Shown piece after piece: positions 1 through 41,192 of a DNA stretch of 41,192 bases. The position numbers were made by a program, and so were the translations under genes. Source of the DNA: Nitrospira sp. (GTDB lineage: Bacteria > Nitrospirota > Nitrospiria > Nitrospirales > Nitrospiraceae); contig JACOEH010000042.1 of the NCBI GenBank assembly GCA_024998685.1, forward strand, positions 1 to 41,192, given 5' to 3'. Every line of letters begins with the position of its first letter. Position 1 is the first letter of the stretch. Below the pieces are notes generated by a model. The model searched no databases and was not told where the DNA came from. It was given only the letters and a program-made list of their open reading frames with translations.

Positions 1-17
1 GGGTCGCGAGTGTTAAG

Positions 18-58
18 AACCGGCCCGGAATTCCCCTCAAAGGAGTTCCGGGCCGGTT
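18..58 (+). terminator. Rho-independent terminator of an upstream gene outside the window
   Basis: A perfect 13-bp inverted repeat (arms 18-30 and 46-58, very GC-rich, 15-nt loop) is followed on the plus strand by a loose T-rich stretch (TTTCTACTTT). No T run follows it on the minus strand, so it most likely ends a plus-strand transcript that begins left of the window. Confidence 0.7.
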
Positions 59-198
59 TCTACTTTGTGTCTATCGGTATAGTGACATTCTTCTGCCAAT
101 TCCTAAACCCGCCTCCTTATTCGATTACTTCTATGGTCGCGTAAAATGTGCGCAGCTCTTGGGTCTGTTAGCCTCAAGAGTGAACAGTCAAGAACGCA

Positions 199-792
199 TC
201 AATCCAGAATCAAAAAGTCGATCGGCTTGAATTGACCGTTGTTTGAACCTTCGGCAGAGCAGGCGGTTAGTCCACATACCATATCCATTTCCGCTCGTAG
301 ATCGATATGATCACCGGCCTTTGATATTGGCACGCCGACGGTCAATTTCCCTTGTGGATCGACTTTAACGTTCATGAATATATTGAAGGTGGTGGAGATA
401 TCGGCTCCTGAGATGCCGTGTTCCTTCAGACAGAGAAGGAGATTCTCGAAACAGCTCGGATGATGGCCCTTGTGCTTGTATAGAATTTCAAACATCTCCA
501 GACTGCATGGCGTCAGTAGGAAATCGTGTAGGCCGACGGTGTCCTCAGCAATAGTGAACATGGGCTTGCTGTTGTTCGCATACAGAATATTGCCCGTAGT
601 CAAATAGATTCGGCCCGCATAGTCCAACGAACGACCTGAAGAAAGTCGGCAATCATGGTCGTGCTCATCGAAAGCAAAGAGGTCAGATACCTGCTCACCA
701 AGAGGATCGATAACCCGTAACATTTGGCCTTGCTTGATCTTAAAGGAGCGACCACTCTGCGGTGGTATGTGGATGATGTGAGGGGTGGTCAT
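199..792 (-). CDS. DUF1989 / urea carboxylase-associated family protein
   Basis: The 197-residue product matches the DUF1989 family in full length. It has an N-terminal segment beginning HIPPQSGRSFKIKQGQ, a central HDFLLTPCSLEMF block, HHPSCFENLL, the NIFMNV strand, and a C-terminal GDHIDLRAEMDM followed by a Cys-containing TACSAE motif. Members of the family include urea-carboxylase-associated proteins and subunits of carboxyguanidine deiminase, where conserved Cys and His residues are thought to bind metal. Family members often occur as two adjacent genes next to a biotin-dependent urea/guanidine carboxylase or a transporter. Here there is one copy and no such neighbour in view, so the substrate cannot be named. 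The start is ATG at 792; the next gene upstream on this strand ends 95 nt away. Family call is confident, function is open. Confidence 0.8.
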   Translation of the reverse strand: MTTPHIIHIPPQSGRSFKIKQGQMLRVIDPLGEQVSDLFAFDEHDHDCRLSSGRSLDYAGRIYLTTGNILYANNSKPMFTIAEDTVGLHDFLLTPCSLEMFEILYKHKGHHPSCFENLLLCLKEHGISGADISTTFNIFMNVKVDPQGKLTVGVPISKAGDHIDLRAEMDMVCGLTACSAEGSNNGQFKPIDFLILD

Positions 793-887
793 CTTGTCCT
801 GTACTTATGCGAACGTCGAGGTGGCACCGAAGACCTTCAGTTTTGTCGTCACAGCCCTCAATTTTTATGAAGGGAATGACTTATCTT

Positions 888-1871
888 TCAGATCAGAGTT
901 CTAGCCTTCACATCTAACGACAGATCCCATTTTTTACCATGCTCCACGTCCCAACTTTCAGGAGCGTATTTTATGATTCCTGCTGCAGGAGTAAAGGTGA
1001 ACTCGCCAAAATAGACTCGCCCGTTGACATTGTATAAATCGATGCGGACGAACCCGAAGCCGGCCGATAGTTTCGCGGCAAGAACGAGCATCTCTTCAAG
1101 ATTGGCCGGCTTTGGGACCCACGGGCGTTCTGTGCAGTTTGAAACGACAAGGTCGAGTAGAGTCCATGTGGTGTCGAAGATCGGATGAATATTGTGCGTA
1201 TGATTGCGTACGATAATCTGATCGGGTACGCCGTTAAAACAGTAGAACTTATAATCGAGAGGGGGACTCCCATCCTCATTGGTCAAATACTCCTCAATAA
1301 CAATCCGAGGTGGAATCCCATAATATTGAGACTCCCGTCCGTGCCAATAATAATTGCTGGCCAACCAGCCTGAGGCAGTCCGGATGATCTCGTCCCGATC
1401 CGCAGGTCCTTTGACTATGATCACTTGTCCGGCGGCGTGACTCGGCTTGATCACATACTCGGCCGGCAGCCGGTCAAAAGGGATCGCACGCGGGTCATCT
1501 CCGTGCCATAAAAGCTTGATTAAATACTTCTCCCCTACCATGCTCGCCACATGAGCTCGCACTGCATACTTGTCCGCCAGTTGCGTAAATCGAGGAGGTA
1601 TGTCGCCACGATTCCACGTAATCATGCGCCAGAACAACTTCTCTGTAAAAGCCTGCGGATTCGTCAGATTGAGCGGTTTACCATGAATCCGAGAATATCT
1701 TCGCAATAGGAAAAGCTCGCCCTCCGGCCGACGCATCATCCGACGTTTGACATTACGGTATTGATCGAAGAGCCACGTATCCCGTAGCATGCCTCGAAGG
1801 GCTGTGATCCTTGTTGGTTGGATACTGTGTTCCATCGCCATTAACTCCATCAAAACTTTTACGGTGGGCAC
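888..1871 (-). CDS. TupA-like ATP-grasp protein
   Basis: A protein of up to 327 residues that resembles the ATPgrasp_TupA family, found in exopolysaccharide/teichuronopeptide and other peptide-ligation or glycan loci. Visible family features are LTNPQAFTEKLFWRM, LADKYAVRAHV, an ATP-binding stretch EYVIKPSHAAGQVIIVKG, IVIEEYL, LDYKFYCFNGVP and a C-terminal VRIDLYNVNGRVYFGEFTF that supplies the acidic Mg-ATP ligands. ATP-grasp enzymes ligate a carboxylate to an amine through an acyl phosphate; the substrate here is unknown. The furthest start is GTG at 1871, but a GGAG followed at about 9 nt by ATG (the MEHS start, near 1835) looks more like a real ribosome binding site. No glycosyltransferases or capsule genes are adjacent, so the gene seems isolated or acquired. 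Confidence 0.75.
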   Translation of the reverse strand: MPTVKVLMELMAMEHSIQPTRITALRGMLRDTWLFDQYRNVKRRMMRRPEGELFLLRRYSRIHGKPLNLTNPQAFTEKLFWRMITWNRGDIPPRFTQLADKYAVRAHVASMVGEKYLIKLLWHGDDPRAIPFDRLPAEYVIKPSHAAGQVIIVKGPADRDEIIRTASGWLASNYYWHGRESQYYGIPPRIVIEEYLTNEDGSPPLDYKFYCFNGVPDQIIVRNHTHNIHPIFDTTWTLLDLVVSNCTERPWVPKPANLEEMLVLAAKLSAGFGFVRIDLYNVNGRVYFGEFTFTPAAGIIKYAPESWDVEHGKKWDLSLDVKARTLI

Positions 1872-2031
1872 AAAGACAATTTGGGGTTTGGCTGTGTGTA
1901 TGACTGATCAGCTTTCTAAGGTATAGAAACTATTAGTATCCATACCACAAAAGAGGGGCACATTATCCTTACTCACGTTCCCTGGAGCAATCGGCTACTC
2001 ATAGAAATTGGACGGTCAAGCCTTTGTTATA

Positions 2032-2059
2032 GTGCACAAAGTGCACAACCTAGTGCACA
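2032..2059. repeat. Three GTGCACA direct repeats
   Basis: GTGCACA occurs at 2032-2038, 2041-2047 and 2053-2059, with start-to-start spacings of 9 and 12 nt. The core GTGCAC is itself a palindrome, so each copy could bind a small dimeric regulator. No gene lies immediately downstream on either strand, so any operator function is speculative. Confidence 0.5.
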
Positions 2060-2226
2060 GCCTGAGGATGGAGCATATCTAATGCAGACCTGCGGGAAAT
2101 GGCGATTCGTCATCGGCTTGATTTACCCGATGACGCCATTCATTGGGGTGCGGTTTCGAGCAGAAAGGGATGTCATTAAAGCTGAGGGATTAAAAGCTCT
2201 GATTCGTTCCCTTTGATCGAACGCGG

Positions 2227-2331
2227 ATGAAGCAAGGACGGTCGTTGAAGAAACTCGCGGCCGGTCTTTCGCTGGACAAACACATGCTCACGGGGGGGGG
2301 GCAGCAAGTATTGTTACAAAGGGCGAGGTAA
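2227..2331 (+). mobile_element. Probable IS3-family OrfA remnant
   Basis: A 34-codon open frame contains RSLKKLAAGLSLDKHML, which resembles the end of IS3-family OrfA proteins (typically RLKKLVAELSLDKHML followed by a basic tail). Immediately after it the sequence runs into ten consecutive G (2292-2301) and the similarity stops. No OrfB, DDE motif or terminal repeats are visible, so only debris remains. The match is from memory and short. Confidence 0.4.
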
Positions 2332-2353
2332 ATTGGGCAGAATAGGCAAAATA

Positions 2354-2430
<77 letters not shown>

Positions 2431-2435
2431 GCGGA

Positions 2436-2465
2436 ATGCTAACAAAGGGCTGAATGACAAGTCAA
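2436..2465 (-). promoter_or_regulatory. Promoter of initiator tRNA
   Basis: On the minus strand TTGACT (2460-2465) and TAGCAT (2436-2441) are separated by 18 nt and sit just upstream of the tRNA 5' end (2430). The same -35/-10 pair at the same spacing precedes tRNA-Val, which supports it. The leader would be almost absent. Confidence 0.5.
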
Positions 2466-2516
2466 GTTGAGGTGAGCACAATTGCATTCTGGACGCTACA
2501 ATGCTAAAGCGAAAAC

Positions 2517-3458
2517 ATGCGCATTGTCTTTATGGGCACACCGGAATTCGCCGTTCCTTCACTTGAAGCAATCCTCCGTTCTGATAATCAAGTGGTTGGG
2601 GTCGTGACACAACCGGATCGACCGAAGGGGCGTGGACAACAGCTTGTCTCCTCACCGGTAAAACTTGTCGCAGAGCGAACCGGTATTCCTATCCTACAGC
2701 CACTGAAGATCCGCACACCAGAATTCTTGCAGGCCCTTTCTGCCTGGCAGCCGGATCTGATTGCCATTGCAGCCTACGGGCGCATTCTGCCTACACCGAT
2801 TCTTCGACTCCCCCCTATGGGTTGCGTGAATGTACATGGGTCACTGTTGCCGAAATATCGCGGCGCAGCTCCGGTACAGTGGGCCGTCATCAATGGCGAG
2901 ACCGAAACGGGTATTACCACGATGCTCATGGATGAAGGAATGGATACGGGAGCGATGTTGCTCCAAGAGAAGTTGGAGATTTCGCCTGAGGATACGGCTG
3001 GGACATTGGCGCCTCGTCTGGCAGAGCTGGGTGCCCGCCTGCTTCTCGACACGCTCATGCAATTGAAGGCCGGGACGTTGACGCCGAAGAAGCAAGACGA
3101 TGGGCAGGCTACCTTGGCGCCGATCCTGAAAAAAGAAGACGGTTTGATCGACTGGACGATGAGTGCCACGGTGCTTGCCAATCGAGTGCGTGGGCTTTCT
3201 CCTTGGCCGGGGGCCTTTACATTTTTCGGTGAGGAGCGTTGGAATATCTGGAGGGCCGTCTCGAATGTGGCTGCGGCAACCGATAAACCCGGCACGATCG
3301 TCGCGGTGAACAAGCAGACGATCATGGTGTCGACCGGCGACGGTCTTCTCGGCATCCGTGAAATTCAAACCGCCAACTCGAAACGCATGTCGGCTGACCA
3401 GTTCCTGGCTGGACATCGAATCCCGGTCGGTGGGCAGCTGGGTTCATCGATCGCATAA
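2517..3458 (+). CDS. fmt: Methionyl-tRNA formyltransferase
   Basis: The 313-residue protein transfers a formyl group from 10-formyl-tetrahydrofolate to the amino group of Met on initiator tRNA. It starts MRIVFMGTPEFAVPSL, typical of the family, and carries the catalytic block NVHGSLLPKYRGAAPVQWAVINGE (here abbreviated: Asn-Val-His followed by SLLPKYRGAAP) and the DEGMDTG loop with its essential Asp. The C-terminal OB-like domain (about 205-313) includes RVRGLSPWPGAF, used for tRNA recognition. The length is normal. It heads a plus-strand run fmt-rsmB-rpe-pheS-pheT and lies 86 nt from the divergent initiator tRNA gene, so substrate and enzyme genes share an intergenic region. The ribosome binding site before ATG 2517 is weak. 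Confidence 0.97.
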   Translation: MRIVFMGTPEFAVPSLEAILRSDNQVVGVVTQPDRPKGRGQQLVSSPVKLVAERTGIPILQPLKIRTPEFLQALSAWQPDLIAIAAYGRILPTPILRLPPMGCVNVHGSLLPKYRGAAPVQWAVINGETETGITTMLMDEGMDTGAMLLQEKLEISPEDTAGTLAPRLAELGARLLLDTLMQLKAGTLTPKKQDDGQATLAPILKKEDGLIDWTMSATVLANRVRGLSPWPGAFTFFGEERWNIWRAVSNVAAATDKPGTIVAVNKQTIMVSTGDGLLGIREIQTANSKRMSADQFLAGHRIPVGGQLGSSIA

Positions 3459-3494
3459 TAATTTTCCTCGCTACAGGTTTCATTTCCCGGTCAG

Positions 3495-4928
3495 ATGAGA
3501 ACCCACGATCGAAATGTGGACCGCGAGGCGACGGGACCATCATCGCGAGCGGTTGCTCTCTCTCTCCTTCTCCTTTTCTCAAGTAGACGAACCGACGAAG
3601 CACTTGATGCATTGATCGAACAACACTCTCCGTCGATGTCACAGCGATATGATCGGGCGTTGGTGATGGAGCTGGTATACGGAGTCTTACGGCGGCAAGA
3701 GACGATCGACTGGAGACTGGATGCGGTACTCTCCAAACCTCTTCACAGATTGCCTGCTGTAGTGCAAATGCTGCTGCGGCTTGGAGCGTACCAGCTATTG
3801 TTTCTAGATCGCATTCCCGCTTCAGCGGCGGTGAATGAAACCGTCAGGCTAGCCAAATCCTATACCAAACAACTGAGACGCGATTGGAGTGGGTTGGTGA
3901 ACGGAGTCCTGCGCAACCTCATTCGTGTACCGGCGCGGCCTTTCCCTGATCCAGCCGCACACCCGGTTCGATCTCTGTCCGTCCGGTATGGAATCCCTGC
4001 ATGGCTGACGGAACGGTGGCTTACTCGAATGGGGCTTGAACACGCAGAATCGGCTTGTCGAGCCAGCAACACGGTCCCGCACATCACACTTCGAGTGAAC
4101 TCCAATCGATTGACGAGGGAAGAGCTTCTGCAGTGTTTGCGGCAGGGAGGAATTACTGTTCGTCCTGCCACTCTCAGTCCGGTAGGAGTCGTGCTGGAAA
4201 AAGGGCAGGATGTCACGTCGTTACCAGGGTTCCAGACAGGCGATTTCTATGTGGAGGACGAGGCGGCTCAACTCATTCCACCGATCCTTGATCCGCAACC
4301 AGGGGAGACCGTACTGGATGCCTGTGCCGCTCCAGGCGGCAAGACGACGCACCTTGCTCAACTCATGGGCGATCGCGGAACAATCTATGCCATTGATCGG
4401 AAGACTTCCCGGATGGATCTACTCCGACGAAATTGTGAAAGATTGGGTGTTCAGAGCGTCGTGCCGATCATCGGCGACGTGAGAGCACCCTCCGAATGGT
4501 CCGGGATGATTGCAGCTAAGCCGAACCTCCGTAATGGCTTACCAATGTTCGATCGTATACTCGTGGATGCCCCTTGCAGCGGCATGGGTGTGCTGCGCCG
4601 ACATCCTGAAGCGAAATGGCGGATGGATAGTTCGACGTTTGAAAGACACCAGAAACTCCAAGTCGAAATCCTTATCTCGGCGGCCTCCTGCTTGCGAGCC
4701 GGTGGTGTGCTGGTCTATAGTGTGTGTTCGACAGAAACGGAAGAGACGGAAGGGGTCGTACGCCGTTTTTGCGAAGCCTATCCTGGATGGGTGCGTGAAT
4801 CTGTGGCGCCGTGGCTTCCCACCACCGCTCTTTCTTTCGTAACCAGCTGCGGCGCCCTCTCCACCATGGGCAACGAATGCGGGATGGATGGGTTTTATGC
4901 CGCCCGTCTTCGTAAGAAGGAGGGGTAA
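3495..4928 (+). CDS. rsmB: 16S rRNA (cytosine-967-C5)-methyltransferase
   Basis: A 477-residue protein with two parts. The N-terminal region (about 15-160) is a NusB-like helical RNA-binding domain (ALDALIEQHSP, RYDRALVMELVYGVLRR). The C-terminal region (about 180-475) is a Rossmann-fold m5C methyltransferase. SAM-binding motif DACAAPGGKTTHLA, the PCSGMGVLRRHPEAKW motif IV with one key Cys, and the catalytic-Cys motif VYSVCSTE are all present. It modifies C967-equivalent in 16S rRNA during ribosome assembly. The gap from fmt is 36 nt, a pairing common in bacteria, and its TAA overlaps the rpe start (TAATG), so translation is probably coupled. Confidence 0.93.
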   Translation: MRTHDRNVDREATGPSSRAVALSLLLLFSSRRTDEALDALIEQHSPSMSQRYDRALVMELVYGVLRRQETIDWRLDAVLSKPLHRLPAVVQMLLRLGAYQLLFLDRIPASAAVNETVRLAKSYTKQLRRDWSGLVNGVLRNLIRVPARPFPDPAAHPVRSLSVRYGIPAWLTERWLTRMGLEHAESACRASNTVPHITLRVNSNRLTREELLQCLRQGGITVRPATLSPVGVVLEKGQDVTSLPGFQTGDFYVEDEAAQLIPPILDPQPGETVLDACAAPGGKTTHLAQLMGDRGTIYAIDRKTSRMDLLRRNCERLGVQSVVPIIGDVRAPSEWSGMIAAKPNLRNGLPMFDRILVDAPCSGMGVLRRHPEAKWRMDSSTFERHQKLQVEILISAASCLRAGGVLVYSVCSTETEETEGVVRRFCEAYPGWVRESVAPWLPTTALSFVTSCGALSTMGNECGMDGFYAARLRKKEG

Positions 4929-5629
4929 TGGGTCATTCGATTCATATTGCACCCTCGATTTTGTCCGCGGATTTTGCGCGATTGGCGGACGAAGTCTCCG
5001 CTGTGGAGCGAGCGGGTGCCGATCTGCTGCATGTCGATGTGATGGATGGTCATTTCGTGCCGAACCTGACGGTTGGACCGCCCATCGTCGAAAGCCTGAA
5101 GAAAGTCACTAGACTACCGCTTGACGTTCATTTAATGATTACTAACGCCGATGTCTTCATCCCGGAATTTGCCGAAGCGGGAGCCGATTATCTCACTGTT
5201 CACGTTGAAGCCTGTCCACATCTTCACCGAACGGTTCAATCGATTAAGGAACGAGGAGTCAAGGCCGGAGTGACCTTAAATCCTGCCACTCCTCTTTCGT
5301 TGCTTCAGGAGATTTTGGTGGATGTCGATCTGCTGTTGATCATGTCGGTGAATCCGGGATTCGGCGGACAGACATTTATTCCATCAGTGCTCAAGAAAAT
5401 CTCCGAAGCCCGAATACTATTGGACAAGATCAACAGCCGGGCACTGCTTGAAGTAGACGGTGGCGTGAAGGTTGATAACGCACGGGAGATCGTAGCTGCC
5501 GGTGCGACGGCTCTCGTGTCGGGGTCCGCTATTTTTTCCCAACACGACTATACGGCCACGATCGCAGCCATGCGGGCAGCCGCAGAGACGGTCGTCCAAC
5601 CGGCGCCCCGCGCAACAGTCAACCGATAG
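4928..5629 (+). CDS. rpe: Ribulose-phosphate 3-epimerase
   Basis: This 233-residue TIM-barrel enzyme interconverts ribulose 5-phosphate and xylulose 5-phosphate in the pentose phosphate (or Calvin) pathway. Family motifs are IAPSILSADFARL, HVDVMDGHFVPNLT with the metal-binding His and catalytic Asp, DVHLMI, MSVNPGFGGQ, and EVDGGV with the second catalytic Asp. ATG at 4928 overlaps the stop of rsmB and is preceded by AAGGAGGGG, a strong ribosome binding site. The tail after about residue 218 is slightly longer than usual and rich in Ala/Pro. Its placement between rRNA modification and tRNA charging genes is just operon packing. Confidence 0.96.
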   Translation: MGHSIHIAPSILSADFARLADEVSAVERAGADLLHVDVMDGHFVPNLTVGPPIVESLKKVTRLPLDVHLMITNADVFIPEFAEAGADYLTVHVEACPHLHRTVQSIKERGVKAGVTLNPATPLSLLQEILVDVDLLLIMSVNPGFGGQTFIPSVLKKISEARILLDKINSRALLEVDGGVKVDNAREIVAAGATALVSGSAIFSQHDYTATIAAMRAAAETVVQPAPRATVNR

Positions 5630-5639
5630 GCCATCAAGG

Positions 5640-7205
5640 GTGGACATCTCCGCAGTCATCGACAGCCTTCATCCTCTCGAAATCAAAGTCCTCACGACAT
5701 TGGGAGCACGTCCGCCTGGAACCGCTTTGGACAGCGAGCAGTTGGCCGCAGCCGCCGAATTAGACCCTTCCCAACTGAGCATGGCCGTCGAGTGGTTATT
5801 GGCCAAGTCTCTCATCGCGGTGCAGACGGAAACTGTCACTCCAATAGTCTCGCTGACGAAGATCGGCGAGGAGTATTACCAGACCGCTTCGCCCCTCGAG
5901 CGAGTCTTGGCTGCCGCGCGGGAGGCGATCGGCACAGGGAAGCGACTCACCATTCCCGATCTTCAGGGACAAGGAGGGCTGGATCCTTCCGATGTCAGCA
6001 AAGCCGTCGGGCGACTCAAGAAAGAAGGGGCAGTCCTGATCATTCAGGGGGGGTGTATCGAGACCACAGGACGTCCTAGCCCAACTGTCGAGATACTCCG
6101 AACCCTCCTGCAGCAGATACATGAATCGTGGAAAGAATTGAAAAGCTTCACGGAAACACATCGGCAGGTCATTGAGGACTTTGCCGTGAAACGCGGCAAT
6201 GCCAAAGAGCCGTTTCGGGTAGACGAGCGGGTGACTCGCTCATTCATATTGTCCACGGATGGTGGAGGCGCGGCGGAACAGCTGCTCAAGCAAGGGGTGG
6301 CTGAAGAAGTCTCGCAGTTGACTCCCGATCTGTTGAAGGATGGGAGTTGGCGTCAGAAGCGATTTAGAAAGTATACGATCAGTCTGCGCCCGCCTCGTAT
6401 CGGAACCGGAAAAAAACATCCCTACCGAGAATTTCTCGATACAGTCAAAGCCAAACTTGTGAGCATGGGGTTCCAAGAGATGCGAGGGGTGCTGGTTGAA
6501 ACGGAGTTCTGGGACATGGATGCCTTGTTCATGCCGCAATTCCATCCGGCCCGGGACATTCATGATGTCTATTTCGTCAAGAAACCGAGTCATGCCACCG
6601 TCGCGGACGAGCCGTTCCTGTCGCGTGTTGCCAAGGTGCATGAGAACGGCGCGGAGACCGGTTCCACAGGTTGGGGCTATTCATTCGATATTCATCGGGC
6701 CAAGCGGTTGGTATTGCGAAGCCAGGGCACGGCGGTTTCCGCTCGAACGCTTGCCGCCTCGCCGGATATTCCAGGGAAATATTTCTCGATCGCGCGGTGT
6801 TTTCGCTATGACCAAGTCGATGCCACCCACGCGACGGATTTCTTCCAGGTGGAGGGAATTGTGCTGGGAGAGGACATCAACTTCAGGATGCTGTTGGGTC
6901 TCTTGAATTTGTTTGCCCGGGAAGTGGCACAAGCGAAGGAAGTAAAGTTCTTGCCGGCATATTTTCCGTTTACCGAACCATCAGTCGAGTTGCATGTGAG
7001 ACATCCGCGCTTGGGATGGATGGAACTCGGTGGCGCGGGTCTCTTTCGTCCCGAAGTGACGTTGCCGCTCGGTGTCACTGTGCCCGTCATTGCCTGGGGG
7101 TTGGGGCTCGATCGCATGGCGATGGTGGCATTGGGCGTCCATGACATACGCGAACTCTTCACCGACAACCTGGAATTGATCCGCACGGCCAGAGGACTGT
7201 TCTAA
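5640..7205 (+). CDS. pheS: Phenylalanyl-tRNA synthetase alpha chain, archaeal/eukaryotic type
   Basis: The 521-residue product is about 180 residues longer than ordinary bacterial PheS and has the archaeal/cytosolic layout. An N-terminal set of winged-helix-like segments (about 1-190, e.g. DPSQLSMAVEWLLAKSLI and DPSDVSKAVGRLKKEGAV) precedes the class II catalytic core. Core signatures are ETEFWDMDALFMPQFHPARD, motif 2 CFRYDQVDATHATDFFQVEG, FTEPSVEL, and motif 3 GLGLDRMAMVALGVHDIREL; these read like archaeal or human FARSA rather than E. coli PheS. The start is taken as GTG at 5640, 10 nt after rpe stops, because upstream in-frame codons lie inside rpe; the ribosome site is poor. It pairs with pheT 8 nt downstream. 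Horizontal origin from archaea is likely. Confidence 0.92.
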   Translation: MDISAVIDSLHPLEIKVLTTLGARPPGTALDSEQLAAAAELDPSQLSMAVEWLLAKSLIAVQTETVTPIVSLTKIGEEYYQTASPLERVLAAAREAIGTGKRLTIPDLQGQGGLDPSDVSKAVGRLKKEGAVLIIQGGCIETTGRPSPTVEILRTLLQQIHESWKELKSFTETHRQVIEDFAVKRGNAKEPFRVDERVTRSFILSTDGGGAAEQLLKQGVAEEVSQLTPDLLKDGSWRQKRFRKYTISLRPPRIGTGKKHPYREFLDTVKAKLVSMGFQEMRGVLVETEFWDMDALFMPQFHPARDIHDVYFVKKPSHATVADEPFLSRVAKVHENGAETGSTGWGYSFDIHRAKRLVLRSQGTAVSARTLAASPDIPGKYFSIARCFRYDQVDATHATDFFQVEGIVLGEDINFRMLLGLLNLFAREVAQAKEVKFLPAYFPFTEPSVELHVRHPRLGWMELGGAGLFRPEVTLPLGVTVPVIAWGLGLDRMAMVALGVHDIRELFTDNLELIRTARGLF

Positions 7206-7213
7206 CTGCGCTC

Positions 7214-8953
7214 ATGCCTACGATCATTATTTTCCAAGACGATTTAGAGTCGCTTCTTACGACTGATCGTGGCGCCGACCGTGGCATCACGACGGCTCAG
7301 TTGGAGGAGTGGCTCATGCTGGTGAAAGGTGAGCTGAAGGGGAATAACCCTGAAACCGGAGAGTTACGCATCGAACTCCAAGACAGCAACCGGCCGGACC
7401 TCTGGTGTTGTGAAGGGATTGCCAGGCAAATTCGCATCAAGCAACAAGGCCGGCTGAAGCCCTATTCCTTCTTCGCGGAAAAACTGAAGTCGCCGCATCA
7501 TCTGATCGTGAAACCCGATATGGAGCAGGTGCGCCCCTATGTGGCCGCCTGTACGGCCAAGGGGTATCGGGTGACCGAGAAAGGGTTGGCGCAACTGATT
7601 CAAACGCAGGAGAAGTTGGCCGATATTTTTGGGCGTAAGCGTAAAACCGTTTCCATCGGAATTTATCAGCTGCAGAATATTATCTTTCCTGTGACCTATG
7701 AACTTGTGAAACCTGATGACGTGCGGTTTACCCCATTGGGGATGGAAACGACGATGACACTGTCGGAAATTCTCATGGTTCATCCCAAAGGGTTGGAGTA
7801 CGGGCCTATTCTGGCTGGCAACAGCCTGCTCCCTATCCTTCGAGATGCGAAGGACCAGCCGTTGTCGTTTCCCCCGATTATCAATAGCCGAGAAATCGGA
7901 GAAGTACGGGTGGGTGATGAGGAATTCTTCGTCGAAGTGACCGGGACAGATCTGTCTATGGTGATACTTTCTCTGAACATCTTCGCGGCGAATTTGGCCG
8001 ATCGTGGTGCAACTATTGATCCGGTGGAAATACACTATCCGACGGACACGATGCCGGGCAGACTGATCAAAACCCCTCAAGATTTCGGGAAGCCAAAAAC
8101 GATTCAGATCAAAGCGATTGAACAGGCGCTAGGTCAGGGGCTCAGTGAAGCGGTCGTGAAACAAGCTCTTGAGTCCTATGGGTACAGCGTGTCGGCCGAA
8201 AAGGGATCAGTTGCAGTAAAACTCCCACCATACCGGCATGATCTGATGCATACGATGGATGTAGTCGAAGATGTTGCGATAAGCCGTGGCTACGCAGAAT
8301 TTACACCCGTCATGCCGACGCAATTCACGGTGGGAGGATTATCCGTCATTGAACAGATGTCCGACCGATCCCGAGAATTGATGGTGGGGCTCGGCTTTCA
8401 GGAAATCATTTCGAACATTCTCGGTTCACCGGATCATTATGCCCGTCGTATGCGTCTGGAAGGAACGGAATGGGGACGTATGGTTGAGGTGGACAACGTC
8501 ATGTCGTTGAGCTTCTCTTGTCTCCGACAATGGATGCTGCCCTCCTTGCTGCGCATCGAAGCCGCCTCTAGCCGGGCGTTCTACCCCCATCGCCTCTTCG
8601 AAGCGGGCGATGTGGCGATTCCAGACGGAACTCACGAATTAGGATCTCGAACGGAAACCGTCTTAGGAGCCTTAATCGCTCATGCCACCACCCATTTCTC
8701 AGAAATCCACTCATGTCTCGATGTCCTGTTTTACTATCTCAGTAAGGAGTACAGTCTTGAGCCGGTGCAGCATTCATCTTTTTTAGAAGGCCGAGCCGGC
8801 CGCGTTCTTGTATCGGGTAAGCCCATCGGCGTCATCGGCGAAGTTCATCCGGAAGTCCTCGAACGTTGGCAGATCGCCATGCCGGTCGTCGCGCTTGACG
8901 TGAACCTCTCGCAGCTGGCGACGCTTGGAAAGGGAGTGTCTTCTTCGTCGTGA
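7214..8953 (+). CDS. pheT: Phenylalanyl-tRNA synthetase beta chain, archaeal/eukaryotic type
   Basis: At 579 residues this is far shorter than bacterial PheT (about 800). It lacks the N-terminal EMAP-like tRNA-binding domain and the C-terminal ferredoxin-fold anticodon-binding domain. The visible order is an N-terminal B1-like segment with NRPDLWCCEGIARQIR, the B3/B4 editing region (about 85-270), the B5 domain with LPPYRHDLMHTMDVVEDVAISRGY (about 340-370), and a pseudo-catalytic class II core ending near VHPEVLERWQI. This architecture is that of archaeal and cytosolic eukaryotic beta subunits. It forms the alpha2-beta2 enzyme with the upstream pheS. The Ser-rich end (SSSS) precedes a strong hairpin shared with the convergent rplT operon. 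Confidence 0.92.
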   Translation: MPTIIIFQDDLESLLTTDRGADRGITTAQLEEWLMLVKGELKGNNPETGELRIELQDSNRPDLWCCEGIARQIRIKQQGRLKPYSFFAEKLKSPHHLIVKPDMEQVRPYVAACTAKGYRVTEKGLAQLIQTQEKLADIFGRKRKTVSIGIYQLQNIIFPVTYELVKPDDVRFTPLGMETTMTLSEILMVHPKGLEYGPILAGNSLLPILRDAKDQPLSFPPIINSREIGEVRVGDEEFFVEVTGTDLSMVILSLNIFAANLADRGATIDPVEIHYPTDTMPGRLIKTPQDFGKPKTIQIKAIEQALGQGLSEAVVKQALESYGYSVSAEKGSVAVKLPPYRHDLMHTMDVVEDVAISRGYAEFTPVMPTQFTVGGLSVIEQMSDRSRELMVGLGFQEIISNILGSPDHYARRMRLEGTEWGRMVEVDNVMSLSFSCLRQWMLPSLLRIEAASSRAFYPHRLFEAGDVAIPDGTHELGSRTETVLGALIAHATTHFSEIHSCLDVLFYYLSKEYSLEPVQHSSFLEGRAGRVLVSGKPIGVIGEVHPEVLERWQIAMPVVALDVNLSQLATLGKGVSSSS

Positions 8954-8960
8954 CATGAGA

Positions 8961-9001
8961 CAACGGAGGGGAAACGACAAAGTGCCGTTTCCCCTCCGTT
9001 G
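8961..9001. terminator. Bidirectional terminator between pheT and rplT
   Basis: A perfect 16-bp inverted repeat (8961-8976 with 8986-9001, 9-nt loop) fills the gap between two convergent operons. The T-rich tail is modest on both sides (GACATTTCTATT on plus). One hairpin probably stops both transcripts. Confidence 0.8.
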
Positions 9002-9024
9002 GACATTTCTATTGGGCCCTTGAT

Positions 9025-9393
9025 CTAGGCCGTAGTATGGGGCAAGTGTTGCTTGGCGAGCCCGATGAGTTGCTTAAACCCTGCGGCGTCTTTAATCGCC
9101 ATGTCCGAGAGGACCTTGCGATCGAGGGCGACATTGGCTTTCTTGAGTGCGTTGATGAATCGCCCATACGTCATTCCCTGTGCGCGAACGGCCGCGCTGA
9201 TGCGAGCGATCCACAGTTGGCGGAAGTCTCGCTTCCGGTTCTTACGACCCGTGTAGGCATAGGTCAATCCTTTATCAACACTTTCCGTCGCCGATCGGAA
9301 CAGCCGGCTTTTTCCGCCGTACTGGCCTGAGGCCAGCTTGATCCGCTTCTTTCGTCGGGCTCTCGTTTTTGGTCCACCTTTTGCGCGAGGCAT
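9025..9393 (-). CDS. rplT: 50S ribosomal protein L20
   Basis: The 122-residue, highly basic protein matches L20 from end to end: MPRAKGGPKTRARRKKRIKL, GRKNRKRDFRQLWIARI, MTYGRFINALKKANV and a C-terminal DAAGFKQLIGLAKQHL. L20 binds 23S rRNA early in large-subunit assembly and, in several bacteria, represses its own operon by binding the mRNA. It is the last gene of thrS-infC-rpmI-rplT, 52 nt after rpmI. The N-terminus is one or two residues different from the usual start but complete. Confidence 0.97.
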   Translation of the reverse strand: MPRAKGGPKTRARRKKRIKLASGQYGGKSRLFRSATESVDKGLTYAYTGRKNRKRDFRQLWIARISAAVRAQGMTYGRFINALKKANVALDRKVLSDMAIKDAAGFKQLIGLAKQHLPHTTA

Positions 9394-9445
9394 GATTCAT
9401 TACTCCTTTTGGGTGCTGACATTCGCCACACTACACGATCGCCGT

Positions 9446-9640
9446 CTATGCATACGGCAGGAGTCGATTCAATGCAGAAACAACCGTGGAATCCACCACT
9501 GCTGTTCCGCTCAGTCGACGCTTCCGGTCGTGCCGCTTGCTGGTCAGTATGTGCCGCTTGCCCGCCTTGCGGCGGACAATCTTGCCACTTCCCGTTTTGG
9601 TAAATCGTTTGCTCGTTCCTGAATGCGTCTTCATCTTCAT
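9446..9640 (-). CDS. rpmI: 50S ribosomal protein L35
   Basis: A 64-residue basic protein with the L35 pattern: KMKTHSGTSKRFTKTGSGKI, RRKAGKRHILTSK and KRRLSGTAVV. The first two codons are Met-Lys-Met, so translation may begin at 9640 or two codons later; the upstream AAGGAACC supports the first Met. It sits between infC and rplT in the standard IF3 operon order and is part of the ribosome large subunit. Confidence 0.96.
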   Translation of the reverse strand: MKMKTHSGTSKRFTKTGSGKIVRRKAGKRHILTSKRHDRKRRLSGTAVVDSTVVSALNRLLPYA

Positions 9641-9680
9641 GTTGAAGGTTCCTTTAGTTGAGCAATCACCACGCTGTACG

Positions 9681-10190
9681 TCAATGTTTCGGAGCGACGA
9701 TCATAATCAAACTGCGCCCTTCCATCCGAGGAGCATACTCAATGGTGCCGGCTTGGGCCAACTGTTCAATGACGGAATTCATCACCGCACGCCCCATCTC
9801 TTGATTAGCCATTTCTCGCCCACGATAGGTGAGAGTCACCTTGGTCTTGTTACCCTCTTCCAAGAACGCTTTCATCTGTCGCACTTTAATTTCAAGGTCA
9901 TGTTTATCCGTCCGAGGACGCAACTTAATTTCCTTCACTTGCGTGGACTTTTGATGACGCCGACTTTGATGATCTTTTTTGCTCAGCTCATATTTATACT
10001 TCCCAAAGTCCATAATCCTACAGACGGGGGGAACGGAGTTGGGAGCGACTTCCACCAAATCATAGCCGCTTTCTTGAGCCTGACGAAAAGCATCCGGCGT
10101 CGGAAGGATGCCGAGTTGCTCTCCCTCCGGACCAATGACACGAACTTCTCGGACACGAATCTCACGATTCACGCGTAGTTTGGGAGCGAT
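9681..10190 (-). CDS. infC: Translation initiation factor IF-3, probable AUC start
   Basis: IF-3 binds the 30S subunit and checks start codon and initiator tRNA. The product reads NREIRVREVRVIGPEG, IMDFGKYKYELSKK (N-domain and linker) and KEIKLRPRTDKHDLEIKVRQ (C-domain). A GTG at 10172 would give 163 residues, but the canonical IF-3 start includes a further stretch. Six codons upstream, in frame, ATC GCT CCC AAA CTA CGC encodes IAPKLR, the usual residues before VNREIR, and GAGGTGG lies at ideal spacing before the ATC. I therefore place the start at ATC 10190 (169 residues). E. coli infC uses AUU and is repressed by IF-3 through that rare codon; the same autocontrol is likely. The start is 14 nt after thrS ends. 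Confidence 0.9.
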   Translation of the reverse strand: MAPKLRVNREIRVREVRVIGPEGEQLGILPTPDAFRQAQESGYDLVEVAPNSVPPVCRIMDFGKYKYELSKKDHQSRRHQKSTQVKEIKLRPRTDKHDLEIKVRQMKAFLEEGNKTKVTLTYRGREMANQEMGRAVMNSVIEQLAQAGTIEYAPRMEGRSLIMIVAPKH

Positions 10191-10201
10191 AGGCCACCTC
10201 T
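10188..10201 (-). promoter_or_regulatory. infC ribosome binding site with non-canonical AUC start
   Basis: On the minus strand AAAGAGGTGG (ending at 10192) is followed after CCT by ATC (10190-10188). GAGGTG matches the anti-Shine-Dalgarno end of 16S rRNA over six bases. There is no similarly placed site for the GTG at 10172, which decides the start in favour of ATC. Confidence 0.7.
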
Positions 10202-10204
10202 TTT

Positions 10205-12133
10205 TTAATGTGTGGGTTGAAATTCACGCTGGGTATGTTTGACCTCAGTTCCTAGGAGACCCACCACCTCAGCTACTGTCATAGTTCCTAAATTTGATCC
10301 GCTTCGGCCTCGGACCGAGAGAGTTCCATTTTGCATTTCACGATTCCCGGCCACCAACATGAACGGGACCTTCGCTTTTTCCGCTTCACGGATCTTGAAC
10401 CCGATCTTTTCATTCCGAAGGTCCGCTTCGGCACGGAATCCGGCTGCCTTCAATTGTGCGACGACGGCCGCGGTGTAGTCTTGCTGGTGATCGGTGATGT
10501 TCATGACCACCGCCTGCACCGGAGCCAGCCAAGTCGGGAATGCACCCCCGTAATGCTCGATCAGAATGCCGAAAAAACGCTCGATGGATCCCATCAAGGC
10601 TCGATGAATCATGATCGGTCGATGAGCTTTCCCGTCCTCCCCGATGTAACTTAATTCAAACCGTTCCGGATTGTTGAAATCCACCTGGACCGTGGAGCAT
10701 TGCCACGAACGGCCCAACGCGTCTTTGATCTTGATGTCGATCTTGGGGCCGTAAAATGCGCCTCCTCCCGGATCGAGATGAAAGGAGATGTTGCGGCCCT
10801 TCAGCGCCGCTTCCAATGCGCTGGTGGCCAAAGCCCAATGTTCGTCACCGCCCACGGACTCGTTGGGTCTGGTTGACAAGAATACTTCAAATTGATGGAA
10901 TCCAAATGTCTGCAACACGAAAAAAGTAAAGTCCAGCACCCGGCTGACTTCGTGTTTCATCTGATCCGGGCGACAGAAGAGATGAGCATCATCCTGCGTA
11001 AATCCGCGCACCCGCATGAGTCCGTGTAGAACGCCGGTTCGTTCATAGCGGTAGACTGTTCCTAGTTCTCCATAGCGAATGGGGAGGTCTCGATAACTCC
11101 GTAGGTGAGATTGATAAATCATGATATGGTAAGGACAATTCATCGGTTTCAGCTGGTACTCACTGCCTTCCAGCTTCATCGACGGGAACATGTTTTCACG
11201 GTAGTAATCAAGGTGCCCACTGGTCTTCCAAAGATCAAGACGTGCGGTATGGGGCGAATAGACCAGCTGGTACCCATCTCGAATATGCTGTTCTCGCCAG
11301 AAATTTTCAATCAACAGGCGGACGGCCGCTCCTTTCGGGTGCCAGAGTACCAGCCCAGGACCGATCTCATCCTGAATGCTGATCAAATCCAGCTCTTTTC
11401 CGACTTTTCTGTGATCACGACGCTTAATTTCCTCCAGCCGGGCCAGGTAGGCATCTACTTCCGCTCTCGTCGGAAAGGATGTTCCGTAGATCCGTTGTAA
11501 CATCGGATTACGCTCATCGCCACGCCAATAGGCTCCGGCCGTGGTGAGCAATTTTATGGTCCCAATGGAGCCGGTAGTCGGGACGTGGGGGCCTCGACAG
11601 AGATCAATGAAGTCGCCTTGCGCGTAGGCGGTGATCGGCTCTCCGTCGGGGAAACTTTGAATCAGCTCGACCTTGTAGCGCTCGCCACGGGCCCGGAAAA
11701 AATCGATCGCGTCCTCTTTCGAAAACTCCCGCCTTGTGATGGTGAGATTACGCTTGATGATTTCTGCGGCGCGTTCCTCAATTCTCTCTAGGTCTTCGGG
11801 CGTAAAGGGACGTTCGAAGGCAAAGTCGTAATAAAAACTATCTTCCAGGGCTGGGCCGATGGTCAATTGTGCAGACGGGAAGAGTTCTTTTACTGCCTGA
11901 GCCATGATATGGGTACTGCTGTGGCGATATACCTCGCGGCCCTCTGCGTTGTCGAACCGCAGTGGTTCGATTACCGAACTTCCGGAGAGAGGACGCGACA
12001 GATCAGCAACCGTTCCGTCTATTTTGGCTGCCAGAATATCTTGGCTTGCAACTCCTAGTTCAAACAGAGCGTCACCTACCGTCTCCCCAGCCTGAATGTC
12101 ACTGCTTGGACCGTCTTTAACCGATATCTTCAT
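10205..12133 (-). CDS. thrS: Threonyl-tRNA synthetase
   Basis: The 642-residue enzyme charges tRNA-Thr. Domains in order: a TGS domain (about 1-62), the editing domain (about 63-240) with HSSTHIMAQAV and the CRGPHV motif whose Cys and His take part in hydrolysis of Ser-tRNA-Thr, the class II catalytic core (about 245-535) with motif PMNCPYHIMIY carrying the zinc Cys, RGFTQDDAHLFC with the zinc His, and a C-terminal anticodon-binding domain from about 540. Length is normal. It begins only 24 nt after the T-run of a terminator that follows tRNA-Val, leaving no space for a separate promoter, so expression probably depends on read-through (see that entry). infC follows 14 nt downstream. Confidence 0.97.
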   Translation of the reverse strand: MKISVKDGPSSDIQAGETVGDALFELGVASQDILAAKIDGTVADLSRPLSGSSVIEPLRFDNAEGREVYRHSSTHIMAQAVKELFPSAQLTIGPALEDSFYYDFAFERPFTPEDLERIEERAAEIIKRNLTITRREFSKEDAIDFFRARGERYKVELIQSFPDGEPITAYAQGDFIDLCRGPHVPTTGSIGTIKLLTTAGAYWRGDERNPMLQRIYGTSFPTRAEVDAYLARLEEIKRRDHRKVGKELDLISIQDEIGPGLVLWHPKGAAVRLLIENFWREQHIRDGYQLVYSPHTARLDLWKTSGHLDYYRENMFPSMKLEGSEYQLKPMNCPYHIMIYQSHLRSYRDLPIRYGELGTVYRYERTGVLHGLMRVRGFTQDDAHLFCRPDQMKHEVSRVLDFTFFVLQTFGFHQFEVFLSTRPNESVGGDEHWALATSALEAALKGRNISFHLDPGGGAFYGPKIDIKIKDALGRSWQCSTVQVDFNNPERFELSYIGEDGKAHRPIMIHRALMGSIERFFGILIEHYGGAFPTWLAPVQAVVMNITDHQQDYTAAVVAQLKAAGFRAEADLRNEKIGFKIREAEKAKVPFMLVAGNREMQNGTLSVRGRSGSNLGTMTVAEVVGLLGTEVKHTQREFQPTH

Positions 12134-12157
12134 GGCTTACGAAGTTGGATCCACAGT

Positions 12158-12205
12158 ACAAAAAACAACAAAGGCACCGAGCCTCTGAGAGGCAAACCAG
12201 TGCCT
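12158..12205 (-). terminator. Terminator or attenuator between tRNA-Val and thrS
   Basis: On the minus strand an outer stem AGGCACTG/CGGTGCCT (plus 12198-12205 with 12172-12179, one G-T wobble) encloses GCCTC-TCA-GAGGC (12189-12193 with 12181-12185). A T-rich tail (TTGTTGTTTTTTG, plus 12158-12171) follows. An alternative hairpin GAGGCA-CTGGTT-TGCCTC would use the first arm of the outer stem and the first arm of the inner stem, excluding the terminator fold. That is the layout of an attenuator. No T-box consensus is visible. Confidence 0.75.
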
Positions 12206-12215
12206 CAGCTTAAAA

Positions 12216-12290
12216 TGGTAGGCGCGGACGGTCTTGAACCGTCGACCTCTACCGTGTCAAGGTAGCGCTCTCCCCCTGAGCTACGCGCCT
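12216..12290 (-). tRNA. tRNA-Val (GAC)
   Basis: A 75-nt cloverleaf with encoded CCA (complement of 12216-12218). Acceptor stem AGGCGCG/CGCGCCT, D-arm TAGCTCAGGGGGAGAGC, anticodon arm CTACC-TTGACAC-GGTAG giving anticodon GAC, T-loop GTTCAAG. The gene lies directly upstream of thrS on the same strand. Confidence 0.95.
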
Positions 12291-12305
12291 ATCGATAAAG
12301 GAGGC

Positions 12306-12335
12306 ATGCTAATATAGCCTCGTTGACACTGTCAA
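12306..12335 (-). promoter_or_regulatory. Promoter of tRNA-Val
   Basis: On the minus strand TTGACA (12330-12335) and TAGCAT (12306-12311) are 18 nt apart, 15 nt before the tRNA. The -10 heptamer TTAGCAT and spacing are identical to those before the initiator tRNA. The -35 lies within the T-run tail of the HU-gene terminator. Confidence 0.6.
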
Positions 12336-12342
12336 GAAAACG

Positions 12343-12394
12343 AAAGAGAAGGTCGCATTCCTTCAGCGACTTGAAAGAATGCGACCTTCTCTTT
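12343..12394 (-). terminator. Terminator of the HU gene
   Basis: A perfect 18-bp inverted repeat (12343-12360 with 12377-12394, 16-nt loop) lies 36 nt beyond the HU stop codon. On the minus strand it is followed by CGTTTTCTT. The stem is one of the longest in the window. Confidence 0.85.
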
Positions 12395-12430
12395 AATCTC
12401 CGGGTCAGGCACGCTTCAGCCTGCGAACCA

Positions 12431-12703
12431 TTACCTCACGGCAGAGCGAAGCTCTTTTCCGGCTGAAAACTTCGGGACCTTCGCTGCTGGTATTCGGAGT
12501 GATTCGCCTGTTCGTGGATTCCTTCCCATTCGTGCTTTTCGTTTTGAGATCGTGAAGGTGCCGAAATTGACGAGAGAGACGCGTTGTCCTTTTTTCAAAG
12601 AGGAAGTCACAGCGCCGGTGAATGCTTGAAGGGCGGTTCCGGCCGCAACCTTCGTGATTCCTGCTGAAGCTGCCATCTTTGCGATCAGCTCTTCCTTTGT
12701 CAT
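12431..12703 (-). CDS. HU/IHF-family DNA-binding protein
   Basis: A 90-residue histone-like protein. The helical dimer interface MTKEELIAKMAASAGITKVAAGTALQ is followed by RVSLVNFGTFTISKRKAR and the arm GRNPRTGESLRIPA with the Pro that intercalates DNA, then KVPKFSAGKELR. It bends and compacts DNA as a dimer. ATG at 12703 is preceded by GAAGGAGGG at good spacing, and a very strong terminator follows, so it is probably monocistronic. A second, IHF-like homologue is at 36400. HU and IHF subunits cannot be separated reliably from this sequence alone; HU is slightly favoured. Confidence 0.92.
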   Translation of the reverse strand: MTKEELIAKMAASAGITKVAAGTALQAFTGAVTSSLKKGQRVSLVNFGTFTISKRKARMGRNPRTGESLRIPAAKVPKFSAGKELRSAVR

Positions 12704-12774
12704 GATGTCCCTCCTTCATGAGTTTGAGAAATGGTATGGGAGTAAGCCCAGCAGCACACCCATGGAAGTTCTGT

Positions 12775-13359
12775 TCAGGCACTATGGCTTGCTCTCATTT
12801 TCGTTTGTTTCAACGGAATGTGAAGGTTAACGATTTTTTTTCGCAACGTGTTTCGGTTGAGTCCGAGGAGTTCAGCCGCTTGTATTTGATTGCCTCTTGT
12901 TTCCCGCAGGGCGGAAGTGATGAGAGGGCGCTCCACGGCGGAGATCAAGATCGGATGAAGATTTTTTGCCGATCCGTTTCTCATTCCCTTCACGAATTCC
13001 CCCATTTTCACCTCTAAATAACTCTCTAGGGAGGCGTCGCGGGTTTTGTTTTGCTGAAGGCTGCCTGGCTGATTCATCAGTTGGATTGTTTTCAGGGTCT
13101 TTTTTAAGACAGCCTTAGACCCCTTGATACATAGAGTGCGGGAGAGGTCGAGGTGGTCATTGAGCGCACTAATCTCCTGTCCGCCCTGCGACTCCATCAT
13201 GACGGCGTCAAACCGATGTTTTGGCAACTCCTTCTGAAAGGCCGAAGCGTCCCGAGCGATCGTAACGGAGGCGTCCTTGAATATTTGCTTCACCAGGGCT
13301 TGTACAGCCGTATCGTTCGTGAGTAATAGAATGGCAAATGAGGACGACGGTACAGACAT
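12775..13359 (-). CDS. Fis-type regulator with degenerate receiver-like domain
   Basis: A 194-residue protein. Residues 8-110 resemble a response-regulator receiver: AILLLTNDTAVQALVKQIF in place of the usual acidic-pair strand, and FDAVMMES where the phosphoacceptor Asp is normally found, here Glu56. Residues 120-190 form a Fis-like DNA-binding domain (ISAVERPLITSALRETRGN, then the helix-turn-helix QIQAAELLGLNRNTLRKKI), as at the end of NtrC-type activators but with no AAA+ domain. It probably binds DNA constitutively or by another signal because the phosphorylation site is changed. Neighbours are the HU gene downstream and, divergently, an Rrf2 regulator. Target genes are unknown. Confidence 0.75.
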   Translation of the reverse strand: MSVPSSSFAILLLTNDTAVQALVKQIFKDASVTIARDASAFQKELPKHRFDAVMMESQGGQEISALNDHLDLSRTLCIKGSKAVLKKTLKTIQLMNQPGSLQQNKTRDASLESYLEVKMGEFVKGMRNGSAKNLHPILISAVERPLITSALRETRGNQIQAAELLGLNRNTLRKKIVNLHIPLKQTKMRASHSA

Positions 13360-13575
13360 GAAGGCACCACCCGAAGAAGAGGGCGGATTATTGCCTAGGG
13401 CGTAAACGATGTCAATTGGATTTTATGGAGCGACGGCCTTCCGACCTCTTTTCCGTATGGTTTTGCAGGCATGAAATACATAGTAAAGGGAATGGCTTTC
13501 GTTCGGATCACGGCGTCGGATGCTACTACGAAGATACCTTGGTGTGCGAACTCAATCTCACGAAGTTTTAGTACC

Positions 13576-13605
13576 TTGACAGCACACGAGAGGAAAATGT
13601 ATATG
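13576..13605 (+). promoter_or_regulatory. Promoter of the Rrf2-sulfur operon
   Basis: TTGACA (13576-13581) and TATATG (13600-13605) are 18 nt apart (GTATAT at 17 nt is an alternative). They lie 30 nt before the Rrf2 start and immediately before a palindrome, so the operon promoter is well supported. Confidence 0.65.
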
Positions 13606-13612
13606 TGACTAA

Positions 13613-13626
13613 ATTCCTACCGGAAT
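13613..13626. promoter_or_regulatory. Candidate Rrf2 operator
   Basis: The palindrome ATTCC-N4-GGAAT (13613-13617, 13622-13626) lies between the -10 box and the Rrf2 start codon. It resembles half-sites described for CymR/IscR-like Rrf2 regulators (ATTCC/GGAAT type). Its position would block transcription, consistent with autorepression. This is an inference from position and shape. Confidence 0.5.
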
Positions 13627-13634
13627 AATAAAGA

Positions 13635-14081
13635 ATGAAAGTGTCCAAACGTGCCACATACGGAATTATGGTAGCTGTTGATCTGGCGATACATGCACAT
13701 GAAACCCCGATTCAGGCGCGAGCCATCGCGAGACGTCATGGGATTCCAATACGTTTTCTCGAACAGGTTCTCCATGCAATGAAAAAGGCCGGGTTAGTAG
13801 AAAGCCAAAGGGGTGCCCAAGGGGGGTATCTCCTCACGTATGAACCAACGGCAATGTCGATCGCCGATATATTCGAGGCGTTGGAAGGGCCGGTCTTGTA
13901 TCGATCTGTCGGTCAACGGACACGTGATCGTCACGCGACCAAACCGGAACTGCTGTTAGATGATGTGTGGGAGCAGGTTCAGCAGGCGGAACGGAAAGTC
14001 CTCGAAAATGTGACCGTCGAACACTTGGCGATGCGTTTACGGACGATCGACGCTCAGCGCAATCCAATGTACCACATTTGA
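13635..14081 (+). CDS. Rrf2-family transcriptional regulator
   Basis: A 148-residue protein with the Rrf2 winged-helix fold: MKVSKRATYGIMVAVDLA, the HTH PIQARAIARRHGIPIRFLEQVL, the wing AGLVESQRGAQGGYLL and the SIADIFEALEGP helix. IscR and NsrR use three Cys in the middle to hold an iron-sulfur cluster; this protein has no Cys at all, so it is not a cluster sensor and is closer to CymR, the cysteine-metabolism repressor that works with CysK. It lies 41 nt upstream of the sulfate reduction genes and is likely to regulate them and itself. Effector or partner is unknown. Confidence 0.88.
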   Translation: MKVSKRATYGIMVAVDLAIHAHETPIQARAIARRHGIPIRFLEQVLHAMKKAGLVESQRGAQGGYLLTYEPTAMSIADIFEALEGPVLYRSVGQRTRDRHATKPELLLDDVWEQVQQAERKVLENVTVEHLAMRLRTIDAQRNPMYHI

Positions 14082-14122
14082 CTTAGAAGGCTCCTCTCGT
14101 GAGGAGGCAAGGAGATCGGTCT

Positions 14123-16612
14123 ATGAACCCAGTTGAATCCCTCCCTATCCCCAAAATTGTCACGAATCCGATTCCGCCGGCCATTTTAGAGGAAATAGAA
14201 ACCTTCGAGATTGAAGCCCTGCGAACATTGGCCGGAGAGATTTCCACCGATCTCTTCAAGCCGTTCCGCCTGCAATACGGCATATACGGCCAGCGTCAGC
14301 CTGGTGTGCAGATGGTCCGTATCAAGATCCCGTTCGGCGGCATCACCGCAAATCAGCTGCGACGTGTGGCGGAGCTCGCCGACCATTATGCGACCGGAGT
14401 CGGTCACGTCACGACAAGACAAGATATTCAGATGCACTTTGTGGAGCTCAAGGACGTGCCGAGCATCATGCGAGGACTAGCCGAAGTCGGCCTGACCACC
14501 AGGGAGGCCTGTGCCAACACAGTGCGGAATGTGACGGCGTGTCATTTAGCCGGCGTGTGCCAAGGAGAAGTATTCGATGTGACTCCGTATGCGAAGACAG
14601 TCGCGTATCATTTGCTGCGAAACCCCTTGAATCAAAGTCTGCCGCGAAAGTTCAAAATTGCGTTCTCCGGCTGCAAACATGACTGTGCGCTGACTCCCAT
14701 CCACGATATCGGTCTATTGGCCGTCAAACGAGCCGACGGAGAAATCGGCTTTCGAATGGTGGTAGGTGGTGGGCTGGGGTCCGCTCCGCGGATCGCTCAA
14801 CTTCTTCGTGACTTCACACCGATGGATGAGCTGATTCCCAGTATCGAAGCCGCTATTAAAGTCTTCGATACCCTCGGCAATCGAAAAAATAGAAACAAGG
14901 CCAGGATGAAGTTCGTGATCGACAAACTGGGATTTGACGAATTCAAACGGCGCTGGGAAGCAGCCTACGTCGCGATGGGACACGCACTTCCCAAAAATGA
15001 GCCTTTGACTCTGCTTCAACATCAGGATGCCCCCTCCCGGCTCATCATGCCGACGAGAAACGGGGTCGCAAATGAAAACAGAAATGGTAACGGTAACGGG
15101 GCTCATGCGATCGGCTACGAGACGCCGTTCGAGATGTGGAAACGGACCAACGTTGTGAAACAGAAGCAAGATGGATATGTCACGGCCGCGATCAAGCTGT
15201 TCATGGGGGACATTACGGCTGAACAGATGCTCTTCGTCGCCGATCTGGCTGAGCGTTATTCGAACGGCAATCTTCGCACCACGATCAATCAAAACCTGGT
15301 CATCCGATGGGTTCCTATCGATCAGATCCCGCACTTTTACGAGGATCTGATGTCACATGGATTGGCAGATCCCGGTGCGGAGCTGGTCGAAGACATTATT
15401 GCCTGCCCCGGCACAGATACATGCGGTCTTGGGATCACATCATCCAAAGGCCTTGCGCGAGCGATGGCTGAGGTGTTTCCCGCCGGCCGTGTTCCAGAAG
15501 ATCTTCAGGATGTGAGCGTGAAGATCAGCGGCTGTCATAACTCATGCGCACAGCATCACATTTCGACGATCGGGTTGCATGGAGTCGGAAAACGTCTGGG
15601 TGACCACGTCGCACCGCATTATGAATTGCATCTCGGAGGCTCGGTGAACGGCACGGCCAAGATCGGTCAGATGACCGTGAAGTTGCCGGCGAAAGCCGTA
15701 CCGGCGGCAATCTCTCATTTGATCGACGTGTACCGGCGCGATCGCCAAGCGAACGAGGATTTGTCAACATTCATTGCACGCGTCGGGAAGAGCAGGCTGA
15801 AAGACGAGTTGATCCCATACACCATCGTGCCGTCTTATGAAGAGGACCCTACGTTCTATTATGATTGGGAGGGTGAAGAAGAATTTATTCTTGAGGATCT
15901 TGGCCCTGGTGAATGTGCAGGCGGTGCGCTGGACATGATCGAAAACGGCATCCTGGAGGCCGATCAAGAGCTCTATCAAGCGAAGCTGCTCGTTGAAAAG
16001 CATCAGTATTCCGTGTCGGTGAACAAATCCTATCGGGCAGTGCTGGCTGCCGCTAAGGCAATGCTGGTAACAGAAGGACTGGAGCCATCGACGGACTCTG
16101 AAACGTTCATCGAGTTCGACCGCAGGGTGGCACAGAAAAGTGTCGTGCCGTCCGTCTATCGAGACCTGAGCAAGAAGGTCGGAGATTTGGGTCCGAAAGA
16201 AGCGTCGGCTGAATCGGCCCGAGAGAAGATGGCCTTTGCCAAGGGGTTTGTTGATGCTTGCCGCACGGCGACGGATCGGATGGGCAAGGACCTGAAGCTG
16301 TCAGCTATGGAAGAAGAAAAGTCTCCGGTCGCACCTGCGCCAGTTGAAACCAAACCTGTCGCTCCTGTTCCGACAGGTGCGCCTGTTTACGACTTGCGAG
16401 GCGTGGCATGCCCGATGAACTATGTGAAGACGAAGTTGAAACTGGAAATGATGGATGCCGGTGAACGGTTGGAAGTGTGGCTCGACGCGGGTGAACCGAT
16501 CAAGAACGTGCCGATGAGCCTTAAGAATGACGGACACCAGGTGCTGATCCAAGAGGCCTTGGAGCCGGAAGCGTCGCATTATCGGATTTTGGTCGAAAAG
16601 GTCGAAGGATAA
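14123..16612 (+). CDS. Siroheme nitrite/sulfite reductase with C-terminal TusA domain
   Basis: An 829-residue protein. Residues about 40-320 and 340-570 are two NiR/SiR halves (ferredoxin-like plus siroheme/Fe4S). Both halves carry a CX5C plus CX3C set: Cys140, 146, 184, 188 and Cys428, 434, 471, 475. In E. coli and plant enzymes only one half keeps it. The next segment (about 575-730) is helical and acidic at its start. Residues about 755-829 form a TusA-like domain with YDLRGVACPMNYVKTK (Cys763). In this operon it most likely reduces sulfite to sulfide with six electrons from ferredoxin or another donor, and the TusA domain may hold sulfur. Nitrite reduction is the alternative. I chose ATG 14123 because AAGGAG lies 8 nt upstream; a GTG at 14099 is less likely. 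Confidence 0.85.
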   Translation: MNPVESLPIPKIVTNPIPPAILEEIETFEIEALRTLAGEISTDLFKPFRLQYGIYGQRQPGVQMVRIKIPFGGITANQLRRVAELADHYATGVGHVTTRQDIQMHFVELKDVPSIMRGLAEVGLTTREACANTVRNVTACHLAGVCQGEVFDVTPYAKTVAYHLLRNPLNQSLPRKFKIAFSGCKHDCALTPIHDIGLLAVKRADGEIGFRMVVGGGLGSAPRIAQLLRDFTPMDELIPSIEAAIKVFDTLGNRKNRNKARMKFVIDKLGFDEFKRRWEAAYVAMGHALPKNEPLTLLQHQDAPSRLIMPTRNGVANENRNGNGNGAHAIGYETPFEMWKRTNVVKQKQDGYVTAAIKLFMGDITAEQMLFVADLAERYSNGNLRTTINQNLVIRWVPIDQIPHFYEDLMSHGLADPGAELVEDIIACPGTDTCGLGITSSKGLARAMAEVFPAGRVPEDLQDVSVKISGCHNSCAQHHISTIGLHGVGKRLGDHVAPHYELHLGGSVNGTAKIGQMTVKLPAKAVPAAISHLIDVYRRDRQANEDLSTFIARVGKSRLKDELIPYTIVPSYEEDPTFYYDWEGEEEFILEDLGPGECAGGALDMIENGILEADQELYQAKLLVEKHQYSVSVNKSYRAVLAAAKAMLVTEGLEPSTDSETFIEFDRRVAQKSVVPSVYRDLSKKVGDLGPKEASAESAREKMAFAKGFVDACRTATDRMGKDLKLSAMEEEKSPVAPAPVETKPVAPVPTGAPVYDLRGVACPMNYVKTKLKLEMMDAGERLEVWLDAGEPIKNVPMSLKNDGHQVLIQEALEPEASHYRILVEKVEG

Positions 16613-16627
16613 GGGATCTGATTCGCC

Positions 16628-17341
16628 ATGACCGTCAATGGACATTCCGAACTGATCGCAGAGCTCAAAGCCTTGAGCGCTTCGTTTGAGACGAAGCAGC
16701 CGCAAGATGCACTGACAGCCGCCATTGAACGATACGATAAGATCGTTCTGGCCTGCAGTTTCGGGGCCGAAGATGTCGTGCTTGTCGATATGGTCCACCG
16801 CATCAATCCCACGGTGCCGTTGTTCTATCTCGATACCGATTTTTTATTTCCTGAAACCTACGCCACGCGAAACCGAGTGATTGAACGATACGGTCTTCAG
16901 GCGGCGCAGGTTATCCAGGTGAAATCCTTGCTCACACCGGAGGCACAAGCGGAATCGTACGGCGAGGCCCTGTGGGTCCGAGATCCGGACCAATGTTGCC
17001 GGCTGCGGAAAGTCGAACCACTGGCCCGCGTTCTGCGAGGATACGACGCATGGATTACCGGAATCAGGCGTGATCAATCTCCATCCCGTGCCAATGCCGG
17101 GTTGATCGAGTGGGACCAGAAGTTTGAATTGATCAAGATTAATCCCCTGGCCCGATGGACGTCGACCGATGTGTGGACCTACATCAAGGTCTATGAAGTC
17201 CCGTACAACCCCCTGCATGATCAGAATTATCCCAGCATCGGCTGCACCTACTGCACCACCCAAGTGGCACCTGGCGATGATCCTAGGGCCGGTCGCTGGA
17301 AGAATTTTGCCAAGACCGAGTGCGGACTACACAAGTCGTAA
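16628..17341 (+). CDS. cysH: APS reductase (thioredoxin-dependent, Fe4S4 type)
   Basis: The 237-residue protein of the PAPS/APS reductase family has a PP-loop-type nucleotide-binding region (ACSFGAEDVVLVDM), the LDTDFLFPETY motif, and GIRRDQSPSRA. Two Cys pairs, Cys123-Cys124 (DQCCRLRKVEPL) and Cys206/Cys209 (GCTYC), bind the 4Fe-4S cluster that marks APS reductases; E. coli PAPS reductase lacks them. The C-terminal ECGLH (Cys232) is the catalytic Cys that forms a thiosulfonate with sulfite. It therefore reduces APS to sulfite and AMP with thioredoxin. Located 15 nt after the sulfite reductase gene and 1 nt before the next gene. Confidence 0.93.
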   Translation: MTVNGHSELIAELKALSASFETKQPQDALTAAIERYDKIVLACSFGAEDVVLVDMVHRINPTVPLFYLDTDFLFPETYATRNRVIERYGLQAAQVIQVKSLLTPEAQAESYGEALWVRDPDQCCRLRKVEPLARVLRGYDAWITGIRRDQSPSRANAGLIEWDQKFELIKINPLARWTSTDVWTYIKVYEVPYNPLHDQNYPSIGCTYCTTQVAPGDDPRAGRWKNFAKTECGLHKS

Positions 17342-17342
17342 C

Positions 17343-18383
17343 ATGTCGATCCAAAATCTCCTCGCCAAGATCGCCAAGGGCCCGAAAGCTTCCAAGGATC
17401 TCACATGGGATGAGTGCAAACAGGCGATGAAGGCGTTGATTGAAGGTGAGGCCACACCGGTGCAAGTGGGAGCTTTTCTTATTGCCATGCGATTCAAGAT
17501 GGAATCGGTTACCGAGTTGGCGGCCCTCACGGCAGCGGCTCGGCAATATGTGCTTCCTCTCACTGTCTCGCGGGACTTGGCCTTGGTCGATGTCCCGACC
17601 TATGCCGGAAAGCAGGACACATTTCATGCGACTATTGCCGCGTCCATTGTTGCAGTTGCAGCCGGCGCTGCAGTCTTGATGCACGGCTATGACGGCATTC
17701 CTGGCCGTCCGGGCAGCGCCGGAGTACTGAAAGCCTTGGGTATTCCAGTTGATGCCGATCCTAAGCTGGTTTCCGAAGAAGTGAATAGGAAGGGCTTCGC
17801 CTACCTGGATATCGGACTGTACCACCCGCCCCTCTATCGATTTTTGGAGATGCGCCAAGAGCTCGGAGTCAGAAATGTGTTTCATCCGATTGCCAGACTC
17901 CTGAACCCGGCTCGGGCGGCGGTGCAAGTCGTGGGGTTGACCCATCCGCCGCATTTTGAAAAAACAGCCGAAGCCTTGCGAATCCTCGGGTGTCGGCGAG
18001 CATTGGTGATTCGTGGAGTTGAGGGGGATCCAGAATTATCCGTTTCGATGATGACAAGGGTCTTGGAATTGAGAGACGAGCGCATTACTCCGCTCGGTGT
18101 GGCCGCGAAAGACTTTGGATTGACATTCGCCTCTTCGCGCGAGATGGCAGGATTTCCTCCCGATCAGCGGGAAAGGGAGGCCGATTTGATCCGGCGAATT
18201 CTTCGAAACCAGGTTCAGGGCGGATCTCGAGATTGGGTGCTGATGAATGCGGCTATGTTGCTCTATGCGGCGGGCAAAGGGGTGTCTCTATCGGCCTGCT
18301 TTCCGGCGGTGCGCGCGGCGCTTGATGGAGGCGCTGCAGGGCGCAAGCTCGCGGAATTGGTGCGGCAGCCGGTCACAGCGTAA
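17343..18383 (+). CDS. TrpD2/YbiB-like glycosyltransferase-family-3 protein
   Basis: A 346-residue protein with the fold of anthranilate phosphoribosyltransferase: N-terminal helices (about 1-75), MHGYDGIPGRPGSAGVLKALG where TrpD has KHGNR-SSxxGSAD, ELGVRNVFHPIARLLNPARA, and VIRGVEGDPELSV. The GTGGDG glycine-rich PRPP loop is replaced by YAGKQDTFHAT, so anthranilate activity is doubtful. E. coli YbiB, a TrpD2 protein, binds nucleic acid and is not a metabolic enzyme. ATG at 17343 follows cysH by 1 nt. Embedded between cysH and cysD, it is probably co-transcribed with sulfate assimilation, which is unexpected for TrpD. Tryptophan genes are absent nearby. Confidence 0.8.
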   Translation: MSIQNLLAKIAKGPKASKDLTWDECKQAMKALIEGEATPVQVGAFLIAMRFKMESVTELAALTAAARQYVLPLTVSRDLALVDVPTYAGKQDTFHATIAASIVAVAAGAAVLMHGYDGIPGRPGSAGVLKALGIPVDADPKLVSEEVNRKGFAYLDIGLYHPPLYRFLEMRQELGVRNVFHPIARLLNPARAAVQVVGLTHPPHFEKTAEALRILGCRRALVIRGVEGDPELSVSMMTRVLELRDERITPLGVAAKDFGLTFASSREMAGFPPDQREREADLIRRILRNQVQGGSRDWVLMNAAMLLYAAGKGVSLSACFPAVRAALDGGAAGRKLAELVRQPVTA

Positions 18384-18401
18384 GACCTAAGGAACAAGCC
18401 T

Positions 18402-19199
18402 ATGAAACACCTTCGGCAACTTGAAGATCAAAGCGTCTACATCCTTCGTGAAGCTTACAAACACTTCGACAATCTCGCCATGCTCTGGTCCATGGGCAAG
18501 GATTCAACGGTACTGCTATGGTTGGCGCGCAAGGCTTTCTTTGGGCATGTGCCGTTTCCATTACTCCATGTCGATACCAGCTATAAAATCCCAGCGATGA
18601 TCGAGTACAGGGATCGTCTTGCGCGGGAATGGCGGTTGAATCTGGTGGTGGGCCAGAACAAAGAAGCCTTGGCGGCAGGGATGAATCACACAATGGGCCG
18701 TGTCGTCTGTTGCACGGCGCTGAAGACGAACGGTCTCAAGCAACTGTTAGAGAACAAAGGCTACACCGGCGTCATTCTCGGCGTTCGTGCGGATGAAGAG
18801 GGAACGAGAGCCAAGGAACGCTATTTCTCTCCACGGGATAAACATGGGGACTGGGATTTCCGAGATCAACCGCCTGAGCTCTGGGATCAATATAAGACAA
18901 CCTTTCCGCCCGGCACTCATATACGCATTCATCCGTTGCTGGATTGGACCGAGATCAATATTTGGGAATACATCAAACTTGAGAATATTCCCTTCATCGA
19001 TTTGTATCTCGACAAGGGAGATGGTACGCGCTATCGCAGTTTAGGCTGCGCACCCTGCACCTCGCCGATCAAATCCACCGCGAAGACCGTGGATGACATC
19101 ATCGAAGAGCTTCGCCATACCACCATAGCTGAACGATCGGGACGGGCACAAGACGAAGGACGAGGAATGGAGTTGTTAAGGAAGGATGGTTATATGTGA
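18402..19199 (+). CDS. cysD: Sulfate adenylyltransferase subunit 2
   Basis: The 265-residue catalytic subunit of ATP sulfurylase makes APS from sulfate and ATP. It has the PP-motif [65 protein letters not shown] and a C-terminal [20 protein letters not shown]. The complete C-terminal [21 protein letters not shown] is typical but slightly shorter than in E. coli. It precedes cysN with a 4-nt overlap or a 2-nt gap, depending on the cysN start, so the two subunits are made together. Confidence 0.95.
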
Positions 19200-21043
19200 T
19201 CATGAGCCAGACGACCAAACCATCCGAAAACCTCAACATCGTGATCGTCGGTCATGTGGATCACGGCAAGTCCACCCTATTGGGACGGCTCTATGCCGAC
19301 ACCGGCTCACTGCCCGACGGCAAGTTGGAAAAAGTGCAAGCGATCTGCCAGCAACAGGGGAAGGAATTCGAATATGCTTTTCTCTTCGACGCCTTTCTCG
19401 AAGAGCAGGAGCAAGGGATTACGATCGATACGGCTCGCACCTTTTTCATGTGGAAAGGCCGGCAATACATCATCATCGATGCTCCGGGGCATAAGGAGTT
19501 TCTGAAGAACATGATTTCCGGCGCCGCGCGTGCCGAGGCGGCATTGCTGCTCATCGACGCGTTGGAAGGAGTGAAGGAACAGTCGAAGAAGCACGGCTAC
19601 CTCTTATCGCTCCTGGGAGTTCGGCAGTTTGCGGTGGTCGTCAACAAGATGGATTTGGTCGGTTACCGGCAGGATGTGTTCGACGGGATCGAAAAAGAGT
19701 ATCGAGAATTTCTGGGGCAGTTCAAAGCCATGCCGTCGCAGTTTATTCCGGTAAGCGCCAAGCTGGGCGACAACATCGCCAACCGCAGCAAACAGATGTC
19801 GTGGTACAGCGGCCCCACCGTCCTGGAAACCCTCAGCGTTTTTCAGAAGGAAGCGGCCCGTTCAGAACAACCCCTTCGACTGCCCGTGCAGGACGTCTAT
19901 AAGTTCGATGCACGCCGAATCATCACCGGCCGCATTACCGCAGGGCGCCTCAAAGTCGGCGATCACCTCGTCTTTTCGCCATCCAACAAGCGGGCCAACA
20001 TCCGGACGGTGGAGGCCTTCAATATCGAGCCGCAACCGACCGAAGGGCAGGCGGGGCAATCGATCGGTGTCACGCTCGATGAACAAATTTTTGTCGAGCG
20101 TGGCGAAATCGCCTCGCATCAGGAACAGTTGCCCCTTGTCTCCACGGCTTTTCGAGCCAACTTGTTTTGGCTCGGCAAGAAGCCATTGGAAAAAGGGCGT
20201 AAATATCTCTTGCGCGTGGCGACCAAAGAAGTGGACTGTGAGGTTGCAACCATCCATCGGATCATCGACACAATGGACCTCGCGCAGCAGCAAGGCAGCC
20301 ATACCATCGGCAAGAACCAAGTGGCCGAGCTGACCCTGCGCACGAAAATCCCGGTCGCATTTGACCTATCGGCATCGTTCGAGACAACCGGTCGCTTCGT
20401 TCTGGTGGATGAATACGACATCGCGGGCGGGGGGATCATCACTGAACTGGTCCATGACGACCAGGAGTTTCTCCGTGAAGAGGCGAGGCGACGAGACTTT
20501 GCATGGGTGAAGGGTGAAGTTACGGTCGAGGACCGCGCGCAACAGTACGGCCATCGGGCGGCAGTCGTTCTGATTACCGGAGGGCGGCACACCGGCAAAT
20601 CGTTTTTAGCCAGAAAGCTCGAAGGACGCCTCGTGGCGGATGGGCGCCATGCCTACTTATTGGACGGCGAGAATCTGCGCCGTGGGCTCGATGCCGATCT
20701 CAGCGAAGAAGAGCGTGGACAGACGACGGAAATGGCACGACGCTACGGCGAAGTGGCAAGGCTCCTTACCGACACAGGTCTCATCGTCGTCTCGACCACC
20801 AATCCCTTTGGCCTGGCTTATCGCGAAGCCTCGCAGGCGATCAGGACTCTCGTGCATCCTGCGCCCGTCATTGCCGTCCACATGAGCAAGTCCGAAGAAG
20901 AACCGCCGCCGAATACGGATGTGGTCCTCTCTGGTCCTACCGATTTCAACGCGGCAACTGCTCGAGTCCTGGACGAATTAAAACGCCGAGGCGTCTTAGC
21001 CCAGGCCATCGGAGCCAAGCCGATTTTCCAATATTCGATCTAG
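19196..21043 (+). CDS. cysN: Sulfate adenylyltransferase subunit 1 with degenerate APS-kinase-like domain
   Basis: A 615-residue fusion. Residues about 12-440 are CysN, an EF-Tu-like GTPase with [17 protein letters not shown] and NKMDL motifs that drives ATP sulfurylase. Residues about 455-615 resemble CysC (APS kinase): P-loop [11 protein letters not shown] and [12 protein letters not shown]. Yet the DRxEN segment after DLGFS is replaced by [11 protein letters not shown], and the lid with RDPKGLYKKA is missing, replaced by a short EEEPPPN. The kinase is probably inactive. This fits because CysH here is an APS reductase. Start may be GTG 19196 (overlapping cysD) or ATG 19202; the latter gives MSQTTK. 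End is followed by 186 nt without a clear terminator. Confidence 0.92.
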
Positions 21044-21156
21044 AGTCGATTATCCGTTCGAGCAGAGGGACACTGCAACAGTCGCGTATTATTTTGAACT
21101 TATATTTCCCAAGTTTTAGGGCCGTGCGTCTAACTCCTCTGCCCCCCTCCAGCGGT

Positions 21157-21186
21157 TTGACTCACCGAAAATCCTTGTGATAGCGT
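21157..21186 (+). promoter_or_regulatory. Possible promoter of the zinc-ribbon/PCP_red gene
   Basis: TTGACT (21157-21162) is 18 nt from a weak TAGCGT (21181-21186), 43 nt before ATG 21230. The gap from the sulfur operon is 186 nt, so a promoter is expected here, but the -10 is poor. Confidence 0.3.
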
Positions 21187-21229
21187 AGCCTTAAAGCAAG
21201 TTTTCGGGAATCCTGGAACAGGAGTCTTT

Positions 21230-21964
21230 ATGAAATTTGTATGCCTTAACTGCGAAACCTATATGAGTCTCGAGAAAGTGGAGAAACCGGAGGAGGGATC
21301 TCTCGGAGTCTTTTTCGCCTGCCCTTCGTGCAACGCGAAGTTCTCAATGGTGACCAATGCCGGCGAAACGAACATGATGAATGCTTTGGGGTTGAAGCTG
21401 GGAGCGCGGGCTGAGCCCGCGGCCTCTATGGAGGGATTGCGAGCACTTGCAGAAAATGGTCAAGCAACTCCTGCTATAGATAAGCCAACTCAGGGTGCAT
21501 CGTCTGTGTCCTCTGCAACTGCCTCTCCTGCTAAGGCTGGGGAAAAGACGAGCGGTTGTCCGTTCTCGGCGATGGTCGCTGAAATGGGGTTGACTGCCAG
21601 CGGCAAGCCAGGAAACGGTACGAGCACAAGTTCTTCGGAATTCACCTGGACCGCCGATGCCAAGGACAAACTCGATCGCCTTCCAGTCTTCGTAAAGCCG
21701 ATGGTCCAAGCAAGCGTCGAGACCTATGCACGCAAGCATGGGTTTAAGACCATCACGCTGCAAGTGATGGACGACTCGAAGAATGATTCGCCCAACGGCA
21801 TGACATGGTCACGGGAGGCCGAACAACGGCTCGATAATATCCCGGACTTCATCCGTCCCATGGCGCGAAAAGAAATCGAGCGGCTGGCAAAGGAACGCGG
21901 AGTGTCGACCATCACTGAGCAGGTGATGGACGAGGCGAAGGACAAGTTCATGAAGTTCATGTAG
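21230..21964 (+). CDS. Zinc-ribbon protein with two PCP_red domains
   Basis: A 244-residue protein of three parts. Residues 5-34 hold two CxxC pairs (Cys5/8 and Cys31/34), a likely zinc ribbon. Residues 45-135 are a low-complexity Ser/Ala/Thr linker with GCPFSAMVAEMGL in it. Residues 140-185 and 192-240 are two copies of the PCP_red domain known from the C-terminus of the B subunit of dark protochlorophyllide reductase: FTWTADAKDKLDRLPVFVKP and MTWSREAEQRLDNIPDFIRP, each followed by a helix and an IT(L/E)QVMD strand. No chlorophyll genes are present, so the role is unknown. AGGAG lies 5 nt before ATG. A hairpin follows the stop. Confidence 0.8.
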   Translation: MKFVCLNCETYMSLEKVEKPEEGSLGVFFACPSCNAKFSMVTNAGETNMMNALGLKLGARAEPAASMEGLRALAENGQATPAIDKPTQGASSVSSATASPAKAGEKTSGCPFSAMVAEMGLTASGKPGNGTSTSSSEFTWTADAKDKLDRLPVFVKPMVQASVETYARKHGFKTITLQVMDDSKNDSPNGMTWSREAEQRLDNIPDFIRPMARKEIERLAKERGVSTITEQVMDEAKDKFMKFM

Positions 21965-21992
21965 TTGAGAGCTCCATGAATCAGGTGTCGTG

Positions 21993-22022
21993 AAGGCCCA
22001 TCCGGCCTCCCGGATGGGCCTT
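21993..22022 (+). terminator. Terminator after the PCP_red gene
   Basis: A perfect 13-bp inverted repeat AAGGCCCATCCGG/CCGGATGGGCCTT (21993-22005 with 22010-22022, 4-nt loop) begins 28 nt after the stop codon. There is only a weak T-rich tail. It argues against the GTG at 21990 as the start of the next gene. Confidence 0.7.
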
Positions 22023-22058
22023 CTGAGTGTTTGTGCTCATTCGTTTGACAGTTCTCGC

Positions 22059-22814
22059 ATGATGCGGTGGGCTTCTCTACTGTTTGTTCTGGTACTGATG
22101 GTCGTGCAATCTCCCTGGGGGGCGGATGTGTGCGCCCAACCATTCTCAGAACATCATCAAATTTCCGTCGCTCCTGGTACAACGAATAATCCGCACGGCG
22201 AGCATGCCGATGGCGAATGGGAAGGGTCCGCTCAAGGAGTCGCCTATTCAGAATTTAACCATCGCTTTGCCGGGCTGTTCGTGCTGCTGTTTGGCCTGAC
22301 TGAGTTAGGGCATGCGCTGCGGTACCAGCTGCCTTTCTGGACGCGTCTTGTTCTCCCGAGTGCGCTCGGCGTCATCGGGGCTTATCTGCTGATTTGGAGT
22401 GATCATGAGGCCTGGCCGATCGGTTCACTCAGTTTTGCCCAGACCTTCTTTGGACAAGACCAGGAAATCATCCAGCATAAATTCTATGGCGTGTTTGGCG
22501 CCACTGCCGCGGTAAGTGAGGCGCTTCGCCGAATCGGTTGGGCTCAGCACCCAGCGTGGGCGGCTCCGTTGGTGTTTCTCGGCGTGGTCGGTGCAGTGCT
22601 GCTGTTTGTTCACTCGCATGAGAATCATCCGGCGAATCACACGATCGCGCTGCACCATGCGCTTCTCGGAAGTCTCGGGGTTGGGGCTGCCATATCGAGC
22701 GCAATGGTCTCGTGGACGTCCGGTGCCTCGAATCATTCTGTGAAGAGATGGAAAGTGGCTTGGGCGGGGTTCGTGATTTTAATGGGCATTCAGCTTCTCC
22801 TGTATTTCGAGTAG
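22059..22814 (+). CDS. Histidine-rich membrane protein, tandem copy 1
   Basis: I do not recognise the family. The open frame extends from 21990, but the start region overlaps a terminator hairpin, so ATG 22059 is preferred. It gives a signal peptide (MMRWASLLFVLVLMVV, cleavage after about ADVCAQ) and 251 residues. Mature protein starts with a His-rich acidic segment, then about six transmembrane helices. Conserved between the two copies are WSDHxAWPIGSL, EII(Q/E)HK, HSHxNHP and LHHALLGS, with several His residues facing loops or helix ends. That suggests metal or heme binding or copper handling; no Cys-rich or electron-transfer motif confirms it. The second copy starts about 60 nt later. Confidence 0.65.
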   Translation: MMRWASLLFVLVLMVVQSPWGADVCAQPFSEHHQISVAPGTTNNPHGEHADGEWEGSAQGVAYSEFNHRFAGLFVLLFGLTELGHALRYQLPFWTRLVLPSALGVIGAYLLIWSDHEAWPIGSLSFAQTFFGQDQEIIQHKFYGVFGATAAVSEALRRIGWAQHPAWAAPLVFLGVVGAVLLFVHSHENHPANHTIALHHALLGSLGVGAAISSAMVSWTSGASNHSVKRWKVAWAGFVILMGIQLLLYFE

Positions 22815-22877
22815 ATACCCATGCCTCACTCCGAGCATACAGCCCGTATTTCTGTGATTGGTGGTTCTACTTACTGT

Positions 22878-23633
22878 ATGAGGGGGTGGTCTTCGCTGAC
22901 GTGTGCTCTCTTCCTGTTCATTCTCTCATTTTCCTGGATCTCGGACGCGCAGGCGCAACGGCTTCAGACTCATCCGGAAGTCTCAGGCCAAATCGAAACG
23001 GCGAATGATCCTCATGATAAGCATACTGGTGGAGGTTGGGAAGGATCACCAGAAGGCATTGCCTATTCGGAGTTCCAACATCCCATAGTCGGTCTCGGCG
23101 ATGCGCTATTTGGGCTTGCTGAGTTAGGCCAAGCATTACAGTATCCCCGGCTATTGTGGACTCGTCTTGCTCTGCCGACAATCCTCGGTGCGATCGGAGT
23201 CTACAATTTGGTCTGGAGTGACCATGATGCTTGGCCGATCGGTTCACTCGGCTTTGTCGAAACATTTTTCGGCCAGGATCGGGAAATTATTGAGCACAAG
23301 CTCTGTGCAGTTCTTGCCCTGGCCATAGCCGTTTGCGAGGCACTCCGACGAACCGGCCGTGTTCGACACCCAGCCTGGGCGGCTCCATTGGTTCTCTTAA
23401 CCCTGGTCGGAAGCCTCCTGCTGTTCGCCCATTCACATGTCAATCATCCTGCAGCGGCAAGGATCGACCTTCACCATGCGTTGTTGGGAAGCGTAGGTAT
23501 CTGTGCGGGCTTGTCAAAAGGCCTGGCATCCTGGCTACCCGGCGCATCGGCTCATGTGAAGAAACGGTGGGAGGTCGCCTGGGGGGGATGCGTGATTCTC
23601 TTTGGTCTTCTGCTTCTCGTCTATTCCGAATAG
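22878..23633 (+). CDS. Histidine-rich membrane protein, tandem copy 2
   Basis: A paralogue of the preceding gene over its whole length, from EGSxxGxAYSEFxH through the final LLLVYSE. The first possible ATG is 22821 (270 residues), but ATG 22878 aligns with the start of copy 1 and begins a good signal peptide (MRGWSSLTCALFLFIL, cleavage after about DAQAQ), so I prefer it (251 residues). About six membrane helices follow. Conserved His positions match copy 1, notably HSHVNHP and LHHALLGS. Divergence is enough to suggest an old duplication with distinct roles. The 132-nt gap to yebC has no visible terminator. Confidence 0.65.
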   Translation: MRGWSSLTCALFLFILSFSWISDAQAQRLQTHPEVSGQIETANDPHDKHTGGGWEGSPEGIAYSEFQHPIVGLGDALFGLAELGQALQYPRLLWTRLALPTILGAIGVYNLVWSDHDAWPIGSLGFVETFFGQDREIIEHKLCAVLALAIAVCEALRRTGRVRHPAWAAPLVLLTLVGSLLLFAHSHVNHPAAARIDLHHALLGSVGICAGLSKGLASWLPGASAHVKKRWEVAWGGCVILFGLLLLVYSE

Positions 23634-23765
23634 AGCGTGGGTGGGTCAGGACGGAGTTTGACACCTTTCTGAAGCCTGTGCTAGGTCTAGCCGACCACGG
23701 TCAAGGCGGTTATCCGACACATCTCTAACCAGCCTAGAGAGTCTGGCCGGATAGAGGAGGATCAC

Positions 23766-24524
23766 ATGGGTGGACATAGTCACTGGGCCACGATCAAACG
23801 GCACAAGGGAGCCCAGGACGCGAAGCGTGGAAAGATTTTTACAAGAATCATTAGAGAGCTCACTATCGCGGCTCGATCCGGAGGGGATCCGGATGGAAAT
23901 CCTCGACTGCGTCTAGCCATCGCCAAGGCCAAAGAAGCTAATATGCCCGGCGACACGATGAAGAAAGCTGTCCAGCGGGGTACTGGTGAACTACCTGGTG
24001 TGACGTATGAGGAATTTTCTTTAGAAGGATATGGGCCTGGAGGGACGGCACTCCTGCTGGAAATCACCAGCGACAACCGGAACCGGACAGTTGCAGAGAT
24101 TCGCAGTCTCCTGACGAAAAATCACGGCAATATGTCGGAAGCGGGCGCCGTTGCCTGGCAATTCCATAAGAAGGGGCTCGTCGCGATTGAGAAGGGGAAG
24201 GTCGAAGAGGATACGCTTCTTTCGTTGGCTCTCGACGCCGGGGCGGAAGACGTGAAAGTCGGTGAGAAGAGTTATGAGGTGCTCACGAGTCCACAAGATT
24301 TTGAAGCGGTGAAGAAAGCGCTGGTCGATGCCAAAATTGACACGGCCCTGGCCGAAATCACCTTCATCCCGCAGAACACGATTCGACTGGAAGAGAAGTC
24401 TGCCGAGCAAATGCTGAAGTTGATGGAAGTCTTGGACGAGCATGATGACGTCCAGAAGGTCCATGCAAACTTCGATATTCCGGATGAGGTGATGGAAAAA
24501 GTCGCCGCGACCGCGGCGGGATAA
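23766..24524 (+). CDS. YebC/PmpR-family DNA-binding protein
   Basis: The 252-residue protein matches the YebC family from MGGHSHWATIKRHKGAQDAKRGKIF through GNPRLRLAIAKAKEANMPGDTM, GYGPGGTALLLEITSDNRNRT and SEAGAVAWQFHKKG to the C-terminal LMEVLDEHDDVQKVHANFD. Family members act as transcriptional regulators or as translation factors at proline stalls. GGAGGATCAC before ATG is a strong ribosome site. Usual order in bacteria is yebC-ruvC-ruvA-ruvB; here ruvC is missing and ruvA follows after 43 nt. Confidence 0.96.
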   Translation: MGGHSHWATIKRHKGAQDAKRGKIFTRIIRELTIAARSGGDPDGNPRLRLAIAKAKEANMPGDTMKKAVQRGTGELPGVTYEEFSLEGYGPGGTALLLEITSDNRNRTVAEIRSLLTKNHGNMSEAGAVAWQFHKKGLVAIEKGKVEEDTLLSLALDAGAEDVKVGEKSYEVLTSPQDFEAVKKALVDAKIDTALAEITFIPQNTIRLEEKSAEQMLKLMEVLDEHDDVQKVHANFDIPDEVMEKVAATAAG

Positions 24525-24567
24525 TCATCAGCTTACCACTATGGTTCTTTCCCTCGGATAACGCGAC

Positions 24568-25176
24568 ATGATCGCCTTTCTCACGGGGCGGTTGGCATTC
24601 AAGACACCCACCCACCTCACGCTGGATGTGCAGGGAGTGGGGTACGAAGTTCATATCCCACTCAGCACCTATTACGCCCTGCCGAATCTCGACGAAGTGA
24701 CCGCACTGAATATTCACACGCATCTCCGTGAAGATGCCATTCAGCTTTTCGGTTTTCTCTCGCAAAACGAGAAGGAATCGTTTTTGCTGCTGACCAGCGT
24801 GTCGGGCATCGGCCCGAAGCTCGCTCTCAGTGTGCTTTCGAGCCTGTCGGTTACAGATCTTGTTCATGCGATCCAGTCTGAGGATGTCGAAAAGCTGGCC
24901 ACCGTTCCCGGGATCGGGAAGAAATCGGCGGGACGTATTGCGCTAGAACTGAAAGACAAGGTGGACAAAATCCACGGTGTTCGTCCCCAAGCAGCGGTCG
25001 CTGACGCTCCTGAGCTGGATGGCTATTATGAGGACGCACTCTCGGCTCTGGTAAACTTGGGTTATCGTGCTCAGGATGCCAAGGAAGCCTTGAAGAGGGT
25101 GACAAAGGCTGCAACCGGATCAGTAGCGCTGAAAGAACTCATCCGCCAAGGGCTCAAGGAACTTGCAAGGGGGTAA
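24568..25176 (+). CDS. ruvA: Holliday junction branch migration protein RuvA
   Basis: A 202-residue protein that binds four-way DNA junctions as a tetramer and loads the RuvB motor. N-terminal OB fold MIAFLTGRLAFKTPTH with VQGVGYEVHIP, then two helix-hairpin-helix motifs SVSGIGPKLALSVL and TVPGIGKKSAGRIALELKDK, and the C-terminal three-helix domain that contacts RuvB (YEDALSALVNLGYRAQDAKEALKRV). Complete and of normal length. The following gene starts 4 nt after its stop, so they are co-translated. Confidence 0.96.
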   Translation: MIAFLTGRLAFKTPTHLTLDVQGVGYEVHIPLSTYYALPNLDEVTALNIHTHLREDAIQLFGFLSQNEKESFLLLTSVSGIGPKLALSVLSSLSVTDLVHAIQSEDVEKLATVPGIGKKSAGRIALELKDKVDKIHGVRPQAAVADAPELDGYYEDALSALVNLGYRAQDAKEALKRVTKAATGSVALKELIRQGLKELARG

Positions 25177-25180
25177 GCCT

Positions 25181-25669
25181 ATGCCGCTCGAGGTCAGGAA
25201 TATCGGCAAGATGTTCGTGTACAGTATCTCGATTGTGGCCGTTCTGGTGTTCACGGTCCCGTTTCGGAGTATCGCACAAGAGGCCACGGAGCCGAAAAGT
25301 ATTAGAATGACCTGTGGAACGTGCCCGGATGGGTATGCGACGACCGGCGTCACCCAATCCTCGGAAATCTGCAAAGACGGCGACACGACTCTCGTGCAAT
25401 GTGTGCCGCTGGGGGCGAACATGCTGGCCGTATGCGGATCATGTCCCGACGGATATGCCGAGATCGGAAGTTCCTCAGTCCCTGCTCGGTGCGGGAATAA
25501 AGATGGTGGCCGACTGACACAATGCCAACTGAGGAAAATGGAGCAGAATTTCCCCGACTCGACCCAGGGATATAAAAGATGTCCTCCTGATTGCGGCAGT
25601 GCGGCCCAGCCCGGCCAAGGGACTTTGCCGCCTCCCCCGAAGTATCGACAGATGCCGGAAAGCAAATAG
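25181..25669 (+). CDS. Secreted Cys-rich protein with two CGxCPDGYA repeats
   Basis: I do not recognise this 162-residue protein. ATG at 25181 follows AAGGGGGTAAG, which marks the start; an N-terminal hydrophobic segment ([18 protein letters not shown]) ends near SIAQ and is probably a signal peptide. The mature part has two repeats of about 36 residues, each with CG(T/S)CPDGYA, then one Cys and a QC, giving four Cys per repeat. A third CPPDCG follows, then a Pro-rich tail. Periplasmic or surface, disulfide-bonded or metal-binding, are both possible. It lies between ruvA and ruvB, an unusual position. Confidence 0.65.
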
Positions 25670-25682
25670 ACAGCGTCGCAGT

Positions 25683-26687
25683 ATGATGGAGCGGTTCGTA
25701 ACCAATCGCGCCACGGACGAAGAGCGGGGGCAGGAGAATGTTCTTCGACCGCAGACGCTCAATGAGTACGTCGGCCAAGACAAAATGAAGGAATCGCTTC
25801 GAATTTGTATCGAAGCGGCCAAGCAGCGGGAAGAGGCACTCGACCATGCCATTTTCTACGGACCGCCTGGTCTCGGAAAGACGACCATCGCTCACATTAT
25901 CGCGAGGGAAATGGGCGCGGCATTACGATCGACGTCAGGGCTGGTTTTAACCCATGCCGGCGACTTGGCGGCGATTCTGACCAACCTTCAGGAACATGAC
26001 GTACTCTTTATCGATGAGATCCACCGCTTGCCCGCCTCGGTTGAAGAGGCACTGTATCCGGCCATGGAGGATTTTCAACTGGATTTGGTGATTGGGCAGG
26101 GGCCCGCCACGAGAACGGTCAAGCTTGATTTGCCTCCGTTCACTCTTGTGGGAGCGACGACGAGGGCAGGTTCTTTGACGTCTCCACTGCGAGACCGATT
26201 CGGCCTAGTCTATCGGCTGGAGTTCTATGGGCCGTCCGAATTGGAAGCGATTGTGACTCGCTCGGCCGGAGTCTTAGGCATTGGGATTGACCGGGCGGGT
26301 GCCGCGGAAATCTCGCGTCGAGCGCGTGGGACGCCGCGGATCGTCAACCGGCTGATTAGGAGGATCAGGGACTATGCTCAAATCAAGGCTGACGGGCACA
26401 TCACCGAACAGGTGGCCAAGGAGGGATTAGCCTGGGTGGGGATCGATGAGGCGGGCTTCGACGATATGGACCGCAAGATCCTCATCACCATTATCGAGAA
26501 GTTCAATGGTGGGCCCGTCGGGGTGGAGTCCTTAGCCGCCGCGGTCCAGGAAGACAAGGGCACAATCGAGGATGTGTATGAGCCTTACCTGATCCAAGCC
26601 GGTTTCTTGGATCGTACCGGTCGTGGTCGGCAAGTGACCCGTTTGGCGTACGAGCATTTTAAACGGTCTTCTCCCTTGCTGATGTAA
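25683..26687 (+). CDS. ruvB: Holliday junction branch migration helicase RuvB
   Basis: The 334-residue AAA+ motor moves Holliday junctions with RuvA. Walker [10 protein letters not shown], Walker [11 protein letters not shown], sensor region [11 protein letters not shown], arginine finger SPLRDRFG and the C-terminal winged helix with [30 protein letters not shown] (abbreviated: GGPVG followed by EDVYEPYL) are all present. ATG at 25683 (MMERFV) is chosen over upstream in-frame codons because it matches the family N-terminus; the ribosome site is weak. 13 nt separate it from the Cys-rich gene. Confidence 0.96.
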
Positions 26688-26734
26688 GTCCGTATATTCC
26701 AATCTTCAAAGCTCCTGATGCACAAGCGCTATCC

Positions 26735-26764
26735 TTGCAATAGATTCGATCGTTCCTGTAAAAT
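26735..26764 (+). promoter_or_regulatory. Possible promoter of the aromatic operon
   Basis: TTGCAA (26735-26740) and TAAAAT (26759-26764) are 18 nt apart, 76 nt before the preferred pheA start. It lies in the 152-nt gap after ruvB and is the best candidate for the long downstream operon. Confidence 0.4.
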
Positions 26765-26839
26765 CCATCACTTGTCTTGATGATCCCTACGGGGATGAGG
26801 ACGCCCTCCTGCGATCAGTTGCCCGAGGCAAGAATCAGC

Positions 26840-27916
26840 ATGTCCAAAAATATGCCGGAATATCGTAAGGAAATCGATAGGATCGATGACCAAATTATCC
26901 GACTGCTCAATGAACGCTCCAAAAGCGTTATCGAAATCGGAAAGCTCAAAAAAGAAAAGAATGCTGATGCCAACCTCCATACTGCGGGTCGAGAGGCTGA
27001 GATCATCGAACGGCTCACGAAACTCAACACAGGCCCTTTTCCCCACGAGGCCGTTCGATCGGTCTATCGGGAAATCATGTCGGCTTCCTTGTCCCTCGAG
27101 GCTCCCCAGAAGGTAGCGTATCTGGGACCGCGGGCGACCTTTACCCACATGGCCTGCATGCAGAAATTCGGGTCATCCGTCCAGTACGTACCCGTTCACA
27201 GTATTAAAGAGGTATTCAGTGAAGTTGAGCGAAACCGGGCCAATTTCGGGGTGGTACCGATTGAAAACACCACGGAGGGTGTCGTCAATTACACGCTCGA
27301 CATGTTTATCGATTCCAACTTACTGATCTATGGAGAGGTTCTTCAAGAGGTTTCGCACCATCTGCTGTCAAAATCAGGCCTTATAGAGGACGTGAAGAAG
27401 ATTTACTCCCATCCTCATGCCCTTGCGCAATGCCGGAACTGGCTAGAGACCAATCTCCCGCATGTCCCCGCAGTTGAGGTAACCAGCACTGCTCGGGCCG
27501 CCGAGCTGTGCACCGATGAACCAACCTCGGCGGCCATTGCATCGGAATTGGCCGGTCAACTGTACGGGCTGAAGGTGATCAAAGCCCGCATCGAAGATAA
27601 TCTCAACAATTTTACCCGTTTCTTGATTCTGTCACAGAAGCCATCAGAGCGGACGGGGAAAGATAAAACGTCGTTAATGTTGTCGGTCAAGGATAAAGTC
27701 GGTGCGCTTTATGACCTTCTTCGCCCCTTTGCCTCGCATGGGATCAACATGACCAAGATCGAATCTCGTCCTTCCCAACGAAAGGCTTGGGAGTATATTT
27801 TTTTTGTGGATGTCGAGGGCCATATCAATGAGGAGCGGGTCAATAGGGCGGTAGAAGAAATAAAAGGACGCTGCCTCTTCATGAAGATTTTGGGCTCCTA
27901 CCCAATCCATAGCTGA
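26840..27916 (+). CDS. pheA: Chorismate mutase / prephenate dehydratase (P-protein)
   Basis: A 358-residue bifunctional enzyme for phenylalanine synthesis. Residues 1-85 are an AroQ-type chorismate mutase (EIDRIDDQIIRLLNERSK, IGKLKKEKN). Residues about 92-270 are prephenate dehydratase (AYLGPRATFTHMA, VPIENTTEGVVNYTLDMF, TARAAELC, TRFLIL). Residues 280-358 are an ACT domain with GALYDLL and ESRP motifs that bind phenylalanine for feedback inhibition. I prefer ATG 26840 because upstream in-frame sequence (from 26777) is not family-like. It starts the run pheA-hisC-aroF-tyrA-aroA-cmk, with 2 nt before hisC. Confidence 0.94.
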   Translation: MSKNMPEYRKEIDRIDDQIIRLLNERSKSVIEIGKLKKEKNADANLHTAGREAEIIERLTKLNTGPFPHEAVRSVYREIMSASLSLEAPQKVAYLGPRATFTHMACMQKFGSSVQYVPVHSIKEVFSEVERNRANFGVVPIENTTEGVVNYTLDMFIDSNLLIYGEVLQEVSHHLLSKSGLIEDVKKIYSHPHALAQCRNWLETNLPHVPAVEVTSTARAAELCTDEPTSAAIASELAGQLYGLKVIKARIEDNLNNFTRFLILSQKPSERTGKDKTSLMLSVKDKVGALYDLLRPFASHGINMTKIESRPSQRKAWEYIFFVDVEGHINEERVNRAVEEIKGRCLFMKILGSYPIHS

Positions 27917-27918
27917 TC

Positions 27919-29025
27919 ATGGCGTTACAGGTTCACCCAGATATCTTATCACTCAGTCCTTACGTTCCCGGTAAACCGATCGATGAGTTACAACGAGAAC
28001 TTGGCCTCACCCGCGTCATAAAGCTTGCCTCCAACGAGAATCCGCTCGGACCTTCACCGAAAGCGGTGGCAGCGTTGAGCGGCGCTCAAGATATGCTGCA
28101 TCGATACCCCGACGGGAGTGCGTATCAGCTCAGGCAGGCGATTGCTGATCGTTGGAAAGTGGCGGAGGGACAGGTCATTCTAGGAAATGGATCAGATGAG
28201 ATCCTTGGATTGTTGGCCAAGACGTTCTTGACTCCTGGTGATGAAGCCATCATGGCCGATCACACGTTCGTGATCTATAAAATGGAGGTTACCGCCGTCC
28301 ACGGCAAACCGGTGGTCGTACCGCTCATCAACTGGACGCACGACCTTGAGTCAATGGTACGTGCCGTGACACCTCGAACACGATTGCTCTTTCTCTGCAA
28401 CCCAAATAATCCGACAGGAACCATCGTATCGGCAGAAGCGGTCGATCGACTTATGGCCACAGTGCCTGAAGATGTCATCATCGTATTCGACGAAGCGTAC
28501 TTCGAGTATGTCCGCAATCCTCGCTTTCCCGATGCGATGGCCTACGTGAAACAGGGCCGGAATGCGATTGTCTTGCGGACGTTCTCCAAGATTTACGGGC
28601 TAGCCGGATTGCGAATCGGGTATGGCATCAGCACAGTGGAGATCATCGACTACTTAAATAGAGTTCGGCCTCCGTTCAATGCCAACAGTCTTGCACAAAA
28701 AGCAGCATTGGCGGCATTGGGAGATGACGAACATGTGGCCAAGAGTCGGGCGATCAATGTGGCTGGGATGGAGCAGATGGAGCAGGGGCTGCGCACGCTG
28801 AGCCTGCCTTCCATCCAGACCGAGACGAATTTTCTCTATTTTGATGCGAAACGGGATGGGCGATTGGTGTTCGAGGCATTGCTGCGAGAGGGGATTATTG
28901 TACGGCATATCGACGGCACCATGCTTCGTGTCACCATCGGTCAGCCCGACGAAAATGCGGCCTTCCTCCAAGCACTCGAGAAAGTTTTGCATGGAGGAAG
29001 GAAAGAAAGAGCGAGGGAATTATGA
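27919..29025 (+). CDS. HisC-family aminotransferase, probably aromatic
   Basis: The 368-residue PLP enzyme belongs to the histidinol-phosphate aminotransferase family (fold type I). Motifs are SLSPYVPGKP, KLASNENPLGPSPKA, GNGSDEIL, CNPNNPTGT, DEAYFEYV and SKIYGLAGLRIGYG with the PLP Lys. The position between pheA and aroF, and away from other his genes, suggests it transaminates phenylpyruvate, hydroxyphenylpyruvate or prephenate, as in other bacteria with a hisC copy in an aromatic operon. Activity on histidinol phosphate is possible too. The last four bases (ATGA) overlap the aroF start. Confidence 0.9.
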   Translation: MALQVHPDILSLSPYVPGKPIDELQRELGLTRVIKLASNENPLGPSPKAVAALSGAQDMLHRYPDGSAYQLRQAIADRWKVAEGQVILGNGSDEILGLLAKTFLTPGDEAIMADHTFVIYKMEVTAVHGKPVVVPLINWTHDLESMVRAVTPRTRLLFLCNPNNPTGTIVSAEAVDRLMATVPEDVIIVFDEAYFEYVRNPRFPDAMAYVKQGRNAIVLRTFSKIYGLAGLRIGYGISTVEIIDYLNRVRPPFNANSLAQKAALAALGDDEHVAKSRAINVAGMEQMEQGLRTLSLPSIQTETNFLYFDAKRDGRLVFEALLREGIIVRHIDGTMLRVTIGQPDENAAFLQALEKVLHGGRKERAREL

Positions 29026-30035
29026 TCATCGTGTTGAAGCCGGAAGCTTCGGAAAGTGAAGTTGACCATATTATCGATCGGTTGAGGGATCTTGGCTTGA
29101 AATCCCAGATATCCACCGGTCAGGAGCGCACCATTATCGGCGTCATCGGAGACGACCGAATCTTGCACAATCAGCCTTTGACGGCGCTACCTGGTGTGGA
29201 GAGTGTCCTGCCGATCCTTGCACCTTGGAAACTGGTCAGTCGTGAGTTTAAGAAGGAAGCCACCATCATTGACGTCGGTGGCGCAAAAATCGGTGCCAAA
29301 AAATTGGCTATCATGGCAGGACCTTGCGCAGTCGAACGGCTTGAGCTCACCGTGGGGATCGCCCACGAGGTGAAGGCTTCCGGAGCTTCGATTCTTCGTG
29401 GCGGGGCCTATAAGCCGAGAACGTCGCCGTATTCCTTTCAAGGGTTGGGTCGTGAAGGGCTTGACTACTTAGTCGAAGCAAAAAAACAAACCGGGCTTCC
29501 AGTCGTCAGTGAGATCTTGGACACCAGGGATATCGAACTCTTTCTCGAGAAGGCGGACATCATTCAAATCGGCGCTCGGAACATGCAGAACTTCGAACTT
29601 CTCAAAGAGGTCGGCGCTTACGATAAACCGGTGCTCTTAAAACGAGGCTTGTCGGCGACCATCAAGGAGTTTCTCCTATCAGCTGAGTACATCATGTCAC
29701 GCGGAAATCAGAACGTGATGCTGTGCGAACGGGGCATTCGCACGTTCGAAACGCAATATCGCAATACGCTGGATCTTGCGGCCATTCCCACGTTGAAAGA
29801 GCTCTCGCATCTGCCGGTCATTGTCGACCCCAGCCATGCTACGGGGAAGTGGGATCTTGTTGCTCCGATGTCAAAAGCCGCCGTCGCAGCCGGCGCAGAC
29901 GGCCTGCTCATCGAAGTCCATTCGAACCCCGAATGTGCGCTGTGTGACGGTGAAGAGTCCATTAAGCCCTCCAAGTTCAAAGTGTTGATGAGCGACCTCA
30001 GGAATATTGCGAAGGCCGTTGGGCGAGAGCTGTAG
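29022..30035 (+). CDS. aroF: DAHP synthase, type I-beta (AroF/AroG-like)
   Basis: A 337-residue enzyme that joins phosphoenolpyruvate and erythrose 4-phosphate, the first shikimate step. Residues 1-70 form a ferredoxin-like regulatory domain ([18 protein letters not shown]). The TIM barrel carries [56 protein letters not shown] and [13 protein letters not shown] with the metal ligands. The layout is that of type I-beta enzymes (as in Thermotoga), which are allosterically inhibited by tyrosine or phenylalanine. It overlaps hisC by 4 nt; tyrA starts 7 nt after it. Confidence 0.94.
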
Positions 30036-30042
30036 AGGCACG

Positions 30043-30936
30043 ATGGCGGTTCATTTCAGACAAGCGGCGATTATTGGGGTGGGGCTGATCGGCGGGTCCC
30101 TCGGCATGATTCTTCGGCGAAAGGCCTTGGCTGATCAGGTGGTCGGCGTCGGTCGTCGTGTCGAGAACCTCAAGACGGCAGTTGCTTTGGGTGCGATCGA
30201 TCGATACGTGGCCGATCCTCAAGAGGGTGTGGTGGGGGCGGATTTGGTGGTCCTTGCGACACCGGTCGATACCTATGAACGGCATCTCCATGAATGGGCC
30301 CATTGTCTCGCTCCCGGCGCGATCGTCAGTGATGTAGGCAGTGTGAAAGGACCCTTGGTCGAACGGTCGGAAGCGACGATGCCGGCAGGCGTGCACTTTG
30401 TGGGGGCTCATCCCATCGCAGGGAAAGAAAAGACGGGAGTCGCGGCCGGATCCGATCAATTGTTCAAGGGCACGCGCTGTATTCTGACACCGACAAAACG
30501 AACGGATCCTACGGCATTTGATCGGGTGAGGCAACTGTGGGAAGAGGCCGGTTCGATTGTCTTAACGATGGATCCGTACATCCACGACCAAATCCTGGGC
30601 GCGGTCAGTCATCTGCCCCATGTGATCGCTTTTGCGCTTATGAATGCCTTGGCCGATCTTCGCGATCAACAGGTGCCTTCCTTGGATCTGACCGGACACT
30701 CCGGAGGGGGATTACGGGATACGACCAGGATCGCCGCGAGCTCCCCGGAAATGTGGCGAGACATTTTCTTGTGGAATCGGGATAATGTCGTGTCCTATAT
30801 CGATAGATATGCAGGGGCCCTGGAGGAATTGAAGCAATTGATCAAGACCGGAGATGCAGCCGGAATCGAAAAATTGCTCGAGCGGGCCAAAGGCGAGCGT
30901 GAAAAACTGAATAATCCTTCTCCGAGCCAGTCATGA
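30043..30936 (+). CDS. tyrA: Prephenate dehydrogenase
   Basis: The 297-residue NAD(P)-dependent enzyme converts prephenate to 4-hydroxyphenylpyruvate (or arogenate to tyrosine). Rossmann loop [42 protein letters not shown], and the helical C-domain with [14 protein letters not shown] and [18 protein letters not shown] are seen. No ACT domain follows, so feedback control may be through the barrel enzyme AroF instead. ATG 30043 is preceded by GAGG at good spacing; a longer frame from 30007 overlaps aroF and is unlikely. It overlaps aroA by 4 nt. Confidence 0.92.
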
Positions 30937-32246
30937 CGTCATTAACAATTACCCCGGGCCGGCCACTCAGGGGAACGACCACAGTTCCAGGTGACAAGTC
31001 TCTCACCCATCGGGCTATCATCCTCACCGCATTGGCAGAAGGAACGAGCACGATAGCGGGCTACTGTCAAGGAGAGGATTGCCTGAATACGATGAGGGCC
31101 TTTCAAGAGCTGGGAATTCCCATTAGTCAGACTCTGACTGAAGTAACCGTCTGCGGGAAAGGGTTTTGGGGATTATCCGAACCAAGCGCTCCGATCGATT
31201 GCGGCAATTCCGGAACCGGCATCCGTCTTCTTATAGGACTCTTGGCCGGGCAAGATTTTTTTTCGGTTCTCACGGGCGACGCATCGATCAGACGGCGTCC
31301 GATGGGGCGGGTCGTCAAGCCGCTGCGCGAAATGGGAGCGGTCATCGGAGGCCGCAGGGGTGGAGAATTGGCTCCTTTGGCGATTACTGGGGCCGCTCTG
31401 CATGGTATCGAGTATACCTCGCCCGTCGCCAGCGCGCAGATTAAGTCGTCTCTTCTGCTTGCCGGCCTCTTTGCTCAAGGGATGACGCGTTATAAGGAAC
31501 CGAGTCTGTCGCGAGACCATACCGAGCGGATGTTTCAGTTCTTTGGAATCCCTCTCACGAAAGAAGATGGAGCCCTGGTTTTACAAGGGCGACCTTCAGT
31601 TGGCTGGGCAGGCACTCACATGACTATTCCCGGTGATTTCTCGGCAGCCGCGTTTTTCATCGTTGCGGCGACGATTGTACAGGGATCCGATATCACCATT
31701 TACAATGTCGGCATGAACCCGACCAGAACGGGTCTCATTGAAATCATGAGAAAAATGGGAGCTGACATTCAGGTTCTGGGTCTGCGAGAGGCGGCCGGCG
31801 AACCGGTCGGGGATCTTCGTGTGAAGTCAGCTGCACTGAAGGGTGTGACGATAGGTCATGACCTCATTCCGAAAATGATCGACGAATTCCCCGTGTTGTG
31901 CGTGGCTGCGGCTGTGGCGAACGGGGACACCGTGATTTCCGGAGCAGATGAACTTCGGGTCAAAGAGAGTGATCGTATTGCCACCATGAGTCGCGAGTTG
32001 ACGTCGATGGGCGCTCTCATCGAGGAACGGCCGGACGGGATGATCATCCGCGGATTAGGCCGAGATGGAGAGAACGGCCGACTGAAAGCTGCAGGGAAGG
32101 CCGAAAGCCATGGAGATCATCGTGTGGCCATGTCTCTCGCCATCGGCGGGCTTACGGCGGAGCAAAGCATGACGATTACTGACGCGGGCTGCGTGGATAC
32201 ATCGTTTCCAAACTTTGAGAAGACACTCGTCGATCTGTTGGCATGA
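30933..32246 (+). CDS. aroA: EPSP synthase (3-phosphoshikimate 1-carboxyvinyltransferase)
   Basis: A 437-residue enzyme for the sixth shikimate step. It has TTVPGDKSLTHRAIIL, DCGNSGTGIRLLIGLL, RRPMGRVVKPL, VASAQIKSSLLLAGL, DEFPVLCVAAAVANG with the catalytic Asp, LRVKESDRIATM and GDHRVAMSLAIGGL, all expected active-site motifs. Two-domain inside-out barrel of normal length. It overlaps tyrA (ATGA) and cmk (ATGA), so the three are translated in relay. Confidence 0.97.
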   Translation: MTSLTITPGRPLRGTTTVPGDKSLTHRAIILTALAEGTSTIAGYCQGEDCLNTMRAFQELGIPISQTLTEVTVCGKGFWGLSEPSAPIDCGNSGTGIRLLIGLLAGQDFFSVLTGDASIRRRPMGRVVKPLREMGAVIGGRRGGELAPLAITGAALHGIEYTSPVASAQIKSSLLLAGLFAQGMTRYKEPSLSRDHTERMFQFFGIPLTKEDGALVLQGRPSVGWAGTHMTIPGDFSAAAFFIVAATIVQGSDITIYNVGMNPTRTGLIEIMRKMGADIQVLGLREAAGEPVGDLRVKSAALKGVTIGHDLIPKMIDEFPVLCVAAAVANGDTVISGADELRVKESDRIATMSRELTSMGALIEERPDGMIIRGLGRDGENGRLKAAGKAESHGDHRVAMSLAIGGLTAEQSMTITDAGCVDTSFPNFEKTLVDLLA

Positions 32247-32950
32247 GAGCGGTGTGTCCGGTGAGACGGTTCGAAATTGAGAGGGATCGAGTGATTATTG
32301 CGATTGATGGACCAGCCGGGGTCGGCAAGAGTACAGTGGCAAAACTATTGGCAGCTCGTCTTGGTTACCTTTACCTTGATACAGGGGCCCTGTACCGAGC
32401 CATCGCATGGAAAACTTTGCAATCAAGGATACGTCCGACGGATCACGATCAGGTGACGGCATTATTGCCGATTACCTCGATTCACATGCAGTTTCGCCAT
32501 GGCGCGATGCAGGTCCTGGTCGATGGCATCGATATCAGCGGGGAGCTTCGTACGCCAGAAGTGACCGCAGCGGCCTCCGTCGTGTCCGCTATCCCGGCAG
32601 TCCGCGAATGGCTGCTGCCGATCCAACGTCAAATCGGCCAGAGAGGCTCGGTCGTTGCCGAGGGACGAGACATGGGCACCAAGGTCTTTCCCGCAGCACC
32701 ATTCAAATTCTTTTTGGAGGCGGATGCAGACGTACGAGTTGCACGACGACACCGTGAGTTGGTCGCCGCGGGTCGTGATGGGACGGTGGAAACGACGTCT
32801 CGGGATCTGTCGGACCGAGATCGGCGGGATCGGACCCGTCTGGTTGATCCATTGGTTCCGGCGGGTGACGCACGACTCATCGATACCTCTGCTCTCAGCC
32901 CTGACCAAGTGGTGGAGCAGATGATTGCGGCTGTGTCGATCGGGTTGTGA
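32243..32950 (+). CDS. cmk: Cytidylate kinase
   Basis: The 235-residue (d)CMP kinase has P-loop IIAIDGPAGVGKSTVAKLL, YLDTGALYRAIAWK, EGRDMGTKVFP, FFLEADADVRVARRH and the LID region RDLSDRDRRDRTR. ATG 32243 overlaps aroA, but a GTG at 32291 with GAGAGGG just upstream gives MIIAIDGPAG, the usual family start, and may be used instead (219 residues). cmk next to aroA and rpsA is a conserved bacterial arrangement. Confidence 0.95.
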   Translation: MRAVCPVRRFEIERDRVIIAIDGPAGVGKSTVAKLLAARLGYLYLDTGALYRAIAWKTLQSRIRPTDHDQVTALLPITSIHMQFRHGAMQVLVDGIDISGELRTPEVTAAASVVSAIPAVREWLLPIQRQIGQRGSVVAEGRDMGTKVFPAAPFKFFLEADADVRVARRHRELVAAGRDGTVETTSRDLSDRDRRDRTRLVDPLVPAGDARLIDTSALSPDQVVEQMIAAVSIGL

Positions 32951-33639
32951 GCGGGATTCTCTACGGATTCTTGTGGGCCCTGGCACGAGTCGTCGCTTGG
33001 ATTTGCTTTCGATATCGTGTTCAAGGGAAGATTCCCCACAGCGGAGGCCTGCTCATTGCCGCAAACCATGCCAGCTACCTCGACATTCCGCTACTCGGCT
33101 GCGGAATGCGCAGAAGGGCCTGGTACTTGGGACGGAATGATTTATTTCCGATCCCGGTATTGAACGGAATTTTGCAGGCATTGGGTTGGATACCGGTCAG
33201 GCTGGGGCGCCTCGACCGAGAGGCGTTTGGGAAGGCGATCAAGCTGATCCGAGCTGGTCATGTGGTGGTTATATTCCCGGAAGGCGGCCGCAGCCACGAT
33301 GGCCACCTTCGGCCTCCAAAGGCAGGTATTGGAGTGATTGTGTCGCAGACGGGATGTCCGGTCGTCCCAGCTTATCTGAAGGGAACCTTCGATGTACTCC
33401 CTCCAGGGGCTCATTGGCCTCGGTTGCGTCACATCACGGTACGATTCGGGGTTCCTATTCAGTTCGAAACGGGTAGACAAAAAGAGAAGGCAGAAACGAA
33501 ACAGTTCTATCAACAGGTCAGCCGTACGGTGATCGAGCACATTGCAGCCTTAGGTCAAGTCCCCGTTCCAAAGGGAAGAGTTGATCTGGCCGCCGAAACA
33601 CCGAACAGGCCGACCGTCGATGCTCACAATGCTGAGTGA
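32947..33639 (+). CDS. plsC: 1-acyl-glycerol-3-phosphate acyltransferase
   Basis: A 230-residue membrane-associated acyltransferase for phospholipid synthesis. N-terminal hydrophobic helix (LYGFLWALARVVAWICF), the HX4D catalytic motif NHASYLD, the substrate-binding block YLGRNDLF, and FPEGGRSHDG, VVPAYLKG are all present. The tail from about 200 is polar and probably variable. GTG at 32947 overlaps cmk by 4 nt. Product specificity for lysophosphatidate is by family inference. Confidence 0.9.
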   Translation: MSGILYGFLWALARVVAWICFRYRVQGKIPHSGGLLIAANHASYLDIPLLGCGMRRRAWYLGRNDLFPIPVLNGILQALGWIPVRLGRLDREAFGKAIKLIRAGHVVVIFPEGGRSHDGHLRPPKAGIGVIVSQTGCPVVPAYLKGTFDVLPPGAHWPRLRHITVRFGVPIQFETGRQKEKAETKQFYQQVSRTVIEHIAALGQVPVPKGRVDLAAETPNRPTVDAHNAE

Positions 33640-33663
33640 GCCCGGCGACTTCACCATCGGCAC

Positions 33664-33677
33664 CCGACGAAAGTCGG
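33664..33677 (+). promoter_or_regulatory. GNRA-loop hairpin in the rpsA leader
   Basis: CCGAC-GAAA-GTCGG lies just upstream of the rpsA ribosome site (AGAGTAGGA). A GAAA tetraloop hairpin in this place could affect rpsA translation; S1 is known to repress its own mRNA through leader hairpins in E. coli. Inference only. Confidence 0.4.
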
Positions 33678-33694
33678 AAGAGTAGGACGTCCAT

Positions 33695-35410
33695 ATGGGT
33701 ACGGTATCCAACAGCAGTGATGCTCAATTAGACCGCAATGCATTGGCGGCATTGTACGAAGAAACCTTTCGTAATCTGGAAGAGGGTACGATTACAGAAG
33801 GCCGTGTGGTGGCTCTGACGAAGGACAAGGTCATCGTTGATATCGGTTACAAATCAGAGGGCATGATTCCGAGCGATCAGTTTTCGTCCGAGGAACTTCA
33901 CAACCTCAAGATCGATGACCGGCTCCAAGTGTATATCGAAGAATGCGAAGACGCAGACGGCAACCTCGTTCTTTCCAAGGAAAAAGCGGACAAGATGAAG
34001 ATTTGGGAAGAACTCGAAAAACTCTACAAAGAAGAGAAAAGTATCGAAGGCAAGATTGTCTCACGCATTAAGGGCGGCATGATGGTCGATATCGGCGTTA
34101 AAGCGTTCTTGCCCGGCTCGCAAATTGACCTTCATCCGGTTCGTGATCTGGATGGGCTCGTTGGGAAGACGTTTCCTCTCAAGATCATCAAGATCAACCA
34201 CAGGCGGGGCAATGTGGTTGTGTCACGCCGCGTGCTGTTGGAAGAAACCAGGGATAAAAAACGGCAAACGACACTGGCCAATCTCAAAGAGGGTCAGCTC
34301 ATTCAGGGTACCGTCAAGAACATCACCGATTACGGATCGTTCATCGACCTCGGCGGTATCGACGGGTTGCTGCACATTACCGACATGTCTTGGGGTCGAG
34401 TCGGACACCCATCGGAACTGTTTACAGTTGGAGACAAGGTTGAAGTCACGGTGCTGAAATATGATCGTGAAACGGGTCGTATTTCTCTGGGACTCAAGCA
34501 GAAGAGTGCGGATCCTTGGACGAATGTCGCCGGCAAGTATCCCATCGGTACCAGGGTCCGTGGGCGTGTGGTCAGCCTGACCGATTATGGAGCATTTGTG
34601 GAACTTGAGCCGGGAGTTGAAGGATTGGTACACGTTTCGGAAATGTCGTGGACGCATGAAGTCCGACATCCTTCGAGAGTCGTAGCGGTCGGAGACCAAG
34701 TAGAAGCTGCGGTGCTCAACGTCGACCCCGCGAACCGCAAGATCTCGTTGGGCATGAAACAGACGGCGCCAAACCCCTGGGATATGATCGAGGGGAAATA
34801 TCCGATTGGGACCCGTATTGAAGGAAAGGTGAAGAGTCTGACGGATTTCGGCGCTTTTGTCGGACTTGAAGAGGGGATCGACGGACTCATCCATATTTCA
34901 GACATGTCCTGGACGAAGCATATCAAGCATCCTTCTGAGCTGTTCAAAAAAGGGCAAAAAGTGGAAGCTGTCGTCCTGCGCATCGACAAAGAGAAAGAAC
35001 GGCTCTCATTGGGGTACAAGCAGTTGGCTCGTGATCCCTGGGACGAAACGATCCCTGCGCGGTATCACGTTGGTGATTCGGTGACCGGTAAGGTATCGAA
35101 AGTCGCAGATTTTGGAATCTTCATCGAATTGGAGGGTGGAGTGGAAGGCTTAATCCATGTCAGCGAATCCGGTCTTGAGCCTTCCCTGAAGCTGGAAGAA
35201 AAGTTTAAGTTGCAGGACGACGTCACGGCGAAGATAATCAAGGTCGATCGAGAGGAACGCAAAATAGCCCTTAGCCTTCGCGACCATCAATTGGACTGGG
35301 AGCGCAAGCAGGTGGATGACTATCACTCGGCACAAGGTGTGCTGGACCAGAGCCTGGGGCGGGCCGCTAAACAGAGCCGGAAACGGACTCAGTCGGAAGA
35401 TCAGAGCTAA
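33695..35410 (+). CDS. rpsA: 30S ribosomal protein S1
   Basis: The 571-residue protein has six S1/OB repeats, from about residue 30 (EGTITEGRVVALTKDKVIVDIGYKSEGMIP, abbreviated) to about 545. The last four have the pattern G..GKV..(L/V)TD(Y/F)GAFV.L..G(V/I)(E/D)GL(V/I)H(V/I)S(D/E)MSW. S1 unfolds mRNA on the 30S subunit. N-terminal segment LAALYEETFRNLEEG docks to S2. The C-terminal tail is basic (AKQSRKRT). ATG 33695 is preceded by AGGA. It sits between plsC and sppA, in the cmk-rpsA-ihf arrangement common in bacteria. Confidence 0.97.
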   Translation: MGTVSNSSDAQLDRNALAALYEETFRNLEEGTITEGRVVALTKDKVIVDIGYKSEGMIPSDQFSSEELHNLKIDDRLQVYIEECEDADGNLVLSKEKADKMKIWEELEKLYKEEKSIEGKIVSRIKGGMMVDIGVKAFLPGSQIDLHPVRDLDGLVGKTFPLKIIKINHRRGNVVVSRRVLLEETRDKKRQTTLANLKEGQLIQGTVKNITDYGSFIDLGGIDGLLHITDMSWGRVGHPSELFTVGDKVEVTVLKYDRETGRISLGLKQKSADPWTNVAGKYPIGTRVRGRVVSLTDYGAFVELEPGVEGLVHVSEMSWTHEVRHPSRVVAVGDQVEAAVLNVDPANRKISLGMKQTAPNPWDMIEGKYPIGTRIEGKVKSLTDFGAFVGLEEGIDGLIHISDMSWTKHIKHPSELFKKGQKVEAVVLRIDKEKERLSLGYKQLARDPWDETIPARYHVGDSVTGKVSKVADFGIFIELEGGVEGLIHVSESGLEPSLKLEEKFKLQDDVTAKIIKVDREERKIALSLRDHQLDWERKQVDDYHSAQGVLDQSLGRAAKQSRKRTQSEDQS

Positions 35411-35448
35411 GCCGACTCGTTTTTAAGAAGGAGTGCGGGATACGAGCA

Positions 35449-36351
35449 ATGGCGGATGAAGTGACACAGAAGGAACAGCCGCGTACGCGCCACCCGTTGC
35501 GGAAAGTATTTTGGCTTTTCGCGATAGGGGTAGGGGCCTTGATTCTCATCAATCTCCTTTTTCCCGATCTTGATCTGTCCACCGACGACCGAATCGCTCT
35601 GATTCGAGTCGAAGGAGTCATTTTGGATTCCCAGACGACCATTGAGGAGCTAAAGCGGTTCAGCGAAAATCCTTCCGTTAAGGCGATCGTCATTCGGATT
35701 GATAGCCCCGGGGGCGGTGTTGTGCCATCACAAGAGATTTACGATGCAGTCAAGCGGATCAGAAGCAAGAATAACAAGGCAGTTATCGCGTCGATGGGGA
35801 GCGTTGCCGCATCGGGGGGGTATTACATCGCTGCCGCAACGGATCGGATTGTCGCCAACCCTGGGACTCTGACCGGTAGCATCGGAGTCATCATGGAAAC
35901 GGCTAACGTGGAAGGATTGCTCCATAAGATCGGCGTGGAAGGGGTCATCATTAAGAGCGGGAAGTATAAGGATGTGGGGTCTCCGCTCCGGAAGATGAGT
36001 GCGGACGAAAGGGGCTTGTTGCAAGCCGTGATGGATGATGTCCACAAGCAGTTCATCGAAGCAGTGGCGGAAGGCCGTTCGCTCGAACTTCGGTCTGCCC
36101 AAGCATTGGCCGACGGTCGAATCTTTACCGGACGCCAGGCCAAGGAAGCAAAGCTGGTCGACGAGCTCGGTGACTTGGAAGATGCCATTCAATTGGCTGC
36201 GGAGGTGGTAGGAATTGAGGGAGAGCCAAAGGTTGTCGAACCGAGGCGCCGCTTTTCTCTTCGCGAAATTCTGGACTCGAAACTCCGTCTGATGTTTCCG
36301 AAGTTGGATATACAACCGGGTGTGAACTTGAAATACCTTATGGCCTTCTAG
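35449..36351 (+). CDS. sppA: Signal peptide peptidase SppA (short form)
   Basis: A 300-residue membrane protease of the S49 family that degrades cleaved signal peptides. Single N-terminal transmembrane helix (KVFWLFAIGVGALILINLLF), the VRIDSPGGGVVPSQEIYDAV segment, the serine motif MGSVAASGGYYIAAA, and the catalytic Lys in IKSGKYKDVGSPLRKMS. This is the one-domain form (as in Bacillus), about half of the E. coli enzyme. It follows rpsA by 38 nt; the ribosome site AAGGAG is unusually far from ATG. IHF follows. Confidence 0.93.
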   Translation: MADEVTQKEQPRTRHPLRKVFWLFAIGVGALILINLLFPDLDLSTDDRIALIRVEGVILDSQTTIEELKRFSENPSVKAIVIRIDSPGGGVVPSQEIYDAVKRIRSKNNKAVIASMGSVAASGGYYIAAATDRIVANPGTLTGSIGVIMETANVEGLLHKIGVEGVIIKSGKYKDVGSPLRKMSADERGLLQAVMDDVHKQFIEAVAEGRSLELRSAQALADGRIFTGRQAKEAKLVDELGDLEDAIQLAAEVVGIEGEPKVVEPRRRFSLREILDSKLRLMFPKLDIQPGVNLKYLMAF

Positions 36352-36399
36352 CTATGTCAATGAAGGTGTGGCGGTTCTCGCGACGAAGGGAGAGTGGAC

Positions 36400-36678
36400 A
36401 TGACCAAGGCCCAGATCATCGAAAAAGTTTCTGAGCAAGTTACCACCTTGACGAAGCGACAGGCAGAAGTGGTCGTCAACACCATTTTCGATTGTGTCAG
36501 GGATTCGCTGAAAAAAGGCGACAAAACCGAGATCCGAGGCTTCGGCAGCTTTCGGCTTCGGGCTCGTCGAATGAAGGAAGGGAGGAATCCAAAGACCGGA
36601 GAGACGGTTGCGGTCCCGGCCAAGCGGGTTCCCTTTTTCAAAGCCGGCAAAGAACTGAAGGAATTGCTCAATCAATAG
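36400..36678 (+). CDS. Integration host factor-like DNA-binding protein
   Basis: A 92-residue HU/IHF protein. MTKAQIIEKVSEQVTTLTKRQAEVVV forms the dimer helices; RGFGSFRLRARRMKEGRNPKTGE and VAVPAKRVPFFKAGKELKELL hold the DNA arm and C-terminus. The position after rpsA and sppA corresponds to ihfB in many bacteria. ATG 36400 with GGGAGAG upstream is preferred to the GTG at 36394. Alpha and beta subunits cannot be told apart by eye. The second such gene is at 12431. Confidence 0.92.
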   Translation: MTKAQIIEKVSEQVTTLTKRQAEVVVNTIFDCVRDSLKKGDKTEIRGFGSFRLRARRMKEGRNPKTGETVAVPAKRVPFFKAGKELKELLNQ

Positions 36679-36703
36679 CGATCGTCTTGTGAAAAAGGAA
36701 CCA

Positions 36704-37705
36704 ATGTCGGCGCCAGATTCTTCACAGGCGAATACAACGGAAATCTACTGGACCGACGGTGCGGTCAAACGAATGGAGCGCGCACCGATATTTCTGCGTA
36801 GCATGGTCCGTCGTGTGGCTGAAAAGAAAGCACGTGAATTGGGGTACGAGAAAATCACCGAAGATATTCTCGAACAGTTTAAGGGACAGATGATGGGAAG
36901 TATGGGCGGTGAAGTCGGCATGACATCTGCTGTCGATGAGATGGCCAATGGCCGTCTTCCATGGACCGCCGCCGCCAAAGAACGGTTGGATACGGTGCCC
37001 GAATTTATGCGCGCGATGATCAAGCAGATTGCGGAGGAAATTGCAAAGGAACGAGGGCATCTCGAAGTGAATGTCGAGTTATTTGAAAAAGTGGAAGCGC
37101 TTGGTGACCTCCATGAAGAGGGCGGTCCCGCAATGGAATGGACCGAAGAAGCATTGTCGCTGCTGCAAGAGAAGTTAAAGCAATCGCCGCCCATCGCGCT
37201 GGAATTCGTGACCGATATGTTGAAGCGAGATACAGAAGATCTCGCCAAGGCCCAAAAGCTAACCCGGATCGATGCATCGGTTTTACAGGATCTATGGGAA
37301 ACACCGAAGGAACAAATTGCATGGACCGACGAGGCGTGGAAGCGCCTTCAAACATCTCCCGCCTTCGTGCGGAGTGGAATCAGAAAGGCCGCTGAACGGC
37401 GGGCCCGCAAGTTGGGGTTAAAGGAGGTTGACTCCGATCATTTGACGACGTTCCGGAATCAGGCGATGATGAAAGCCGTCAAACGTATTCGTTCATTCGG
37501 TTACCATGAATTGACATTCGATGCCTTTGATACTGCCCTCCAGAAAACCAAGCGTCTGCAAGGTAACGATCAGGCGGAAAAGCGTCTCCAAGAAATCCGT
37601 GGACATTTTGCAGATCCATCGATGAAGAAACCAGAAGGTGGAACCCTGGGAGCCGAACTTATGGATCGTTTCCGCAGGTATCTCAAAGGTGAAGATACAC
37701 TCTGA
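36704..37705 (+). CDS. Protein with four PCP_red-like domains
   Basis: A 333-residue soluble protein of repeated domains, each opening with a W-T-D/E-A pattern and helix. Repeats begin IYWTDGAVKRMERAPIFLRS (about 14-63), LPWTAAAKERLDTVPEFMRA (about 87-135), MEWTEEALSLLQEKLKQSP (about 146-190, degenerate, lacks the P-x-F-V-R core) and IAWTDEAWKRLQTSPAFVRS (about 205-255). A short helical tail follows to 333. Family name comes from the B subunit of dark protochlorophyllide reductase; the host is not photosynthetic in this window. Function unknown. ATG 36704 with AAAAGGA 4 nt upstream is chosen; a GTG at 36689 is upstream. Follows IHF by 25 nt; no terminator seen before the convergent gene. Confidence 0.75.
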   Translation: MSAPDSSQANTTEIYWTDGAVKRMERAPIFLRSMVRRVAEKKARELGYEKITEDILEQFKGQMMGSMGGEVGMTSAVDEMANGRLPWTAAAKERLDTVPEFMRAMIKQIAEEIAKERGHLEVNVELFEKVEALGDLHEEGGPAMEWTEEALSLLQEKLKQSPPIALEFVTDMLKRDTEDLAKAQKLTRIDASVLQDLWETPKEQIAWTDEAWKRLQTSPAFVRSGIRKAAERRARKLGLKEVDSDHLTTFRNQAMMKAVKRIRSFGYHELTFDAFDTALQKTKRLQGNDQAEKRLQEIRGHFADPSMKKPEGGTLGAELMDRFRRYLKGEDTL

Positions 37706-37784
37706 CAGTCCGAAGCTTCTCGCCCGACTCTCAATTCCACCCTGTTCTCGGAGAAAATTCAACCGACTGGATCAGAGCGTCTCT

Positions 37785-38105
37785 TCAGTGGGCTTCCGCC
37801 TGCTGGGGCCAAAACTTGTGCCGGATCTGAGGAAGCGGTTCGTTGTCAAAATTAGGAATATCGTATAGACAACGATCGATCGTCGCTACTTCATCCTCGG
37901 TTAAAGGCAACGTCACTTTTTTCTTCCAGAACTGATCAAGCGTAAAATAGTCCGCTGATTTGGGTTTCTCCGCCAACAATTCCTGCATTTTTTTGAAACC
38001 AGGCGTATCGACTCCCGAGACACGTCCCTTGTTCCGATCAAGACACCACATAAGAACTTCGGCTATCCCATACATCGTGATATCAACATTCACAATTTTG
38101 CTCAT
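37785..38105 (-). CDS. Hypothetical protein, 106 aa
   Basis: I do not recognise this protein. The frame extends to 38162, but ATG at 38105 (MSKIVNVDIT) has a perfect AGGAGG 7 nt upstream, so I place the start there. It is cytosolic, with no signal peptide or membrane helix. It contains ITMYGIAEVLMWCLDRNKG, several Lys-rich helices and an acidic segment LTEDEVATIDRCLYDIP. Convergent with the PCP_red gene (79 nt apart) and divergent from the FG-GAP gene. Likely real given its ribosome site and promoter. Confidence 0.6.
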   Translation of the reverse strand: MSKIVNVDITMYGIAEVLMWCLDRNKGRVSGVDTPGFKKMQELLAEKPKSADYFTLDQFWKKKVTLPLTEDEVATIDRCLYDIPNFDNEPLPQIRHKFWPQQAEAH

Positions 38106-38132
38106 GGCTTTCCTCCTAAAGAACAACGCTGC

Positions 38133-38162
38133 ATCATAGCGTAAGCGCAAGGCGAAATTCAA
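38133..38162 (-). promoter_or_regulatory. Promoter of the 106-aa hypothetical gene
   Basis: On the minus strand TTGAAT (38157-38162) and TATGAT (38133-38138) are 18 nt apart, 27 nt before ATG 38105. Good match to sigma-70 type. Confidence 0.5.
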
Positions 38163-38185
38163 AGGCAGATGAAGTCTGCGGCAGA

Positions 38186-38215
38186 TTGCGAGGGAGAAGA
38201 CTCCCTCTGTATACT
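38186..38215 (+). promoter_or_regulatory. Promoter of the FG-GAP lipoprotein gene
   Basis: TTGCGA (38186-38191) and TATACT (38210-38215) are 18 nt apart. Within the spacer is AGGGAG-AAGA-CTCCCT (38191-38206), an inverted repeat that could be an operator. Confidence 0.45.
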
Positions 38216-38265
38216 AGGTCTTCTCATTTCACCGTCATAGGCTCATTTGATTCAGCAGGATTGAC

Positions 38266-39471
38266 GTGTCGGGGACTGTGTGGAACATCGAGTGGAAATC
38301 GCACGCGGCCAGGCGGCTTCTCTCCCTGCTATGCCTGCCGCTTTTCATCGGTCTCGGCCTGTGGGCCTGTTCCAAGAGCGAGCCCTATAACCCTCCAGAC
38401 CCTTTTTATTATTTTGCTAGTTACAAGGTCGGCAAGAATCCGACTACTGTTATGACCGGAGATCTTAATCATGACTCATTCACCGATCTCGTCACCACCA
38501 ATATTGCGAGTAATACCCTTTCGATTCTATTTGGGAATGGTGACGGGACATTCAGAGATCAGGTTCAGCTGCATGTCTGTCAGGAACCGCGTTCTCTCGT
38601 GATCGGCAACTTCAATCAAGACCGGCACGCCGATGTCGCCCTGGCATGTTCAGGCGGCGATGAAGTCATGGTTTTGCTCGGACGTGGGGATGGAAAATTT
38701 GAAGAAGGACCTCGGTATCCGGTACATCGTGCACCGATTGCATTGGCCGCTGATGATATCAACGGCGATCACCATACGGATCTAGTTGTGGCCCTCCGGA
38801 ACGACAAGGTCAAAGTCTTTCTAGGGAACGGAACCGGCGAATTTCGACACGGAGCCCAGTACGAACATGGCGATACTCCCACATCCGTTGCCCTGTCCGA
38901 TCTCAATGCCGATGGGAAGCTGGATTTGGTAGTAACGAATGGAGGACCTATGTCGAATGCAGTCTCCATTTGGCTAGGCAACGGTGACGGTTCCTTTCGT
39001 GACCCCAAAGATTATTCGACGGGTCACCGACCTCTTGGCGTGAGTTTTGCCGACTTCAATAACGATCATCATAGGGATCTACTGGTCATCAATGGAGAGC
39101 AGGATAGTTTCACGACATTTCTCGGCAACGGCAACGCGACATTCCGACCTGGTAAAGATTCCGGGGCTGATGCTGGCCCCAATTTTGGGTTGGCTCGGGA
39201 TTTCAATGGTGATCAGTTGGAGGATGTCGCGATTGTGAATATCCAGTCCAATGACCTGTCGATTTTATTCGGAAAAGGCGATGGCACTTTTCATTACCCT
39301 CCGAGAAATTACCGTACGAAGTTCGGTCCCTTTGCTCTCTCGTCATTTCGTGTCACTACCTCGGGGCTAGAAGAACCAGGACTGGCCATTGCCGACAATG
39401 GAAGTGGTAGCGTCTCGATCTTTCTTCATCGTGGACTCAAATCAATTGGGAAATCGGAGGCAAGAGAGTAA
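38266..39471 (+). CDS. FG-GAP/VCBS-repeat lipoprotein
   Basis: A 401-residue secreted protein with a signal peptide ending in a lipobox (GLGLWAC, Cys35), so it is probably anchored in a membrane facing the periplasm or outside. The rest is about seven beta-propeller repeats with the Ca-binding pattern DxNxDxxxDL: GDLNHDSFTDLV, GNFNQDRHADVA, DDINGDHHTDLV, SDLNADGKLDLV, ADFNNDHHRDLL, RDFNGDQLEDVA, each followed by LFGNGDGTF-like turns. Seven-blade integrin-like propeller; binding partner unknown. Starts at GTG 38266 with AGGA upstream. Not in a tight operon with its neighbours. Confidence 0.8.
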   Translation: MSGTVWNIEWKSHAARRLLSLLCLPLFIGLGLWACSKSEPYNPPDPFYYFASYKVGKNPTTVMTGDLNHDSFTDLVTTNIASNTLSILFGNGDGTFRDQVQLHVCQEPRSLVIGNFNQDRHADVALACSGGDEVMVLLGRGDGKFEEGPRYPVHRAPIALAADDINGDHHTDLVVALRNDKVKVFLGNGTGEFRHGAQYEHGDTPTSVALSDLNADGKLDLVVTNGGPMSNAVSIWLGNGDGSFRDPKDYSTGHRPLGVSFADFNNDHHRDLLVINGEQDSFTTFLGNGNATFRPGKDSGADAGPNFGLARDFNGDQLEDVAIVNIQSNDLSILFGKGDGTFHYPPRNYRTKFGPFALSSFRVTTSGLEEPGLAIADNGSGSVSIFLHRGLKSIGKSEARE

Positions 39472-39495
39472 GACGCGAGCGATCACGGTCTATTC

Positions 39496-39524
39496 TTGAC
39501 AGCCTACAGAGCCTTCGCTAGAGT
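39496..39524 (+). promoter_or_regulatory. Promoter of small membrane protein/dacA cluster
   Basis: TTGACA (39496-39501) and TAGAGT (39519-39524) are exactly 17 nt apart, 40 nt before ATG 39565. A well-formed sigma-70 promoter. Confidence 0.55.
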
Positions 39525-39564
39525 GGCCGTTGGGTAAAACAGCCTTAAATTTTCGAAGACTACG

Positions 39565-39771
39565 ATGGCGCTTCGATCCTTTGCATGGTGGTTCATGATT
39601 GGGGCCTTGATGACCCTTTCCGTTCTGATGGTGCAGGGCGGGGTTCGCGATTTGTGGGAAGGGACTCAACCCAGTGGAGGCACGAACGTGTTCGTGTATT
39701 TTGGCACGACGCTCATCGGCGGGGGATTACTGGCCGGGTGTGTTGCTTTAATTATGAATCGCCTTCGATAG
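39565..39771 (+). CDS. Small two-helix membrane protein
   Basis: A 68-residue protein with two hydrophobic segments, WWFMIGALMTLSVLMV (about 8-23) and FVYFGTTLIGGGLLAGCVALI (about 43-63), joined by a polar loop. No recognised motif. The promoter upstream supports expression; the ribosome site is weak. It may be the first gene of a small cluster with the zinc-ribbon protein and the carboxypeptidase. Confidence 0.55.
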   Translation: MALRSFAWWFMIGALMTLSVLMVQGGVRDLWEGTQPSGGTNVFVYFGTTLIGGGLLAGCVALIMNRLR

Positions 39772-39789
39772 GTAGAGAGTGGGACATGT

Positions 39790-39978
39790 ATGCAGTGCCT
39801 CAAGTGCAGAGGGTTTATGATGGTGGAACGTCACTATACCCTCATTAACAGGAGGATATACGCCCGCTGCCTCAATTGCGGGTTCTGGATTGATTTAGCC
39901 GATCTTCTCCGGTTTTTTCATAAAGTTCTTGATAGTGGGCGGAAAGGTGATAAAGTGCGCGAATCGTTCATTTTTTAA
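39790..39978 (+). CDS. Small zinc-ribbon protein
   Basis: A 62-residue protein with two CxxC pairs, CLKC at its start and CLNCGF about 32 residues in, the pattern of a zinc ribbon. The rest is basic and ends in FIF. Length and Cys spacing resemble short zinc-binding proteins common in environmental bacteria, but I cannot name it. It begins 18 nt after the small membrane gene and ends 15 nt before the carboxypeptidase. Confidence 0.6.
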   Translation: MQCLKCRGFMMVERHYTLINRRIYARCLNCGFWIDLADLLRFFHKVLDSGRKGDKVRESFIF

Positions 39979-39993
39979 GAGAGGCGGTCGTTT

Positions 39994-40926
39994 TTGGCAC
40001 AGAAGGACCACATCCGGCCTGATTCTCGTTTCCAGAGTTGGGGCCGAATCCTCTGTTGCCTTGGTTTCATTGGGGCTTTCTTTCTCCCGTTGATCGGTTT
40101 CTCGACCATTCCGGCCTCTGCAAGCGAAGCTCACTTCAAGAACCAGGTCATTCATACCGTCAGTTATGCTCCGCAACCGTTCTCCTGGAAGCGCATTCCG
40201 GCACACAGTATTCTCCTAAAGGAATTGCGATCAGGCCGTATCCTCTTTGAGCACGAGGTGGGGAAACGTCTGTCGCCGGCCAGTCTAACCAAGATTATGT
40301 CGGCACTGATCATTCTAGAGAAAGGTCGACTGGATGATTTGGCAACAGTGAGCAGGAATGCGGCAAAAGCTCCCAAGACTCACCTGCGAATGAAGGCCGG
40401 GGAAGTGTTTCGTCTTGGCGATTTACTCAAGGCGATGATGATGGTGTCAGCCAATGATGCTTGCCTGGCGGCTGTTGAGCATGTCGGAGGCGACGAAGAA
40501 CAATTTGTGACGTTGATGAACGCCAAAGCTCGAGCACTTGGATTGTCGGACACCCACTTCAGTAACGGATGTGGTTTTGACGGTCCCGACCATTATTCAA
40601 CAGCTGAAGATCTCGCGAAACTTAGTGAGGTGGCGATGCGAAACGCGGTGTTCCGAGAACTCGTCAAGGAGGAACGGGAGATTATCACACCTGTGAGTGG
40701 ATATCGCGCCTACGTCCTGCATAACACGAATCGATTACTGGGGCGCATCCCCGGCGTAGTAGGGGTGAAGACCGGATTCACCTCCAAAGCAGGCCGATGC
40801 CTGATTGCTAAAGTCTCTCAAAATGATAGCGAACTCCTCCTCGTGATCCTGAACTCTAACCGCCGGTGGAATACCGCGAAAAGTTTGATCGATTACGGGT
40901 TTCGCCTCACGAATACCGTCCAATAG
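39994..40926 (+). CDS. D-alanyl-D-alanine carboxypeptidase, S11 family
   Basis: The 310-residue penicillin-binding protein trims D-Ala from peptidoglycan stem peptides. A signal segment (ILCCLGFIGAFFLPLIGF) ends near ASAS. Active-site motifs are SLTK in PASLTKIMSAL, SAN in MVSANDACLAA, and KTGFT in GVVGVKTGFTSKAGRCL. The C-terminal PBP5-like beta domain and membrane anchor are missing, so it may be a soluble periplasmic form. TTG at 39994 is the only suitable start, with GAGAGG 9 nt upstream. Family resembles DacD/DacF. Confidence 0.9.
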   Translation: MAQKDHIRPDSRFQSWGRILCCLGFIGAFFLPLIGFSTIPASASEAHFKNQVIHTVSYAPQPFSWKRIPAHSILLKELRSGRILFEHEVGKRLSPASLTKIMSALIILEKGRLDDLATVSRNAAKAPKTHLRMKAGEVFRLGDLLKAMMMVSANDACLAAVEHVGGDEEQFVTLMNAKARALGLSDTHFSNGCGFDGPDHYSTAEDLAKLSEVAMRNAVFRELVKEEREIITPVSGYRAYVLHNTNRLLGRIPGVVGVKTGFTSKAGRCLIAKVSQNDSELLLVILNSNRRWNTAKSLIDYGFRLTNTVQ

Positions 40927-41054
40927 CAACCTCCGCCGCTCATTCTTGGCAGTTCTAGGCTCTATTAGCTGAGCCGGTGTGGCATGTCGGCCTGACACGG
41001 TATTCTGTTTTGTCATGTGAAGATGAAAACCGTCAACGATTATTCACCAGCGAT

Positions 41055-41132
41055 GTTCGCCAAATTTTTACAGTCCGTCTCAGCTCTGGGAAACCACTTT
41101 TAAAAGAAGCGGTTTCCACGCCTTTGGCGAAC
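41055..41132. repeat. Nested inverted repeats in the 3' intergenic region
   Basis: Arms GTTCGCCAAA (41055-41064) and TTTGGCGAAC (41123-41132) match over 10 bp. Inside lie GGAAACC (41089-41095) and GGTTTCC (41111-41117), and a palindrome CTTTTAAAAG (41097-41106). The region between dacA-like gene and the IS edge otherwise shows no gene. Confidence 0.6.
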
Positions 41133-41140
41133 AAAATTAG

Positions 41141-41192
41141 GGCGTGTCATCAGTTGAGCCATATGACCGAGGCGGCGAGATAGATCGCGCCG
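41141..41192 (-). mobile_element. Right-edge fragment of an IS5-like element
   Basis: Reading the minus strand from the edge, an open frame ends AIYLAASVIWLN followed by TGA (41150-41152), resembling the C-terminus of IS5-family transposases. The bases just past it, GGCGTGTCATC (41141-41151), look like an IS terminus, and TTAG (41137-41140) fits the YTAR target site of IS5-type elements. The rest of the element lies outside the window, so completeness is unknown. Confidence 0.5.

Follow-up and report, generated by a model that had tools for sequence, protein, structure and literature searches.

A Nitrospira sulfite reductase combining two iron-sulfur cluster motifs, one predicted siroheme pocket and a fused TusA domain

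Does a sulfite reductase (SiR) that carries complete iron-sulfur cluster motifs in both halves also hold two sirohemes, and is its sulfur passed to the carrier domain fused to its end? The question is raised by one gene in a window of 41,192 nucleotides, the whole stretch of Nitrospira DNA that was analysed. The initial annotation had read CX5C and CX3C motifs in both halves of the encoded protein, followed by a TusA-like C-terminal domain with Cys763, and all nine cysteines that it named were found exactly at their places. By translation, the 829-aa frame is open throughout 14123-16612 on the plus strand. An AAGGAGA resembling a ribosome-binding site lies directly 5' of the ATG at 14123, and the ORF listing offers a GTG at 14099 as an alternative, longer start. 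In this single chain Pfam recognises NIR_SIR twice, NIR_SIR_ferr twice, HEPN at residues 611-657, in the linker (24.4 bits, cut-off 22) and TusA (PF01206) at 756-826 (63.4 bits, cut-off 28.6), and no F420H2-oxidase or ferredoxin domain. The features are collected in Table 1.

Table 1. Features of the fusion gene and its neighbours, in window coordinates
Feature	Coordinates	Strand	Basis
Rrf2/CymR-like regulator, upstream; at most Nitrospirales loci	13635..14081	+	
SiR-HEPN-TusA fusion protein, 829 aa	14123..16612	+	translation, Pfam
First SiR half, residues about 55-278; pentad R66/R99/R135/K176/K178, cysteines C140/C146/C184/C188	14285..14956	+	
Second SiR half, residues 335-545; predicted active-site cluster C428/C434/C471/C475; pentad A356/N389/E423/D463/S465 degenerate	15125..15757	+	
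Conserved tail motif GPGECAG, residues 594-600, Cys598	15902..15922	+	low pLDDT
HEPN-like helical domain, residues 602-721	15926..16285	+	Pfam, structure match
TusA domain, residues 756-826, CPMNY motif, Cys763	16388..16600	+	Pfam, structure match
CysH, APS/PAPS reductase	16628..17341	+	
TrpD-like glycosyltransferase-family protein, kept in operon	17340..18383	+	
CysD, sulfate adenylyltransferase subunit	18402..19199	+	
CysN-CysC fusion	19205..21043	+	

AlphaFold models most of the protein with confidence (mean pLDDT 86.2). Structure prediction had been called for at the outset, and it gives a two-repeat fold of the SiR/NiR type, shared with E. coli CysI, plant SiR/NiR and Mycobacterium tuberculosis NirA at VIA Z 28.4-39.7; NirA is the best structural match, over residues 23-560 (Z 39.7, rmsd 2.4, 476 aligned). 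When the two halves are aligned with each other, hhalign returns an E of 2.2e-25, so their likeness is not a matter of chance. The helical segment that had been noted before the carrier proved to be a HEPN-like domain, in that residues 602-721 of the model resemble a HEPN protein (VIA Z 17.1) besides the Pfam match. The C-terminal 75-80 residues match TusA-type domains at Z 11.2-13.7, and the TusA domain matches E. coli TusA chain 3lvj_C at Z 12.2, so that the carrier is confirmed by fold as well as by Pfam score. Five NCBIfam models score below their cut-offs: CysI 135 against 756.6 bits, Sir 126.6 against 731.5, NirA 292 against 523, dsrB 76.8 against 341.5 and dsrA 32 against 392.9. The missed CysI, Sir and NirA cut-offs indicate a separate subfamily of the fold.

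The fusion gene opens an assimilatory sulfate-reduction operon (cysH, cysD, cysNC), in the order Rrf2/CymR-like regulator, fusion gene, cysH, TrpD-like gene, cysD and cysN-cysC. Most Nitrospirales loci show the same order, or a near variant of it (L088), to the limit of their stretches; in deeper Nitrospirota families a Sat-type gene adjoins in some and none of the queried genes in others. This setting bears on whether the protein is a nitrite reductase instead. NirA gives both the best structural match and the best NCBIfam score, though below cut-off, and many SiRs reduce nitrite as a side reaction according to the accessible part of PMC10229431, but the sulfate-reduction operon, or the Sat-type neighbour of some deeper families, and the separate, weaker NirA-like matches in a number of relatives, with none in the window's own genome, make a nitrite reductase very improbable. 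A search covered 59 genomes of the order: in 48 the protein is matched over almost its whole length, in seven it is matched in pieces, and four (67-88% complete) give only a separate TusA or TusA-like match. Chance read-through or an assembly error as the origin of the TusA domain was rejected on the 48 near end-to-end matches, which contain no internal stops. The fusion protein is real, and it is the usual sulfite reductase of its order, the Nitrospirales; the nearest tree rows to it are uncultured Nitrospira. Its electron donor is likely ferredoxin, since the own genome contains no CysJ over cut-off and only two weak partial matches.

In the SiR fold, as laid out in the accessible part of PMC10229431, basic residues in one half bind the siroheme, which packs against the cluster belonging to the other half. 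The five basic positions compared here are the equivalents of MjFsr R355, R388, R423, K460 and K462, the equivalence being assigned by motif and spacing. In half 1 they read R66/R99/R135/K176/K178, and each of these residues occurs in all 114 family rows among the matches listed. In half 2 they read A356/N389/E423/D463/S465, and none of these five letters is a conserved one among the relatives. Some basic character does persist in the second pentad, because position 465, Ser in the fusion protein, is Arg or Lys in 46 of the 114 rows among the matches listed. Half 2 has further basic positions that recur widely in the same 114 rows, again among the matches listed: K467 is K, R or H in all 114, R385 is present in 106, K358 is K or R in 92 and R395 is present in 80. 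By the same reading, E. coli CysI has RRRKK without cysteines in its N half and.NEKV or.NEHV with four cysteines in its C half (the dot being an unaligned position). DsrA has R, T or G, R, K, K with four cysteines, and DsrB has.RSHR with three cysteines and a Thr, that is R, S, H, R at the four alignable positions; the DsrB site keeps a structural siroheme. E. coli CysI contains one siroheme.

The proposal of two siroheme centres made by the initial annotation is not supported by this comparison. If one chain had two siroheme-Fe4S centres, both might be active, or one might be catalytic and the other structural like that of DsrA. Half 1, with its full cluster motif, superposes on the lone SiR repeat of Fsr (7np8, VIA Z 22.1, rmsd 2.2, 232 aligned), DsrA likewise combines R, R, K, K with four cysteines, and half 2 has its common basic positions; but half 2, where a second siroheme would have to be bound, has ANEDS against RRRKK, close to the C half of CysI and apart from DsrB, with no letter conserved. 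Two sirohemes are unlikely because the second pentad is degenerate, with the reservation of a basic residue at 465 in 46 of 114 rows among the matches listed, and one siroheme with two Fe4S clusters is the better prediction from sequence. A second siroheme, differently held and non-catalytic, may sit in half 2, as K358, R385, R395 and K467 are common in the family. By this comparison of pentads and cysteines, the fusion protein appears intermediate, with two cluster motifs as in DsrAB and one siroheme pocket as in CysI.

These likenesses and differences can be followed enzyme by enzyme. CysI, plant SiR/NiR and NirA share the RRRKK of half 1 and the CX5C/CX3C of half 2, whereas the fusion protein has in addition a full half-1 Cys quartet, a GEC-A tail, the HEPN-like domain and TusA. 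DsrAB with DsrC is alike in having a cluster motif in either part of the pseudo-dimer, and in working with a carrier that bears a reactive Cys. In contrast to DsrAB, the fusion protein is a single chain with Arg99 (Thr in DsrA), CX5C...CX3C at the active cluster (CXnCCX3C in DsrB), no inserted ferredoxin domain found by Pfam and a lost second pentad, and its carrier is TusA, not DsrC. Half 1 resembles the one repeat of Fsr and of the single-repeat ferredoxin-type SiRs, whereas the fusion protein has two repeats and Fsr has one repeat with a ferredoxin and an F420 domain, as described in the accessible part of PMC10229431. The same part of that paper states that the aSirs have lost the cluster motif of their first half, that fused assimilatory forms kept only one siroheme-Fe4S site, and that the aSir Arg with a CX5C/CX3C active cluster is tied to full six-electron reduction. 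The fusion protein has the aSir features R66/R135/K176/K178 and Arg99, and the active cluster CX5CXnCX3C at C428/434/471/475, but not the loss of the first-half motif, C140/C146/C184/C188 being present. Given Arg99 and the CX5C/CX3C active cluster, sulfur handed over by this enzyme would more likely be at the level of sulfide than a DsrC-type intermediate.

The history of the first-half quartet was read from 130 rows, taken from the best 80 loci of one genome scan, 40 stretches from relatives, three genome-search loci, five plasmid loci and the window. Removal of 11 paralogues, of which ten are in L072-L081 and one is the second ORF of L131, left 119 rows, and removal of five with identical SiR regions left 114 unique family rows, a sample rich in Nitrospirota. 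Among these matches listed, the quartet is complete in 83 rows, absent in 22 and partial in nine. If the four cysteines varied independently, about 40 complete and about 0.3 empty rows would be expected, a contrast that kinship inflates. The first-half quartet is thus not peculiar to the fusion protein, since it is complete in 83 of 114 rows among the matches listed and across many phyla: Nitrospirota, Nitrospinota, Methylomirabilota, Acidobacteriota, Binatota, Chloroflexota including SAR202, and Myxococcota. Partial or empty rows occur as well in Methylomirabilota (L125), Acidobacteriota (L162), Chloroflexota (L134, L137 and L169) and Myxococcota (L136), and the quartet is wholly absent from all Bacteroidota rows and from both alphaproteobacterial CysI. 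The earlier statement that textbook enzymes have lost one motif stands for E. coli CysI, the plant NiRs shown and M. tuberculosis NirA, but not for all relatives: the bacterial NirA-type paralogues L079-L081 keep C140, C184 and C188 and lack C146.

Whether these cysteines bind a cluster at all may be questioned, as they could be structural thiols, zinc ligands or a relic. Their spacing varies, the second pair being mostly CX2C in Nitrospinota rows and wider than CX3C in several Acidobacteriota, and several lineages retain two or three of the four (nine of 114 rows among the matches listed). However, in position and spacing they agree in the fusion protein with the active cluster, among the matches listed 22 of the 31 rows with an incomplete quartet have none of the four cysteines, and every Nitrospirales row read retains all four, so that the absence of a [4Fe-4S] cluster from half 1 seems rather doubtful. 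Family f9 (L052 and L053) keeps TusA with two of the four cysteines lost, which speaks against a need of TusA for the quartet and counts against the explanation preferred below. For the tree, 13 near-duplicate or truncated rows were taken out, leaving 101 family rows, and the set was completed with the 11 paralogues and with CysI of E. coli; it is a quick build with SH-aLRT only, in which 27 of 110 forks are open. On the 101-row tree, with motif columns left out, parsimony needs eight changes of quartet state. The count is neutral as to direction; loss, starting from an ancestor with two clusters, seems the likelier course because four ligands would hardly have been regained at matching positions. 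A broad clade keeps the second cluster motif, with a state that changed several times, and offers living intermediates between DsrAB-like and textbook enzymes and a direct test of the lost cluster's former role.

Directly after the second SiR half, a GEC-A/S motif brings in Cys598. This tail Cys is found in 111 of 113 rows among the matches listed, L128 being left out as its contig ends before the tail, and the chain ends with GECAx in 20 relatives, likewise among the matches listed. The motif is absent from the two alphaproteobacterial CysI of the 114 rows among the matches listed. The tail cannot be placed from the models because its pLDDT is about 56-61 in both the window protein and the short Myxococcales relative L147, which ends in GECAT. 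DsrC has a C-terminal cysteine arm, and since the tail recalls this arm, Cys598 is proposed by analogy as a sulfur relay. Bacteroidota keep the tail Cys without the first-half quartet, and the single Bacteroidota genome tested (G334) has no carrier match, which counts against a relay. As for the single-repeat SiRs discussed below, no similar tail Cys is found in L192 and L193, and L191 has a Cys near its end. What sets the fusion protein apart is the joint presence of two cluster motifs, a single siroheme pocket as predicted from its pentads, a conserved tail Cys and a fused carrier.

The survey of SiR-TusA fusions for which the initial annotation had called reveals TusA to be a real and recurrent partner of the reductase. 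TusA is fused in 58 of the 114 unique rows among the matches listed, with CPxN[YF] in all 58 and a full quartet in 56 of them. The fusion extends across Nitrospirota and Nitrospinota, and is also found in the second SiR of the Binatota genome G331 (L196, 842 aa). At each of the four distinct loci read in family f7 (L061, L065, L066 and L068; L117 repeats L061 and was not counted), TusA has an ORF of its own, which lies about 8-50 bp downstream of SiR-HEPN. Loss of TusA from this family was ruled out, TusA being the next gene. At L057 and L130, no TusA was found within the stretches examined. A search of 59 genomes of Binatota, the phylum of G331, gave four SiR-like matches beside a TusA match (G389, G351, G362 and G357). 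Three of the four were read, and in these loci (L191, L193 and L192) a single-repeat SiR is followed by TusA. The TusAs after L191, L192 and L193 are 47-55% identical to the window TusA and have CPMNF, CPFTF and CPINF, respectively. Beyond TusA, L191 and L193 encode a ubiquitin-like protein in which two more residues come after AGG, a NIL-type protein (by Pfam in L191 only) and a cysteine synthase, with ThrC-like genes on the opposite side; L192 also has ThrC-like and carrier genes, and ferredoxin domains were recognised by Pfam in L191. This separate pairing with single-repeat SiRs is the best evidence, at the level of sequence, that reductase and TusA work together.

With the TusA/SirA family, the window domain shares a PF01206 score over cut-off, the TusA fold and an N-terminal CP motif. 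The canonical TusA motif is CPxP, whereas CPxN[YF] (CPMN here) stands in its place in the SiR-linked TusAs read, except for the CPFTF of L192. In the open-licence PMC literature no earlier description of an SiR-TusA fusion was found, and the accessible portions of PMC10504309, PMC13293266 and PMC10839748 do not mention one; persulfide transfer by TusA in the Dsr system is described in the accessible portion of PMC13293266. The suggested hand-over of sulfur to TusA draws its support from genomic context: the fusion, the split genes and the operons. TusA might instead be a passenger or be fed by IscS, the reductase freeing sulfide and TusA serving tRNA or Moco thiolation. The own genome encodes an IscS (61% identity to that of E. 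coli), so TusA could be fed without the reductase, and it has stand-alone TusA copies with CPYNF on contig C51 and CPMP on contig C76; furthermore, many relatives lack the fused domain. Against this, TusA is fused to the reductase, adjoins it where the genes are split and pairs with single-repeat SiRs in carrier/cysteine-synthase operons, and the SiR-linked TusAs share one motif type apart from L192. A passenger or IscS-fed TusA is accordingly a lesser possibility, though one with some weight.

In the preferred explanation, the protein is an assimilatory siroheme sulfite reductase with ferredoxin as its probable donor, and it would reduce sulfite at a single siroheme-Fe4S centre, in which R66/R99/R135/K176/K178 of half 1 would hold the siroheme against the half-2 cluster. 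In half 1 there would be another [4Fe-4S] cluster, one with no catalytic siroheme beside it; it would most likely be ancestral and retained, and now act as an electron relay or a stabiliser of the core. The reduced sulfur would go to Cys763 of the fused TusA domain, perhaps through Cys598 of the tail, and from TusA to a ubiquitin-like GG carrier for cysteine synthesis. Taken as a whole, with one siroheme-Fe4S centre, a second cluster and hand-over to TusA and GG carrier for cysteine, this scheme seems somewhat probable. Both Cys quartets, the one-sided pentad, the tail Cys, the pairing of SiR with TusA, the operon and the distant carrier cluster are visible in the sequences, and from them cluster occupancy, the electron donor and any transfer of sulfur with its direction are inferred. 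A bolder version is tentative and rather improbable: sulfide would never be released, the sulfur passing from the single siroheme to a DsrC-like Cys598, to Cys763 and to a carrier thiocarboxylate for cysteine, while the half-1 cluster would be what is left of the second half of an ancestor like DsrAB and would now transfer electrons. The attached carrier and the extra iron-sulfur site suggest that sulfur for cysteine may pass bound to protein and not as free sulfide. The TusA fusion makes such a flow of protein-bound sulfur to cysteine synthesis, without free sulfide, testable in bacteria such as Nitrospira and Nitrospina.

A sulfur flow of this kind was predicted before. In the accessible part of Iyer et al. 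2006 (PMC1779556), operons are described that unite ThiS/MoaD-like proteins, JAB and a rhodanese-less E1 with SirA, PAPS reductase and sulfite reductase, the sulfur of sulfate or sulfite is proposed to end on the carrier, and ThiS is fused to sulfite reductase in two actinobacteria. The fused two-cluster-motif form of the reductase is new, and it looks like a hard-wired form of that idea. In row 4e of that paper, a ThiS/MoaD-like carrier, JAB, E1 and SirA are clustered with sulfite reductase and PAPS reductase. The own genome has all of these parts, its E1 proteins likewise free of rhodanese, but on two contigs: TusA itself is fused to a reductase with two cluster motifs, and the carrier cluster lies on another contig. 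Several of the parts are together in L133, L139, L191 and L193. Contig C13 of the own genome encodes, in order, a cysteine synthase (over the cysK cut-off), an E1, a ThrC-like protein, a 90-aa GG carrier ending IPAIAGG-like (VPAIAGG), a second E1 and a Prok-JAB protein, besides a ThiS-like gene. Both E1 proteins match ThiF alone in Pfam, without rhodanese, as the accessible part of PMC1779556 describes for SirA/TusA operons.

The mycobacterial CysO/CysM/Mec+ system is a working analogue of such a carrier route to cysteine. Within the stretches examined, no carrier, E1, JAB, ThrC-like or cysteine synthase gene was found at the fused Nitrospirota/Nitrospinota loci, which counts against the route, or at the ten paralogue loci L072-L081. 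A carrier match is present in 36 of 37 TusA-fused genomes, 14 of 17 unfused ones (five of family f7) and three of four single-repeat ones, G113, G118, G134 and G264 being classed as fused and G207 as unfused by ORF length only; the carrier was therefore rejected as a marker of TusA fusion, since it does not discriminate. Outside Nitrospirota/Nitrospinota, in a scan of the matches listed and the plasmid loci, five of 48 family loci hold such genes in short stretches: CysK and JAB in L131, CysK, carrier and E1 in L133, JAB, E1, carrier and CysK in L139, CysK in L153 and a ThrC-like gene in L141. Two further stretches, L196 and L199, hold CysK.

The first half of the sulfite reductase (SiR) varies among relatives of the SiR-HEPN-TusA fusion in its cysteine quartet, which is C140, C146, C184 and C188 in the protein under study. 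In L052 and L053 (family f9, with fused TusA), L138, L153 and L177, the second cysteine is replaced by serine or alanine and the fourth by histidine, while the first and third are kept; these sequences from different lineages share one pattern of partial loss. Nitrospinota-type members L104, L113, L126, L127, L129 and L132 carry CX2C (GGCxGC) in the first half instead of CX3C, and TusA is fused in them.

Longer relatives were also found. L072-L078, paralogues from other Nitrospirota, are two-repeat SiR proteins of 916-1097 aa in which the first-half cysteine set is partly lost, and two of them, L072 and L077, bear NirB-like flavin, rubredoxin-C and BFD domains N-terminal to the two repeats. 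L071, with its ORF read from stop to stop, is a fused SiR-TusA extended at the N-terminus by about 430 residues, and this extension has no Pfam match.

Besides the TusA domain of the fusion protein, the source genome (GCA_024998685.1) encodes TusA as a protein of its own, with CPYNF (L184, contig C51), as well as a CPMP-type TusA on contig C76. A few kb downstream of L184 lie haem/siroheme-type genes, the neighbours being named by eye. A cluster at a further locus, L209, is tabulated below.

Within the window, the TrpD-like gene lies inside the operon for sulfate assimilation, a position that it retains at many loci of Nitrospirales. A protein matching PCP_red is encoded directly past the operon's end, an unexpected setting for such a protein.

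Features of the window and of contig C13 of the same genome
Feature	Location	Strand	Remarks
TrpD-like protein	window 17340-18383	+	within sulfate-assimilation operon
Protein matching PCP_red, 244 aa	window 21230-21964	+	2 PCP_red profile matches (protochlorophyllide reductase 57 kD subunit)
L209 cluster	C13 71500-86500		ThiS, cysteine synthase, two E1 proteins, ThrC-like protein, GG carrier, JAB protease
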